Shown piece after piece: positions 1 through 64,000 of a DNA stretch of 64,000 nucleotides. The notes under the pieces were generated by a model that made no database searches, was not told the DNA's origin, and worked only from the letters and a program-made list of their open reading frames with translations. The stretch lies in contig NC_012623.1 in assembly GCF_000022485.1 (NCBI RefSeq), positions 2,382,501 to 2,446,500 of the forward strand. Reading direction: 5' to 3'. Source of the stretch: Sulfolobus islandicus Y.N.15.51 (GTDB lineage: Archaea; Thermoproteota; Thermoprotei_A; Sulfolobales; Sulfolobaceae). Every line of letters starts with the position of its first letter. Position 1 is the first letter of the stretch. The position numbers were made by a program, and so were the translations under genes.

Positions 1-1
1 G

Positions 2-1213
2 GTAATTTACCAGGTTTTTCGTAATGGAACGTTCAGGATGATTGGTTCCTCTAAATCATATGTTAGAATAGGAGAAGGATTAAAGGAAGGAGACATTATC
101 TCTGAGGAAAAGGTGGCGAAGGCAGAGAGGGCTTTTATGATTTTTAAAAGGATATTAAACGGTGTAAATGTCAATGAAGTTAAAATAGTTGCAACTAGTG
201 CATTTCGATATGCGTCCAATGGTAACGAAGTTAGATATAGACTAAGTAAAATAATAGAAAATGAAGTCAGAGTGATTTCCGGGGAAGAGGAAGGGAGATA
301 TGCTGCCTTGGGTATCCTAAACACGCTCCCAATTTCTGAAGGGGTATTCTTTGAATTAGGTGGAGGATCATTGGAAATAGCTGAAGTTAGTTCGGGAAAC
401 ATAATTAGAGTACATCAGTTGCCAATTGGAGCGTTGAAGCTAGTTAACCTTCCAGAAAGGGAAATTAGGAAAAAAGTATCCGATGAGCTCTCTACTACGA
501 ACATTAAAAAAGCAAATTTCATAGTTGGTTCTGGAGGTAACGTTAGAGCACTAGCTAAACTTGACCTTAAGTTATCCTCTTTTCCAATTAAGTCAATACA
601 TGGTTATTCGCTCTCTTCTAAACAAATTAGTAAATACGCCTCCCTTTTACCTTCTCTAGATATTGATAGTAGACAATCCCTTCCGGGAATAAGTAAAGAA
701 AGGGCTTTAACTATACATTCGGCATCAGTTATTATTGACGAACTTGTAAAGTATTTCACTGGAAGTTATATAGTTGTCTCCCTATTCGGTATGAGAGAGG
801 GAGTACTGACTGAAGGTAAGAGTTTAGATAAGATGAGTTGGTTGGAGGAAATATCGTATTCTAATGCTATTGATCCTCCACCTATTGAGATCTTTAAGGA
901 AGTTATAAGTGAGGTCGATAGCAAATATTCTTTCTATGTCGCATCATCAGCTCTATTATCGTTAATCTTCAAGATGGTTGGATACTTCAATCCATTTAGG
1001 GCTTGTTATAGATTTATCAAGGAATCGGTTTTACCTGGTTTTACTCTAAATGAAGCGTTACTAGTTGGTTTGATTTGTGAGGCTGCTGGTGGGAAAGTTA
1101 AGAACAAACAAGCTAAGTTACTAAAGGAGGATATTACCAAAAAAGAAATATTAAGTTTTGGAAATATAGTGAAGAATAGTATTGATAAGTACGTCGCTGG
1201 TGTGAGATTATGA
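2..1213 (+). CDS. Ppx/GppA-family exopolyphosphatase (5' end outside window)
   Basis: The reading frame is open back to base 2 and reads [13 protein letters not shown] before the first Met at 38, so the gene starts upstream and the true N-terminus is missing. About 400 residues are visible. The ASKHA-fold phosphatase domain is recognisable from [25 protein letters not shown] and the phosphate-loop-like [10 protein letters not shown], followed by [10 protein letters not shown]. Members of this family hydrolyse polyphosphate or (p)ppGpp in the cytoplasm. The stop overlaps the start of the next gene (ATGA, bases 1210-1213), so translation is probably coupled. The CHAD protein two genes on supports polyphosphate rather than ppGpp as substrate; that choice is inference. 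Confidence 0.85.
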
Positions 1214-1851
1214 AAGGTTTGTTAATAGCTTTTGAGGGTATAGATGGTTCTGGTAAGTCTAGTCATGCGGTATTACTCAAAGATTGGATTGAAATGAGAA
1301 GAGACGTTTACCTAACTGAGTGGAACTCATCTGACTGGATCCACGATATAATAAAAGAAGCTAAAAAGAAGAATACGCTCACACCCACAACCTTTAGCCT
1401 TATTCATGCGACTGATTTTTCAGATAGGTATGAAAGGTTCATTTTGCCAATGCTTAAAAGTGGATTTGTTGTTATATGCGATCGCTACATATACACTGCT
1501 TACGCTAGAGATGTGGTTAGGAACGTGGACTTTAATTGGGTGAAGAAACTGTATTCCTTTGCGATAAAGCCTAATTTTACCTTTTACATAAGGGTCACAC
1601 CAGAAGTCGCCTTGGAGAGAATTAAAAAGGCTAAGAGGAAGATAAAGCCACAAGAAGCTGGAATTGATATATTAGGTGAGCTTCCATTGGAAGAGGGCTT
1701 TTTAAAATATCAAGGTATGGTTGTAGAGATTTACGATAAAATAGCTAAAGAGGAAAGCAATTTCATAACGATAGATGGAAATAGACCACTAAAAGACGTT
1801 CAGATGGACATAAGAAAGATTTTGGGTGAATACATTGATAATAGCCTTTGA
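1210..1851 (+). CDS. tmk: Thymidylate kinase (dTMP kinase)
   Basis: 213 residues, the usual length for dTMP kinase, which phosphorylates dTMP to dTDP with ATP. The P-loop is GIDGSGKSS near residue 10. The nucleotide-binding DRY motif is intact in [15 protein letters not shown], and a basic lid-like segment ([13 protein letters not shown]) follows. The ATG overlaps the stop of the phosphatase gene by four bases, and the 3' end overlaps the next kinase-like gene by 26 bases. All catalytic motifs look functional, so this is the better candidate of the two for the housekeeping enzyme. Confidence 0.85.
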
Positions 1852-2452
1852 AGGAATTGAAGGATCTGGTAAAACATCTCATCTAGAAGCTACAAAAAAG
1901 TATTTGGAGAAACAAGGATACGGAGTAATTACATTTGGATTACAGAAGTCAAAATTATTAGGAGAAAGAATAACGCAAGTTAAGAGAAATATATTATTTG
2001 AGAGAAGGACATTATTTTTAGCCTATGTCACAGACTTGGCTGATCAAATTGAGAATTACGTTAACCCATCAATAGATTCTGGATTTATAGCTTTAGCTGA
2101 CGGTTATACACTCACGTTAACTTCATGGGGTTTAACTAGGGGATTGGAGAAAGAATGGATAGATGATGTCCTCTCAATTCTTCCAAAACCTTCAGTTTCC
2201 TTACCGCTAATATCAACTCCTGACGAAATAGTAAGAAGGATAATAAAGAAAAGAGGTTATCTAGATCCATTAGAAACTGGAATAGACATCTGTATAAAGG
2301 AGGACACATTTGAGGCATACATAGATTACATTAATAGGTTTCAAGAAGTTTTAATGTCAATCTCCTCCAAGGAAAACATGATATACACCGACAAGGAATT
2401 CGATGAGGTACAAAAGGAGATAGTGAGGAGAATTGTCAGTATCACGAGTTGA
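1826..2452 (+). CDS. Thymidylate-kinase-like protein lacking the DR motif
   Basis: 208 residues from a GTG start inside the end of the previous gene. The P-loop is [10 protein letters not shown] near residue 10, and overall length and layout match thymidylate kinase. Where the preceding paralogue has [12 protein letters not shown] this protein has [12 protein letters not shown], so the Arg of the DR(Y/H) motif is gone. The basic lid is also thinner ([12 protein letters not shown]). It may not be a dTMP kinase. Its place between Ppx and CHAD genes suggests a role in polyphosphate chemistry. PPK2-type polyphosphate kinases share the P-loop kinase fold, and I recall, without being able to verify it, a proposal of thymidylate-kinase-like polyphosphate kinases in Sulfolobales. 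Function is inference. Confidence 0.7.
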
Positions 2453-3068
2453 GAATTACCTTAATCTACAGTTGAAAAAGGCCTTGCAAATAAATGGTAT
2501 TGGCGTTGAGGAAATTCACGATATTAGGGTGGCGGTGAGAAAGTATTTCGATGTACTATATGCTCTTTATCCAGTATACGAAAACGTGGAGTGTCTATTC
2601 TTAGCGAAAGAGGTAATTAGCAAATTAGGAAAGGTCAGAGACATGGATATCTGCGAAATAATTAATGAAGAAAGAAATAGACTAGCCATTAGGGCTGTAA
2701 AGGAAGTTAGAGGACTTAAAATTTGCTTTGTCAATAATAAGATATATGGTGCCAGACTAGTCATATATAATAGAATTCTCACCTCTCTACATCAAATACA
2801 AGACGTGACAGATTTTCATGAATTAAGGAAAAGCGTAAGAGTGACTAGGAATCTAGTTGAGGCTCTTGGTTACGACACCACGGAAATTAAGGCTTTTGCC
2901 AAGAAAATGGGGGATATAAGAGATGAGATACTAAAAATGAGATGTAGAGGAGTAACTCCTGCAGATATAAACGTAAATCAGTTCAAGGAAGAAGCTAAGA
3001 GGGTAATACTAAAGATCATAGCGTCTCAAGACGAGTTTCATCATTTCAAACTCAAAGATAGATATTAA
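2433..3068 (+). CDS. CHAD domain protein (polyphosphate-associated)
   Basis: 211 residues from a TTG that overlaps the upstream gene by 20 bases. The conserved helical-histidine pattern is visible twice: EEIHDIRVAVRKYFDVLYALYP near residue 27 and DFHELRKSVRVTRNLVEAL near residue 128, each an H..R..R/K repeat with aromatic and basic residues. CHAD domains bind polyphosphate and are often encoded beside polyphosphate enzymes, which fits the Ppx gene three positions upstream. No membrane segments or signal peptide. It closes the overlapping four-gene set. Confidence 0.8.
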   Translation: MSVSRVENYLNLQLKKALQINGIGVEEIHDIRVAVRKYFDVLYALYPVYENVECLFLAKEVISKLGKVRDMDICEIINEERNRLAIRAVKEVRGLKICFVNNKIYGARLVIYNRILTSLHQIQDVTDFHELRKSVRVTRNLVEALGYDTTEIKAFAKKMGDIRDEILKMRCRGVTPADINVNQFKEEAKRVILKIIASQDEFHHFKLKDRY

Positions 3069-3095
3069 TAATAGAAATGAAACATACCTATCTTG

Positions 3096-3905
3096 ATGAT
3101 AAAAGTTATTGATGCTCATGTTCATTATCACATATATGCTAGAAAAATTCCTGAACACTGCAAGGAATTCTTAGAGAATGTTGAGGAAACAAGTATAACT
3201 TTAAAGAATGAGTTTGTCGAAATTGAAAAAATCCTTCTTGTTCCCTCACATCCATGCCATAGTGATGACTGTTATGATGGTTTCTATATCGATTACGAGG
3301 AGAGAAAGAGAAATCCAGATCTTTATCTGCAATGGGGAGAAGTAAACCCGTGGAGATGTGATGTTAGGAGAGAGTTAGATAAACAGTATTCGTTAGGTAT
3401 TATAGGAATTAAGCTACACCCCGTACATCATGCGTTCAAGCCTAATGCGTATAGAGAAGAGGAAGGAGGACTAAAGCAACTACTTTACGTATATGAATTC
3501 GCTGAAGATCACGATTTACCTATCCTAATTCACACTGGAACAAGTATAGGAGTGGAAAGTAGAAATAAATATGCTGATCCGATTTACGCCGATGACGTTG
3601 CTAAGGATTTCCCGAAACTTAGGATAATCCTAGCACATTCAGGGAGACCACTATGGTACAATACTGCATTCCACATGGCTCGTTTTACACGAAACGTGTT
3701 CCTAGAGATCTCGTCTATTCCCCCTAAGAACATATTGAAAGTATTACCTAGATTGCACGAAATTTCAGATAAGATAATTTACGGAAGTGATTTCCCAGCA
3801 TTTAAGGGGCAAGATTTAGCTGAATACGCCTATCAAGTATATGATGTTTTAAAGGATGAGAAGATAATGAGAGATAACGCTAAAAGGATATTAAAAATTA
3901 GTTGA
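3096..3905 (+). CDS. Amidohydrolase-family metal-dependent hydrolase
   Basis: About 269 residues. The frame opens with TTG at 3093 followed directly by ATG at 3096, and the ATG is the more likely start. TIM-barrel amidohydrolase_2 features appear in order: DAHVHYH (metal-binding HxH), GIKLHPVHHAF, LIHTGTSIG, ILAHSGRP and GSDFPAF with the metal Asp. The family hydrolyses or decarboxylates small organic acids and amides; the substrate cannot be told. A paralogue lies at 9258. The short gap after the CHAD gene and the shared strand suggest possible co-transcription. Confidence 0.8.
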   Translation: MIKVIDAHVHYHIYARKIPEHCKEFLENVEETSITLKNEFVEIEKILLVPSHPCHSDDCYDGFYIDYEERKRNPDLYLQWGEVNPWRCDVRRELDKQYSLGIIGIKLHPVHHAFKPNAYREEEGGLKQLLYVYEFAEDHDLPILIHTGTSIGVESRNKYADPIYADDVAKDFPKLRIILAHSGRPLWYNTAFHMARFTRNVFLEISSIPPKNILKVLPRLHEISDKIIYGSDFPAFKGQDLAEYAYQVYDVLKDEKIMRDNAKRILKIS

Positions 3906-3916
3906 ATTTAGCTAAA

Positions 3917-4432
3917 TTATTTATAGTTTAAATTATTTTTCACAATTTCTGCGCATGTAGTGAGTTTATGTTTGATAGTGCTTTCCTTTTCTATTAAGTG
4001 TACTACTTCATCTCCCCTAGTTAAAAACCAGTCAGAAATTATCTTTCTATGACAATTCCAAGGAAACTTCTCAGAGCACATGATCATCTTTATCTTATTA
4101 ATTCTCCTAATATCCTCTAATGCCTCCATAACCCTTTCGTTAGTTAGAATGTAAATTGCATAAGCTCTAAAACCCTCGCTCTTAAAGCATTTACCAATAT
4201 CTATGTCTTCAACGTCTTTTCCGATTTTCCTATATCCTCCTAACTGTTCCTTCCATAAATATTCTATACCACTTTGTTCTAAAGCCTTTTTGAGATTCTC
4301 CTTGTTAAAGTGTGGATATCTAGAACTTTTAGGCCATCTCCTTACATCTATTAATATTTCCACGTTATACTTCCTTAATATTTCCATAAAATCTTCTAAG
4401 CTTCTATTTGAATGACCAATAGTAAACAACAT
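3917..4432 (-). CDS. DUF488 family protein
   Basis: 171 residues. The family signature TIGHSNRS at residues 4-11 and LIDVRRWPKSSRYPHFN near residue 27 are clear, as is CSEKFPWNCHRKIISDWF towards the end. DUF488 proteins are small cytoplasmic proteins of uncertain biochemical role. It ends 12 bases from the convergent amidohydrolase. Its start is two bases downstream of the stop of the oxidoreductase at 4435-5724 on the same strand, so the two form an operon with the oxidoreductase first. Confidence 0.8.
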   Translation of the reverse strand: MLFTIGHSNRSLEDFMEILRKYNVEILIDVRRWPKSSRYPHFNKENLKKALEQSGIEYLWKEQLGGYRKIGKDVEDIDIGKCFKSEGFRAYAIYILTNERVMEALEDIRRINKIKMIMCSEKFPWNCHRKIISDWFLTRGDEVVHLIEKESTIKHKLTTCAEIVKNNLNYK

Positions 4433-4434
4433 TA

Positions 4435-5724
4435 TTAGATACCTAAATCAGTTATAATCTTCATTGCAGCGTTTCTTCCAGGTACTCCAGTAACTTGTCC
4501 TCCTGGGTAAGTTCCAGAACCAGTTACGTACAAGTTCTTAACTGGAGTAGTGTATCCCCAACCTTTAACTGGTCTACCGTCGAACAAGTATTCAGTATAC
4601 ATGGGCATATGATTCATATCTCCGAAGGGGGCATTGTATTCTCTCTCAAGTTTATAAGCATCTAATCTATCAACATGGACCACCTTCTTTTCCAAGTCTG
4701 GGAAGAACTCTTTAGCCTCTTCATAACTACCCATAATTGTCATTACATGACCTCCTAGGCTATTATCAACAGTTGAAGGAATAGTAACTTCACCTATTGG
4801 TAGCGTAAATAACGTATCCGGATGATTTCTCACGTAATCCGGTAGATTTGGTAATTCCCTCAATATTAAAGTATCCCTCTTCCAACCAGGCCTGAACTCC
4901 GGATGATAAACTTTCAGTAATCCGTTGGTCAACTTGTTCAGTAAAACTGGACTTACAGCATTAATAACTATTTTACTCTCAATAATTTTGTCAGCATTGG
5001 TTCTCACACCAGTTGCTACGTTATCCTTTATGATTATCTCATTCACCTTTGTATTGAATATAAAGTCAACACCCAATTGTTTAGCTCTATTCATTAATAT
5101 TTCTCCTACTTTTCCCATTCCTCCCCTCACTATCTTCCAGTCTAGGCTAAAGTAATATGCCAGAACATATGCTGGTAAATCGTACATAAATCCGTATGAG
5201 AAATAAGGTTGAAATTCCTTATCTAGATATTCATTTAGGAACTTTCTAGATGGTTGTGTAAATATCTCAAGTTCAGTTCTTTCTACTGCCTTCATAAAAT
5301 CCTCAAAGGAAGGTGGTTTGGTAACGTATTGCATTTCCTTTTCAATCTTCTCCTTAATCTTGAACAATAATTCCTCCATTTTAGGGTATTTGGTTTGACC
5401 TAGTCGCTTAAACTCCTCAAGTCTTTTCTCCTTATTTCTCCATATATTCACAACCTTTCCATCTTCAGTGACGAAAACGTCAGCAACATCTGAGTCAACT
5501 GTAGGAAAAACTACCCCCAATTCCTCTTGAATTCTTTTAGGAAATAGACCTAATACGTATGACGCCCTGCTATATTTTACTCCCTTATATTCTTCAGTGT
5601 CGCCCATTCCACCGGGCCTATTTCTGGCCTCAATAACTAATACCTTAAGCCCTTTTTGAGCCAAATATATTGAGGAAACTAGACCGTTATGGCCAGCACC
5701 AATAATTATTACATCATATTTCAT
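4435..5724 (-). CDS. FAD-dependent oxidoreductase, phytoene dehydrogenase-like
   Basis: 429 residues. The N-terminal dinucleotide-binding motif is YDVIIIGAGHNGLVSSIYLA, followed by EARNRPGGMGDTEE as in phytoene desaturases. The C-terminal FAD-contact region reads NLYVTGSGTYPGGQVTGVPGRNA. The family comprises cytoplasmic or membrane-associated amine oxidase-like flavoproteins such as carotenoid desaturases. No other carotenoid gene is visible in the window, so the substrate is open. It precedes the DUF488 gene with a two-base gap. Confidence 0.8.
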   Translation of the reverse strand: MKYDVIIIGAGHNGLVSSIYLAQKGLKVLVIEARNRPGGMGDTEEYKGVKYSRASYVLGLFPKRIQEELGVVFPTVDSDVADVFVTEDGKVVNIWRNKEKRLEEFKRLGQTKYPKMEELLFKIKEKIEKEMQYVTKPPSFEDFMKAVERTELEIFTQPSRKFLNEYLDKEFQPYFSYGFMYDLPAYVLAYYFSLDWKIVRGGMGKVGEILMNRAKQLGVDFIFNTKVNEIIIKDNVATGVRTNADKIIESKIVINAVSPVLLNKLTNGLLKVYHPEFRPGWKRDTLILRELPNLPDYVRNHPDTLFTLPIGEVTIPSTVDNSLGGHVMTIMGSYEEAKEFFPDLEKKVVHVDRLDAYKLEREYNAPFGDMNHMPMYTEYLFDGRPVKGWGYTTPVKNLYVTGSGTYPGGQVTGVPGRNAAMKIITDLGI

Positions 5725-6166
5725 AACATACTTATATTGTTGAGGGGAAAATTAAAGTTACACCAAGGAGCGAGTACAATAATCTCCTTAAATGAAATAT
5801 CATCACTTAATTCTTCAGACTTAGGTTCCTATATAGATTGGGAGATCTCTCAAAACCTCAAAGACAAGCCTAACTCATTTAGTATAAGACTTAAGTTTAT
5901 TACCTAAAAAGTTCAAAGTATAGTCATTATGACAAAAACTCTCGCTGTACTATTTCATAGATTAGATATTGCATTGAGCCAATCAAGTGCGTTTAAATCC
6001 TTATTATTAGTCTGTGCGTCTATTCCTCATCATCTATAAAAAGTGATCACCTCATAAGGAAATATTATGAAAAGTATCACATTTAATTATACAATCAAAT
6101 ATCTTACATTTGTAAGCCTCGATGGAGAGGATGGGAATAGCATAAAAATTTTTTAAACATTATCGT
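5725..6166. other. Intergenic stretch without a supported gene
   Basis: Between the divergent oxidoreductase and the IS-derived unit. An open frame on the plus strand (5689-5907) overlaps the oxidoreductase start and shows no family I know. The rest is AT-rich. GATCACCTCA near 6047 resembles the end of 16S rRNA but has no rRNA context. Confidence 0.4.
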
Positions 6167-6510
6167 AAAAATTTTTACAAAAAAGGGGTTAAGGGGGCGG
6201 AAAGCCTCGCCAGCGGGGATGGATAGCCCCCTTATATTTAAATAATCCTTTTTTCTGAAATTCTTTTAGTGATGTTAACAATGCTCCTCCCCAGCTCGAT
6301 TGAGGGCTTAATGGGACTGTGGGAGGAGCATCTAGTATCTCTTAAGGGACTAGACGTTATGGATGAAAGTCCCCTTCTATTCAGATGGGAGTGGATCTCT
6401 GATCCACTCGACTGCCCACCAGATGAGAGATGTAAACCCGAATCGATGGTGGGAACGATGATCCCTCTGGAAGGGGAACCATCGCCCTTTCAGGGCGGAG
6501 AGAAAGTCAG
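6167..6510 (+). mobile_element. IS200/IS605-derived nonautonomous unit, copy A
   Basis: A roughly 345-bp unit that recurs almost unchanged, in opposite orientation, at 25917-26260. It opens with AAAATTTTTACA, then a TAAGGGGG...CCCCCTTA stem enclosing a small hairpin, then a TATA-like TTATATTTAAATAATCC, then about 250 bp of strong secondary structure. It ends with CGCCCTTTCAGGGCGG and GTCAG. That right-end hairpin plus GTCAG resembles what I recall of archaeal IS605/IS1341 right ends, where the TnpB guide (omega) RNA lies. There is no TnpA or TnpB gene inside, so it would be a palindrome-associated miniature element or a stranded guide-RNA end. Family assignment is inference; the two-copy structure is directly seen. 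Confidence 0.6.
6262..6510 (+). ncRNA. Candidate structured RNA, omega-RNA-like (copy A)
   Basis: The TATA-like TTATATTTAAATAATCC at about 6231-6247 would start transcription near 6260-6270. The sequence folds locally: ATGCTCCTCCC pairs with GGGAGGAGCAT (11 bp), GAGTGGATC/GATCCACTC closes on TCT, and CGATG.TCCC pairs with GGGGA.CATCG. The last hairpin is CGCCCT/AGGGCG. An open frame of about 90 codons spans it (MLLPSSIEGLMGLWEEHL...), but its composition follows the stems, so I favour RNA over protein. Confidence 0.5.
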
Positions 6511-6749
6511 TTCGCAAGCTCGAGATCTAACTACTAGGTAGTTCTTCTACTCTGGGAAATCGTTACAGTACTGAGAGTCACTCAGAGATATCATAGCTGA
6601 AAAATGCATAAAGACAAAGAGGTTAAGGTAAAGATACCATTTTGGAGGATTTGAACAAGATGATTTTAAATGCTTTAGCAATTCGCAGAAGAGGTTTTAG
6701 GGATAAACTTTATTTAATGTAGTGGAGGATTGTTCAATATTCAATTCAA

Positions 6750-6940
6750 GATTAAGCTGATAAGAATGAAGTGGAGTAATAGTCGTCGAATCCAAGTATT
6801 CCTTCATAATATGCCGTAAATGTGATTTCGAGAACCAAGGAAATTGGTTATAATTGTTTAGATGTGGAGGTACTGTTTTTGAGGACAATCGCAATTATGT
6901 TTCTGTTGTAAATTGGTGTAAAATAGGGTTCTGAACCTTA
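6750..6940 (+). pseudogene. TnpB (OrfB) zinc-ribbon remnant
   Basis: Read through one in-frame stop, bases from about 6770 give SGVIVVESKYSFIICRKC, then DFENQGNWL-stop-LFRCGG and VFEDNRNYVSVVNWCKIG. This matches the end of IS605/IS607 TnpB, where a YTS-type motif and CxxC zinc ribbon precede the last RuvC Asp (EDxRDxNAAxN). The first CxxC is intact, the second pair is damaged, and the rest of the gene is missing. It lies downstream of copy A in the same orientation, so it need not belong to that unit. Confidence 0.6.
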
Positions 6941-7101
6941 ATATTCGTGTCAGAGACATGATGACCGATAGGAGACCTAACCCTTTGGTGGAGAAGAATT
7001 AAGTTATCATAAGCCGCATTGATAAATGCATGTGACTATGGATATACTTTCCCCCCAAAAACATTTTAATCCCATGTTAAAGGTTAAAATGGAGTGGTAT
7101 A

Positions 7102-7197
7102 ATGATATTCGAGGAAGAAGAGGACTTATGGGAAGAAGAGGAAGACTGGGACGAGGAAGAAGAGGACTTATGGGAAGAAGAGGAAGAAGAGTGGTAA
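7102..7197 (+). CDS. 31-residue Glu/Asp/Trp-rich acidic microprotein
   Basis: ATG at 7102, stop TAA at 7195-7197. The protein begins MIFEEEEDLW and consists of repeating EEEE-D-(L)W blocks ending in EEEEEEW: 20 Glu, 4 Asp and 4 Trp in 31 residues, with no basic residue. GGAG at 7091-7094 is eight bases from the ATG. A TATA-like ACATTTTAATCC lies some 40 bases upstream and an 18-T run begins 16 bases after the stop, so it has the parts of a complete small transcription unit. No family is recognised. Such a chain could mimic nucleic acid or bind cations or a basic partner, but that is speculation. Confidence 0.55.
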   Translation: MIFEEEEDLWEEEEDWDEEEEDLWEEEEEEW

Positions 7198-7213
7198 AAA
7201 TAGAAGGAAATAG

Positions 7214-7231
7214 TTTTTTTTTTTTTTTTTT
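7214..7231 (+). terminator. 18-T run after the microprotein
   Basis: Eighteen consecutive T on the plus strand follow the stop of the acidic microprotein by 16 bases. Oligo-T is the archaeal transcription termination signal and this is the longest run in the window. It separates the microprotein from the winged-helix gene. Confidence 0.7.
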
Positions 7232-7283
7232 ACTAAAATATCAGTTAGCCTTTATTGAAACTGGAAAAAGAGTAATAAACTTT

Positions 7284-7300
7284 CTTATCTTATAGATAAG
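7284..7300. promoter_or_regulatory. Perfect 7-bp palindrome at the start of the winged-helix gene
   Basis: CTTATCT-TAT-AGATAAG ends two bases before the GTG start at 7303. If the gene is transcribed leaderless, the palindrome covers positions -19 to -3, where a bound dimer would block polymerase. The adjacent gene encodes a predicted DNA-binding protein, so autoregulation is the simplest reading (inference). Confidence 0.55.
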
Positions 7301-7302
7301 AT

Positions 7303-8112
7303 GTGAAGAAACCGAAGATCCTGCTAAGCGTTATAAAGAGTTTGTTGGAAAATAACGGACATATTACATCCCGAGAACTTCCTAAATCTAAGAAAGTTTC
7401 ATCTAATCAGTTATACAAGGCTATACTAATCCTCAATAAGTTAGGACTAATTCAAATTGAGGGAGAGTTAAATAATAACAGATTTGAGCTCCACTTGGTT
7501 CGAGACTCCCAATTCCTTAATCTAGAACAAAGGGTTAAAGTTACATTTTATGAGGATAGGAGTAAAACTAAAAGCTTTAAATTTCATACTGTTGCATTAA
7601 AGAATGGCGTATCATATATTGAAGATAATAGTTACTGGTCGGTTGATGATAAGGTTAAAACTAAATTGAAAGTCTATAAGCCTAAAAGGGAATTTGGTAA
7701 AATAATTGTGGAGAAGATCGAACTAGGAGTCCAGAAAGCTTACATTAAACTAACGTTAAATCCACCAACAAGAGTAGGAGAGAAAATAATACATGGATTT
7801 AAAGTAATTCAGTCTAACTACTTCACATTCACGCAAAAGGAAACAATAGAAAGATATGGGGATCCCGAAATGATGGACGGTTTATCAGTAATACAACCTA
7901 CCTTATTCTCGATATTAGAAATTAAGTTCCCCGAGGGTTACAGATTTATAGATGTAAAAGCCGAAAGATACGACTTAGTAGTAATAGATGGTCCTCAAAT
8001 ACCTTCTCCAATACCAAATCATCGTTTAGTTATTGAAAGAAATAGGATTATTCTAAAACTCGTTTATCCAAGTTTTGGCTATTATTTTATTTCTTGGAAA
8101 GCTGCTCAATAA
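7303..8112 (+). CDS. Winged-helix protein with C-terminal beta-rich domain
   Basis: 269 residues from GTG. Residues 1-65 look like a winged helix: KILLSVIKSLLENNGHITSRELPKSKKVSSNQLYKAILILNKLGLI, with a wing-like strand pair after it. Residues 70-269 are predicted largely beta, with no membrane segment, and end in VYPSFGYYFISWK, a closing strand pattern typical of beta-sandwich domains. I do not recognise the C-terminal family. A perfect palindrome abuts the start codon. A DUF973 membrane protein follows after 48 bp on the same strand. Confidence 0.6.
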   Translation: MKKPKILLSVIKSLLENNGHITSRELPKSKKVSSNQLYKAILILNKLGLIQIEGELNNNRFELHLVRDSQFLNLEQRVKVTFYEDRSKTKSFKFHTVALKNGVSYIEDNSYWSVDDKVKTKLKVYKPKREFGKIIVEKIELGVQKAYIKLTLNPPTRVGEKIIHGFKVIQSNYFTFTQKETIERYGDPEMMDGLSVIQPTLFSILEIKFPEGYRFIDVKAERYDLVVIDGPQIPSPIPNHRLVIERNRIILKLVYPSFGYYFISWKAAQ

Positions 8113-8160
8113 TTATACAATTCTAGAAACATTTTTAATAGTGATACGATTATATATAAA

Positions 8161-9132
8161 ATGATGAGTTACAGTGAAGTAGAATATAAGGGCTTAAGTT
8201 ATTTAAAGAGAGGTAATATTGAAATCATTATCATAATATTAATTGAGCTGCTTGCAATACTAGTCACTTACGTCATGGAATATCTAGGCTTACCCACACC
8301 ACTACAGGACTTCCTAGTGTTATTACCTTCCTCAGCAATATCCACATTATTGATAATACTAACATATCTCGATATTCAGCGAGGTTTTTATACATTAGGA
8401 AAGGCAGAAGTAAATATTGGGATAGGAAATATAATATCGTCCTTGTTCCTAGTATTATCGATATTGGCAATAGTTGGAGTCGTGACGTATACATTGTCTT
8501 TAATATTTAACGGCATCACTAGTTCAATACTTAACCCAATACAGACATTAGTGGAGTTGTTTGCATTTATAACGTTTATAATGTTGGGATTTTCGTATAG
8601 GCTAATCGGTAATCACTATGGGAGTAATCACTTATCAATAGGAGGAATTGTTTTAATTTTAGGGGTTATCATATTCATCTTTAAACTAGAATATGGGGGA
8701 CTCTTGGCGTTTATAGGTTTAATCATTACGTATATAGGACTTGGTAACTTATCAGCCATGAAAAAGCTTGTTACTGCTCCACCTCCAACTCAAGCCTCTT
8801 CTACTCCTAGTGAAACTACTTCATCTACTAATGTTTCAAGCAGTTCTCCTACGCCTAATATTATTACACATGGTGGAATATTGAGAAGTAATGGAGAAGC
8901 GTTTGTTGCTGTCTCCTCTGATATTGAAGAGGAAATACTCAGTTCTATTATTCTAAATACAGATTACTCTACAAATGAGATCACACCAAAAAAGTTATCA
9001 AAAGGTTATAATTCCATAAAAATAAACTTCAACACTAATTTACAACAGCTTACCCTTGGAAACACTTATACAATTAGACTAATTTCAGCAAATGGAAGAA
9101 ATATTGATATTAATGTTGTTTTCCAACTCTAA
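8161..9132 (+). CDS. DUF973 family membrane protein
   Basis: 323 residues. The N-terminus GLSYLKRGN and about five to six hydrophobic segments between residues 20 and 200 match the Sulfolobales DUF973 family. A Ser/Thr/Pro-rich linker follows (PPPTQASSTPSETTSS region, about residues 215-240), then a C-terminal beta domain of about 85 residues with LNTDYSTNEITPKKLSKGYN and NTYTIRLISANGR. A homologous C-terminal piece, detached from any membrane part, lies at 25704-25919. The function of the family is unknown; the architecture suggests an anchored extracellular domain on a glycosylatable linker (inference). Confidence 0.7.
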   Translation: MMSYSEVEYKGLSYLKRGNIEIIIIILIELLAILVTYVMEYLGLPTPLQDFLVLLPSSAISTLLIILTYLDIQRGFYTLGKAEVNIGIGNIISSLFLVLSILAIVGVVTYTLSLIFNGITSSILNPIQTLVELFAFITFIMLGFSYRLIGNHYGSNHLSIGGIVLILGVIIFIFKLEYGGLLAFIGLIITYIGLGNLSAMKKLVTAPPPTQASSTPSETTSSTNVSSSSPTPNIITHGGILRSNGEAFVAVSSDIEEEILSSIILNTDYSTNEITPKKLSKGYNSIKINFNTNLQQLTLGNTYTIRLISANGRNIDINVVFQL

Positions 9133-9192
9133 TTACTTCTCCCACAATTCAACAATCTCTTTATTTGATAACACAAGCATCAGTCTTCGCAT
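9133..9192 (-). CDS. Possible 19-codon ORF with a perfect ribosome site
   Basis: ATG at 9192, stop at 9133-9135, product beginning MRRLMLVLSNKEIVELWEK. AGGAGG (9199-9204 on this strand) is six bases before the ATG, ideal for archaea. The frame stays open upstream for 15 more coding-like codons (LEADDIRRLN) back to a stop, so it could be the tail of a decayed gene. No family recognised. Confidence 0.25.
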   Translation of the reverse strand: MRRLMLVLSNKEIVELWEK

Positions 9193-9257
9193 ATTTAACC
9201 TCCTAATATCATCAGCTTCCAGTAAAGTATTTAACGCTTAATTACATAGATTTAATA

Positions 9258-10067
9258 ATGATAGATTTTCATTTTCATGCTCCCGTTAAAGAGTTTTTAG
9301 ATTTTTTGGGAGAATATGCTGAACCCGCTATTAAGTATTTTAATGCGAAAGTGGAAGTTAAGGGATTGAAGGAGACCTTAGATTATTACGAGTCTTTCGG
9401 GATAAAGAGATTTGTCGTATTACCTATAGATTCCATGACGTTTTTGGGCAGAAGAATTCCAAATCAAGTGGTTAACTTAGATGATAGGATTGTGAAATTT
9501 ATTTCAGTTGATCCACTAAAACCAAACGCTATTGAGGAACTAAAAAAGGCAATAAAGGAGTTTGAGCCAATAGGTGTTAAATTACACCCACAGCTGCAAG
9601 GTTTCAATCCTCTAGACGAAAGGGCATTAAAACTTTACGAGATAATTGATAGCCACGGGCTAGTTGTTGTTTTTCACACTGGTACATCTGGTATTGGGGC
9701 TGGTGTAAAATCGAGTATTAGATTAGATTATGGCAGACCAATTTACTTTGATGAAATAGCGGTGAGATATCATAACATGAAAATCGTATTAGCCCACTTC
9801 GGTTGGCCGTGGACTGAAGAGGCAATTGCAATTGCGTTACATAAGCCTAATATTTATTTAGATCTTTCAGGGTGGGCTCCGAGATACATTCCTCAAACGA
9901 TTTGGAATAATGCTAAAAGACTTAGTGATAAATTATTGTTTGGCTCAGATTTCCCTCTAATAAGGCCAGAACGTTGGATAGAGGAGTTCAAGAGTATAAA
10001 TTTAAGTCAAGATATCAAGGATAAAATATTGAAGCATAACGCTGAGAGGTTAATCAATAGGTGTTAG
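9258..10067 (+). CDS. Amidohydrolase-family metal-dependent hydrolase
   Basis: 269 residues. Metal-site motifs run in the order expected for the amidohydrolase_2 (ACMSD-like) TIM barrel: DFHFHAPVK at the N-terminus, GVKLHPQLQGF, VVFHTGTSGIG, VLAHFGWPW and LLFGSDFPLIRPE. It is a paralogue of the gene at 3096 with the same length and motif order. The family acts on small carboxylic acids or amides; the substrate is unknown. It is transcribed alone, facing the symporter gene convergently. Confidence 0.8.
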   Translation: MIDFHFHAPVKEFLDFLGEYAEPAIKYFNAKVEVKGLKETLDYYESFGIKRFVVLPIDSMTFLGRRIPNQVVNLDDRIVKFISVDPLKPNAIEELKKAIKEFEPIGVKLHPQLQGFNPLDERALKLYEIIDSHGLVVVFHTGTSGIGAGVKSSIRLDYGRPIYFDEIAVRYHNMKIVLAHFGWPWTEEAIAIALHKPNIYLDLSGWAPRYIPQTIWNNAKRLSDKLLFGSDFPLIRPERWIEEFKSINLSQDIKDKILKHNAERLINRC

Positions 10068-10108
10068 TTTTTAAATGATAACATAATTCGAATTTTTAAA
10101 AAAAGAAT

Positions 10109-11689
10109 TTAACCTATTTCTTCTGCTCTTATATTGCTTACTGGTCTCCATCCAACTCCGTAAGCTATTGCAGTCCCAATTAATCCTATGGCTAAGTTGA
10201 TAAGAGTTGATATTACTCCTATATACATTGGCCCTAAAGGTGTTAAGAAAGACGAGGTTTTAAGTGGACCAAAGTGATTAGCCAACAATGTTAGATATAT
10301 CCCGCTAAACATTCCTCCCACCCAACCTCCCACTAACGCATAACCATGGAGCTTATTAGTATAGAGTCCTAGAAACACTGAAGGTAAAGTTTGTAAAATA
10401 ATTATACCACCCAATAATTGTAACTGTATGGCATATGTTGATGGTGTAGCGAATACGAGAGCTAAGGCTAAAAATTTAAATGCAGTAGAAATCCATTTAG
10501 CTAATGCTGATTCTGTACTAGGAGACATATTGGGTTTAAACTCCTTTATGATGTTCCTAGTAAGTAAATTAGCTGCTCCAATTGCCATTATGGCTGCAGG
10601 AACTAGACCTCCTATGAAAATTCCCAATAATGCTATTCCAACAAACCAATCTGGCATTGAATACCCTATTAGAGCGGGAACAGTTACTGCACCAGAATGT
10701 GTTTTAGCGATAAAACTAATCACATTGGGATTGGCGTAGGCTAGGATGCCAAATAGAGCTATAATGGCTAATATGATCGAGTAGAAGGGTTGTAATGCTA
10801 GGGATAATTTAAGGGATTTCTTAGAATCTGAACTTACACTTGCATTCACGGCGTGAGGATATAGATAAAGGGCGAATGCGCTTCCAATAGCTAAAGAAAT
10901 ATAAGCAGTATGTGCAGCTAGGGTGTTAGGTAAATAGTTATAGAAAATTGGCTTATTAACATTATTTAATGCCAAATTAATCTGTGAACTTAATGTTTGA
11001 GCGTTATGAAATGCACCCGAAAATCCTCCAAAAGCTAGTGGGACATATATTGCAATACTTATTACTGTACCTAAAATTATGATATCCTTATATACTGCAG
11101 TTAACGCTGCACCCCTAAGACCACTCGTAAATACGAACGCTGCCAAGATTATAAAGGCTACCAAAAGGCTTAGATCACTTGCTAGTGAAATGTTACTAAC
11201 TCCTAAACCTAATAATAGGATAAGTAATGCTACTTGCATACCCACTATTTGTAACGCTATATAGGGCAATTCAGCAACCACTCCGGTAATTGCGACAAGT
11301 CCAGCTAGAATCTTGTTGTTAAATCTATCCTTAATAAAATCCGCTGCTGTAATATATCCCCTGTTTTTAGCAATTGTCCATAATCTGGGCATGAAGAGTA
11401 GGGCTATGAAAGGAGTGACTGCAGAATAGAAGGCTGCGAAAAATCCAACTGGACCACTCGCTAGAACTAGAGAGGGTACTGCAATAAACGTGTATGCAGT
11501 GTATAAATCAGCAGTTAGTAGAAACCACATTAAGTATGGCCCCAATCTTCTTCCTGCTAGTGCCCATTCATGAAGCTTTGATAGATCTCCTCTTCTCCAT
11601 CTGCTTCCGTAGAAACCTAAATATACAAAAATTACGAATAAAAATATAAACAGTACTATTGAAAGAATTGAGACATGTAACCCGTCCAT
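10109..11689 (-). CDS. Sodium:solute symporter (SSS family)
   Basis: 526 residues with about 13 hydrophobic helices. An early charged stretch YGSRWRRGDLSKLHEWALAGR is followed by LGPYLMWFLLTADLYTAYTF, typical of SSS carriers that take up organic acids, sugars or amino acids with sodium or protons. RNNIIKEFKPN-type cytoplasmic loops and the HAVNASVSSDSKKSLK loop fit the family. The gene directly follows a 63-residue DUF3311 gene, a common pairing. The substrate cannot be assigned. Confidence 0.85.
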   Translation of the reverse strand: MDGLHVSILSIVLFIFLFVIFVYLGFYGSRWRRGDLSKLHEWALAGRRLGPYLMWFLLTADLYTAYTFIAVPSLVLASGPVGFFAAFYSAVTPFIALLFMPRLWTIAKNRGYITAADFIKDRFNNKILAGLVAITGVVAELPYIALQIVGMQVALLILLLGLGVSNISLASDLSLLVAFIILAAFVFTSGLRGAALTAVYKDIIILGTVISIAIYVPLAFGGFSGAFHNAQTLSSQINLALNNVNKPIFYNYLPNTLAAHTAYISLAIGSAFALYLYPHAVNASVSSDSKKSLKLSLALQPFYSIILAIIALFGILAYANPNVISFIAKTHSGAVTVPALIGYSMPDWFVGIALLGIFIGGLVPAAIMAIGAANLLTRNIIKEFKPNMSPSTESALAKWISTAFKFLALALVFATPSTYAIQLQLLGGIIILQTLPSVFLGLYTNKLHGYALVGGWVGGMFSGIYLTLLANHFGPLKTSSFLTPLGPMYIGVISTLINLAIGLIGTAIAYGVGWRPVSNIRAEEIG

Positions 11690-11693
11690 GTTC

Positions 11694-11885
11694 TCAATCC
11701 CTTATAATCATGATAACTGCGTAGAATACAAGAGCCCCTATTGGCATTAGGATAATTTGATACCAATAAAATAACGGTAGTCCTAGGAGCGTTGGATCAT
11801 TTTTGGAATAAAATGGTAATAGAGAGTACAGTATTATGAAGAGTAGAGCTAAAATCCCTACTATCACATAAAATTTACCCGCCAT
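11694..11885 (-). CDS. DUF3311-type small membrane protein, symporter partner
   Basis: 63 residues with two hydrophobic helices (YVIVGILALLFIILYSLLPF and IILMPIGALVFYAVIMIIRD) separated by a short loop with PLFYWYQ. This is the layout of DUF3311 proteins, which are encoded immediately upstream of SSS symporters. The gap to the symporter start is four bases, so the two are co-transcribed. It is likely an accessory subunit. Confidence 0.75.
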   Translation of the reverse strand: MAGKFYVIVGILALLFIILYSLLPFYSKNDPTLLGLPLFYWYQIILMPIGALVFYAVIMIIRD

Positions 11886-12024
11886 TATGTAATAATGTAA
11901 AAATCCTTTTTTAAGCTTTACTTTATTAAATAGTCCAACTGTTAATTTTAAACTTAAAATGTAATATCAAAGACATAAGTAGAATAATATATAACAGAAG
12001 TTACAAGAGTTCAAGACATGTTAC

Positions 12025-12250
12025 CTATAGTCTGAAGTACTCCTTTACTGTCTCCCTTCCTTTATCTGCCATTCTCACGAATGTCCTTACACCATTCACA
12101 GTTAAACCCTTTTTAGTTATTACTAACCCTTCCTCTTACAAGATTTGCAAATGTATCAGTAAGGAACTTTTAGGTATTCGAGAGTACTCCAGTATCTCAG
12201 AGAACTTCATCTGACCGAAAGTGTACAAGGCTATTAACCATGAAAAGACT
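12025..12250 (-). pseudogene. Broken winged-helix transcriptional regulator
   Basis: Read on the minus strand, one frame gives WLIALYTFGQMKFSEILEYS, RIPKSSLLIHLQIL, an in-frame TAA, then EEGLVITKKG and FVRMADKGRETVKEYFRL before the terminal stop. The pattern is an ArsR/MarR-like winged helix with a helix-turn-helix and wing. A stop also precedes the visible N-terminus and no start codon is available. It diverges from the broken membrane-protein gene at 12349, which it may once have regulated. Confidence 0.7.
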
Positions 12251-12348
12251 CTTTACCTATATCGTAAAATGAACCCTTATAAATCCTAATCTAATAGGCT
12301 GGGGAATACTTTATATAGTATTCTTGAGGAATAATAAGAGCTTACATT

Positions 12349-13064
12349 ATGGAACCTGGATTTTTAAAAGAGATACCATTTACTAACGCAAAAATAATAT
12401 ATCAAAACTACGTTGCAGTGTGGTATTCCGATTTGGTAATACTATCGCTAAGTGCACTAGCTGTATCAATAGCGTTTATACTTTTTGTCAAACTGGAACT
12501 CTACCATATTTGCTAAGATACAGCAAATTAAAGGCGAGTATGTATGCACTTTCTATTTATCTGGGATTTTTAGTAATTGGATTAATAATAGAACTTCTAA
12601 TGACCGCTGTAATCCCATTTATTTTTTCAAACAACGGGACAGGGATAATTACAATCCTTCAGAAATTCCCACTTTAATTCCAATATTGATCTTGGGAAGC
12701 TTATTCTTTATATCATTCTCAACACTTTTGGCAATATTAACAATTAAATTTAAGGAAATGAGAATGCAAAATTTAATTAGCTTCATACCTCTAATATTAG
12801 GCTTTATCTTCTATTCTCTATTCACATCTTCAGAATATCCAAACATTTTGGACTACACGTCTCTATACTTATCGATGATGCTTCTATTATATTATGGATA
12901 TACTGGAAATACCACCAATAAACTTTCAGAATGCACGAGAAAGAGTATCTCTTGACGCTGTCATTTTATCTTCTGTATTATGGACTCTTATAATAACTAT
13001 AATAGATATCATTATGATAAGAAGGATATACTTCACCAACATAGAAGAGAGTAGACAACTCTAG
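12349..13064 (+). pseudogene. Frameshifted polytopic membrane protein
   Basis: An ATG at 12349 starts MEPGFLKEIPFTNAK and runs into a helix (LVILSLSALAVSIAFILFVK) before a stop. The protein continues in a second frame (LPYLLRYSKLKASMYALSIY), then a third from about 12650 (IPTLIPILILGSLFFISFS), then a fourth segment ending IDIIMIRRIYFTNIEESRQL. At least three frameshifts are needed. Reassembled it would be about 235 residues with roughly six helices, like an ABC-2-type permease, though I cannot fix the family. Its stop overlaps the convergent NifX-like gene. Confidence 0.7.
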
Positions 13065-13426
13065 TGGTAATGTTCCCCGTGACGCTCTCCATGTGTTGGT
13101 TGCGTAATTTCAAGTAATTCGTTTTTAATTAGCTTCTCCAAGGCAGTCTTAGCATCAAGACCCATTCCGAGATATGCCTTCACATTATACCTCTTTAAAA
13201 ACCTAAATCCTGGAGGACCCATTTCCGCTACAACAACTGCGTTAACACCTTTATCAATGGCGGATTTTAACATATGCACACCTCTGGCTGCAGTAGCATT
13301 TAATGCAGGATTCTCATATTCTTCTATTATTTTGTATTCGTTCCCATTTATTTCATAAATTTGAACAGCTAATCCTTCACTTGGTCCAGAAACATACCCA
13401 TTTGTAACTGCTATTGCAACTTTCAT
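13061..13426 (-). CDS. NifX/NifB-type dinitrogenase cofactor domain protein
   Basis: 121 residues. MKVAIAVTNGYVSGPSEG and the end of the fold with AVVVAEMGPPGFRFLKRYNVKAYLGMG match the small NifX/NafY-like domain that binds iron-molybdenum cofactor precursors. Such stand-alone proteins are common in archaea without nitrogen fixation and may bind other metal centres. The C-terminus is His-rich (THGERHGEHYH), suggesting metal binding. Its last bases overlap the end of the membrane pseudogene on the other strand. Confidence 0.75.
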   Translation of the reverse strand: MKVAIAVTNGYVSGPSEGLAVQIYEINGNEYKIIEEYENPALNATAARGVHMLKSAIDKGVNAVVVAEMGPPGFRFLKRYNVKAYLGMGLDAKTALEKLIKNELLEITQPTHGERHGEHYH

Positions 13427-13710
13427 ATATACAATTTTCCTCTTTTATAGCATATAAAGTTAATGTATGATTTATCCATTTCAGATGAGTTGCTGGATAT
13501 TTAGTATATCCGTGACGAAAGCATCTCAAAATAGATCTTAAGCTCGATACCTTAATTTTACCATAATAGCGCTACCTTCTCCATACCACATCCACCTCTA
13601 CTACAGATAGTATAGGAAATTTAGAACGACTTTAATTTAAAAGTTATATTTTAATGAGAATGAGTTAATTTTAAATAGGAGCTATTCCAAAGTTATATAT
13701 AGATGAGAAA

Positions 13711-14358
13711 ATGAGTGAGGGAAGAATTCCATTAATAGGAGAGAAATTCCCTGAAATGGAAGTAATAACTACACATGGTAAGATAAAGTTACCAGACGAC
13801 TACAAGGGGAGATGGTTCGTATTATTCAGTCATCCTGGTGACTTCACGCCAGTATGCACTACAGAGTTCTATTCATTTTCTAAGAAATACGAGGAATTCA
13901 AGAAGTTGAACACAGAGCTAATAGGACTTTCAGTTGACAGTAACATCTCTCATATTGAATGGGTGATGTGGATAGAGAAGAACCTAAAGGTTGAAGTTCC
14001 ATTCCCAATAATTGCGGATCCAATGGGTAATGTAGCTAAGAGGTTAGGAATGATTCACGCAGAATCCTCTACGGCTACAGTTAGGGCAGTATTCATAATT
14101 GACGATAAGGGAACTGTGAGATTAATACTATACTACCCTATGGAGATTGGAAGGAATATTGATGAGATTCTAAGGGCTATTAGAGCATTACAATTAGTTG
14201 ATAAAGCTGGAGTTGTAACACCAGCGAACTGGCCAAATAATGAACTAATAGGAGACAAGGTTATTAATCCAGCACCCAGAACTATAAAAGATGCCAAAAT
14301 GAGATTAGGTCAGCCCTTTGATTGGTGGTTCACTTATAAAGAAGTTAAAACGACATAA
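13711..14358 (+). CDS. bcp2: 1-Cys peroxiredoxin (Prx6-type, Bcp2-like)
   Basis: 215 residues, the length of archaeal Prx6-class enzymes. The peroxidatic Cys lies in [13 protein letters not shown] near residue 49, with the supporting Arg in [12 protein letters not shown]. No second Cys is present, so it is a 1-Cys enzyme, as described for S. solfataricus Bcp2. It reduces hydrogen peroxide and organic hydroperoxides in the cytoplasm. TTATATATAG lies about 20-30 bases upstream of the ATG, consistent with a leaderless transcript. It is monocistronic. Confidence 0.85.
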
Positions 14359-14379
14359 TATGAATTAATCTTTTTTAAA

Positions 14380-15894
14380 TTATTTTTTCATTCTTTCAAA
14401 CATATTAGCTATTTTAAGTATCTTGTCCTCTTCAAAGTAGCTTCCTACTATCATTAACCCAACTGGTAAACCATTCGAATATCCCACAGGTACATTCATA
14501 GCAGGGTGTCCAGTAACGTCATAAGGAGCGGTATTATTTATCATTCCTAATGCCATTATGAAATACTCATCAAAACTTGGTTCACTCCTATACCTCATGG
14601 CTTTCATAGGAGTTGTTGGCATTATGAGGGCATCATATTTCCTTAATGCTTCATCATAAGCTTCCTTTAACATTATTGATAGATTTCTAGCCTTAGCATA
14701 ATACCTATTATTATATTTCCTTATCATGAAATAACCTAGCATTAATACGCCCTTTACAGTATTAGGAAGATCTCTAGCTTTGGATTTTAAGGAGTTCCCA
14801 AACAAATCGGCAATTTGGGTCTCAAATAAACCCTTCCTTCCCCATCCTAGCCCACTTCCCAATATCATAGTGGCTGTAGCACCCTCAATGCCAATGGGAG
14901 TCCATATATCCAATCCCATTCTATGAAGAGGTATGGAGACCTCTTCTACCTTAATCCCATAATCTTCTAACTTCTTAGCAGAATCCAACACCAACTCATC
15001 AACGTCCTTTTCCGAATTTGGCCAATTAAACCCTTCCTTAACTATACCTACTTTTATACCCTTTATCTCGCTATCAATAAGGTTCAAATAAGGTTTAACC
15101 GGAGGTTGAGGTAAACTATCTGGCTGTCTTGGATCTAATCCGTCTCTTCCCGCTATTACCTCCAAAAGTAATGCTATATCCTTTACTGTATTAGCCATAG
15201 GTCCCAGGTGATCTAATGTGGGCTCGATAGAGAAAGCACCAGTATATGGAACTAGTCCATAAGTCGGTTTTAGTCCATATATCCCAACCCACGAACTGGG
15301 AATTCTAATTGAACCTCCTTGATCTCCTCCAACAGCCATATCACAATAGCCAGAAGCTACTGCTACGGCACTACCGCTTGATGATCCTCCAGCCATATAT
15401 TCGGGATTTCTCGGATTTAGTACTGGCCAAGGATAAGACGTATGGCTACCTCCTGAGAAACATAGATCCTCACACGTAGTCTTAGCTACGATTTCTCCAG
15501 CCTCATCCAGAATCCTTGAAACTACAGTAGCATCCATATTCGGGACAAAACCTTCTAACATTTTTGATCCGTTAAGCATAGGTATACCCGCTACCATCAC
15601 ATTGTCCTTAATGCAAATCCTTTTTCCCTTTAACTTACCCTCTTCCTTACCCTTTATTGAAGTTACCCACACTAAAGCACCATAAGGATTCTCCTCTTTC
15701 ACAGGTGATCGACCTAATGTTCTCTGATATTTAACTCTTGGAGTATAATCTGGTAAGGAGTCTAACCTCTCATAGGATTCTAACTGCAGTTTTACTAATG
15801 ACAAAAAGGATTTTAACTCCTCATCCTCTAGATCTAAATTAAATTGTCTAGAAATCTCTCTTAAATCCTCCAATGTGGGTAACTTAATTCCCAT
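14380..15894 (-). CDS. Amidase (amidase signature family)
   Basis: About 504 residues from ATG ([10 protein letters not shown]); a TTG five codons further upstream is possible. The amidase-signature Ser-cis-Ser-Lys triad is visible: the Lys in [10 protein letters not shown], and [14 protein letters not shown] followed by [13 protein letters not shown]. These enzymes hydrolyse amides to acids and ammonia. A GatA role is unlikely because no GatB/C genes are near and the N-terminal extension of about 80 residues resembles stand-alone amidases. It converges on the peroxiredoxin gene. Confidence 0.85.
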
Positions 15895-16007
15895 AAAATA
15901 TTTTAGCAATGCAATCTTATAAACAAAAGTTTTAAAAGTGGCATTACATGCCTCGCCTCTAACAGATCTGAGTTTGTAACCGTGTGAAGAAAAAGATTAT
16001 AGATGTT

Positions 16008-16093
16008 AAGTTTGTTAAATTTTGCTTAAATTCAAAATCAAGCGTTGATTTAAAAGTAAGTTTTACATTGGCTTTGATAAAAACTGAATCAAT
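16008..16093 (+). repeat. Dispersed ~85-bp repeat, copy 1
   Basis: Starts GTTAAATTTTGCTTAAATTC and includes AAATCAAGCGTTGATTT, a perfect 7-bp inverted repeat around GCG, then CTTTGATAAAAACTGAA. A diverged copy in the same orientation lies at 31024-31109. Both are intergenic. It could be a fragment of a miniature transposable element or a shared regulatory tract. Confidence 0.6.
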
Positions 16094-16136
16094 CAAAAAT
16101 GGGATTATCCATTACGTCACAAGAATTTCCACCTCT

Positions 16137-17000
16137 CTAATCAACTTTGTATTTGAACATTAATATTGATGGGATTATTACTAAAAGGGAGAGTAAGAAT
16201 ACGGTAGCTGGGGATATGTTTACCCAAATATAGAGAGCAATTATTGGAGAAGATATTGATAGTAATGTAGATACAGAATCAATTAACGACATGGATAAAT
16301 TAGCTGTTTTCGTCTTAGAGATTACGCTGACCTCTGGCACGTTATCCATTGCTATAAATAATGTTCCAACCCAGTTTATCAATATAAAGATCACGGGAGA
16401 TTTTACAAAGTAAAGTAAGGCATACGTTACAGCGGCTAGAATTCTTGTCATTACTAACGTAGTCACGTTACCCAATCTGTCTGAAATGAACTTTGATAGA
16501 GATGAGGCTAAACTTATGGCTATAGTCTCGGTACTAAGCATTATTCCCAACTCCAGTAGACTTCCCTTTATTATCTCTGTAAAATAGAGCGGAATGTACA
16601 AAAAACTTGTTCCAAAAATAAACCTGTTCACAGCTAACAGCAAGGGCAAGATTAATCCACTTCTATCTTCTCTCATCAATTTAGAATACTCCTTAAATGG
16701 AATATGAGAAGTAGTAGTTATAGGTTTTTCCTCAGTTAGTGGTACAATAGACTTTATTATAAATAGGATTAGAATTACAATTATTATAAAGATAAATGCT
16801 ACAACGAAATCAATTGTATAACTCTCTTGGGCAATAAAACCAGAAATTAAAGGTAATACTATAGAAAATAAAGGCGTTATTGTGAAATAGGTACTTAGCT
16901 CTTCTTTACTCATTCTCTTCCCAATTACAACTCTCATTAAAGGTACTCTTACATTAAAGCCTAAATATGCTAAAGAGACTGCAGCTAAAACTATACCTTA
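16137..17000 (-). pseudogene. MFS transporter truncated at its N-terminus by an IS
   Basis: The coding frame gives about nine hydrophobic helices in 266 residues from the first Met, but the homologous frame extends upstream as GIVLAAVSLAYLGFNVRVPL before it meets the IS-like end at 17001. A normal MFS protein of about 400 residues would need another helix or two there. The conserved loop after helix 2/3 reads VVIGKRMSKEE, and SKFISDRLGN marks the second half. The IS junction explains the loss of the start. The remnant may still be translated from the internal ATG at 16937. Confidence 0.65.
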
Positions 17001-17265
17001 GACCCCAAATTCATTTTACAAAAATAATTGCATGGCACAATTCTTTCTACCCCAGAAAATTTTGTAATTAGAGAAAAAGTTAAGGGAGATGTAGTCTGGT
17101 ATTACTTTAGGGGATAATACCCCACTCCATCTACCCCAAAATACGAGTGCAAATAGAGGAAAAATTATTTTCCATCATAAACTTCAAGGGAAGAAAGGCA
17201 GAAGAAGTCAAGAAAACACTTGTAACAGCAGCACTAACAAACGATTCCGTGGAAAACAAGACTAT
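17001..17265 (+). mobile_element. 5' remnant of an IS (same family as 33895-34428)
   Basis: GACCCCAAATTCATTTTACA at 17001 is nearly identical to GACCCCAAAATCATTTTACA at 33895 and marks the left end of the element. About 150 bp later a transposase N-terminus is readable: EEKLFSIINFKGRKAEEVKK, then TLVTAALTNDSVENK, parallel to the other remnant. The sequence then stops abruptly before the next coding frame. An ISH3-like DDE family is my best guess. The insertion cut the MFS gene on its left. Confidence 0.6.
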
Positions 17266-17270
17266 ATGTT

Positions 17271-17586
17271 GTGGTCGTTTTTGGGCTGCTCACGAATAAC
17301 TTACTCTTATTGAGTACAATAGCGTTAGCCTTAGCAATAGTTTTAATTACTATAGTTCTAACGTCGTACTCCTATTTAAACGCCAGAATAACACCAGAAC
17401 GAGTTGAAATAGGTAAGTGGAAGATACACATAGACCAAGTAAGGGAGATAAGAGTATTAAGGAGTAATGGACCTATAGCTGACTTGATTATAGTTTACGT
17501 AAGGAGGAGAAAGGACTATCGAGGAAGTGAAAAACTGGAAAGAAGTCCTAGAGATGTTCCAAAGATATAAGGAAAATATGGTCTGA
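17271..17586 (+). pseudogene. Small membrane protein gene with a frameshift
   Basis: The frame starts next to the IS remnant with a strong hydrophobic helix (LLLLSTIALALAIVLITIVL), then YLNARITPERVEIGKWKIHI. At about 17515 the proper frame is lost; the continuation TIEEVKNWKEVLEMFQRYKE is in another frame and ends at TGA 17584-17586. The upstream boundary is the IS end, so the start may also be artificial. Family unknown. Confidence 0.5.
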
Positions 17587-17639
17587 AGTACAAGGGATTG
17601 CTAAAACATTAACCACAACCCTCAACTGCAGAGCTTAGA

Positions 17640-17837
17640 GGTACTCCCGATTGATAACTAAACCTATACACCTAGGCTTAGCGCTCAAATCTTCCCTCCT
17701 CAACCACTTGTAAATGGTGAAGATGGAACATCATACTTCTTCGCCGCATCCTTTATACTCATCCCATTCCTCACGTCATTTACAGCGTTAATTCTCCTCT
17801 CTTCCTCCTGATTCTTGTTAAGCCTTATTCCATGCAT
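17640..17837 (-). pseudogene. Helix-turn-helix transposase/recombinase N-terminal fragment
   Basis: From ATG at 17837: MHGIRLNKNQEEERRINAVN, then DVRNGMSIKDAAKKYDV, a frameshift, and TIYKWLRREDLSAKPR. The S-IKDAAKKY-V...TIYKWL pattern is the Psq/IS630-type helix-turn-helix that opens many transposases. The catalytic part is absent. From here to the lactate permease (17838-18075) I see only AT-rich sequence and a promoter region. Confidence 0.5.
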
Positions 17838-18075
17838 GCTGGATTTAGGCATAATAAGTTAGTATTACTCATTAAATATAAATCTTGCCCTTTAAAGTCT
17901 GATTAAGTATAAGTTAATATTTGAACGTTATTCGTAAACTTTTATAGTCTTTTTTAAATATTTTCATGAAGAGATGACGAGGTGCAATAAATTTTGTAAT
18001 TATTTTTTGAGAATTTTTAACCATTTATCAAAAGTAAGCTTATAAAGTTAGAGATATATTCCATATCAGAGAAGT

Positions 18076-19668
18076 ATGTATGTACAACCCTTAAACCCAA
18101 CTGGTAATGTAGGGTTAACTATTTTAGCATCTTTAACGCCAATAATTATACTACTCGTATTGTTGGCTGGACTAAGGATAACTGCATGGTTAGCTACGCT
18201 CATAGGTTCAATAATAACGATTTTAGTTGCAACCTTAGTGTGGGGAGCTCCCATAGTACAGGTCAGCTATGCATGGCTTATAGGAGCATTAGTAGGAACT
18301 TGGGCAATATCTTGGATAGTATTCTGGGGGTTAACAATTTATAATACGTTAGTGCTAACTGGGAAATTTGATGCGTTTAGGGATTGGATCGTAAGAAACT
18401 CTACTAATGACGCTAGAGTTCAAGCTATTGTATTAGCTTGGTCTTTAGGAGCCTTATTTGAAGGATTAGTAGGATTTGGATATCCTTGGGCATTTATAGC
18501 TCCACTCCTAATATATCTAGGTTTTGATGATCTAAAAGCTCTTCAAGTTTCTGCACTGGCCAATAACGCGCCAGTATCCTATGGTGCATTAGGAACACCG
18601 ATCATTATATTAGCATCGGTTACCGGATTACCTTTACTGTTTGTATCATCTTCAGTGGCGAAGGTTGTAGCAATTTTAGCTCTATTACCACCTTGGATAT
18701 TATTATATCTAGTTGACAAATGGAGAGGGATAAAGGAAGCATGGCCAATAGCCATACTAGGCTCATTATCCTACATCTTAGGTCAATATCCGGTAGCGAG
18801 CTTTGTTGGTCCTTATTTACCTGACATTACAGGGTCTTTAATATCTTTTGTAATATTACTTTTATTCTTAAGAGTGTGGAGGCCTAAAAGAATACTGAGC
18901 TTAAGAAGTATTCAGCCCAATGGTGGGGATAGTAAGAAATACTCTAAAAGAGACGTTATTGAGGCATTATCAGCTTTCATAGTATTGATAATAGTAGTGA
19001 CTCTATGGACCGGCCCTTGGTCTCCTCTAACTAAGTTTTCATTAGTTACCTTATCCCAGTCAACTTACTCTTCACTTCTCCATAAAAACGTGGCGGTAAG
19101 TTTTGCCTTTAATCCTTTCGTAGCAGGTACGTCAATTTTAGTATCATGGATAATCATTTCTCTAGTTTTAAGGGCCTCGCCTAAAGTTATGGGACAAGCT
19201 ATAAAGAGGTCTTTTCATCAATACTGGGGAGGGATACTAACTGGTGTTTTTGTAGTTGGACTTGCATATGTATTCAATTTCAGTGGAATGGCTTATTCAT
19301 TAGCTTGGAAAACTAGTGATCTAGGAGTAGCGTTTATAATAGTCTCACCATTATTTGGGTGGATTGGATGTGCACTGTCTGGAAGCAATACTTCAACTAA
19401 CGCCCTTTTTGGAGCTTTCCAAGCCACAACTGCACGTTTAGCTGGCTTACCCGTAGGATTACCGCCAGCGTTAAACTCTGTCGGTGCAGAGTTAGCTAAA
19501 CCAGTAGCTCCGCAGACTGCGAGTGCAGGAGTATCTACAACAAAATATGTTCGAAAAGAGGGAATAGTAATTAGGAAAAATCTGCCTTGGGCTATAGGTA
19601 TATTGATATATCTAATGCTGATAGGAGTACTATACGCGTTCTTAGCTCCATCTCTATTTGTGCATTAG
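18076..19668 (+). CDS. lctP: L-lactate permease (LctP family)
   Basis: 530 residues with about 13-14 hydrophobic helices. Family hallmarks are EGLVGFGYPWAFIAPLLI, ALANNAPVSYGALGTPIII and the C-terminal SGSNTSTNALFGAFQ and AKPVAPQTASAG. LctP proteins import lactate or glycolate with protons at the plasma membrane. The gene is followed by an OFA-type MFS carrier and the pyruvate:ferredoxin oxidoreductase operon, which fits use of imported lactate after oxidation to pyruvate. No lactate dehydrogenase is visible in the window. Confidence 0.85.
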   Translation: MYVQPLNPTGNVGLTILASLTPIIILLVLLAGLRITAWLATLIGSIITILVATLVWGAPIVQVSYAWLIGALVGTWAISWIVFWGLTIYNTLVLTGKFDAFRDWIVRNSTNDARVQAIVLAWSLGALFEGLVGFGYPWAFIAPLLIYLGFDDLKALQVSALANNAPVSYGALGTPIIILASVTGLPLLFVSSSVAKVVAILALLPPWILLYLVDKWRGIKEAWPIAILGSLSYILGQYPVASFVGPYLPDITGSLISFVILLLFLRVWRPKRILSLRSIQPNGGDSKKYSKRDVIEALSAFIVLIIVVTLWTGPWSPLTKFSLVTLSQSTYSSLLHKNVAVSFAFNPFVAGTSILVSWIIISLVLRASPKVMGQAIKRSFHQYWGGILTGVFVVGLAYVFNFSGMAYSLAWKTSDLGVAFIIVSPLFGWIGCALSGSNTSTNALFGAFQATTARLAGLPVGLPPALNSVGAELAKPVAPQTASAGVSTTKYVRKEGIVIRKNLPWAIGILIYLMLIGVLYAFLAPSLFVH

Positions 19669-20075
19669 TATCTATATAAACTACCTTCCCTTTTTCTATT
19701 AAGTTAACTCCTAATATTTTTACATATCTAGAATTGTTTAACTCAATCACTCCTCACAGAGTTTTATATAAGAAGTAAAAGGTAAAATTGTCACTAGCTT
19801 TTAGGGAGTACTTAAATATTATTCATAGGATTCCGTTTATGCAGGAAAATTTTGTTATTTATAGCATGGATCAACTGAACTATGTACATTAATAATAATA
19901 AGTTTTTAAATTTAATTTCCAAATATAGTGCTACTATCTAAGCCAAAGAATTATATTTTTAACGTACTTACTCGCATTTTATGCAAGAAAATTTGATGAC
20001 AGTTAGTTATATTTCTAATAAATATAGGCTAATTTTAGAAACAAAAGTTAAAACCATTTTTTACGTATAGAATGA
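19669..20075. other. Intergenic region upstream of the MFS gene
   Basis: 407 bp, AT-rich, no coding pattern. Two related motifs, TTTATGCAGGAAAATTTTGT near 19837 and TTTATGCAAGAAAATTTGAT near 19978, lie about 140 bp apart upstream of the carrier and might be regulator sites; this is a visual match only. Confidence 0.35.
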
Positions 20076-21368
20076 ATGATGAGCAATAAGTGGTTAGAGA
20101 AAGGATGGTTTAGATGGTTTTTAGTAGTAGCAGCAACTATTTCCATGGCACTTGTTAGTGTGTATGAATACTCATGGACATTATACACAGTACCATTAGG
20201 TAAAGTATTTAACGTAGCTCCAGGGTCAGCAGCACTAGGGCTTACATTCACAATATATATTATTGTCCAAGCTCTATCAATGTTTGTTGCAGGTAGGATT
20301 GCGGATAGGTATGGTCCTAGACTAATTTCTATGTTAGGTGGGATAGTTACTGGTATTGGATATGTTAGCTCTGCCTTTGCTAATTCCTTGCCGCTACTAT
20401 ATCTTACCTATGGCTTCGGGAGTATAGGAGTTGGTATAATATACGGCACCGCAATAAGCACTGCAGTTAGATGGTTCCCAGATAAAAGAGGTCTAGCAAC
20501 TGGAATTATAGAAATAGGTTTCGGTGGTGGATCATTTGCATTATCCCCTTTAATACAATATATTATCACTTCAATTAGTTACCGTACTGCATTAGTTTAT
20601 TTGGGAATTACACAACTAGTAGTTATAACTCTATTGGCATACTTCTTTGCCTATCCTCCTCCTCAATGGTTACCTAAAGGCTTTAATGCCGAGGAGTATG
20701 AGAGAAAACGTAAGATGATAAAGAGGAGTAAAAGCGATTTTAGCGTTTCACAGATGGTTAAAACATGGCAATGGTGGGTAATTTATATTGCATTTTTCCT
20801 TATTGTAGGATCTGGTCTATCCATAATTGGACATCTAATACCTTACGGTAGATCACTGGGATTTAGTATAGCTGCTGTAATTGCGGTGTTCCTATTTCCC
20901 TTCGCTAATGGTTTAGGAAGATTTGTAATGGGTACGGTATCTGACTACTTAGGAAGACCATATACTATGACGCTGTCTTTCGGAATTAGTGGAATCTCCA
21001 TGCTTTCAGTAGCGTTCATACCAAAGATTGCGCCATTATACCTTGCCTTGATTTTCCTTACAGCATTCACATGGGGTCCGCTATTCTCTTTATTCCCTCC
21101 GCTAGTAGGTGATTATTATGGGCCTAAGCACTCTGGAGCTAATTACGGCTTAACCTATACTGCAAAGGCATTAGCGGGTATATTTGCCGGTTATGGTGCA
21201 TCAGTACTATTCACCTCATATGGCATAAAGGAGACATTGGTCATAACTGGTTTAATGGCCATAATATCTTCAATCCTAGCCTTAACCCTAAGACCACCAA
21301 AAATGCCTACTGCACAGATTGCAAGTACTGAGAGTCAGAGAGATAGCATAGAATCTAAAACCAAATAA
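20076..21368 (+). CDS. MFS transporter, oxalate/formate antiporter-like (OFA)
   Basis: 430 residues with 12 predicted helices. The MFS loop motif after helix 2 is AGRIADRYGPRLISMLGG, and the second-half equivalent is MGTVSDYLGRPYTM. The early VYEYSWTLYTVPLG and RWFPDKRGLATGI segments are typical of the OFA group, which exchanges small carboxylates. Its place between a lactate permease and a 2-oxoacid:ferredoxin oxidoreductase suggests a monocarboxylate such as pyruvate or lactate. Start ATG-ATG at 20076. Confidence 0.8.
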   Translation: MMSNKWLEKGWFRWFLVVAATISMALVSVYEYSWTLYTVPLGKVFNVAPGSAALGLTFTIYIIVQALSMFVAGRIADRYGPRLISMLGGIVTGIGYVSSAFANSLPLLYLTYGFGSIGVGIIYGTAISTAVRWFPDKRGLATGIIEIGFGGGSFALSPLIQYIITSISYRTALVYLGITQLVVITLLAYFFAYPPPQWLPKGFNAEEYERKRKMIKRSKSDFSVSQMVKTWQWWVIYIAFFLIVGSGLSIIGHLIPYGRSLGFSIAAVIAVFLFPFANGLGRFVMGTVSDYLGRPYTMTLSFGISGISMLSVAFIPKIAPLYLALIFLTAFTWGPLFSLFPPLVGDYYGPKHSGANYGLTYTAKALAGIFAGYGASVLFTSYGIKETLVITGLMAIISSILALTLRPPKMPTAQIASTESQRDSIESKTK

Positions 21369-21577
21369 TTTCTTGTGATAAACATTTTTTATTGTAATTT
21401 CTATTCTTTTTTATTTTTTAAAAAAATTCTTAATAGTCAAGTCAAACTTCCTTCCCTATATCTTGCATATTTTGCAAAAGATTCTAGAAACACCCTACTA
21501 TGTTACAAAACCTTGTATACGTAAATTAATATAGTTACAAATGAATCTATATATAACAGATTACGAAATATTCTCAT

Positions 21578-22669
21578 ATGGGAGTAAAAGATGAAGTGAA
21601 GTATGTAGAGATAGTATATAGGGGTATATTCCAGAAAAGATTGGCAAAATATATTGCAGAAGGAATCGTGTATACTGCAAGGGAAATCGGGAGACCAGCC
21701 CTATCTTTCGGAAGATATGGAGATTCTCCAGAAAGGAACGGAGTACCGGCGAAATACTATGTTGGAATAGGAAATGGAGTGAATGAGGAAGACCTTATAG
21801 GGTACTCAACAAGAGTAGAGCCTGATCTAGTAGATACCATTATTGTACTAGACGATACCCTATTAAAGGGTGTAGAATCGTGGGCATGGCAAGGGGTACA
21901 ACCAATCAACCTTAAACTAAAGAGTAACGGGACAATGTTAGTAACCTCTACCAAGAGAATTAACGAATTGTTGAAAATGATACCTAAAAAGGACTTCAAT
22001 TGGACTCTAGGAGTAATAAATACTGAACCATCATTTTCGGGACTATGGGCATTTAAGGATGATTTAACAATGGAGAAAGTCTGGGGAGGATTAGCAAAGT
22101 TAAGACCAGATATAATTGATTTAGATCATTTAATTAAATATGTAAGTAAAAAGCAAGATGCTAACAAGAGAATATCTGCGGTCAAGGAAGCATATTCGTC
22201 AGTAGATTACAGAACTGTAATGAAAGGTGAGGGAATAGATTTCGTATATAATCCGCCTAGACTACTAACATGGCATGAGATGTTGGAAGGTACAGTAATT
22301 CCCGCAGTTCCTAGAGGAAAGAGAAACGAACTCTTTAAGAGAGGGACTACGAAATTTGAGAGACCTACAGTAGATTTCGACACTTGTATCAAATGTAAGT
22401 TATGTTGGATATACTGTCCGGATGAATGTTTTGATGAGACGCCAGATGGATATTACGATATAGCATATGATTACTGTGTAGGCTGTGGCATATGCGCTGA
22501 TGTATGTCCCGTTAAGGATTGCATAGTAATGGTAGATGAATCGATGTTCACAGATTACAGAAGACCATATGAGATGTGGAAGGAGAATAAGGCAAAGTAT
22601 AAGGAATGGTTAAAGAATGTAAGGCAAGCTAGGAAAGAAAGGGTTTACGTTCCGGGGTTAGGGAGATGA
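21578..22669 (+). CDS. porGD: Pyruvate-type 2-oxoacid:ferredoxin oxidoreductase, fused gamma-delta subunit
   Basis: 363 residues. Residues 1-180 are the gamma domain (GIFQKRLAKYIAEGIVYTAR), and the C-terminal third is a delta ferredoxin domain with CIKCKLCWIYCPDEC and CVGCGICADVCPVKDC, binding two 4Fe-4S clusters. The enzyme converts pyruvate and CoA to acetyl-CoA and CO2 with ferredoxin as acceptor, or the reverse. TATATATAACAG about 26 bases before the ATG suggests a leaderless promoter for the whole operon. The stop overlaps the alpha gene by four bases. Confidence 0.88.
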   Translation: MGVKDEVKYVEIVYRGIFQKRLAKYIAEGIVYTAREIGRPALSFGRYGDSPERNGVPAKYYVGIGNGVNEEDLIGYSTRVEPDLVDTIIVLDDTLLKGVESWAWQGVQPINLKLKSNGTMLVTSTKRINELLKMIPKKDFNWTLGVINTEPSFSGLWAFKDDLTMEKVWGGLAKLRPDIIDLDHLIKYVSKKQDANKRISAVKEAYSSVDYRTVMKGEGIDFVYNPPRLLTWHEMLEGTVIPAVPRGKRNELFKRGTTKFERPTVDFDTCIKCKLCWIYCPDECFDETPDGYYDIAYDYCVGCGICADVCPVKDCIVMVDESMFTDYRRPYEMWKENKAKYKEWLKNVRQARKERVYVPGLGR

Positions 22670-23913
22670 CAGAGGTCAAAAAATTAGTAGAAAAAGAGGT
22701 ATTAATGAACGGAACACAAGCAGTTGCTCATGCTGCAATGTATGCAGATGTGGACGTAGTTGCAGCTTATCCAATTAGACCATATACTGAAGTTATGGAC
22801 ACGATCTCTAAATTAATAGCAGATGGTGAATTGGATGCAGAGTTCATAGTTGCTGAAGGAGAACACGGACAGTTTGAAACTGTGAAGCATGCCTCTTTAG
22901 TTGGAGCGAGGACTTTAGTGGGAAGTAGTGGAGTTGGGTGGCTTTACGGAATGGAGGCAATAGTGGTTACGGCAACAGATCGTGCTCCAATAGTCGCAAT
23001 AATAGGGAATAGGGCTCTAGATGATCCTGGAGCTTATGGAGTTGAACACAATGATGCGTTAATGGTAAGGGATGTGGGTTGGTTATTGGTATGGGTGGAC
23101 ACTGCTCAAGAGGCTTTCGATACTACGTTAATAGCTTATAGGGTAGCTGAAGATCAAAGGGTGTTACTACCCTTAGGTATATCTATGGATGGTGGATTTT
23201 TGACGCACTCAGAACAAATAGTGAGACTACCTCCTAAGGAACTGGTTAAGAACTTCTTACCGCCATATAATAGAGGTAAGTATTTGGTTCACCCCGATAA
23301 TCCAATTACTGTAGCTCCTCAAGTTAACGACGATTGGGTTATGGAAATAAGGAGACAACATGAAGAGGCTATGGAAAGGGCTAGGGGCGTAATAGTTGAA
23401 GCATATGAGGAATTTAAAAAGGTGTTCGGGAGATATCCAGGTTCAACCAATGAGTTACAAATGCCGGAAAACCCATTTGTAGAGCCGTATATGGTTGATG
23501 ACGCTGAGGTGGTGTTAATTGGAATGGGAACAGTTTCTAAACCGATGAAAGTCGCGATAAAGAGTATGAGAAGACAAGGCTATAAGGTGGGAATGTTAAG
23601 GATAAGGTGGTTCAGGCCATTCCCAACACAAGATGTCATTAAGTATTTAGCAAATTCTAGGGTGGTGTGTGTTGTTGATAGGGATTACTCAATGGGATCG
23701 CCAAACAGAGGAGGGGTCATCTATCATGAAATTAGATCTTCACTATATGATCTAGATCAGAGGCCCAGAGTTATGAGTTTCATAGGAGGATTGGGTGGAA
23801 GGGAAATAACTACCCAGGACGTGAAAAAAATAATTAAGATAGGTTACGAGCATAGGGATACTCCCATAACGAAACCCGTTTATTGGGTTGGGGTCAGAGG
23901 AGACCCTTGGTAA
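22666..23913 (+). CDS. porA: Pyruvate-type ferredoxin oxidoreductase, alpha subunit
   Basis: 415 residues. Alpha-subunit landmarks are NGTQAVAHAAMYADVDVVAA, AAYPIRPYTEVMD, EGEHGQFETVKHASLVGART and SSGVGWLYGMEAI. YPIRPYTE occupies the place of the substrate-contact YPITPSS motif of PORs. The second half has the transketolase-C-like domain (VLIGMGTVSKPMKVAI). It starts four bases inside the gamma-delta gene and is followed 18 bp later by the beta subunit, with GGTGAT as ribosome site. Confidence 0.88.
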   Translation: MTEVKKLVEKEVLMNGTQAVAHAAMYADVDVVAAYPIRPYTEVMDTISKLIADGELDAEFIVAEGEHGQFETVKHASLVGARTLVGSSGVGWLYGMEAIVVTATDRAPIVAIIGNRALDDPGAYGVEHNDALMVRDVGWLLVWVDTAQEAFDTTLIAYRVAEDQRVLLPLGISMDGGFLTHSEQIVRLPPKELVKNFLPPYNRGKYLVHPDNPITVAPQVNDDWVMEIRRQHEEAMERARGVIVEAYEEFKKVFGRYPGSTNELQMPENPFVEPYMVDDAEVVLIGMGTVSKPMKVAIKSMRRQGYKVGMLRIRWFRPFPTQDVIKYLANSRVVCVVDRDYSMGSPNRGGVIYHEIRSSLYDLDQRPRVMSFIGGLGGREITTQDVKKIIKIGYEHRDTPITKPVYWVGVRGDPW

Positions 23914-23931
23914 AATTGAAGGTGATCCCAC

Positions 23932-24948
23932 ATGGTTGAAAAGGAAATGGAAGAAAAGGTGTATAAGTCAATTATTAAGACAATAAAAGATACACCACTG
24001 GAAGAGTTCTATACATCTGGCCATAGGACTTGTCAAGGATGTGAGTCAGCACTAGTCATGAGGTTTTTGGCTAAAGCTGCCGGACAAAGGACCATAGTTA
24101 TAGGAGCTACTGGATGCATGTATGTGGCAAATACTACATATTATAGCACGTCATGGATAGTACCATGGGTTCACACGCAATTGGGAGGATCTGGTGCAGC
24201 TGCATTAGGTACAGCCGCAGCATTGAGAGCGTTAATGAGGAAAGGAAAAATAAAGCAAGAACCTATAAACGTGATAGCCTTCTGTGGAGATCTAGGATGT
24301 GCAGATATGGGTTTGTCTGGAGTTTCAAACGCAATGACGTATGACTATAACTTACTCATAGTACTTTATGATAATGAATCTGCAGCTAACACTGATATTC
24401 AAGAGACTAGCATGACACCTTATGGAGCACAGACCTCATTCAGTAGGCCAGGTAAGCAAAGAAGGATAATGAAGAAGAGGTGGAAGAAGAGTGTAGTTCC
24501 AATGATAATAGCAGGGCATAGGAACATTAGATACGCCGCTACCATGACCCCAGCCTATCCACTGGATTCAATAAACAAGATCAAGAAGGCATTAGCAATA
24601 GGAGGGCCAACTTTCATTCATTCCTTAGATCCATGTCCAAAGGGATGGGATTACGATCCAAGGTTCTCTCATGAACTGGGAGTATTGGCAGCTGAAACTG
24701 GACTATGGCCACTATATGAGTATACTGATGGGGAGATAGCGTACAATGAGCCCACAAAGAGTATAGTGGAGGGTAGAATGAAGAGAAAACCGGTAAAAGA
24801 GTACTTAGAAAAGCAAGGAAGATTCTCACACTTTACAGAGGAAGACATCGAGCACATAGAAAGGATGGTTGACGAGATGTATGAAGAATGGGAAATCCCC
24901 GGAGTAATGCCAATAAAGTCGTTAAATGTAAAGATAAGTGACAAATAA
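23932..24948 (+). CDS. porB: Pyruvate-type ferredoxin oxidoreductase, beta subunit (TPP-binding)
   Basis: 338 residues. The thiamine-pyrophosphate motif is CGDLGCADMGLSGVSNAMTY (GDxx...N). Cys residues for the proximal 4Fe-4S cluster are in HRTCQGCESALV, and GATGCMYVANTTYYSTSWIV matches the beta subunit core. It closes the gamma-delta/alpha/beta operon. Pyruvate is the most likely substrate given the closest family, but other 2-oxoacids or oxalate cannot be excluded from sequence alone. T-rich sequence after the stop may terminate the operon. Confidence 0.88.
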   Translation: MVEKEMEEKVYKSIIKTIKDTPLEEFYTSGHRTCQGCESALVMRFLAKAAGQRTIVIGATGCMYVANTTYYSTSWIVPWVHTQLGGSGAAALGTAAALRALMRKGKIKQEPINVIAFCGDLGCADMGLSGVSNAMTYDYNLLIVLYDNESAANTDIQETSMTPYGAQTSFSRPGKQRRIMKKRWKKSVVPMIIAGHRNIRYAATMTPAYPLDSINKIKKALAIGGPTFIHSLDPCPKGWDYDPRFSHELGVLAAETGLWPLYEYTDGEIAYNEPTKSIVEGRMKRKPVKEYLEKQGRFSHFTEEDIEHIERMVDEMYEEWEIPGVMPIKSLNVKISDK

Positions 24949-25001
24949 TAATAATAAAGAAAAGAAAGGGATATCTTTTTCCTCTTGCTACTCCGATTTT
25001 C

Positions 25002-25469
25002 TCATGGCAATACCGAGGGGTCTATCTTATATCTCTCAATTATTCTTGAAATGGAAACAGTCTTAATTCCCTTAATATTGTACAATTTATTGGCTATAAA
25101 TTGATGTGCACTTGCATCATCTTTAAAGATCATATGTACGTGTAATCTAGGCCCATTATCTAAACCATATATTCTCACCACTTCTGGTATTTCACCTAGT
25201 TCTTGAGCTACCTTTTTTATGGAATAAGGCACTGTCTCTATTTCCATGACTAATGAAACATTTAAACCTAGGTTCACTCTGTCTATTATGGCTACATATC
25301 CTCTTATTATTTGAGCGTCTTCCAGTCTCTTTATCCTATACCTCACGGTACTTATAGGTATTCCCAGTTCGTCCGATAACTCTTTTAAACTCTTTTTAGC
25401 ATTATAGCGTAAGATCTCAAGTATTTTTTCATCAGTATCGTCAAGTCTTATTATATTAACTCCCATCAA
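25002..25469 (-). CDS. Lrp/AsnC-family transcriptional regulator
   Basis: 155 residues. The N-terminal helix-turn-helix is LDDTDEKILEILRYNAKKSL with LSDELGIPISTVRYRIKRLE, followed by the RAM ligand-binding domain (LVMEIETVPYSIKKVAQELG). TTG at 25469 is followed at once by ATG at 25466, the likelier start. These proteins sense amino acids or 2-oxoacids. It lies convergent to the ferredoxin oxidoreductase operon and could regulate it, which is inference from position. Confidence 0.85.
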   Translation of the reverse strand: MMGVNIIRLDDTDEKILEILRYNAKKSLKELSDELGIPISTVRYRIKRLEDAQIIRGYVAIIDRVNLGLNVSLVMEIETVPYSIKKVAQELGEIPEVVRIYGLDNGPRLHVHMIFKDDASAHQFIANKLYNIKGIKTVSISRIIERYKIDPSVLP

Positions 25470-25703
25470 TATATATTATACATTATCAAACATATAAGGA
25501 TTATTGTAAAAATTACAAGATTATCCATTGATTCATTGCATAAATTAAACTCTTATCTTCTTATAATTAACAATTTTGCAACTTCAAGAAAGAAGTTAAT
25601 TATCAAAATTCTAAATATTTATTACTTTCTAGTTGGTAATTAAAAACATTGGATTATATAGAATAATTTATACAAATATTATTTAAGAAATTTTTAAATT
25701 TCT

Positions 25704-25919
25704 TTAAGGCTGATATACCACACTAATGTTTAAAGTTTGTCCATTTGATAAAGTTAGTTGTATAACGTAAATGTTACCAGATACAAAAGTGAATGAAGTT
25801 TTGAAATCGATTTTAATAGCGTTATAACCTAAAGAAAGCTGATTAGGCGTAATACTATTCGTTGAATAATTAGTACCTAATATTGTAGCACTTAAAATTG
25901 CTAGCTGATATTGAGACTG
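25704..25919 (-). pseudogene. C-terminal fragment homologous to the DUF973 protein tail
   Basis: About 70 codons: SQYQLAILSATILGTNYSTN, then SITPNQLSLGYNAIKIDF and NIYVIQLTLSNGQTLNISVV. It aligns along its whole length with the last domain of the DUF973 protein at 8161-9132 (DYSTNEITPKKLSKGYNSIK, TYTIRLISANGR). Upstream it runs straight into copy B of the IS-derived unit. The membrane part is absent, so insertion or deletion has removed the front of the gene. Confidence 0.65.
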
Positions 25920-26170
25920 ATTCATCCCCACCCTGGAAGGGCGATGGTCCCCCTTCCAGAGGGATCATCGTTCCCACCATCGATTCGGGTTTACATCTCT
26001 CATCTGGTGGGCAGTCGAGTGGATCAGAGATCCACTCCCATCTGAATAGAAGGGGACTTTCATCCATAACGTCTAGTCCCTTAAGAGATACTAGATGCTC
26101 CTCCCACAGTCCCATTAAGCCCTCAATCGAGCTGGGGAGGAGCATCATTAACATCACTAAAAGAATTTCA
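25917..26170 (-). ncRNA. Candidate structured RNA, omega-RNA-like (copy B)
   Basis: Same promoter and hairpins as the copy at 6262-6510. The 11-bp ATGCTCCTCCC stem and the 9-bp GAGTGGATC hairpin are unchanged. The loop-side change GGGGAACC to GGGGGACC and the end hairpin CCTTCCAGG keep pairing possible. Confidence 0.45.
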
Positions 26171-26260
26171 GAAAAAAGGATTATTTAAATATAAGGGGGC
26201 TATCCATCACCGCTAGGGAGGCTTTCCTCCCCCTTAACCTCCTTTTTCTGTAAAAATTTT
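25917..26260 (-). mobile_element. IS200/IS605-derived nonautonomous unit, copy B
   Basis: Near-identical inverted copy of 6167-6510, with only scattered differences, some inside stems. The outer stem is TAAGGGGG/CCCCCTTA around GGGAGG-AAAG-CCTCCC, the TATA-like stretch is TTATATTTAAATAATCC, and the right end is GCCCTTCCAGGGTGG with GAATCAG. It separates a transglutaminase-like gene from the detached DUF973-type domain. Homology between the copies stops at AAAATTTTTACA on one side and TCAGT on the other, so these are the element ends. Confidence 0.6.
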
Positions 26261-26274
26261 CCCATATGAACATA

Positions 26275-27138
26275 TTATCTGAAATACCAGTTAAAAGAGA
26301 AGTCAAAACTTGTGGGTTTGCGATACCAGATCTTACTCCTAACATCAGCGTCATCCCTCCCAATAGCCCATTTCAAATACTGTATTCCTTTAGTGGCATT
26401 AGTGGGATCAACAGGAAACCACACATCGTTAACCTTAATCTCAACCCATGCGTGAGCTTCCTTAGTAGAATATGGAATTAAACCCACAACGTATCTAGCA
26501 GGAATTCCCAATGCTCTTAGAATTCCTAGTGTAACGTGGCTATAGTTTACACAAACTCCAGAACCCATAATTAAGGAGCCAAATGCCGATTTAACGCTAC
26601 TATTGTTTTTATCGTACTTAATACTACCCCTAATAAAACTCGTAATTTTATTTAGGAGGTCATCAAGTGAGGAATATGGTATGTTAAACCTCCTAAACTT
26701 ATCAATATTGACATATTTGCTTGAAGAGAGAAAAACATTCTCCTCATTCTCAAATTTTGAGAAAGAATAAATTTCGACCTCATAATTGATACTAATTGAA
26801 AAATAGCCAGAGGGATTACAGTCAAAGGATAAATACTCATTTCTAAATCTATCTTGATTTACACTAACCTTGCAAAATGAGGGATAATCGATATCAAAAT
26901 AAAGGACCTTTTGCCCATTGTCCTTATAAGGAATCATATAAAGCTTGCCCATTACTTCACTAGGCCTAGAAAAGGAAACTTCAGCGGATAGCTTATATCT
27001 AGTCATTGTCGTTGCAAATAAGAAAGAAAAAAGAAAAACTTTACCCCATCTGAAATGATAAAGTCCAAGATGGGAATGCCAGCCAGCAGGATACGATAAG
27101 GAAGCTCTACCGAAATCAGTTATTTCTAAATATTCCAT
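26275..27138 (-). CDS. Transglutaminase-like domain protein
   Basis: 287 residues from the first Met; a later start such as MTRYKLSAEVS is possible, and VFLFSFLFATT just before it could be a short membrane segment. The Cys-His-Asp triad of the papain-like transglutaminase fold is visible in GSGVCVNYSHVTLGILRALG, KEAHAWVEIKVND and FPVDPTNATKG near the C-terminus. The upstream 150 residues are beta-rich. Archaeal members are thought to act as proteases or peptide-modifying enzymes. Copy B of the IS-derived unit begins 15 bp after its stop. Confidence 0.75.
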   Translation of the reverse strand: MEYLEITDFGRASLSYPAGWHSHLGLYHFRWGKVFLFSFLFATTMTRYKLSAEVSFSRPSEVMGKLYMIPYKDNGQKVLYFDIDYPSFCKVSVNQDRFRNEYLSFDCNPSGYFSISINYEVEIYSFSKFENEENVFLSSSKYVNIDKFRRFNIPYSSLDDLLNKITSFIRGSIKYDKNNSSVKSAFGSLIMGSGVCVNYSHVTLGILRALGIPARYVVGLIPYSTKEAHAWVEIKVNDVWFPVDPTNATKGIQYLKWAIGRDDADVRSKIWYRKPTSFDFSFNWYFR

Positions 27139-27171
27139 ATTTCCCTTAACAGTCCTTTTAGTTAATCCAGG

Positions 27172-27303
27172 TTACAGCAAAGCGCTGATTACTAAATCGA
27201 AGGCACAGCCATATAGTGGTAGAGTCTTCTTTAATTTATCTATACTTTTCCTACCTTTTGATAACTCATTTAATGCATGATATCCACATCCTAAACATTT
27301 TTA
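27172..27303 (-). pseudogene. Unidentified coding remnant with a CxxC motif
   Basis: An open minus-strand stretch reads KCLGCGYHALNELSKGRKS, then IDKLKKTLPLYGCAFDLVIS before the stop. The amino-acid pattern looks genuinely coding, but a stop lies immediately upstream and no start codon is available. I do not recognise the parent protein. The surrounding 27.14-27.73 kb stretch holds only this and the phosphoesterase fragment. Confidence 0.35.
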
Positions 27304-27558
27304 TCATTGATATTGAATTCGATATCAGAATCTTTAAACTTTACTCTCAATCAAAAACCCCGTAATAAATGGGGGAATGAGAGACAATTTTAAACTTGCA
27401 GTGCAACAACTATTAGATTAGCATTTTGCGTAAATTCCTAGGGTTAGATACTTTTTAAAAGAACTGTGTTTACGCTTATAATATTTTATATTAAAATTGT
27501 TAAATCTTATTATTTGTCTTAAAGTGATAGCAAATGTTACGTTAAGTATTCACAGTAA

Positions 27559-27696
27559 TTATACCCCTAAAAGGATCGTATGGGAAGGCTTCTCGGATAG
27601 CATTATTTTGTTTATCTCTTCAATATCACAATGGGGATAATGAATATCAGATAGCACCAGTATCTTACCACTCCATTCAATGGAAATCTCTCTCAA
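27559..27696 (-). pseudogene. Metallophosphoesterase N-terminal fragment
   Basis: From TTG at 27696 the frame reads [20 protein letters not shown], then [18 protein letters not shown] and TILLGV before a stop. The SDIHYPH motif is the first metal-binding element of calcineurin-like phosphoesterases, and the expected GD(N) after LLG is lost at the stop. The remaining two-thirds of the gene is missing. Confidence 0.65.
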
Positions 27697-27737
27697 ACTT
27701 TTTATCCCTATGATATGATTATAATTTGTGGTAAAAA

Positions 27738-28151
27738 ATGAAGGTGTACTTCGAGGATATACGCGTCTCTACAACAAGACAGTTTGAATTAGTTGACATT
27801 ACTGACCAAGTTGAGGAAATTGTAGAGAAGAGCGGTGTAAAGAATGGAATCTGTCTAATTTTTGTAGCACATTCAACTGCAGCTATAGTCGCTAATGAAC
27901 ACGAAAGAGGACTAATGGAAGACATTTTAACTAAGATAAAGGAGTTCACTGAACCTTCACGAGGCTGGAAACATAATCTAATTGATGATAACGCACACGC
28001 CCATCTAGGGGCGACCTTTCTAGGGGCGGAAAGAGTGTTCCCAGTTAGAGATGGTAAATTAGTTAGAGGAACGTGGCAAAACATATTCCTAGTTGAGTTA
28101 GATGGACCTAGGAGCGAGAGACATATCACAGTTGAGATCTTAGGAGAGTAG
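27738..28151 (+). CDS. YjbQ/UPF0047 family protein
   Basis: 137 residues, the family's normal size. Conserved pieces are [35 protein letters not shown] and [18 protein letters not shown], which carry the His residues of the metal site. YjbQ proteins are small cytoplasmic enzymes linked to thiamine phosphate synthesis activity. The 3' end overlaps the convergent glucanase gene by 12 bases. Confidence 0.85.
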
Positions 28152-29105
28152 CCATATTCGCCATGAATACAAATAGTAACCCATTATTGCAGTACCGTGA
28201 TTATCACTGAACTCCATGCCAACTTGTATGGCATCTAAATAGTACGTATTCGGATTATATACATTCATCCCTGCGTTCTCAATAAATTGGCCCATGTTTT
28301 TCAATATATAAGCTATAGGCACTCCACATTCCACTTCGCGTTCTTTTAAGGGTGACAAAAAGTAAACTCCAGTCCAACCGTTGGCCGAACCAGTTCTAGG
28401 CAATACGTATACTTCCCAACTCAAGTTCTCGATCTTACCATTTATAAGTGTTGGGATTGTCATGTTGCCGACATATATGAAATATGGAACATGGGACAAG
28501 TTTTCGCTCCAATACATCCAAATCATCACTTCAAAATCGCCATATTGTAAAGAGGTTACGTTGGGATTTTGGGAAAGCCAAATATCATAGGAGAAATCGT
28601 CAATACTTCCATTAATGAGGTAAACGGAGTAATTAAGAATTGAGTAGAAGTTTGGTAACTGTGAAACAATCATAGGCAAGGATAGGGACTTAAGTTGAGC
28701 TGTCCTATACTCGAATGGCCACCACAATTCTTGACCGTACATTAAACTTGGATAACCATCCACCACGTTTAAGGAAATCTTGTTTATTTGAGATAGATTT
28801 ATCGCTACGTGTAAATAATTATTAAACGTCATGTTAACGTTTCCTAAAGCATATCCTATATTCCATAAAAAGGGTGAAGCCATCAGAGTAGCATTTGTAG
28901 ACGAGTTCACTATTACTAAAGCATCTGCATAATTACCGGAATAGTTCGCAACTATATTGAAAGAGTGATTACGACCAGGGAACAAGGCGTAAATACTAGT
29001 GCTTTTAGTTAAACTAGTATTTTGTTGGAACTTGCCAAATTCTAGAAACGTAATTATACCAAGTATGATTATTACCACGATTAATATGGGAATTAGCTTA
29101 TTCAT
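28140..29105 (-). CDS. GH12 endo-beta-1,4-glucanase, membrane-anchored or secreted
   Basis: 321 residues. A hydrophobic signal/anchor covers residues 4-20, followed by a Ser/Thr-rich stretch and many NxS/T sites, as expected for an exported protein. The catalytic domain has YGQELWWPF, the nucleophile Glu192 in [11 protein letters not shown] and the acid/base Glu298 in [12 protein letters not shown], the two GH12 active-site motifs. S. solfataricus carries several GH12 cellulases/xylanases active at low pH. Expected role is extracellular cleavage of cellulose or related glucans. It converges on yjbQ. Confidence 0.82.
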
Positions 29106-29209
29106 AGATATTACTTACTTTGGCAATTTTAAAAAATTAGTAGGTTAATGCTATTTACGCTCCTAAAAAGTAGGATAGCCCATGTTAAGAATTATAAGTT
29201 AGATTATAA

Positions 29210-29396
29210 GTAACTTATATTATGGGAGCGGTCTTTTCGAATATATTCTAAAAGACAAGGGGATTGGAATAAACGACTGCGTAGAACCTTCCGAAATGGG
29301 TCCGATAGCTGAGAAGAGAGGGCTGAAAGTGAAAAGATGTTACGCAGAGGAATTACCAATTAAACAAACCGTTAATGAATTGTTTGACACCTATTG
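29210..29396 (+). pseudogene. SAM-dependent methyltransferase fragment
   Basis: One frame reads YYGSGLFEYILKDKGIGIND, then CVEPSEMGPIAEKRGLKVKR and CYAEELPIKQTVNELFDTY before a stop. This is the AdoMet-binding core of class I methyltransferases (G-x-G, acidic strand, AEKRGLKV..GYAEELP) with both ends missing. It runs into the EamA-like fragment on the other strand. Confidence 0.65.
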
Positions 29397-29535
29397 AAAG
29401 CCCCTTGCCTAATAGTATGAAAAATACGCTACCTATAGTAACCCTAACTGCACTAACTATCATCGGTGAGGAGTAAACTGTAATAAGTTTAGTTAGAAGG
29501 GTATGAAAGCCCAAAACTATAGCAACTGGAATCAA
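29353..29535 (-). pseudogene. EamA/DMT transporter N-terminal fragment
   Basis: About 60 codons: IPVAIVLGFHTLLTKLITVY, then SSPMIVSAVRVTIGSVFFIL. The pattern of one helix, a short loop and the (A/S)xRxxxGSxFF helix is that of the first EamA repeat. The rest of the approximately 300-residue carrier is absent. Confidence 0.5.
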
Positions 29536-29644
29536 TCCATTTTATAAAGAGATATGGTGTACTGGATAACATGGGGAGAAGTTAGATAGTTAAGTAAAAA
29601 GTTTAACTTTTAACCACTAAACTACTTATCCGAAAGAAAAAAGG

Positions 29645-30868
<1,224 letters not shown>

Positions 30869-31023
30869 AATAATAAACTTGTTGAGGATTATTATAAACC
30901 TTAAATTCAAGATGGTTTATATTTTTCCTTATAATTACGCTTTCTTAACTCTAATTCCGTTTTATAGGAAACTAGTTTATATATTGTGCTTTGTGAATTC
31001 TTCAATTTTCTTAGGTGTCAAGC

Positions 31024-31109
31024 TCGTTAAATTTTATTAAATTCAAAATCAAGCGTTAGATTAAAAATAAGTTTAGCGTTACTTTGATAAAAATTGAAGC
31101 CAATCCGCA
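31024..31109 (+). repeat. Dispersed ~85-bp repeat, copy 2
   Basis: GTTAAATTTTATTAAATTCA, then AAATCAAGCGTTAGATTAAA and CTTTGATAAAAATTGAA: the same order of blocks as 16008-16093 in the same orientation, with scattered substitutions. It lies in the promoter region between the divergent reductase and the YHS-Rdx gene. Confidence 0.6.
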
Positions 31110-31213
31110 AATCACATATATTGAAATTATAAGTTGATTATTAACATAAGTACATTAAGGAAGTTGAAAGTATTTTGGGAAAGTTTTATAATTTACTGAT
31201 ACTTCCTTATTTT

Positions 31214-31615
31214 ATGCAAGATCCCGTTTGTAAAATGGAAGTTGAGAACACTACGCCTTATAGGATAAACTATAGGGGTATAACCTATTACTTCTGTTCT
31301 AAAGGATGTCTAGATGAGTTTAAGAAGAATCTAACTAAATACGTCTCACCAGCTGATCTGAATAAGAAAATTGACGTTAAGATCGTTTACTGCAGGCCTT
31401 GCAAATATATGGATAGGGCGTTAAATCTGGCAAAAGATATTCTATCCTATTTTGAGGAGGTCAATGTTGAACTAGTTCAAGGTGATAGGGGGATACTAGA
31501 TATATATGTTAATGATGAGCTAGTATTTTCTAGATATATAGAAAAAAGGTTCCCAGAAAGTGAGGAGATTCTAAAAAGTATAGGCCAAAAATTACAACTT
31601 GCCAGACAATCTTAA
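31214..31615 (+). CDS. YHS domain fused to SelW/Rdx-type thioredoxin-like domain
   Basis: 133 residues from ATG at 31214; TTTTATAATT some 26 bases upstream supports this start over the longer frame from 31175. Residues 1-48 are a YHS metal-binding domain: DPVCKMEV, YYFCSKGCLDEF. Residues 53-133 match the Rdx family of SelW/SelT/SelH-like proteins, with the redox CxxC in VYCRPCKYMDRAL. The fusion suggests a small redox protein handling a metal or thiol substrate (inference). The 3' end overlaps the next, convergent gene by 24 bases. Confidence 0.75.
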   Translation: MQDPVCKMEVENTTPYRINYRGITYYFCSKGCLDEFKKNLTKYVSPADLNKKIDVKIVYCRPCKYMDRALNLAKDILSYFEEVNVELVQGDRGILDIYVNDELVFSRYIEKRFPESEEILKSIGQKLQLARQS

Positions 31616-31852
31616 GATATCCTCTATAATATTGTCAATATCTTTAACATTACTATAATTCTTTTTTATATCTTCTATTGTTATCTTCTTTTCTGTAAGA
31701 TGTTTAACCAGAACATCAGTGGCTATTTTAGTTAAGATCTCAACATCTATCTTGTATTTATCTTCTAATTGTCTTACTACATCATCTACTGTACACATTT
31801 TAACGTCAGTAGGAGCTGATAACCCCTTAAGGTCTTTTAATTTCCAACTCAT
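31592..31852 (-). CDS. Small hypothetical protein, helical
   Basis: 86 residues, acidic/basic and predicted helical (CTVDDVVRQLEDKYKIDVEI, KKITIEDIKKNYSNVKDIDN). No membrane segment and no family recognised. ATG at 31852 is preceded by AT-rich sequence. The 24-base tail overlap with the YHS-Rdx gene is convergent. Coding character looks good: no stop and a typical Sulfolobales codon pattern. Confidence 0.5.
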   Translation of the reverse strand: MSWKLKDLKGLSAPTDVKMCTVDDVVRQLEDKYKIDVEILTKIATDVLVKHLTEKKITIEDIKKNYSNVKDIDNIIEDILRLSGKL

Positions 31853-31994
31853 TATAGGGGATATTGTTTACACAAGTTAAAATCCTTTTCCTTCAGTGTG
31901 CTTTGGTAATATGTTCAATTAATTTCATAAAAATAATATAATATAAAATGAATTTCTCAGAATTAATATATTAATTTCAAATTTTTCAAACTCA

Positions 31995-32480
31995 TGCTCT
32001 AATACAAGGAGATTTGCTGGATAAAACCTCATTCTCCATCATACCGATACTTGAACCAGTGAGAATCAATAAAATTTTACTATCCTTTAATTTCTCAATC
32101 CCAAACTCTCTGAATTAGCGAGGTGACTCTCTCACTTTCAATTAAATACTGAACTTAGTCTATTGATAAAACAACCTCTCTATAATCTCATCGACAAAGT
32201 ACATCAAAAGTTCGTCTAGGCTGACATTTAGTGGCTTAAAATAAGCCTTTCCGGTAAATGACACTAATTCTTCTTTAAGCCTATTAACGTTACTTGTCAA
32301 ACCGTCAGAAGTACACAAATGTTAAATCGCTTTTTCCCATTAATAAACTGTTTAATGATCTCGGTCTTTCCAATCTTCCTCCCATAAATTATTATTAATT
32401 GAGCCTTATTCTCTATACCTATCCTCTAAAAATTTAAACTCTTTTCCAGCTCAATAAAAAGCGGTACCCTAATTATAGTC
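31995..32480 (-). pseudogene. Archaeal AAA ATPase (DUF234-type) remnant
   Basis: Several frames joined give FIELEKSLNF, ENKAQLIIIYGRRKIGKTEI (Walker A region), IKQFINGKKRFN, later VVLSID.VQYLIESERVTSLIQRVW (decayed Walker B, DEFQYL in intact members) and a SSIGMMENE-like sensor region. This is the mobile archaeal ATPase family with GRRxxGKT. Multiple stops and frameshifts make it clearly dead. It lies next to the HEPN-MNT pair and decayed IS sequences. Confidence 0.7.
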
Positions 32481-32977
32481 TAGATACCACTTATTAAGCT
32501 ATCATAAAATGGGAGAAAAATATTATGGTAAAAGGAAAAGAATGAAAACCATGTTCATTAAATCGTATTGAATGGAAAATAAGCCGTTTTTGGAGTGTAA
32601 TACATATAATAATTTTGTTAATTAGTAAATCATATAAAGTATCAGTCCATTTAATTTATGAAAAGATTTATCCATAGAGAGAAAAATGTACAATTTTTCC
32701 GGAAATTTTCTATATATTAACATATTTAAAGGAATTTTAAAGATTTAAACTAAATTTCAATATTGAACTATTATCTACATTTGGGAGATCAGAAATAAGG
32801 AGTATCTCACTGATAAGACAGAAAATCGTCCTATGATTTATACAAGGTTGATAAATGATATTAAATATCATGAAATTATATGAAGTTAGCTACTTGGAAT
32901 CTGGAATAAAGGAAACCGTTGCACTAATCGAGGTTAAGCGGGCATGAACTTAATAAGTTAAGTTACCACACTTTTTT
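32481..32977. other. Intergenic stretch without a supported gene
   Basis: About 500 bp of AT-rich sequence. A 25-codon frame (MKLYEVSYLESGIKETVALI..., 32870-32947) ends 31 bp before the HEPN gene and has no recognisable family. Nothing else supported. Confidence 0.3.
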
Positions 32978-33370
32978 ATGGTAAGCAGAGTTGATGACTG
33001 GCTTAGACAAGCTGAGAGAAATCTTAGATCGGCGGAGATTAATTATCAGAATGAGCTCTACGAGGAAGCTTGTTATGAGTCTCAACAGACTGCCGAGAAA
33101 GCAGTTAAAGCGTTACTAAGTTATTTTCATAAAGAACTAAGGGGACATTCGATTACCTTTCTTTTACAATCCTCTTCTATCCAAATTCCCAGTGAGATAT
33201 TGAAATGCGCTCAAGAGCTCGATAAGCATTATATCCCTTCTCGCTATCCCGATGCGTATGACCAAGGTGCTCCTGCTGATTATTATAACAAGGATGATGC
33301 AGATAGATGTTTAAATTGCGGTAAGAGGATTTTATCATGGGTAGAGGGAATTGTTAGAGGAACTGTGTAA
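32978..33370 (+). CDS. HEPN domain protein (toxin-type partner)
   Basis: 130 residues. RVDDWLRQAERNLRSAEINY and YEEACYESQQTAEKAVKALL are the signature of minimal HEPN proteins (COG2250), with the later ELRGHSITFLL helix. HEPN proteins are RNases or regulatory partners in HEPN-MNT toxin-antitoxin pairs. The stop lies inside the next gene (20-base overlap), which encodes the MNT nucleotidyltransferase, so the two are translated together. Confidence 0.8.
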   Translation: MVSRVDDWLRQAERNLRSAEINYQNELYEEACYESQQTAEKAVKALLSYFHKELRGHSITFLLQSSSIQIPSEILKCAQELDKHYIPSRYPDAYDQGAPADYYNKDDADRCLNCGKRILSWVEGIVRGTV

Positions 33371-33722
33371 GATTTATTCTAAGTTTAATCCAAAACTGGT
33401 CATATTATTTGGCTCCTATGCCAGAGGAGATTACACTAGTGAGAGTGATATAGACGTTCTAGTAGTTTCCGATATATTCTCTAGAGATCCGAGAGAAAGC
33501 TTTGGTATGGCCTATAATTTAAAATTTCCTCAAGTAATGCCTGTGGCAATGAATACTCAGGTTTTTTTGAAGAAACTGGATGAAGGTTCAACTTTTATTC
33601 TGGAGATTATAGAAGATGGAAAAATACTGTGCGGAGAGAAGGAATTTGAAAGAGAAGTATTGGAGAGGTATAAGAAAATTAGGAAGAGGTTTAGGAGAAA
33701 GGGTAGACTGTGGGAATGGTGA
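33351..33722 (+). CDS. MNT-type nucleotidyltransferase (antitoxin)
   Basis: 123 residues from TTG. The polymerase-beta-like core is VILFGSYARGDYTSESDIDVLVV, the GSxxRG..S.SDxD motif of minimal nucleotidyltransferases. These antitoxins neutralise HEPN toxins, in some systems by AMPylating them. A basic C-terminal tail (YKKIRKRFRRKGRLW) is present. The gene overlaps the HEPN gene by 20 bases; toxin first, antitoxin second is the usual HEPN-MNT order in archaea. Confidence 0.82.
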   Translation: MLEELCKIYSKFNPKLVILFGSYARGDYTSESDIDVLVVSDIFSRDPRESFGMAYNLKFPQVMPVAMNTQVFLKKLDEGSTFILEIIEDGKILCGEKEFEREVLERYKKIRKRFRRKGRLWEW

Positions 33723-33894
33723 TTTGCAAATAATGGTCTAAATAGCTAAAAGGTATACGTAAGGAAATATTGTATCCCTTAACGCTGGTAATATGTATCG
33801 TTGCTGAGGTTTTTATTCGCACGATATTTTGTTGGGACATTTTTAAAAAGTTTTCAAGCCTCCCTCAAACTACAAGGATTTTCCGATATCGGTA

Positions 33895-34428
33895 GACCCC
33901 AAAATCATTTTACAAAAATTATCTCAGTGAATTATTTACATAATAATAGAAAATTTAGAAACTAATAGGAAAAATTTAAGGTTGGGAGAGCGGGTATTAC
34001 TAGTGGGAGATACAACTTGGTAACACCAACCTCTCCCAACCAAGTAGATATTCACCAAGTCAAAAATAAGTTGTCTTCTATCCTGGACTTCCAAGGAAGA
34101 AAAAGCGGAACAAATGAAACAAGTACTAGTCTCAGCAGCAATAACAAGAGACTCAGTAGAAAATAAGGCAAAACAGTACTGCATCTCACCACAAACAGTA
34201 AGAAACTACGTAGAACAAACAGTAATAGACAAGATAATGGAGAGAATAAAGAAGCCCTCAATAAAAAATCTTATTAAAAAACACAGACCAATAAGAATTT
34301 CGATAGAGTGGACTTCAATAGAATACGATGGTAAACCAGTAGAAGGATCAAGAGGATCAGAACACGGTTACGCTTAGAACTACGCTACAACATAAGTTAA
34401 TGGGAAAATCCTTGTACTAGTGTTAACA
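33895..34428 (+). mobile_element. 5' remnant of an IS with broken transposase N-terminus
   Basis: Begins GACCCCAAAATCATTTTACA, as at 17001. A perfect 11-bp inverted repeat GGTTGGGAGAG/CTCTCCCAACC follows. The transposase starts QVDIHQVKNKLSSILDFQGR, shifts frame, and continues KAEQMKQVLVSAAITRDSVE, KQYCISPQTVRNYVEQ, up to SIEWTSIEYDGKPVEG and a stop within HGYA.NYAT. ISH3-like is my best assignment. Only the first third is present; a second remnant of the same family is at 17001. Confidence 0.65.
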
Positions 34429-34530
34429 CGTAAGTATGGGAATCTCTTTTTTAGCGTAAAAAATGAGATGGAAAAATTCAGAAGAAAATTCTGGTTTATG
34501 TTAATTTTTTGTAGAAAAGTTTGTATAAGC

Positions 34531-34605
34531 GAGGGCGGACCTAATTATATGCCACAAACTAAAGGTGTTAAGCAAGCTAATAGGGACTTCGTTAGGTCCG
34601 CCCTC
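34531..34605. repeat. Perfect 14-bp inverted repeat enclosing 47 bp
   Basis: GAGGGCGGACCTAA (34531-34544) and TTAGGTCCGCCCTC (34592-34605) are exact complements. The GC-rich arms stand out from the AT-rich surroundings. It could be the ends of a tiny mobile unit, a subterminal IS hairpin or a long-hairpin RNA. An open frame (34420-34638) runs through it but is probably not coding. From 34640 to 34800 I see nothing. Confidence 0.6.
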
Positions 34606-34804
34606 AAGAGAGTGTCCCAAACGCAAATAATTCAATAAATATAGTATGATAGAAAAACAATCTTATAATTAATTAAGAATAAAATACAATTATATCTTTC
34701 AGTATAACGAGAGATTAAGCTTATATTGTAATGGAAAATAATCACGTATAGAGAAAAACGGAATTTCCAACATAGTCCACACTACCTCGATCAACTCACG
34801 CGCT

Positions 34805-35790
34805 ACAAGTTAGTGGGCGAGTTGGCTCTCGGGAACCCGCGAGAGCACTGAGGTATAGATGGAGCAGTTATAGATCAACGCAACAACGTAGACGAAGAGT
34901 TCTACCATATCCTTTTCAGTAGCGTAAGGCCTCCAATATCTACTCAAGAAGATCCCGAAGAACTCCACGTACCTCCTAAAACTCGGAAAACCTATCAACC
35001 AAGTCGACGCTTTCCCCACGAATCCCCTATCCACTACCTTATAACCGCCATGGGAAAAGCCCACCTTGTTATCGGGAAAATTAGCCAGTTCCACTTGAAT
35101 CGCGTGGATTAACATTTTGAGTGACATGAGAATGAAGACCTTGAAGCCAAAGTAACTTCTATTTCTCTTCTTGGTGAACTCTCCCTTGAACCTTCTTCTA
35201 GCCTTGCACTGCATGTATTGGTAGAGTAGCTTTGCTGCCTCCTTGTACTTTCCCTACCTTAAGCTCAATTGGAACTTCTTCCACAATTGTTTCTTTTACC
35301 GAAGGGTACCTCTATCAAGAAGTCTACAGCCCACAGTTTCCAGACCTTGCCGAACAACGTACTACTTGGTAAGTAGTCCGCAAACTTACTCAACTTCCGC
35401 TCCAGTTCTCGTTAAAAACTGGTTTGATGTTTGCACTAAACTTCTTGGCCCTTCTGTGGATTTCGGACTTGCATTCCCCTAGGAACCATCTTACTACCAC
35501 GTCGGTTCGGTAGAAGCTCCAAACGTCTCTGTAAGAACACGTCCACACGATCATTACTATTAAAGCCCTTAATATGAAGAGGTCATCTAGACGCGATAAT
35601 ACTTCTGACGTGATTAGTACGTAGTTCATTTTCACAAGTGTTTTATGCTTTGATGATAATTCTTCATAGGGAACTGGACCGTTGTAGTGCACGATCCAGG
35701 GTTCCATAAGCATCGGTACTACATGGTCCCAGTTCCCTCTAAGTATTACTCTACTTTTAGCTTCAAGAGAAAATTCAAAATTTCTCAATA
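34805..35790 (-). mobile_element. Decayed IS5-like transposase (ISC1058-like)
   Basis: Two large open pieces belong to one gene. The N-terminal piece (35390-35788) reads WDHVVPMLMEPWIVHYNGPV and VWSFYRTDVVVRWFLGECKS. The C-terminal piece (34810-35214) has VVDRGFVGKAS, a DDE-type Asp, and LSRYWRPYATEKDMVELFVY. Stops and frameshifts between 35215 and 35390 separate them. The sequence resembles IS5-group transposases of Sulfolobus from memory; the exact name is not secure. No intact termini recognised. Confidence 0.6.
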
Positions 35791-35981
35791 ACTTATCTCT
35801 ATTTTTGAATAATTATCTATAAACTTGTACATAGATTTATTAAATTATTTGCACTTGGGATGCTCTCTTAAAGAGAATCAATAACGTAAGAATTGTCTTT
35901 ACTGTAGTTATGGTATACTCTTCTAGCTATAGAATAATCTTATCCGCAAATTATTTAAATCGTTCTCCCTTCTTTATTAGT

Positions 35982-36404
35982 ATGGAAGATCCTAAGATCA
36001 TTGAGGAAATATTCAAAAATGCTGATCATGTTTTCAGATATGTAGGAGCTAAAGTGCTTCTCCTAGAGCAAGGTAGAGCAGTAGTTGAAATACCTTTTAA
36101 GGAAGAATTAACTAGAAGGGGCAACGTATTACACGGAGGAATAATAATGACTGCGATTGACTTCACTGGAGGTCTTGCAGCGTTTACTGTTAATGATGGT
36201 GTAGATCAAGTTACACAAGAACTTAAGGTTAACTTTCTGGAGCCTATGTATAAGGGGCCGTTTAGAGTTGAGGGTAAGGTTCTTAGGAAAGGCAGTACAG
36301 TAATAGTTGTTGAGATAGAGTTTAGAGATGCTGAAGGCAATTTAGGGGCTAAGGCATTAGGCTCATGGTATATTTTAAGAAAGAAAGTCCAAGGTGCTTT
36401 GTGA
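35982..36404 (+). CDS. Hotdog-fold thioesterase (PaaI-like)
   Basis: 140 residues from ATG at 35982 ([11 protein letters not shown]); TTATTTAAAT 22-31 bases upstream supports this leaderless start rather than the longer frame from 35910. The PaaI/4HBT motif is [20 protein letters not shown], with HGG and Asp of the active site, and the central strands [14 protein letters not shown] and [17 protein letters not shown] follow. It hydrolyses acyl-CoA thioesters; the substrate is unknown. It is an intact gene between two IS remnants. Confidence 0.85.
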
Positions 36405-37234
36405 GCTATTTCACATTATACAAAAATTTATAAATAATTATACCGAGTATTACCCATGGGAAAGAGTAAGTACAAGAGGGATTGGCACAAGTACGACGAG
36501 AACGTTATAACGAGATATACCCTAATGTTCCCCTTCTACGTCTTCGAACACTGGTTTACTAGCAGAGGAGAATAGGAATGCCAAGAAAACCTACAAGGCA
36601 CCAAAGGAGTTCAACGAATTCCTAGCATTCCTCCACACCTTCCTACCTTATATAGAAGGAGTATTGAGAGCACTAGAAAGACTGAAAATCATCAAGCCTA
36701 GACTACTCAACAATATGGGAAAGAGTAAGAAACATGAACATAAAATTCCCAGAGGCAAATGACCAACTAGAAGCAGACGCAACGGGAATAAGCACAAACA
36801 AAGGAGGACAATACATTATCGCAAAATGGGGAAAAACCAAGGACTCAAAATTCCTCAAGATCGAAATAGTAATTGATAAGGACCAATTCAACGTAATAAA
36901 CGCTGAAGTAACCAGCAACGAAGTTGAGACTGCAGTTAAGACAGTTAAGGATTTACAAGATAAGGGAAAGAAGTTTTATGGAGATAAAGCTTATGATGTC
37001 AATTTACAAGACTGGGGTTGAGGTTGTTGTCCCACCTAGGAAGAACGCTTCTACTAGGCGTGGCCATCCTGCTAGGCTGTAAGGGAGTTCAAGAAGTTGG
37101 GTTATAATCGTTGGAGGGAGGAGAAGGGTTATGGTGTTAGGTGGAGGATTGAGTCCTTATTCTCTGCTGTGAAGCGTACTTTTGGGGAATCTGTTAGGGC
37201 TACAAGGCACTACATGCTGACGCCTCTAACAAAC

Positions 37235-38395
37235 CTATGGGGATAACGAGTCTAGCGCGTCTCCCACGTCGAAGTCCTTGACATTAACTTCCTTACCCCT
37301 AGGAATCCTAAAACTCTTCTTGACAACTCCCTTGTAAACACCGTCCTTTATAACATGATAACAAATGCTTGCAAGCTTTCCGGCAAGAGCACAAGTAGCT
37401 TGAGTAACACTCTTCCCCCTAGCAATAAGCCTCTCATAATACCCTTTAAAAGGCTCAAGACCCCTAGCAACCTTGGCAACCAAGTAGAGAGCTCTACGCA
37501 AATACTTATTACCCCTAATCATACCGGAGTGAGACTCGCTATCACCACTCTGCTTAGTTTTGGGTGCAAAGCTTGCATAAGCCCTAGCAGCCTTAGAACT
37601 GGAAAAACGGGAAACATCACCGAACTCAGCGTAAATAGTTGCAGCACTAATCAAACCAATCCCGGGGATCTTACTCAACTCAATTACTGGTTTTGGAATC
37701 TTGGAAATTATCATATCCTCAACCTCCTTAATCATTTTCTCCAAGTTTTTTAACAGTTCAACTAATTGTTTTAACGCTAGTTTTTCCGCGTCGTTTAAGT
37801 TTCTCCCTAGTTTTTCTTTTAGTTCCTCCTTCTCTTCCTTGCTTAGTCCCTCCCCCTTTACTAGCTTTTCAAGTAGTTTTCTTCCCTTCTTGTCGAATGG
37901 TTGTATTTTATATCCCGCGAATTCTAATATTTTCCTTATCTCGTTCTTTACTTGTGTTGTCTTCTCTACTAAGCTTTCCCTATATCTCGTTAGTTCTCTT
38001 AGCTCCATTATTTCTCCTGTTGGTATGTATGATCCCTTGATTACTCCGGTCATGTGTGCTACTAGTAACCTTTGTGCGTCGAGTTTGTCTGTCTTTTTCC
38101 CTAGTATTTCTGTTAGGTGTAGTGGGTTTATTACTGTTACCTTGTATCCTTTTTCCGTTAGTTTTTCGTGTAGGTAGAAGTAATATATTCCAGTTGCCTC
38201 TATTATTCCTTCCTTATATTCTCCTAGGAATTTAATTAGTTCCTCTATTCCCTCGTTGTCGTGGTTGAATTCCTTTACCTCCTTGACGTATACTGCTGAT
38301 TTTTCTTGTTCTACTACTAGTTCTCCCTTTGCTGCTGTTAGTTTGCTTTGTGAAATATCAATTGCGAAGGCCTTGTTTGTAACTTTTAATTCCAT
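37235..38395 (-). CDS. IS110-family DEDD transposase/recombinase
   Basis: 386 residues, normal for the family. The RuvC-like DEDD residues are seen in AFAIDISQSKL, GIIEATGIYYFYLHE and KTDKLDAQRLL. The C-terminal Tnp domain has a helix-hairpin-helix (SKIPGIGLISAATIYAEFGD) and the catalytic Ser region in KQSGDSESHSGMIRGNKYLR. It recombines donor and target DNA under direction of a bridge RNA. The gene is complete, with no internal stop, so the element may still be active. Confidence 0.88.
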   Translation of the reverse strand: MELKVTNKAFAIDISQSKLTAAKGELVVEQEKSAVYVKEVKEFNHDNEGIEELIKFLGEYKEGIIEATGIYYFYLHEKLTEKGYKVTVINPLHLTEILGKKTDKLDAQRLLVAHMTGVIKGSYIPTGEIMELRELTRYRESLVEKTTQVKNEIRKILEFAGYKIQPFDKKGRKLLEKLVKGEGLSKEEKEELKEKLGRNLNDAEKLALKQLVELLKNLEKMIKEVEDMIISKIPKPVIELSKIPGIGLISAATIYAEFGDVSRFSSSKAARAYASFAPKTKQSGDSESHSGMIRGNKYLRRALYLVAKVARGLEPFKGYYERLIARGKSVTQATCALAGKLASICYHVIKDGVYKGVVKKSFRIPRGKEVNVKDFDVGDALDSLSP

Positions 38396-38473
38396 GCTTG
38401 TGTATTACGCGTTTCTCGAGATATTTTTTGTTCTCATAATACCTTGTTTTCTTTGCATAGTGTTAAGTGTTTC

Positions 38474-38600
38474 AGCCCCTAGAGTATTTTGTTACAACCT
38501 CCTACTCGGGGTTTTTATCCCCTCTTGTTAGATCGTTCTAGGGGCTTCACAGCTAGCCTTGTAGATGGGGTTTTATCCCCATGTTTTCTATGAGCTTATG
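38474..38600 (-). ncRNA. Candidate bridge RNA of the IS110 element
   Basis: In transposase orientation the first stem-loop is UAGAAAAC, AUGGGG, AUAAAA, CCCCAU, CUACAAGG without gaps. CUACAAGG is complementary to the right target half plus core (CCTTGTAG). UAGAAAAC matches the left target half TAAAAAAC with one G:T wobble. A second loop is closed by AGCCCCUAGA/UCUAGGGGCU (10 bp) around a GGGG-AUAAAA-CCCC hairpin; GUAGG beside it could pair with CCTAC at the left end of the element. This is the target-loop/donor-loop architecture of bridge RNAs. The transcript ends are not known. Confidence 0.65.
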
Positions 38601-38947
38601 TTGTTTTTCTCCTTACTTGTTTATTTCCTTTTCTCTTGTAATACTTGGTTTTATTCGTTCTCTTGTTTTGCGTGGATTGCCCCGTAGGAGTTTTTTAGGA
38701 CAAGTGGTTGAGGCTAAGCTCAAGTTCTGGGCTTATGCATGGATGGTCCACTTGGCTAATTCTTTAGTTGGTAGAGCTCCGGGTATTAGGGTGTGAGCTT
38801 GCGAATAACGTTGAAATAAATATTAATTACTGAAAAATTCTCAGTGCATCATATCATGCTTATGAAATAAATTGAAGAGATCAACAAAGCAGAATTATAC
38901 ATAAAATTTTTATTTAGCATTTGGAGAAGAGTTATGTGGTTTAGATT

Positions 38948-39676
38948 ATGGAAGCCATTTATGTACTTGGAGTAAAAGGAGGTACAGGCAAAACAACTTT
39001 TTCTCTTTATTTTGCTAAACGCTTGTCTTTAATGGGTAAAAAAGTTATGTATATTGATCATGATTATTTTTCCTTTGGAAGTTTAATATTAGGACATAAT
39101 GACCTTGGACTTCTGGAGGAGATCGAACGTAATTTGCCAATATTTTCAAGAAGTTTAAAAAACATTGATAATCTTTATGTCTTAAAACTTTTTTCAAATC
39201 CTTTAAACATAAACAAGAATTATTCTTTATTAAGCAATAAGATACCGCAAGTTTTAAATAGTATTCTTAAGAGAGAAGTGGATTACATTATTTTAGATTC
39301 TTCAGTGGGTATACTTCCAGATAATGATATTGTAATGGCATTACTAGAAGAGTTAGAGATAGAGAAAGAAGGAGTGTTCTTAAGTGATATGCTGTCTGTA
39401 AATTCCACTATAAAATACGCTAAATTATGGGAAAATAATATAAAATATAAGGTATTAGTTATAAATATGGTTCCACCAATACCAGAAAACCTATCTGAAG
39501 CTATAAAAATTGCAAATGAAGTCTATAATAATTATAACGAGCTATTTAATGCTGCTATAGTTGTTCAATTTGACGAGAAAATGTATAACTATAATCCAAT
39601 AATTGCTGAGTATGAAAACGAGAAACTGAATAGTATATTATTATCTATACTTTATCGATATAATACTCTCAAATAA
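38948..39676 (+). CDS. ParA/MinD-like P-loop ATPase 1
   Basis: 242 residues. The deviant Walker A with signature Lys is GVKGGTGKTTFSLYFAKRL at residues 8-26, followed by KKVMYIDHDY (Walker A') and VDYIILDSSVG (Walker B). The rest is AT-rich and weakly conserved. Such ATPases act as dimers in DNA or protein-complex positioning. It is the first of three divergent paralogues within 4 kb. No ParB-like or SegB-like partner is recognisable next to it. Preceded by 150 bp of AT-rich sequence without a gene. Confidence 0.75.
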   Translation: MEAIYVLGVKGGTGKTTFSLYFAKRLSLMGKKVMYIDHDYFSFGSLILGHNDLGLLEEIERNLPIFSRSLKNIDNLYVLKLFSNPLNINKNYSLLSNKIPQVLNSILKREVDYIILDSSVGILPDNDIVMALLEELEIEKEGVFLSDMLSVNSTIKYAKLWENNIKYKVLVINMVPPIPENLSEAIKIANEVYNNYNELFNAAIVVQFDEKMYNYNPIIAEYENEKLNSILLSILYRYNTLK

Positions 39677-39938
39677 ACATGATATTGTTAATATATGTAG
39701 TAAAAAAAGATAATTATTGCGTTTATAGTGAGTATTTTAAGAAAGGGTTGATAGAATGGAGCTAAAAGAAAGAAGTATTTAACTGTTATTTAAACCCTTA
39801 AGTCAAATTACGTTTTAAGAGTGTAATAATTAAAGCTAATTATCGATATTCAAGGAAGGTTTTACTGAAAGTTTAGAGAAAATATTGGGGATATTTTCTA
39901 ATATAGATTTATAAGGTTGTTGTTCATAGTACAAATCA

Positions 39939-40706
39939 ATGATTAGGATAAATGTGGTTGGATTTAAAGGTGGTTCTGGGAAATCTACTGTATCGTATTA
40001 TTTAGCCAGACAGCTAAGTGAGTATTACAATGTAGTACTTGTAGATAAGACATATTCTGGAACTATAAGCCGGATATATAATATTAATAATAACATTTTT
40101 TCCTTTCTGAAAGGAAGGAACGAGTTATTTTATGTTAGTAAGAATAGCTTTTCAGTTATAAACATGTCCTTTTCAAGTGAAAATGATCTTAATAATTTTG
40201 ATTTTAACACATTCAAATACTTGTATGGTAAATTAATAAAGGATAGTGATATAGTTATTGTAGATCATTCATCTATTCCTCATGACTTCGCAACCGAGAT
40301 AGAGTTAAAGGCATTTATGGAAAATTTTAAAAACTTTGCATATAATACAGTATTAGTTCTTAGTGGAGATGAAATTCCGATAAAAAGATATTTAAACTAT
40401 ACAACGCTGCTAAATGATTTTGTAAAGAATTACGCTGAGAAAATCTTAGGTATTTCTTTACCAAGAGATGTTAAATTTCTAAAAATTGTAGCAGTAATTA
40501 TAAATAAAATCCTCAAAGGTCAAGAAAGTAAGTTAGACGAATTTATAAGAGGAGACGAGATTCTGCAGAGATCTGCTAGATTTGTTATTCCCTTTTATCT
40601 TTCTCTAACGCAAAGGCATTTCAAAGATATTGAGCCCCCTAAAGAGATAATTGATATCGTTAGATATATATTAGATTTGTTGAGAGAGCCCACCTCGATT
40701 TTATGA
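39939..40706 (+). CDS. ParA/MinD-like P-loop ATPase 2
   Basis: 255 residues. Walker A GFKGGSGKSTVSYYLARQL at residues 8-26, YYNVVLVDKTYSG, and Walker B DSDIVIVDHSSIPHD. Similar in length and layout to the ATPase at 38948 but diverged outside the motifs. TTTATAAG about 25 bases upstream of the ATG suggests its own leaderless promoter. The 262-bp gap before it contains nothing I recognise. The stop overlaps the convergent dehydrogenase by six bases. Confidence 0.75.
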   Translation: MIRINVVGFKGGSGKSTVSYYLARQLSEYYNVVLVDKTYSGTISRIYNINNNIFSFLKGRNELFYVSKNSFSVINMSFSSENDLNNFDFNTFKYLYGKLIKDSDIVIVDHSSIPHDFATEIELKAFMENFKNFAYNTVLVLSGDEIPIKRYLNYTTLLNDFVKNYAEKILGISLPRDVKFLKIVAVIINKILKGQESKLDEFIRGDEILQRSARFVIPFYLSLTQRHFKDIEPPKEIIDIVRYILDLLREPTSIL

Positions 40707-41699
40707 TACTTGCAACATTATTCTCCCATCCCTATTTTCGGTCATAATTTGTTTTACTGCCTCTATACCTTCATCTAATAATCTGTAAGTCTTGTGAACC
40801 TTTACCTTGCAATCTTTACATATATTTATCAATTCAGTTAGTTCCTTTCTAGATCCACCTGTGGTTCCAACTATCTTTATATGTTTTCCGTATAAGGAAC
40901 TCAAATTTACCTTCACCTCACTTCCGGTTAACCCTCCAAAGAATGCTAATTGACCACTTAAACCTAGAACTTCTAAGCTTTTTTCCCATAACGAGGAGCC
41001 TAAGGAGTTCATTACTATATCAGCCATTTTCCCATTAGTTATTTCCTTAACCTTTTGTACTACATCATCATATCCTATTATATAATCTGCACCAAAGTCC
41101 TTTAGCCAGTTCTTTCTTGAAACCGCTATTACTGTTGCTCCGAATTTTTTTGCCAGTTGAACTGCAAAGATACCAGTATTACCACCTGCACCAAAGATTA
41201 CTACAATATCATTAGGAGAGACTTTTAATTCTTTTAAAGAATGATACGAAGTTAGAGCAGCTACAGGTAAACTTGCAGCAATATCCCAACTCATATTTTC
41301 CGGAATTTTGAAAACATTCTTATCTGGAACCGAAAAATATTCTGACCATCCGCCATTGGTTATAACACTCATTATCCCGCCGTTTCTGCATAGCATTTCC
41401 TTTCCAGATAGGCATAAATCACAAGTTCCATCAAACACTCTGTTATATACTACTACCTTATCTCCTTTAGCTAGTCCTTTCACATGATCCCCTACTTTTT
41501 CAACTATTCCTGCTACTTCCGCACCGGGGATATGGGGCATTGGGGTAACTGGAATTGCACTAATTACGAAGTAATCTATAGGGTTTAAACCAGATTTAAC
41601 TACTCTTATCAAAACGTCATGTGGACCTAATTGTGGTTCTTGAACTTCTTTTACCTTGAGATTTTCTAAACCACTCTTGTCGAAAACTAGGGCTTTCAT
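40701..41699 (-). CDS. Zinc-type alcohol dehydrogenase/quinone reductase family (MDR)
   Basis: About 332 residues from ATG at 41699 (MKALVFDKSG), with TTTATATT about 25 bases upstream. The GroES-like half has PHIPGAEVAGIVEKVGDHV. A structural-zinc-type Cys cluster is present in GTCDLCLSGKEMLCRNGG. The nucleotide fold has VVIFGAGGNTGIFAVQLAKK. The family oxidises alcohols or reduces enones/quinones with NAD(P). It sits among the ParA-like genes, convergent with ATPase 2, without obvious functional link. Confidence 0.85.
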   Translation of the reverse strand: MKALVFDKSGLENLKVKEVQEPQLGPHDVLIRVVKSGLNPIDYFVISAIPVTPMPHIPGAEVAGIVEKVGDHVKGLAKGDKVVVYNRVFDGTCDLCLSGKEMLCRNGGIMSVITNGGWSEYFSVPDKNVFKIPENMSWDIAASLPVAALTSYHSLKELKVSPNDIVVIFGAGGNTGIFAVQLAKKFGATVIAVSRKNWLKDFGADYIIGYDDVVQKVKEITNGKMADIVMNSLGSSLWEKSLEVLGLSGQLAFFGGLTGSEVKVNLSSLYGKHIKIVGTTGGSRKELTELINICKDCKVKVHKTYRLLDEGIEAVKQIMTENRDGRIMLQVS

Positions 41700-41748
41700 A
41701 AAAACTAGTCTTCTCCTCAATATAAATCGGTTACTTAACTTTGGGTAA

Positions 41749-42114
41749 CTATTGTCTTATCCCTATCTTAGCCTTATTCTTAAAGCTAATATACTCATAC
41801 GCCAAGCTTACGAAATCTTCATCAGCCTCTTCACCCTTCTTCTTTATTGTAATGTATCTCAAGGTCTCTAGTTCTACTGATGTTAAGTTAGTTATGTATA
41901 AAAATATGCTCGTGGATTTGTGTAATAAAATGGCTTCAGCTCCTTTAAGTACAAATAGGTGCAGTTTTTCTCCATCTTCTTCTTCAACAACTTGTAGATT
42001 AATTGGAAAATTAGTTATCTTTTTCATCCATAGGTTTTCTAGCATTCTTACCTCTTCATTATCATATACCTTTTCGATGTGTTTAACAAATTTCTCTATC
42101 ACGCTCATGAGCAT
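41749..42114 (-). CDS. Hypothetical protein divergent from ParA-like ATPase 3
   Basis: About 121 residues from ATG at 42114 (MLMSVIEKFVKHIEKVYDNE); the longer frame to 42207 overlaps the start of the next gene and adds a low-quality N-terminus. ACATATAAAACC upstream is a good TATA box for the shorter form. Predicted mixed alpha/beta with VVEEEDGEKLHLFVLKGAEA and a basic C-terminus (SFKNKAKIGIRQ). No family recognised. Divergent placement suggests a partner or regulator of ATPase 3 (inference). Confidence 0.5.
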   Translation of the reverse strand: MLMSVIEKFVKHIEKVYDNEEVRMLENLWMKKITNFPINLQVVEEEDGEKLHLFVLKGAEAILLHKSTSIFLYITNLTSVELETLRYITIKKKGEEADEDFVSLAYEYISFKNKAKIGIRQ

Positions 42115-42196
42115 TGTATAATTGGTTTTATATGTTTTAAGTTTGAAGCGGAAAAAAATATTAAATAAAGAGATATGAGTAGTACCTAGAGAATTA

Positions 42197-42808
42197 TTGA
42201 CAACCAATATTGTCAGAGTTTTAAGTATTAAGGGTGGTGTCGGTAAAAGCTCTATAGCTTATGCGTTAGCGAGAACCATCTCTGCTTCTGGGTATAAGGT
42301 ATTATTTTTAGATATGGATAACCTTCACACCATTTCGAGAGTATTGGGAGTTAAGGATTGTGAGTTAACATACGTAAGGGATTTATTCGTATTTGCATGT
42401 GATGATTTTAGTAAAATTTCTTTTACCAACTATGAATATGTGATAATTGATACTTATTCTGGGATCTCCAGTGAAACGCTTTCAGTTATTAAGGGGGATC
42501 TTATTTACAATATTTTTATTTCAGACTTTTCTTCTATTGATAATTCTTTAAGTTATATAAAAGAGTGGAATGGTAAGAGAAGTATTAATCTCTTAGTTGT
42601 AAATATGGTCATAGTGGAAGATAACGAGTATGATATTTTATTACGAAAGTTTTTTGATTCCTTGGCTCTTAAAAGTAATGTGAAGATAAATAAGGTATTT
42701 TTGTTTTTCTTCGACGAAAATTATTATGGATCCTATAAAGTTGATCTAAATCATATAGAACTCATAGCTAGTTATGTACTAGGTGGAATAGGTGAATCTG
42801 ATCCTTAG
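42197..42808 (+). CDS. ParA/MinD-like P-loop ATPase 3
   Basis: 203 residues from TTG. Walker A SIKGGVGKSSIAYALARTI near residue 10, KVLFLDMDNLH and Walker B YEYVIIDTYSGISSE. It is shorter than the two paralogues. The gene shares a promoter region with the divergent hypothetical gene. Base composition is AT-rich, as for the other two ATPases. The 275-bp gap to the tRNA gene holds nothing recognised. Confidence 0.72.
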   Translation: MTTNIVRVLSIKGGVGKSSIAYALARTISASGYKVLFLDMDNLHTISRVLGVKDCELTYVRDLFVFACDDFSKISFTNYEYVIIDTYSGISSETLSVIKGDLIYNIFISDFSSIDNSLSYIKEWNGKRSINLLVVNMVIVEDNEYDILLRKFFDSLALKSNVKINKVFLFFFDENYYGSYKVDLNHIELIASYVLGGIGESDP

Positions 42809-43083
42809 ACATTTGCTGATTTTAAGTTTCTCTTAGTGATATGTCACAAAGAATTAGATAGAAAGTATTAAGATGAAGTTAGAAGTCAGAAAGAGAAATG
42901 GAGAGTAACTTTTCTAAATGAGATGGGCCGTTTGAACCCATAACTATAAGTGTTCAAGCTTGACTAGATTACTGCTCTCGTTATAATAAAGACTATAGTT
43001 ATAAGTCAAATAATGGAAATTAAATTCAAGATTGAGAATTAGTGTCACATTATACCGTAAGAAATATAATAGAAATAATTTTA

Positions 43084-43168
43084 TGCGGGGGACGGGATTT
43101 GAACCCGCGCAGGCCTTCGCCAGCGGAGCCTCAGTCCGCCCCCTTTGCCCTGACTCGGGCACCCCCGC
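43084..43168 (-). tRNA. tRNA-Leu, anticodon GAG
   Basis: Class II tRNA: acceptor GCGGGGG/CCCCCGC with discriminator A, anticodon stem GCGGA/TCCGC closing the loop CTGAGGC (anticodon GAG), a long variable arm, and T arm GCGGG-TTCAAAT-CCCGT. No intron and no encoded CCA. It decodes CUU/CUC. TATAAAGTATT lies upstream on the minus strand. I looked for a duplicated 3' tRNA segment on the side of the ParA genes, as an integration scar, and saw none. Confidence 0.95.
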
Positions 43169-43677
43169 ACACCAATACTTTATATTAACTAGGTATAAAG
43201 TTTTACCATAGAATAAAACAGAAGGACTTTAGGAAGGAGATAGAAGTTCCGAACTTTTAAAATTATAATTCAAGTATGAGACGTGCTTGAGAAACTCTCC
43301 TTTTGAGGCAATAATGGCTTAGGTTAGTATGAAGAGATGATCTATGGATCTTGTTTCATTTAGAAACTAAATAAATATGAAGAGATTTTGTTCTACATAG
43401 CTATATGGCATAAGAGAATTTCCATAAATTAAGACTATAAACAAATTGTCATTATTGCTGATGATATTAGTATGGATTAGATTACGAAGGGAATGATATG
43501 GATACAATATTATTCGAACTATAGTGGCTAATTATCTCTTTACTACCGCTAAAATTCAGAATCCACGGGACGCAGAACTCCCCTTTTAGTGAAAACAGTC
43601 TGATTGTGAGGTTAAAAAGTTTTAGCGTGGTCCCTCGCTTAGTTGTTCTTTAAACGTAAGTTGCAGGTGTAAGGTCT
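43169..43677. other. Intergenic stretch without a supported gene
   Basis: About 500 bp, AT-rich, between tRNA-Leu and the MFS gene. No coding pattern, IS end or stable hairpin stands out. CTTTAAACG near 43649 may be the TATA box of the MFS gene. Confidence 0.35.
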
Positions 43678-44667
43678 TTGCAAGGTAATAAAGTGAAATC
43701 CTTTACGTTACCGATTATTTCATATGCTGTTCCTACATTTGTGTTGGTGTATCCATCGTTCTTTGTAGGCTGGCTCAGTGATTCTATGCATTTAGCGTAT
43801 TGGGAGGTGTTCGCAATAGTTGCTTTACCATTTCTAGGTAGGATAATTGGTTCTTTCATATATCAGTTATTCAAAGGTAGTGTAGTTTCTTACTGTTTTC
43901 CGTTGCTTGGTTTTTTAGTTGTTCTTCAAAACTTTTTAGGGGCTTTAGTTTTTGTGAGATTTCTAGTAGGGGTAATATTTGGTCTGTTAACGAGCTATGC
44001 GGTTGAGAGTGCTGTAAGAAGTGGTAGAAATGTATTAGTAGGTTTTACTACCGCAGGTTGGTCTATGGGTTGGGTAATTAGCTATCTTGCGTATTCCTTA
44101 CTTAAAAATTGGAATGTAATTACAATAAGTGGGATTTTAATAATGTTTTTAGCGTTGTTTGAGTTAAACAAGGAAGAGTTTAGAGAGAGGGGTATGAGTT
44201 CTGTATCTTTTCCCAGGCTTACCTCAATACTGATTTATATATCGGCGTTAACACCGGCTTTCATTTTGCAAGTTATGCCGAGTTTTTTGGAGACGATAAA
44301 GCTTACTTGGCTTATTCTTCCATCCTATTTGTTATCAATTCCAACTTACGTGCTTTTACCTATGATTAGTGGAAAAGTGGGAATTAGAAAGGTTTTGGTT
44401 ATTAGTTCCATTATTGTAATTCTTAGTAGTATTATTACTTTTCTTCTATTGCCTATGATGGTAATTGTTTTTACTAGTATTGGTCTTGGTATTTTAGGGA
44501 TAACGCCTAAGTATCTAGTAATTAGAGGTGAAGATCCAAAGAGGATGGGTTTGGCTTTGAATATTGGTTCAGTGATGGGTCTAATAGTACCAGTACTGTA
44601 TGCGCTAATGCCATTTTCACCAGAGTTTTTATTATCAATTTTAATGGTTTTGATGTTATTGATATGA
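43678..44667 (+). CDS. MFS-like transporter, short
   Basis: 329 residues from TTG (GTG at 43693 is an alternative), with about 10 hydrophobic helices, shorter than the usual 12-helix carrier. SFFVGWLSDSMHLAYWEVFA, FLGRIIGSFIYQLFKGS, and the later ISGKVGIRKVLVIS and RGEDPKRMGLALNIGS loops are MFS-like. The length and absence of the C-terminal helices may be natural or the result of truncation. Substrate unknown. It ends 54 bp before the aRF1 leader. Confidence 0.6.
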   Translation: MQGNKVKSFTLPIISYAVPTFVLVYPSFFVGWLSDSMHLAYWEVFAIVALPFLGRIIGSFIYQLFKGSVVSYCFPLLGFLVVLQNFLGALVFVRFLVGVIFGLLTSYAVESAVRSGRNVLVGFTTAGWSMGWVISYLAYSLLKNWNVITISGILIMFLALFELNKEEFRERGMSSVSFPRLTSILIYISALTPAFILQVMPSFLETIKLTWLILPSYLLSIPTYVLLPMISGKVGIRKVLVISSIIVILSSIITFLLLPMMVIVFTSIGLGILGITPKYLVIRGEDPKRMGLALNIGSVMGLIVPVLYALMPFSPEFLLSILMVLMLLI

Positions 44668-44721
44668 AGCAAGATCGGCAGATTTTTAAGGGATAACATG
44701 TTAAAGTGATAATGATTAGGG

Positions 44722-45832
44722 ATGAGTCTTTGACGAATATGCTTTAAATAAGCAAGAATTGAAGGCACTAATTAAGGAATTGAAGAAATGGAAAGCGCCA
44801 GCTACTGTTCTTCTGTCTTTATATATACCACCCGGTAGACCAATTCCAGATGTGGTTAATCTACTTAGGCAAGAGTACTCCATAGCTCAGAATATAAAGC
44901 TCAAGAGGACTAGAGATGCAGTACTTTCCGCGATAGGTGCGGCAATAGATAGGCTGAACAAGATACCGAAGATAGATGGTAATGGTTTAGTATTGTTTTG
45001 TGGTGAAAATTTCGATACTGAGGATTTCAAATGTTTTATGTTTTCTCCTCCTGATAAAGTTCCATTATTCTTCTATAGAACTGACAAGGAGTTTCATGTG
45101 GAATTTTTGGAGGATATGGTGGAGGATACTGTAGTATATGGTCTTATAATTGTGGAGAGGGATGAGGCCACTATAGGTTTACTTAAGGGAACTAGAATAG
45201 AAATTTTAGAGGAAATTGAAGGTTTTGTGCCAGGGAAGCATATGATGGGAGGACAGTCTCAGAGGAGAATTGACAGAATAATAGACGAAATGTATCATAA
45301 TTTCTTAAAAGAGGTTGGTGAGAAAGTCAATGCGTATTTTATGCCTTTTATTCAGACGGGCAAGATGAAAGGTATATTATTAGGTGGTCCAGGATATGCT
45401 AAGGAGGATTTCTATAAGGAAGATTATGTTGACTATAGGATAAAGAATTTAATTTTACAACCCTTAATTGACGTTTCTGATCAAGGTGAGGTTGGATTAA
45501 GGGAAATGATAATGAGGGCTGAGGATTTATTAAAGAATCAACAATACGTTGAGGTGGAGAAATTACTAGAGGAATTAAAATACCATTTGGCTAAGGATGA
45601 TGGATTAATAATATATGGAAAGGAGCAAATTAAAAAAGCTATGGAAATGGGAGCAGTAGAGGCTATAGTAATTCATGAGGACTCTAGTGATAAAGAGTTA
45701 GAGAAATTAGCTCAAGATGCGGAAAATTATGGCGTTAAGGTTTTTGTGGTTGGTGATGAAGTACCAGAGGCTGAATGGGTTAAAAAAACGTTTAATGGTG
45801 TAGTGGGTAAGTTAAGGTATAGGCTATATTAA
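44722..45832 (+). CDS. prf1: Peptide chain release factor aRF1, start apparently through a +1 frameshift
   Basis: Domain 1 has the stop-codon region with NIKLKRTRD (NIKS-like), domain 2 the catalytic GGQ in [15 protein letters not shown], and domain 3 ends [11 protein letters not shown]. It recognises all three stops and releases the peptide. The aRF1 frame is open back to a TGA at 44723 but has no ATG/GTG; the first possible start is TTG 44759, inside the first helix. ATG 44722 reads M-S-L then TGA; a +1 shift at CTT-TGA-C gives [18 protein letters not shown], 369 residues in all. Either this shift or the TTG start is used. TTTTTAAG near 44683 may be the promoter. Confidence 0.8.
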
Positions 45833-46465
45833 TTAGATTATTTTTCTTCTTTTCATTTCCATTAGTATTTTATCTAATGAGATTGGTGGGTCATTTATTC
45901 CATAATTTTCAACAAAATTCTTTTTAAGCTCATTTAAGTCTATATCCTTTGTTTTCCTTTCTACCAGGATTTTGTTCACTAAGTTAATTTCGTCCTCCCA
46001 GTAATTCCAAGGATACATAAACCAAGCCCAGTTTACAATCTCTTCTGCGTAGTAATCTGGCATTATTTTTGCAGCTGGTTTTATATATTGTAAAGTTGCT
46101 GTTTTAACTTCTTTTGGTCCAAAATTTTCCATTACATATTTCCGTGCTAATTCTATGCTATCTCCAGTATCTGTTATATCATCTACTATAATTACGTTCT
46201 TATCTGATAGGTCAACCTTAAATGGATATTTCACCTTAGCCTCTGGAGCATGAGATGCTGTCACTATCCAATGCTCTATCTTTATTGATAATATATCAAA
46301 AACACCTAAGACGTCAGCCACTAATCTAGCTGGAACTAAACCTCCTCTTGCTATCGCAATTATCACATCCACATCATAATTATCATCTTTAATTTTCTCG
46401 GCCAATTTAGTAGAAAGACTTACTATTTCATCCCATGTGACTACTTTCACTGGTATTTTGGGCAA
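45833..46465 (-). CDS. Purine-type phosphoribosyltransferase
   Basis: 210 residues from TTG. The PRPP-binding motif is [18 protein letters not shown], and the N-terminal [20 protein letters not shown] is the PPi-loop region of xanthine/guanine-type PRTases. It salvages purine bases with PRPP in the cytoplasm. The stop abuts that of aRF1 (convergent). It is divergent from the methylthioadenosine phosphorylase gene, which releases adenine, so the two share purine salvage context. Confidence 0.85.
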
Positions 46466-46548
46466 AATTAACTCCCTAAAAAATCTCTGTTAAAACTTTA
46501 TCAATTTTTTGGTTTATACTTTATAAGGTACGTTAATGTATTTCACTT

Positions 46549-47361
46549 ATGATTGAGGAAAATGAAAAAGCCTCGATAGGAATTATTGGTGGTTCTGGGT
46601 TATATGATCCGGGTATTTTTTCGGAGAGTAAGGAAAGAAAAGTATATACACCATATGGAGAACCTAGCGATTTAATAACGATAGGTAAAATCGGAAATAA
46701 GACTGTAGCATTCTTGCCTAGACACGGAAGGAGACATAGAATTCCTCCTCACAAAATAAACTATAGGGCTAATATTTGGGCATTAAAAGAACTCGGAGTT
46801 AGATGGGTGATTTCAGTTTCTGCAGTAGGTAGCTTAAGAATTGACTATAAACCCGGTGATTTTGTTATACCAGATCAATTTATAGATATGACAAAGAAAA
46901 GAGATTACACCTTCTTCGATGGGCCCGTAGTAGCTCACGTCTCAATGGCTGATCCATTTTGTAATAGCTTAAGGAAATTGGCATTAGAGACTGCTAAGGA
47001 ACTAAATATTAGGACGCATGAAAGTGGTACCTACATATGTATTGAAGGTCCTAGGTTTTCTACAAGGGCTGAGAGTAGGACATGGAGAGAAGTTTACAAG
47101 GCTGATATAATCGGCATGACGTTAGTACCAGAGGTTAATCTAGCTTGTGAAGCACAAATGTGTTATGCTACTATTGCCATGGTGACTGACTACGATGTTT
47201 TCGCTGAGATTCCAGTTACAGCAGAGGAGGTCACTAGAGTTATGGCAGAGAATACGGAAAAGGCTAAGAAACTTTTATATGCGTTAATTCAAAGGTTACC
47301 AGAAAAACCAGAAGAGGGGTCGTGTTCCTGTTGCAACAGTCTGAAGACAGCACTAGTATAA
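46549..47361 (+). CDS. mtnP: 5'-methylthioadenosine phosphorylase (MTAP II-like)
   Basis: 270 residues. [14 protein letters not shown], the phosphate/ribose sites in [39 protein letters not shown] and the base-site [14 protein letters not shown] are all conserved. The C-terminus [16 protein letters not shown] carries the CxC motif described for the hyperstable S. solfataricus MTAP II. It splits methylthioadenosine to adenine and methylthioribose-1-phosphate. TTTATAAG about 26 bases upstream suggests a leaderless start. The next gene begins within its last 40 bases. Confidence 0.9.
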
Positions 47362-48110
47362 GAAAATTGGTGAAGTTTTTAAACATTAATTTTCCGCAAA
47401 TAGATTTAATAGTATATGGTCGTGGTCTTGAACTCCCTTCATTTACTCTTGCAAGAGCTCTTTCTTCCTTGAAGAATAAAATAATCAGCACATTAAATAT
47501 TTATGATTTTCTGTTTATTTACAATCCCTATGTTGAAGTTTCAAACGTTGTAGCGTTTACTGGGGACGAAAATGAATTGCGGGAACTTTTAGATGGTCTA
47601 GAGAGTTTAAGAGTAAGAGGAAGCATTTACCATTGTGGTGTTACAGATATTAAACCTAGATATAATCTTATTTCAATTAATAGTTTGGATAAAACTTTCT
47701 GTGAGATTAATCTATCCCTATCCATTTTAAAGGTATTAAGTAATAATAAAAATACAGAGAGAGAAAAAAGAATTTTAGATCAATTAAACGACCTTTCGGA
47801 TTTAGATGATTACGTGAAGAATTATGCCAAAGTTTTCAACCCGGATTTGCCTATTCTCTTATCTCCGGTCATGGTTCCAGCTAAGTCCTTCTTAGAGAGT
47901 CTTGGGATAAATGTTTCAAGTTATTTTGATACTAAAATATTAGATGGTGCACAAATAGTTTATACTGGTGTCGATATGTATATTACTAGAAGGATGATTT
48001 TTTCCTTAAAATCAAAGGGGAAAAAGGTTACTGATGTTCTGATAGATGTAGACCCACTATTAGCACCCATATATTTAAGTATGATTATGTTTTACTTAAA
48101 AAAGAAATAA
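47322..48110 (+). CDS. Conserved-looking hypothetical protein after mtnP
   Basis: 262 residues from GTG inside the end of mtnP. Predicted alpha/beta without membrane segments: [40 protein letters not shown], then [20 protein letters not shown] and [20 protein letters not shown]. Alternating strands and helices with GRG and GDE turns suggest a SIS- or nucleotide-binding-like fold, but I do not recognise the family. It is followed after 15 bp by the prenyl synthase, so it is part of the mtnP operon. Confidence 0.6.
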
Positions 48111-48125
48111 AGGAGGTTCTGCTGA

Positions 48126-48971
48126 TTGAGCATCATAGAGTTTTGGCTAGAAGCTAAGACTACTATAGACAAATTAATCGAACAATTTCTAAATTCAAAT
48201 AGGGATTGGGATCTAGTTGATATAAGTACTTATATTCTTAAAGATGGTAAGCGCTTTAGGGGAACTTTAAACATGTTCTTTACTGTTGCTTTAGGTGGAG
48301 ATATTAAGGACTCTTACGGTGGTGCTTTGGCTATTGAAATTTTACATTCTGCTTCTTTAGCTTTAGACGATATAGTTGACCTTGATGTGACTAGGAGAGG
48401 TGATAAAGCTGCGTGGGTTATATACGGAAATAGGAAAGTAATATTCATAACCAATTATCTTATTCCCACTGCTCTCAGGATAATTCAGACTTCTTATGGT
48501 GACGATGCGTTAAATACGAGCATTGAGTTGTGGAAAGACACTTCAGTTGGCGCTTTAAGGGATATGTATGATAATAATGATTACATACGAACAATTGAGT
48601 TAAAAACTGGTAGTTTATTTAAGCTTTCCACAGTGTTATCTGCATATGCTTCTAAGCACTATAATACGAAACAACAGATGTTGGATGTTGGCAAGTATTT
48701 AGGAATAATCTATCAAATAATAGACGACTTTGTTGACTATAAAACTAAGAAATTAGAGGAGATAGATGGTAGTGCCAAGCAATTATTCAAGTATTACAGA
48801 GAGGGAAAGTTGGAAGAGTATGTTAGGTCAGTATATTTAGAATATAAGCAAAAATATGATGAGCTAATAAGTAACATTCCCTTCCAATCTAAATATATTA
48901 GTGAGATACGATCCCTTCCAGAGTTCTTAGCTAACGGTCTTCTAAAGGAGGCTAACATAGATAAGATTTAA
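48126..48971 (+). CDS. gds-2: Hexaprenyl (trans-polyprenyl) diphosphate synthase
   Basis: 281 residues, the size of S. solfataricus hexaprenyl-PP synthase. The first Asp-rich motif is SLALDDIVDLDVTRRG (DDxxD), the second YQIIDDFVDYKTK, and the Lys/Arg of substrate binding are in LKDGKRFRGTLN. It elongates GGPP/FPP with isopentenyl-PP, probably for the caldariellaquinone side chain. TTG start with a strong GGAGG ribosome site at 48112-48116. It shares an operon with the preceding hypothetical gene and the following ATP-grasp gene. Confidence 0.85.
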   Translation: MSIIEFWLEAKTTIDKLIEQFLNSNRDWDLVDISTYILKDGKRFRGTLNMFFTVALGGDIKDSYGGALAIEILHSASLALDDIVDLDVTRRGDKAAWVIYGNRKVIFITNYLIPTALRIIQTSYGDDALNTSIELWKDTSVGALRDMYDNNDYIRTIELKTGSLFKLSTVLSAYASKHYNTKQQMLDVGKYLGIIYQIIDDFVDYKTKKLEEIDGSAKQLFKYYREGKLEEYVRSVYLEYKQKYDELISNIPFQSKYISEIRSLPEFLANGLLKEANIDKI

Positions 48972-49006
48972 GAAATTTAAATTCAAGGTCTTTTTGGTGA
49001 ATTATT

Positions 49007-49894
49007 ATTAGACTTGCAGTAATCCATGAATCTGAGAAAGTAACTAAGGCTTCTAAGCAACTTTTATTGGAAATAAAAAATAGGAATCATAGTGCCTATT
49101 ATATTAGAATTTCTAAATTGAATGCAGAAATAACAGAAAAGGGTATAGAATTCACATATAGTGGAAAGAAAATTGACATAGATGGTGGGCTAATAAGGAA
49201 TTTAGGCTTCATCTCCACCACTGAACAATTCATAAAAAGACTCGACGTATTGAGGGAGCTAGAAAGAAGTGGAGTAGTATTAATGAATAGGCCAGATTCT
49301 ATGTTGTTGGCCAGGGATAAATTTGCAAGTTTAATGCGAATGAGAAGAGCGGGTATTCCAGTTCCAAACACTGCCTTAGTCGAAGATCCCTTTGAAGTTA
49401 TGCGATTAGTAGAAAGGTGGGGTGAAGTTGTAATAAAACCCGTAGTGGGAAGTCTTGGTTTAGGATCTGTTAAAGTTTCAGATCCGGATATAGCATTTAG
49501 AGTAGCAAAGGCCATTTTATCAGTAAACCAACCAGTTTACGTTCAAAAATATGTGAAGAAACCAGATAGGGATATTAGAGTAATTGTAATTGGTGATAGG
49601 GTTTTAGGGAGTATATATAGGATATCAAAAAGCGGATGGAAGACTAATATAGCTCAAGGTGCTACAGCACAAGTTTTAATTCCAGATGCTGAATTGGAGG
49701 AGATAAGTTTAAAGAGTGTTAGAGTGCTTGGTCTGGATTATGCTGGGATAGATATTATAGAAGATGTAGAGAACGGTGGTTACAAGATAATTGAAGTCAA
49801 TGCAGCGCCTTTATGGGATGGATTTGAGGCAGCTACAAACATTAATCCAGCTAAATATATTGCCGCGCATTTAATAGAAAAGATTAGGAGATGA
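49007..49894 (+). CDS. RimK-like ATP-grasp ligase, probable ATT start
   Basis: About 296 residues. ATP-grasp landmarks are [54 protein letters not shown], and the metal site in [16 protein letters not shown]. The first standard start, TTG 49067, would cut off the coding-like [19 protein letters not shown]. Upstream of that only ATT codons follow the TGA at 48998, with GGTGA at 48996-49000 as ribosome site six bases before ATT 49007. Such enzymes add amino acids to carboxyl groups of proteins or cofactors. It is the last gene of the mtnP operon. Confidence 0.78.
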
Positions 49895-49941
49895 GGAATA
49901 GAAAACCGTCTGATATGTGATGAGGAGCTCTCGCACCTGAT

Positions 49942-50403
49942 TCAAAGATCAAGCTCTTTCTTATCCTTTATTGATCTAAGTACAAGCATCGTATAAGTTG
50001 ATGTAACTCCATCCATATTTCCTATCTTATCTAATACTTTTGCCAAATCTTCTCTAGTTGGTACTCTCACTTTCAGTACTGCATAGTATTCTCCAGTTAC
50101 ATCATAAATTTCATAAATCTCTTTCATTTCCACTAATTGTTTTAGTATGTTATCATATTTCTTGGGATCCGCTTTTATTAATATAAAAGCTACAACGCTG
50201 AGTCCAATCTTATCGAAATCTATTTCAGTATAAAAACCCCTAATTACACCATTTTCCTTTAACCTCTTTATTCTAACATATATTGTAGCCTCACTCAAAT
50301 TGAGCATCTTAGCTAGTCTAGAGAAAGGTATTCGTGAATCTTGTTGTAGTATATTAAGTATCTTTTTATCAATATCGTCAAGATAATAAAATGAGGAATT
50401 CAA
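49942..50403 (-). CDS. Lrp/AsnC-family transcriptional regulator
   Basis: 153 residues. Helix-turn-helix [20 protein letters not shown] with [20 protein letters not shown], then a RAM domain ([40 protein letters not shown]). It overlaps the stop of the upstream flavoprotein gene by four bases (ATGA arrangement at 50400-50403), so it is co-expressed with that gene and may regulate it. Confidence 0.85.
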
Positions 50404-51398
50404 ATAAGAGACCTCCCAAAGATCTTTATTAAATCAACTCTATTAAAGTCGCCTATTGCAAATTTTAAAATTAGTTGGGGATCATTATTAAGTAACGCCT
50501 TCGAAAGTCTTACCGTGGTTGGATCTCTCTCTTTCGTCATTTTTATAATTTTTGCATGCCATTTTAACGACCAATATAACTTACTCTTTTTAAATTCCTT
50601 TTTGAAATCTTTTCCATTTAATATGGAGTCCGCTAAAATTTTTGAAGAAATAATCGACGGTCTTATTCCCTCTCCAGTTATTGCATATACTGTACCCAAC
50701 GCCTCACCCGTATAATTACCGTCTAATCTGTCTTCTATCACTCCGTAATCGGTAACCCTAGCTCCATGAAACATTTTAATTCTCCCCTTGAGGATTTGTT
50801 TTAATCTTTCCTTTAGCTCTGGAACCTCAGCATATCCTCCAATTCCAATTTTTGATCCTTCCCTATCTGGAAATACCCAAGCATAACCCAAAAAGCCAGA
50901 GTAAAAATAGAATTCCACTACTTCCTTATCTATTTCGTAGTCGGTAATGTACTGAATTGCGGGAATTGACATAGACTTACTTACACTATAATGCCCAGTT
51001 GCAAATATCACCTTGTCATGATCTATTGGTTTATCATTTACGTAGTATTTATCATCCTTTTTTACAACTTTTGAATTAAATTCTACATTTACTTCTTCTG
51101 AAAGTCTTTTTAAGAAGAGAGGTTTATCAATAATGTATCCTAATTTGTTATCTGTGCTTATATCAAAAACAAGTTTATTATCAAGATATATTCTAAAACC
51201 CCTTATCTCACTAATTATAGTTTCATTTGGTATTGGTATTATATTTTCTATTCCAGTTATTAAGCCCCATGCGCACGGTTTAAGTCCAGGTTCTTCCATA
51301 CTCTCGTAAATTGTTGCATCAACTTTTCTATTCCCTTTTAAAAAATAAGCTAGAGATAATCCTGCGGGACCAGCGCCTACTATTGCTATTCTCGTCAT
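50400..51398 (-). CDS. FAD-dependent oxidoreductase of the geranylgeranyl reductase superfamily
   Basis: 332 residues. FAD motif [20 protein letters not shown], a Cys-containing substrate loop [12 protein letters not shown], and the late [20 protein letters not shown] segment are as in geranylgeranyl-reductase-like flavoproteins. It is shorter than the GGR at 54093 and probably reduces or oxidises an isoprenoid or related lipid; the substrate is not known. Its operon contains the membrane protein at 51406 upstream (7-bp gap) and the Lrp gene downstream. Confidence 0.8.
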
Positions 51399-51405
51399 AT
51401 ATTGT

Positions 51406-51918
51406 TCACTTTTTTCTGAAGTAAAATAAAGCTATAATAGCTAGTATTAAAAATCCAGTATATAATGGTAAGAGCGCGTAAAAGTTTGTTATAAACGCTC
51501 TGCCTATTATTGCTCCAATAATTAAAACTAATATAAATGCAAAGAATCCATTTCCTACATATAATATATCTCTCTTTATTATATTAGGTAATACCGATTT
51601 CAACACTAGAAACAAGTTATATATGAATGGAATAGATAAGGTTAACGTAACTATGGCGAATTTGTACTCATCCTGATATGCCATAACAAAGAAAACCCCC
51701 GCTACATCTGCAAATGTTGACAACGCAGTAAAGTAAAGAGTGCTAATTGCAGTTTTTATATCATTTGCCCAAGGTTTTTCAGAAATTAAAACATACACTG
51801 CAACAATAAAGTCTATTAGAGCTCCTACCAAAAATGCTATAAAAGAGTCTACCAACCCTGGAACTATTGGTAAAACTATCATCAATATGGAAAGGGGTAA
51901 TGTATAACTGGCTTTCAT
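51406..51918 (-). CDS. Hypothetical membrane protein
   Basis: 170 residues with about five to six hydrophobic helices ([59 protein letters not shown]) and a short basic tail FRKK. No conserved motif or family recognised. It is the first gene of the operon with the flavoprotein and Lrp regulator, and diverges from the asparaginase gene. Confidence 0.65.
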
Positions 51919-51975
51919 CTTATTCTTAAAGACTACTAATTAGAAAATAAAAATATCTATTCCCAATAGAAGAGT

Positions 51976-52803
51976 GTGAGATATAATTTACCAGTACTCG
52001 TAATACACGGCGGAGCAGGAAGTTGGCAAATAGTTAATCAAGATAAGGCGAAACTGACAATAAGCGAAGCGTTAGAGAGAGGATATTATGAGTTTAGGAA
52101 AGGTTCTGCGCTTGAAGCCGTAGTAGAGGCCATATACTATATGGAGGAGTCTGGAGTTTTCGATGCTGGAAAAGGTAGTGTAAGAAACTCAGCTGGATAT
52201 ATTGAAATGGACGCTGGAATAATGATAGGTAATACACTTCAAGTGGGGGGTATTATGGGATTGAGAGAAGGTAGCGCGATAAAAAAGGCTTTGGAAATCT
52301 TACTTCAAAATAGGCATGTATTAATGATAGGTAGTGGCGATAATACTTCTAATAATAAGAATGCAATTTCAGAAAGTAAGGTTTCCGGAGATACTGTAGG
52401 TGCAGTAGCTCTAGACCAACATGGTAATCTAGTTGCCGGAACTAGCACTGGTGGGATAAAGGGAAAATTACCGGGTAGAGTTGGGGATTCTCCTATTCCG
52501 GGCGCAGGCTATTACGCAACGCCGAATGTAGCTGTTTCTAGTACTGGAATTGGTGAGATAATTTTAAGGATGTTACCAGCTAAAGAAGTTGATATTTTAG
52601 TCTCATTGGGTTTCACTATTGATGATGCACTAAGAGCTGTGATAAACAAAATAACTAAAATTTTTGGAAAAGATAATATAGGAATGATAGGATTAGATAA
52701 ATATGGAAATGCCTCGGCTTACTATAATACAAAAGGGATGGCTAGAGGTGTCATTTCCTCAGATGGAGTTAAGAAAGTGTATGTCTTCGAGGGTGAGATC
52801 TAA
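51976..52803 (+). CDS. Plant-type L-asparaginase / isoaspartyl peptidase
   Basis: 275 residues from [15 protein letters not shown] is the N-terminal signature. The autoproteolysis site and nucleophile Thr lie in [20 protein letters not shown], followed by [20 protein letters not shown], typical of N-terminal nucleophile (T2) hydrolases. The precursor self-cleaves before this Thr. It hydrolyses asparagine or isoaspartyl dipeptides. The stop is followed directly by the phosphoesterase ATG, so they are co-transcribed. Confidence 0.88.
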
Positions 52804-53343
52804 ATGAAGATATTAGTAATGAGCAATATTAGATTCCCCGAACCTCATGTTGAAAGTATGTTATCAAGTATTATAAAGAAGGAGGAGCCAGAAGTTATAG
52901 TATTAAATGGTGATACTACCCAATGCTATTGGGACTATGAGTGTCCTAGAGTCATTGATGTGCTCTACGTTATTAGGAGTATAGCTCCCTGGGCTCAGAT
53001 AATATACGTTCAAGGAGATATGGATCCTCATGCAATAAAATGTATAACTGCAGAACCCAGATATAGGGAGGAAATAATTGGTACAACTATGTATATTGCG
53101 GAAGCAGCCTCTGTCAAATACCACATTATTCATGGACACCAGGGAGAAATAGATCAGTTGAGGAAAAGTATTGGGGCTGGACCATGGGATTGGCTAGTAA
53201 TAGGACAATATAAGAGGTTAGAAATCGATAAACTAGCAAGAGTATTATATAGTGGTGGTATCACTAGGGAATTTCCGCCAGAAGCAAGAGGTTATGTAGT
53301 TATCACTGACTCAAATTTTTACATTAGGAATCTCAGAACCTAA
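52804..53343 (+). CDS. YfcE-like metallophosphoesterase, divergent
   Basis: 179 residues. [25 protein letters not shown] (GN(M/D)H equivalent) and [11 protein letters not shown] (GHT) give the metal centre order of MJ0936/YfcE phosphodiesterases. The first motif, normally SDxHG, is SNIRFPEPH here, so one metal ligand may be altered and activity is uncertain. Co-transcribed with the asparaginase. The end overlaps the convergent small gene by four bases. Confidence 0.75.
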
Positions 53344-53576
53344 CCACATGTTGGGAAATACATTCTTCGCGCAAGTTCTAGTATTTTCACATCATATACT
53401 TCTTCTATGGGATTCAAATCAGATCCCTCTTCCCAAATTTTGTAGTTGTTTGCAAATATACTATTCTTCTCTCCACTATAAAACAATATTTCTTTTATAA
53501 ATGGTATTTTTCTGAGAGAGTTGACTATTTTTCTTATATTATTATCCATTATCCTATACTTGACTACTACAATCAC
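53340..53576 (-). CDS. Small hypothetical protein
   Basis: 78 residues, or 69 from ATG at 53549 ([20 protein letters not shown]). Mixed alpha/beta: [20 protein letters not shown], then [17 protein letters not shown]. No family recognised. Four-base tail overlap with the phosphoesterase gene on the other strand suggests a real, compactly packed gene. Confidence 0.45.
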
Positions 53577-53669
53577 ATATTATAATTGTCCCTCTATTCT
53601 CTTAAGATAATTGATAATAATAGATGGTATTTTCATAAACCATTTAAATCTGAGTCTTACTAATAGCTT

Positions 53670-54053
53670 ATGCAACTTGAAAATAAGCCAATTGTAGTGA
53701 TCTCTTCAACCAACGCTGAGGAAATACCGAATTTCATTAGGGCGATGTTTAAGGATTGCAAGTTAAATGGGAGTAAGAAATTAATAATAAATTTCATTTC
53801 ATCAATTTCTTACCCAGAGTTTATACAAAATGCCAGGGAGGCCCTTTTAGATAATATAGATTTAGGTGCGTATATTTACATTTGGAAACCCGAAGAGGTT
53901 GACCAAATGATGAAAAAGATCTTGGAAAATCGTCAAGATATGAAAGGTATAATAATATATTGTGATGATAATAATAAACATAAGATCGAAAAAATACTTC
54001 ATAAGGTTCCTAATTCGATAAAGGCAAATATTATAAAGGATTATTGTAAATAA
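53670..54053 (+). CDS. Small hypothetical alpha/beta protein
   Basis: 127 residues. KPIVVISSTNAEEIPNFIRA, KKLIINFISSISYPEFIQNA and GIIIYCDDNNKHKIEKILHK alternate strand and helix like a small Rossmann-type fold, without a P-loop. No family recognised. TTTAAATC about 27 bases upstream indicates its own leaderless promoter. It precedes the geranylgeranyl reductase by 39 bp and may be co-transcribed. Confidence 0.5.
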   Translation: MQLENKPIVVISSTNAEEIPNFIRAMFKDCKLNGSKKLIINFISSISYPEFIQNAREALLDNIDLGAYIYIWKPEEVDQMMKKILENRQDMKGIIIYCDDNNKHKIEKILHKVPNSIKANIIKDYCK

Positions 54054-54092
54054 TTTTTTATTCTAACGAGGGAAGTAGATAGTGGTGCTAAA

Positions 54093-55454
54093 TTGAAAAG
54101 CGCCGAATATGATGTTTTAATTATTGGTTTAGGTATAGCTGGTGCATCACTTGCTTGGAAACTATCTCAATCTAACCTTAAGGTCTTAGCCATAGATAGT
54201 AAACCATGGAATAGGTTTGGCGATAAACCTTGTGGAGATGCAATAAGCAAGGAACATTTCGATAACTTGGGGATGCCTTATCCTCAAGGCAAAGAGTTGG
54301 AGGAGAAAGTGGAAGGTATAAAGCTGTATAGCCCTGACATGAAAACCGTTTGGACTGTAAAAGGAGAAGGTTTTGAAATTGATTCTCCCAGTTATGTACA
54401 GAGGCTGACCAAAGAGGCTAGAGATAGGGGAGTTGAAATTTTAGATCTAACGACTGCGATGAAACCGATAATAGTTGGCAATAAAGTGGAAGGAGCGGTC
54501 TTGTTTAACAGAAGGACTAATGAAACTATAGAGGCTAAAGCTAAAATTACCGTCGATGCTACTGGATATTCAACCAGTTTTAGAAGTAAGCTTCCATTTG
54601 AATTTCCGGTGACCGAGTCATTAGATGACAAAGACGCTGATGTTGCATATAGAGAAGTGTTAAATAGTAAGGATGAAATTGATGAATATCCGTATTTAAG
54701 GATATTCATAACACAGAAGGCTTCTCCAGGTGGTTATTGGTGGTACTTTCCGAAAGGACCAAATAAGGTCAATGTTGGTTTAGGTATACAGGGAGGCATG
54801 GGTTATCCCAGTATTCATGAATTCTACAATAAATACGTCGACTATTACGCTCCAGATATAGATAAGAAAAGGCTATTAGTTAAAGGTGGAGCGTTAGTAC
54901 CTACTAGAAGGCCCCTTGCAACTATCGTATGGGATGGTGTAGCAGTAATAGGTGACTCGGCATTTACAGTGAATCCAGTACATGGAGGAGGTAAAGGTTC
55001 TGCAATGATTTCAGCTTATTGTGTTGGTAAAGCTATACTTAATGCATTTGAGAATAATGATTTCTCTGCAAAAGGACTATGGAATGCTAATGAGTGTTAT
55101 ATAGAGAGATATGGTGCTAAGCAAGCTAGCCTTGACTTATTTAGAAGATTTTTACAGAAGTTAAGTGATGATGAGATAAATTATGGAATGAGTAGGAAAG
55201 TGATAAGAGAGGAGGACTTATTGGAGGCAAGTGCGAATGGTGATCTTCAGCTTTCCACAGCTGAAAAAGCAATGAGAGCTATTATGGCTCTTGGAAAGCC
55301 ATCATTACTATTTAAGCTAAAGACTGTTGCCGAGTATATGAAAAAGGTTAAGGATGTTTATAAGCGCTTCCCAGCAGAGCCTAATGGTTTAATGAAGTGG
55401 AAATATAGCGTGGACTCGATAATTTTAGAATTTAATAAGGCTTTGGAAAAGTAG
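54093..55454 (+). CDS. Geranylgeranyl reductase (archaeal lipid saturation)
   Basis: 453 residues from TTG, the length of the characterised Sulfolobus acidocaldarius enzyme. FAD motif [20 protein letters not shown], the Cys loop [20 protein letters not shown], the [18 protein letters not shown] strand and [18 protein letters not shown] closing motif are all conserved. It reduces double bonds of geranylgeranyl chains in archaeal membrane lipids, at the membrane surface. The 3' end overlaps the convergent DUF2070 gene by 30 bases. Confidence 0.88.
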
Positions 55455-57041
55455 TATAACTACAAGTAAAACATATGGTGCTACTAAGGGAATCCAAAAC
55501 GTTTTTGAAGTATAACTCCCTACGTCCTCTAGCGCCTTTAGCATAATAGAAATTATTTTTCCGAGGATCTTTACACCTTTTATCTTAACCACTTTATATT
55601 CTATGCTATTTATCTCCTTCATATTCTCTGTGGATCTCTTAATTAGTTCAGATGCTTTATTCACGATATCTTCACAAAAAGTAGCTGGAGAGTATGTAAT
55701 CCCTAGGCTTATCCCAGTACAAGAGTGATCATCTGGTGTGACTAAAATTACCTTATCAACGATTTGCCTGACTGCACTGGATATAGCGTTATTAAGTTCT
55801 TTAGTTGAGTTATTAGCGTAGATGTAAACTATAGATACTCTCTTTACTCTATCATCAAATGTGAAGACTCGTATACGACTATCACATAATCCCTCACATG
55901 TTTTAGCTAATTTTCCTTCTGCATATCCTACCAAAAGTTTCCTTGTACTTTTAATCCCTCTTTGATCCATGATGAATTCCTTTAAACTATTTATTTCGTG
56001 ATTATCGTATTCTTTTACTAGAAAAGAGTTATGGCAATCTATAAGGTAGTTATTTGAGGATAGCATATACTTCCATAGGGAAGATGGTAAATCATCTATT
56101 CCAAACTCAGGTCTCTCCATAAATGATACTCTGAATTTATCGAATTCTAATGATGTAATATCAAAAGTAGAGCGTTTTTCGATTGAAATGCCGTAAAAAG
56201 TGGCCTTATACCAATTACTACGTTCTAGCGTACTTTTCGAGATTTCTTCCATTACTTTATTTACCTCGGCTGATGAGGGTAAATCTAATTCATGGCTACC
56301 TGGTCCATGAAATACCGTTACTACGTTATTTCTTAAGGTTTTTTCAATATCATAAACGAATCTAGAACTACCAACACTATCGAAAACTCCGAAATGTATT
56401 TGTGGTATCATGAAAAGAAAATCGTCCAATTTGTACATAAATACACTCAGATTAGTTTTTACAGATACTAAATTTAGAAAATTTTCTAGAGGTACTTTAT
56501 TTTTTTCAGTTATTGCTGTTATGAAGGGAACAGCTACTTGCGTTGACTTGAACCCAAGTATTTTTACGCCCTTTCTATTAACTGTATATATATAAAAATG
56601 GAATATTAAACCTATTATAATTATATAGATTAGAAAGATAATCGAGTATTTAACGTAAAATATTATAGGGACATACGATGTAATTCCAGATAGCACTATG
56701 GAAGGAATTTCCTTATAACTACTTAGGAGAATATAAGCCATTAGCGGCATGAAAAATCCAAATGCGTAAAATGGAGCTATAGGTAACAGAGAAAGAAGAA
56801 GGTAAGGTATCGCAGTTAGATTCATAAGAAATAAGGCTAATTTTATCTTATTCTTAAAAATTATCGTTAGAAGAATTGAGTAGAGTGCAAATGAAAATAG
56901 ATAATCGAAAGTTAGTTGGAAACTCCTTAGCATTATAAATAAAGATTCTGCTGAAAAGGTTGTTGCAAATATTTTTATATTTGGCAGAGTTTTAAGATAA
57001 CCATAGTATTTCCTTGTTAAGTTTTCAGTATCCATGCCCAT
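55425..57041 (-). CDS. DUF2070 family membrane protein
   Basis: 538 residues. About six helices in residues 40-190, a large soluble domain of about 320 residues ([50 protein letters not shown]) and one C-terminal helix ([20 protein letters not shown]). This is the layout of the archaeal DUF2070 family, whose soluble part has a phosphoesterase-like pattern with conserved His/Asp residues. Biochemical role is unknown. Confidence 0.78.
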
Positions 57042-57065
57042 GATAAGTTGATGGGGTGAAATAAA

Positions 57066-57362
57066 ATGGTTTTGTCAATCAATAAGGAAAAGTTAGGTGT
57101 AGACAAAGTTATAAGAAATTCGTTAGATTATTGTGACCTATATATCATACAAAAAGGTGACAAAGTGTTTCTTCTATATCTATTTGAGAGAGAAAAATAC
57201 TATTATTTCAAAATAATGCCGGAGATAATTGGGAAATGGGAAGATTGTGAAAACGTACTCTATACTGCAATCGGGCTTTTTGGCTTTGTGAATAAACAAG
57301 ATGAATTGGAACAAAAAATTAGAGAAAAGATGGAGGCGTTAATCAAAAATGTCAACACTTAA
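57066..57362 (+). CDS. Small hypothetical protein upstream of the HAD phosphatase
   Basis: 98 residues with [40 protein letters not shown] and a charged C-terminal helix ([20 protein letters not shown]). No family recognised. Its last 14 bases overlap the start of the truncated first copy of the HAD gene; before the tandem duplication it overlapped the intact gene. GGGTGAAAT lies before the ATG. Confidence 0.5.
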
Positions 57363-57662
57363 TGACTATCAATTAATAATAAGTGATGTAGATGGGGTAA
57401 TAGTAAGAGAAGGGGAACCAATATGGGAAAATATACAAGCGTTAAGGAATATACAAAATAATGGAGTTAAGGTTATATTTGTAACTAATAATTAAAAGAT
57501 GGAGGCGTTAATCAAAAATGTCAACACTTAATGACTATCAATTAATAATAAGTGATGTAGATGGGGTAATAGTAAGAGAAGGGGAACCAATATGGGAAAA
57601 TATACAAGCGTTAAGGAATATACAAAATAATGGAGTTAAGGTTATATTTGTAACTAATAATT
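57325..57662 (+). repeat. Exact 169-bp direct tandem duplication
   Basis: Bases 57325-57493 and 57494-57662 read the same. The unit starts AAAAGATGGAGGCG and covers the end of the small upstream gene, the HAD ribosome site and the first 48 codons of the HAD gene. As 169 is not a multiple of three, the first copy is cut off by TAA at the junction and the second copy keeps the full gene. Confidence 0.9.
57349..57495 (+). pseudogene. Truncated HAD gene start from the tandem duplication
   Basis: 48 codons identical to the start of the intact gene ([20 protein letters not shown]...), ending [10 protein letters not shown]-type sequence then TAA at the junction. It contains only the DxD motif strand and first helix, so it is not an enzyme. 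Confidence 0.85.
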
Positions 57663-58312
57663 CCGGTTTTAGTAGGATCTTATTATCTAAACAGCTGTCC
57701 TATTTAGGCCTTAAGGTTACTCCAGATATGATAATTACAAGTGGTTTGGCTGCTGCAATTTACATGAAGGAGAAGCTTAATGTTAAGTCTGTATTCGCAG
57801 TAGGCGAAGAGGGGCTTATTGAAGAATTGAAAAATCATGGTTTCTTAGTATTCTCTAATGTGGAATCAGAGAGAAACTTACCAGATGCCGTAGTGATGGG
57901 ACTGGATAGGTTAAGTACGTATGATAAACTATCGTTAGCCATGAGGTGTATAAGCAAGGGATCGAAATTCATAGTAACAAATATGGATAGACTTTGGCCA
58001 GCTAAGAATGGGTTAAAGTTGGGTGCTGGGGCGTTGGCTAGTTCTATAATTTACGCCTTGAGAAGGGATCCAGACTTTATAGCAGGGAAACCTAACACTT
58101 GGATAATAGAAATAGCCATGCGAATTTCAAGTGTTAAGAAGTTAGATAAAATTCTAGTTATAGGGGATCAGATAGAGACTGATATCCAAATGGGATACAA
58201 TATAGGTGCTGATACAGCATTAGTTTTAACTGGTATATCAACTGTTGACGATGTTGATAGGAGTAGTGTTAAGCCGAAATACGTAGTAAATAGTTTATTA
58301 GACCTTTTGTGA
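57518..58312 (+). CDS. HAD-family phosphatase (p-nitrophenylphosphatase/NagD-like)
   Basis: 264 residues. HAD motif I is [10 protein letters not shown] (DxDG), motif [11 protein letters not shown], motif III around [14 protein letters not shown] with Lys in FIAGKPNTW, and motif [15 protein letters not shown]. The C2-cap region between residues 80 and 180 fits type IIA. It dephosphorylates small phosphate esters. The gene survives behind an exact duplication of its own first 145 bases, with the ribosome site GGAGG restored by the second copy. Confidence 0.85.
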
Positions 58313-58359
58313 AATTGTAGAAAGAATACTTAAAAACTATTGTGCAAATATAAACTTGT

Positions 58360-60060
58360 ATGGAAAAGATCGAATACGATGCAGTTGTAATTGGAGGAGG
58401 ACTAGCTGGCTTAATGAGTGCACACGAGATAGCCTCTGCTGGTTTTAAAGTTGCTGTTATTTCAAAGGTGTTTCCCACAAGGTCACACTCTGCTGCTGCA
58501 GAAGGTGGAATAGCTGCCTACATTCCCGGCAATTCAGATCCAAATGATAACCCAGATTATATGACATATGATACAGTTAAAGGAGGAGATTATTTAGTAG
58601 ATCAAGACGCGGCAGAGTTACTTTCTAACAAATCCGGAGAAATAGTAATGCTACTGGAAAGATGGGGGGCTCTATTCAATAGGCAACCTGATGGCAGAGT
58701 CGCAGTTAGATATTTTGGAGGACAGACCTATCCGAGGACTAGATTTGTGGGAGATAAAACAGGTATGGCGCTTTTGCATACGCTTTTTGAAAGGACTTCC
58801 GGTCTAAATGTGGATTTTTACAACGAGTGGTTCTCCTTAGACTTAGTTACTGATAATAAAAAGGTAGTTGGTATAGTAGCAATACAAATGAAGACGCTGA
58901 CTCCATTCTTCTTTAAGACAAAGGCTGTCGTATTGGCAACTGGAGGAATGGGGATGCTGTATAGGCATACAACCAATAGTTACATTAACACTGGTGATGG
59001 CTTCGGAATTGCATTAAGAGCGGGAGCTGCGTTAAAAGATCCAGAATTTGTGCAATTTCATCCCACAGCATTATACCCATCAGACGTTCTTATTAGTGAA
59101 GCCGCTAGAGGAGAAGGTGGGATACTGAAAAATGTTAAAGGAGAAAGATTTATGACGAAATATGCTCCCAAAAAGCTAGATCTAGCGCCTAGGGATATAG
59201 TTTCAAGAGCAATCATCACCGAGATAAGGGAAGGAAGAGGGTTCCCTGGTGGATATGTTGGCTTAGATTTGACTCATTTAGGTGAAGAATATATTAAAGA
59301 AAGGTTAGCTTTAGCTGTAGAAGCTGCAAAAAGTTTTGCAAGTGTTGATGCGTTTACTGAGCCTATTCCAGTCAGGCCCGCTCAGCATTATTATATGGGA
59401 GGAATAGATGTGGATATAGATGGGAGGAATCCGGATATTGCGGGATTATTCTCTGCAGGTGAAGCAGCTTGTGTATCAGTACATGGGGCTAATAGATTAG
59501 GCTCAAATTCACTTCTGGACACTTTAGTATTTGGCCAAGTTACAGGTAGAACTGTTGTACAATTTCTTAAGTCTAATCCAGGTAACCCCACATCAAATTA
59601 TGAGAAAGAGGCTGAGAAAGTTGTTGATGACGCTTACAAGTTCGTAAAGAGCGAGAGTGGTGTGCATTTTGGCCAAATATTAGAAAAGCTAAGAGATACA
59701 ATGTGGGACTATGTTGGAATATATAGAGATGAGGGTGGTCTACTAAATGCAATGTCCGAGATAAATAAATTAAGAGGTATGATTAGTAGTATGTATGTTA
59801 CAGATAAGAGTAAAGTCTATAATACAGAATTCTTTAACGCTCTTGAATTAAGGAATATGTTAGATTTAGCATTAACTATAACCAAGTCAGCTTTAGAGAG
59901 GAAAGAGTCAAGAGGGGCTCATTATAGGACGGATTATCCAGATAGAGATGATAATAATTGGTTGAAACACACGATTGCGTATTTAAGGGGTAATACGGTT
60001 GAAGTCACATTTAAACCAGTTAAAATAACCAGATGGAAGCCAGAACCTAGGGTGTATTAA
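58360..60060 (+). CDS. sdhA: Succinate dehydrogenase flavoprotein subunit
   Basis: 566 residues. FAD motif [20 protein letters not shown], the flavinylation region [20 protein letters not shown] with the His, the substrate loop [10 protein letters not shown], the active Arg region [12 protein letters not shown], and [14 protein letters not shown]. It oxidises succinate to fumarate at the inner face of the membrane. ACTTAAAAACT about 26 bases upstream of the ATG is a leaderless promoter for sdhABCD. One base separates its stop from sdhB. Confidence 0.93.
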
Positions 60061-60061
60061 A

Positions 60062-61012
60062 ATGACTCAGTCTCAAGAGGAAGAAGTTATATTAAAGGTA
60101 AAAAGATTCAATCCCGAAAGAGGATTCTGGTGGGCAGAATATAAGCTGAAGGTTGATAGGTTTACACAATTTACAGAGGCCCTTAGGAGAATAAAGAGTG
60201 AACAAGATCCTACACTATCGTACAGAGCATCTTGTCATATGGCAGTATGTGGAAGTTGTGGAATGAAAATTAATGGTGAACCTAGACTGGCTTGTAAAAC
60301 GTTAGTTTTAGATGTCGCCAAAAAATATAACAGCCATGTGATAACAATTGAGCCAATGGATTATTTTAAACCAATCAAAGACTTAATAGTGGACTGGAAT
60401 GAGTTTTACGAAAGGATGTTCAAGGTAAAACCAAGATTATATCAGGCTAAAGAGGTATTAGAGGGTAAAGCTGAACATAGACTTAAACCCGAAGATCAGA
60501 AAGAGTTATGGAAATTCGCTCAATGCATATGGTGTGGATTATGTGTCTCAGCTTGTCCAGCGGTTATAATAGATCAGCAATTTTTAGGACCAGCTGCTCA
60601 TGCTAAAGGTTATAGGTTTTTAGCTGATCCAAGGGATACAATAACCGAAGAGAGAATGAAAATATTAATTGATAGTTCATGGCGTTGTACTTATTGCTAT
60701 CAATGCTTTAATGTGTGTCCAAGAGATATAGAGCCAGTGACTGCAATAAAGAAAACTAGAAGCTTTACTAGAATATACAAGGCCAAATCAGAAGTAGCAG
60801 AAAGAGGCGAAAATCATGTTGAGGCTATTCGTGAATCTATATTTAAAACTGGAAAGCTCTCTGAAGCACCAGTATATTTAAAGACCTACGGAGTGTTGCA
60901 ATCCCTTATTGATCTAGTGTATATGTCGAGGGCAGGAAAGCTTAAGTACATATTAGTTCAAGAGAAACCCGTACAAAATATAAACGAAATTAAAAAGATA
61001 ATAGGTGAGTGA
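60062..61012 (+). CDS. sdhB: Succinate dehydrogenase iron-sulfur subunit
   Basis: 316 residues, longer than bacterial SdhB (about 240) by a C-terminal extension. Cys clusters: [20 protein letters not shown] for the 2Fe-2[13 protein letters not shown] and [12 protein letters not shown] for the two others. The last cluster has four Cys (CxxCxxCxxxCP), which allows 4Fe-4S in place of the usual 3Fe-4S, as reported for Sulfolobus complex II. It passes electrons from FAD to the SdhC subunit. Confidence 0.92.
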
Positions 61013-61017
61013 TAAGA

Positions 61018-61890
61018 ATGAAAATAGCTTACTATCCTGGATGTGCAACCCATGGTTTATCTAAGGATGTAGATATAGCAACAAAAAAGGTAGCAGAAGT
61101 ACTTGGAGTTGAGCTGATAGAAGTACCAGATTGGAACTGTTGTGGTGGTGGATTTTATGACGAATATGATGAAGTTGGTCATGTGGCTCTTAACTTAAGG
61201 AATTTATCACAAGTAGAAAAGATGGGTCTTACGAAGATGGTAACACCTTGTAGCGTATGTCTTCATAGCCATAGGCTAGCAACATACAAATATAAGGAAG
61301 ATAGAGATATTAAAAGAAAGACTGATAAAAGACTAGAAGGCACTTCAGTTAAATATGAGGGAAAGGTGGATGCGGAACATATAGTTTGGGTTTTATTAAG
61401 AGATGTAGGAGTAGAGAATATTAAGAAACACGTTAAGAAAACTTTAACTGGACTTAAAGTAGGCACTTATTACGGATGTCAAATGCTAAGACCAGAACAA
61501 ATAATGGGATTTGAGAAGGCATACAATCCCACTAGCTTATCTGAATTGGTTGCAGTAACTGGAGCTATACCAGTTCCTTTCCCTACCATGACCTCATGTT
61601 GCGGATTTCCCCTAGTTGGAAGCAATCCTAAGGGCGCTTTAAAGTTAGCATTTAACGTTCTTAATGGTGCCAAACAAGCTGGAGCTGATTTAGTAATACA
61701 CCCGTGTAGTTTATGTCATCTTCAGCTGGACTCTTTACAGTTAAAGGTTAAGGCTGAATTTAACGTAAGTTGGACTATGCCTGCAATATATGTAACACAA
61801 CTATTGGGTTTATCCTTTGGTTTCAGTCCTGAAGAACTAGGAATAGGAAAGATTGCAATTGACGTATTACGAAATAAGGGAGTGATATAA
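61018..61890 (+). CDS. sdhC: Succinate dehydrogenase subunit C, CCG-domain (SdhE-type)
   Basis: 290 residues from ATG ([13 protein letters not shown]); a GTG nine bases earlier overlaps sdhB and is possible. Two CCG domains like heterodisulfide reductase subunit B are visible: PGCATHG...[11 protein letters not shown]...PCSVCLHSH and YGCQMLRP...[10 protein letters not shown]...[10 protein letters not shown]. It has no haem ligands and no membrane helices, the non-classical complex II type in Sulfolobales, and is thought to carry electrons to quinone or another acceptor. Confidence 0.9.
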
Positions 61891-62256
61891 ATGAGTGAGG
61901 AAATTAAGAAAATTATTCAAGATATTGGAGGAAAGCCGGAGGAATGGATTAGTGTTTCCGAAAGGCCGGGGAAGGAACCATTTGCTAAGGAACTTAATTA
62001 TATTTTTAATGATTATTTCTGGGGTAAAGTTCATGTTAGGAATGAAGGAGATATTTACGTTCTTGTAATCTCAAAGGACGTATTCAATTGGAAAGATAGA
62101 ATAAAGGATTTGAAACTCAGTGGCGAGGTTGTGGATGCCGCTGGGGGTTTAATGTGGATCCAAGAGTTTGACATCCAAGGGTTAAAAAGAGATTTCGCGT
62201 CCTTAAAGACTTTCATAGAAAATATAAGAAAGCAGAAACAACAGAAAACTTCATAA
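61891..62256 (+). CDS. sdhD: Succinate dehydrogenase subunit D (SdhF-type)
   Basis: 121 residues, starting right after the sdhC stop (TAA-ATG). WISVSERPGKEPFAKELNYI, YFWGKVHVRNEGDIYVLVIS and GGLMWIQEFDIQGLKRDFAS. No transmembrane helix; probably a peripheral subunit with amphipathic helices that binds the membrane. The position as fourth gene of the operon and the size define it as the small Sulfolobales subunit. Confidence 0.85.
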   Translation: MSEEIKKIIQDIGGKPEEWISVSERPGKEPFAKELNYIFNDYFWGKVHVRNEGDIYVLVISKDVFNWKDRIKDLKLSGEVVDAAGGLMWIQEFDIQGLKRDFASLKTFIENIRKQKQQKTS

Positions 62257-62286
62257 TGTTTTTATTATATATTTAACATGGCCATA

Positions 62287-62342
62287 CTCAGCAGACGCCC
62301 ACGTGTCCCGTGGGGGGAGTGAAGTTGAGGCCTCCTCTTTTT
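62287..62342 (+). ncRNA. Candidate compact structured RNA
   Basis: Between convergent sdhD and the VWA gene. TTATTATATATTTAA (62262-62276) is a TATA-like box with expected start near 62288. Then CTCAGC (62287-62292) pairs with GTTGAG (62324-62329), enclosing CCCACG-TGTCC-CGTGGG, with AGACG and GGGAGTGAA in the internal loop. GAGGCCTC and a T5 run follow. It might be a small RNA, or simply the terminator of sdhABCD. Confidence 0.4.
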
Positions 62343-63699
62343 AACTTTCTACCACTTTCAATAGGTCTTCGTGATCTAGTTTGTACGTTATTAAGTACTC
62401 ATCAGACACTCTTCTAAGATCGGCATTATCTCCCCTAATCATTACACTTATCAATTGAGAATTGGCCTCTTTTAATGATCTTCTCACAGTAGTTTCTGCA
62501 ATTTTATCTTCTCCATCTGTTAATAATATTATTTCACTAACTCCCTTAACGTGGCCTTCCTTTATATCTTCACAAGCAGATATGATTGATCTGCTTATAT
62601 CTGTACCGCCTCCTCCTCTTATTTTCCCTATGTACTCAACCATTTTTATGATGTCTTTACTCTTAGCGTTCTTTTGAACTTTTATCAACGGATATGGAAT
62701 GTTATCAAAGAATCTAAGGTAGAAATCTCTATTTTCTCTTTTCGCCCTACTATACAATGCTAACGCTACAGCTTTGGCCCATAATATTTTCTCTCCATCC
62801 ATACTTCCCGATTTATCAAGTAACAGATATATAGGACCTAACGTTTCTCTAATCTGTTTTTGATATAATAACAACTGACCTTCTGCTAATTTCAAGTAAA
62901 AGAGCATATCTGGTAAGGCTAATTCGGAATAGAGTATTCTCTCAATATCACTTCCCTCTTCATATCCGTAAAGTTCACCTTTCGAGAATCTAGTTGTCCT
63001 CCTCTTAGTAATACTACCTAATTTTGGAATGCCGCTTAAAAACTCTAAGATCTTCTTAATTTCAGTATTCCTTGCAAGTCTTAACACTTCATGAATTTCT
63101 CCTTCAAATGTTAAAACACTCCCAGTGCCTGCCCCATTCCCTCCAACGATTTTTTGCATATTTCTAACTGAATTGGCATCTTCTATGGCCTTAGACATTG
63201 CCTTCTCATGAGCTTGTCTAAGGACTTTTTCCATGGACTGTTGGTTTGTGTTCTTTTGTTCTTTCCCTTCTTTCGAAGAGCTACCTTTCATTAAACCGTT
63301 TAGTATTTCTTCAGCTGCTTCCCTCTCCTCCATAGACTGAGAAGTTTTCTTTATTCTTTCTAACTCCTCAATCAGATTTTGGACGTAACTTACGGTTAAG
63401 GCTAAGCTTACGGCAGAGTTCACAATTGAGTATTCCCTATTTTTTAGAACCACGTCAGAAGATAGGGTAGAATTCACTAAAGAATACGCTATTTCTTTAT
63501 TCTTTTCTATTTCGCTTTTTCCTTTAGTTATTGGTAATGGTAAATAGTGTACATAATAAGTATCGACTAAAAACGTTTCATTTAGTTGGACATCTCTTCC
63601 TAGTAATTTTTTCAAAGTATAGGAGATTCTCTCTCCTCTATATTTAACTAGAGGATCCTTATAATCTATTCCTCTTAATACACCTTCCTCTTCACTCAT
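62341..63699 (-). CDS. VWA domain protein (CoxE/ViaA-like)
   Basis: 452 residues. The C-terminal VWA domain has an intact [25 protein letters not shown] (DxSGS), [12 protein letters not shown] (Thr) and [14 protein letters not shown] (Asp). The N-terminal 250 residues are helical. Such proteins work with MoxR-type AAA+ ATPases in metal-cofactor insertion or complex assembly. The gene starts four bases inside the upstream gene's stop, so the two are coupled. Confidence 0.8.
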
Positions 63700-64000
63700 G
63701 GATAAATCCCTAATTTTCTAGCCACTTTTTCTATTAATTTGTCTATTTCACTTAAAACCTCTTTGGAAAACTCTTCGACTTTTTCGTCACCACTTTCTTT
63801 GCCTAAAGCTACTATCCTGTCCCTAGTTGCCCTTAGACTTCTAATTAATTCAATTAATCTTGGATCGGACTCATTTGCTGCTTCAACGTATTTTGCTGCT
63901 TCCTTAATATTATTATATATCTCATTCAATTCCTTCATGTATTTAATTGGTGTCTTTAACTCTTCAGATAATAATGCAGCTACTTTTTCAAAGTCATCTA
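63696..64000 (-). CDS. C-terminal part of a gene running off the window, probably the partner of the VWA protein
   Basis: The frame is open from the window edge ([20 protein letters not shown]) through [20 protein letters not shown] to [16 protein letters not shown]-like ending, about 100 residues, all helical. ATG at 63938 could start an 80-residue protein, but the upstream codons look equally coding. A MoxR-type AAA+ ATPase is the expected neighbour of a CoxE/ViaA-like protein, but no ATPase motif is inside the window. Confidence 0.55.

Follow-up and report, generated by a model that had tools for sequence, protein, structure and literature searches.

The window analysed here, a stretch of 64,000 nucleotides from Sulfolobus islandicus Y.N.15.51, contains a 31-residue ORF that is, on comparative evidence, almost certainly a conserved protein-coding gene, and in most Thermoproteota lineages tested this ORF adjoins abce1/rli1. 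ABCE1 (Rli1) is an ATPase of ribosome recycling: once termination is over, it separates the subunits and remains bound to the small one. We propose that the product is a translated, trans-acting and disordered acidic-aromatic partner of ABCE1 or of the ABCE1-30S complex, a reading to which we give a probability of about 0.5; its expression, its action in trans, its binding and the step affected are what we infer. The position beside abce1 is the most informative fact about the gene.

The gene and its presumed signals are as follows (window positions).

About 7055 to 7070, + strand: BRE/TATA-like promoter element CCAAAAACATTTTAAT, predicted from sequence, its core kept in the genus
7091 to 7094, + strand: GGAG, Shine-Dalgarno-like, 7 nt 5' of the ATG
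7102 to 7197, + strand: coding sequence of the 31-aa acidic-aromatic (E/W) microprotein MIFEEEEDLWEEEEDWDEEEEDLWEEEEEEW, ATG at 7102 and TAA at 7195–7197
7214 to 7231, + strand: T-run right after the stop codon, from this position a presumed U-run transcription terminator

The microprotein consists of 18 E, 4 D, 4 W, 2 L and one M, I and F each, with no K, R or H, in agreement with the earlier note, which had described it as rich in E, D, W and L and free of basic residues. Its C-terminal end reads EEW-stop. No other ORF of this E/W type occurs in the 64-kb window, and none was found in 20 Markov-1 random windows. The promoter element lies 32–47 nt 5' of the ATG, a spacing as in archaeal BRE/TATA elements, and includes TTTTAA at 7064–7069, ∼25 nt 5' of the GGAG. 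Six genomes of the window's genus share its core CCAAAAACATTTTAATC without any change, although the flanking DNA has diverged; the GGAG region, the start codon and the T-run after the stop are likewise kept. The GGAG matches the CCUCC at the 3' end of the mature 16S of S. solfataricus (PMC11698992). The proposal that the ORF has its own promoter and ribosome site is thus well supported by these predicted elements. The supposed T18 terminator stands in part: a T-run is found at the same place in the relatives, but with a length of T7 in most of them and T5 in G175, so that T18 appears to be a local homopolymer expansion in the window genome. It is plausible that the run acts as an archaeal U-run terminator; a scan for stem-loop terminators found none, and such a scan says little for archaea. 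A 269-aa ORF follows 3' of the microprotein at 7303–8112 (+), with a weak match to HTH_11 (E 0.003, below the cut-off); peptide patterns detected no relatives of it in the genome contigs searched.

Six other genomes of the window's genus carry the microprotein ORF, and comparison across Sulfolobaceae reveals the evolution expected of a coding sequence. Pooled over eight genera, pS is 0.524 and pN is 0.021 (pN/pS 0.04); the pairs compared are not independent, and seven of the eight genera each show the synonymous excess, whereas the pair of genomes from g4 is free of differences. The earlier note had proposed checking whether the repeat number varies in whole codons. All indels of the ORF in the Sulfolobaceae comparison are whole codons, and frame-breaking changes are absent. 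That note had also allowed that the GAA/GAG-rich DNA, being a tandem repeat, might have arisen by slippage. This GAA/GAG DNA does score as a tandem repeat, but its evolution is that of a coding sequence. We therefore regard as hardly credible the view that this is a non-coding purine repeat generated by slippage, with an incidental ORF: the synonymous excess and the whole-codon indels reject it, start, promoter and stop are conserved, and 94 divergent relatives keep the same composition with different codons. With a pN/pS of this size, a conserved frame and those 94 non-redundant relatives, the idea of a real microprotein gene has been borne out at the level of sequence comparison.

Frame patterns of acidic residues and tryptophan were searched across Sulfolobaceae (reversed-pattern controls gave no matches), and homologues were found in every sampled genus (g1–g10) and in many other Thermoproteota families. 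The earlier suggestion to look in other Sulfolobales thus yielded members both within Sulfolobaceae and in other families of the order, where the DNA matches are short ORFs of E and W, such as MVVYFEEEWWEEEEEEWEEEEEWWEEEEEW. A strict coding pattern matches 98 of 299 Thermoproteota genomes, and its reverse matches one of 299. The pattern was absent from 99 genomes of the phylum of L241 (Sifarchaeum, which we take to be an Asgard lineage), from 36 of the phylum of L247 (Methanothermococcus) and from 40 other archaeal genomes, a search with three of five positive controls recovered; these sets sum to 175 genomes outside Thermoproteota, with a few genomes common to more than one set. A search with an HMM of the family alignment returned four of 31 genomes, most true members being lost, probably to low-complexity correction. 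Pfam, NCBIfam, PHROGs and the PDB contain no match, consistent with the earlier remark that no family had been described, and we found no report of the ORF in the openly accessible literature searched. A viral origin was considered and rejected, since a phage search gave no match and a pattern search of 2.9 million viral contigs gave eight matches, one of them a weak look-alike. A single 30-aa look-alike, MSEKTGEENERTGEEDWEEEDEEEDEEEEW, is encoded on the viral metagenome contig L405 (about 5028–5118, minus strand).

The 94 non-redundant sequences consist of 70% E, 15% W, 6% D and 4% F, and lack K, R and H. The C-terminal residue is W in 75, F in four, and E or M in 15, and an acidic residue precedes the terminal W or F in nearly all (EEW 70, DEW 4, NEW 1, EEF 2, DEF 2, the remaining triplets being non-aromatic). 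The aromatic residues are evenly spaced (over-dispersed), with lag 5 enriched (z = 5) and lags 1–3 depleted. An amphipathic helix with a tryptophan face was rejected as an explanation, as the aromatic moment at 100 degrees is 0.337, compared to 0.353 in shuffled sequences. AlphaFold2 was given the natural read-through of L154 (microprotein, gap and ABCE1), with in-frame stops set as Gly, and a 43-row alignment. ABCE1 was folded well in the model (pTM 0.82), and the first 46 residues had a pLDDT of about 30 and were undocked; a single monomer model with so short a tether says little for or against binding. The prediction supports a microprotein that would be disordered in isolation. One f22 genome contains two paralogues, at L371 (about 4580–4933, +) and L372 (about 4678 onward, minus), in which a ∼70-residue Cys-containing domain with no Pfam match is fused to a microprotein-like E/W tail.

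In other Sulfolobaceae genera, the ORF lies 5' of a gene for a protein of ∼603 residues that contains Fer4_RLI and twin ABC domains. These domains were detected in the window genome's copy of this protein, which is a close match to ABCE1 of S. solfataricus in 6TMF, and the protein is therefore ABCE1/Rli1. In 23 of the 29 Sulfolobaceae genomes for which an abce1 locus was found, the two genes are linked, 22 within about 100 nt and one (G167) at 685 nt. The ORF is located at most 2.5 kb 5' of abce1 in 41 of 65 genomes from other families of the order (26 on the same strand at 53–387 nt, 11 divergent at 601–867 nt, and four further away). Among 31 genomes from elsewhere in the phylum, 17 have the linkage, on the same strand at 53–387 nt, which adds ten more families; all 14 unlinked genomes belong to families f22 and f23. 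Linked loci were also found in Bathyarchaeota, Thermoprotei MAGs, Thermogladius and Aramenus. Among the listed abce1 loci from Asgard archaea, methanogens, halophiles, Thermoplasmata, Nitrososphaeria-type archaea and DPANN, no microprotein was detected; the locus of L294 has one acidic ORF, which is dissimilar to it. A functional link between the microprotein and ABCE1 is likely, because the linkage spans many families. ABCE1 is present with no detected microprotein in, for example, f17, f21, f30 and f35, so the microprotein would not be generally required for ABCE1.

Some lineages have other genes in the neighbourhood. In L374, L390 and L394, a TFS-like zinc ribbon lies between the microprotein and ABCE1, and since this order recurs in these distant lineages, the TFS-like (transcription-cleavage-factor-like) gene may be part of the same module. 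In L374 and L390, an FBPase-like gene is located 3' of ABCE1. A fusion of ABCE1 and microprotein was considered for f21, which has a 924-aa ORF, and was rejected, as the insertion looks like an intein instead. The f21 ABCE1 ORFs (L317, 1138–3903, 921 aa; L318, 90–2831, minus strand, 913 aa) carry this large intein-like insertion directly after CIGCGIC in the iron-sulphur domain. Matches to abce1 with one in-frame stop (TAG, TAA or TGA) were seen in G208, G215, G222 and G229, all of f19, where they are recurrent, and in G099, G165, G169, G187 and G263.

Linkage is lacking in f22 and f23, and also in most members of the genus to which the window belongs, where the ORF stands alone with a promoter of its own. 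Two copies occur in G175, one free-standing and one directly 5' of abce1, while five relatives keep GAGGAAGATTTATTA or a near-identical sequence 5' of abce1; this suggests, as a possibility, a remnant of a lost linked copy. In f10, the ORF and abce1 are divergently oriented. In most of f22, the ORF is unlinked and conserved as MPIWFYREEEEWEEEEELWEEFEEEWEEEEEW or close variants, and in G367 of the same family it is still linked, through a TFS-like zinc-ribbon gene. As the protein is kept when free-standing, divergent or unlinked, a trans-acting peptide is a simpler reading than a leader that acts only in cis, and these arrangements favour action in trans.

With somewhat less confidence than even odds, we further suggest that the microprotein is a previously unknown, phylum-wide recycling cofactor of archaea, acting in trans on ABCE1 or the 30S post-splitting complex and possibly corresponding in function to the acidic-aromatic part of eIF3j. 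The microprotein would be acidic and intrinsically disordered, with aromatics at even intervals along the chain and usually Trp at the end. Its negative spacers and aromatic ‘stickers’ could bind a basic or hydrophobic surface, either on ABCE1 itself or on its post-splitting complex with the 30S, and this binding might tune the recruitment, ATPase activity or release of ABCE1, in a mode similar to that of the acidic-aromatic tails of eIF3j/Hcr1 or the stalk C-terminus. The acidic C-terminal tail of the ribosomal stalk protein aP1, with terminal hydrophobic residues, reportedly acts on ABCE1, and is also an acidic-hydrophobic ligand of this ATPase. Unlike aP1, the microprotein has no ribosome-anchoring domain and no alternation with Lys, and Trp replaces Leu or Phe. 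The acidic region of eIF3j/Hcr1 contains spaced Trp residues, as does the microprotein; to our knowledge, archaea do not have eIF3. As for a connection with ABCE1, eIF3j/Hcr1 is found with it in ribosome-free complexes, and excess ABCE1 suppresses an hcr1 deletion (PMC3836723); both occur together on the post-splitting 40S (PMC10175282), and their functional interaction has been reviewed (PMC12794334). However, eIF3j is folded and dimeric, has about 250 aa and includes basic parts, whereas the microprotein is only an acidic-aromatic chain. No homology was detected, the microprotein being without a Pfam, NCBIfam or PDB match, and the likeness would be an analogy of mechanism only.

Three other explanations share the conserved protein or ORF and differ in what it would do. 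The microprotein might be a general acidic partner, for instance one that chaperones basic ribosomal proteins or buffers polycations, with the abce1 linkage as inherited gene order. We consider this unlikely, if a serious contender. The extreme charge and loose sequence would suit it, as would the unlinked genes of f22 and f23; the neighbours in f23 include S8e-like and SRP19-like genes (names read from sequence). Linkage to one gene nonetheless persists over many families, in same-strand and divergent arrangements, and costly, evenly spaced Trp residues go beyond the needs of a charge buffer. By analogy with Yae1-Lto1, the microprotein might instead be an adaptor for Fe-S delivery that uses its C-terminal Trp to bring an archaeal Fe-S carrier to the FeS domain of ABCE1; this is quite improbable in our estimate. 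We know of no Cia1 subunit in archaea, which counts against it. Lto1 does recruit the Fe-S machinery for Rli1 through its C-terminal Trp (PMC4523923), and as in that Rli1-dedicated adaptor and in the eukaryotic C-terminal TCR tripeptide, [LIM]-[DES]-[WF] (PMC10623007), an acidic residue and Trp or Phe stand at the end of most microproteins. The full tripeptide is not present: none of the 94 sequences has L, I or M at −3, a position that is acidic in nearly all. The microprotein also differs from Yae1-Lto1 in having no deca-GX3 domain, and the members that end in E or M have no terminal aromatic residue at all.

The remaining alternative, improbable to at least the same degree, is a leader peptide acting in cis: a ribosome translating the acidic ORF would be destabilised or paused, which would tie the expression of abce1 to the capacity for recycling, and the peptide as such would have no function. 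This would account for the usual place of the ORF directly 5' of abce1 on the same strand, and for the T-rich gap between them. Acidic nascent chains destabilise ribosomes in bacteria and yeast (PMC9718836), and E. coli MgtL, an example of intrinsic ribosome destabilisation, is an acidic leader on which the ABC-F protein EttA acts (PMC11282234). MgtL is thus comparable as a short acidic ORF 5' of a regulated gene, with its translation tied to an ABC-family factor (PMC11282234), but it acts in cis, whereas the microprotein ORF is also kept where it is unlinked to abce1 or lies on the other strand. An upstream position holds in many lineages, but an upstream ORF on the same transcript, as in MgtL, is lacking in the window's genus, f10, f22 and f23. 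A role in cis on abce1 is impossible for the free-standing gene of the window's genus, the divergent gene of f10 and the unlinked genes of f22 and f23, and the protein is nevertheless kept. Its aromatic spacing and frequent C-terminal W are kept as well, and charge-driven destabilisation alone needs neither.

A trans-acting partner of ABCE1 would matter for several reasons. Few translation factors of archaea and eukaryotes are as well conserved as ABCE1. The S. solfataricus protein (6TMF), from which the copy in the window genome hardly differs, serves as a model structure in the study of ribosome splitting. That annotation libraries lack a conserved gene next to abce1 in one phylum suggests that a part of the recycling machinery has been overlooked. 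If this is correct, the archaeal inventory of that machinery, until now considered almost complete, would gain a new component, and this would be a case of a two-letter disordered microprotein kept under strong selection over very deep time. The microprotein may have been missed for technical reasons, possibly because it is too short for gene callers and masked as low complexity; with no Lys or Arg, it would be invisible to trypsin proteomics. Other small translation proteins had previously gone unannotated: aS33 and aS34 are recently found ribosomal proteins of S. solfataricus, mainly restricted to Thermoprotei (PMC11698992). They were found by structure, as subunits of the 30S, whereas the microprotein is wider in the phylum and linked to abce1.

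Elsewhere in the window, positions 57325–57662 contain a perfect tandem duplication (169-base unit, 2.0 copies, 100% match), which covers the apparent start of an ORF.
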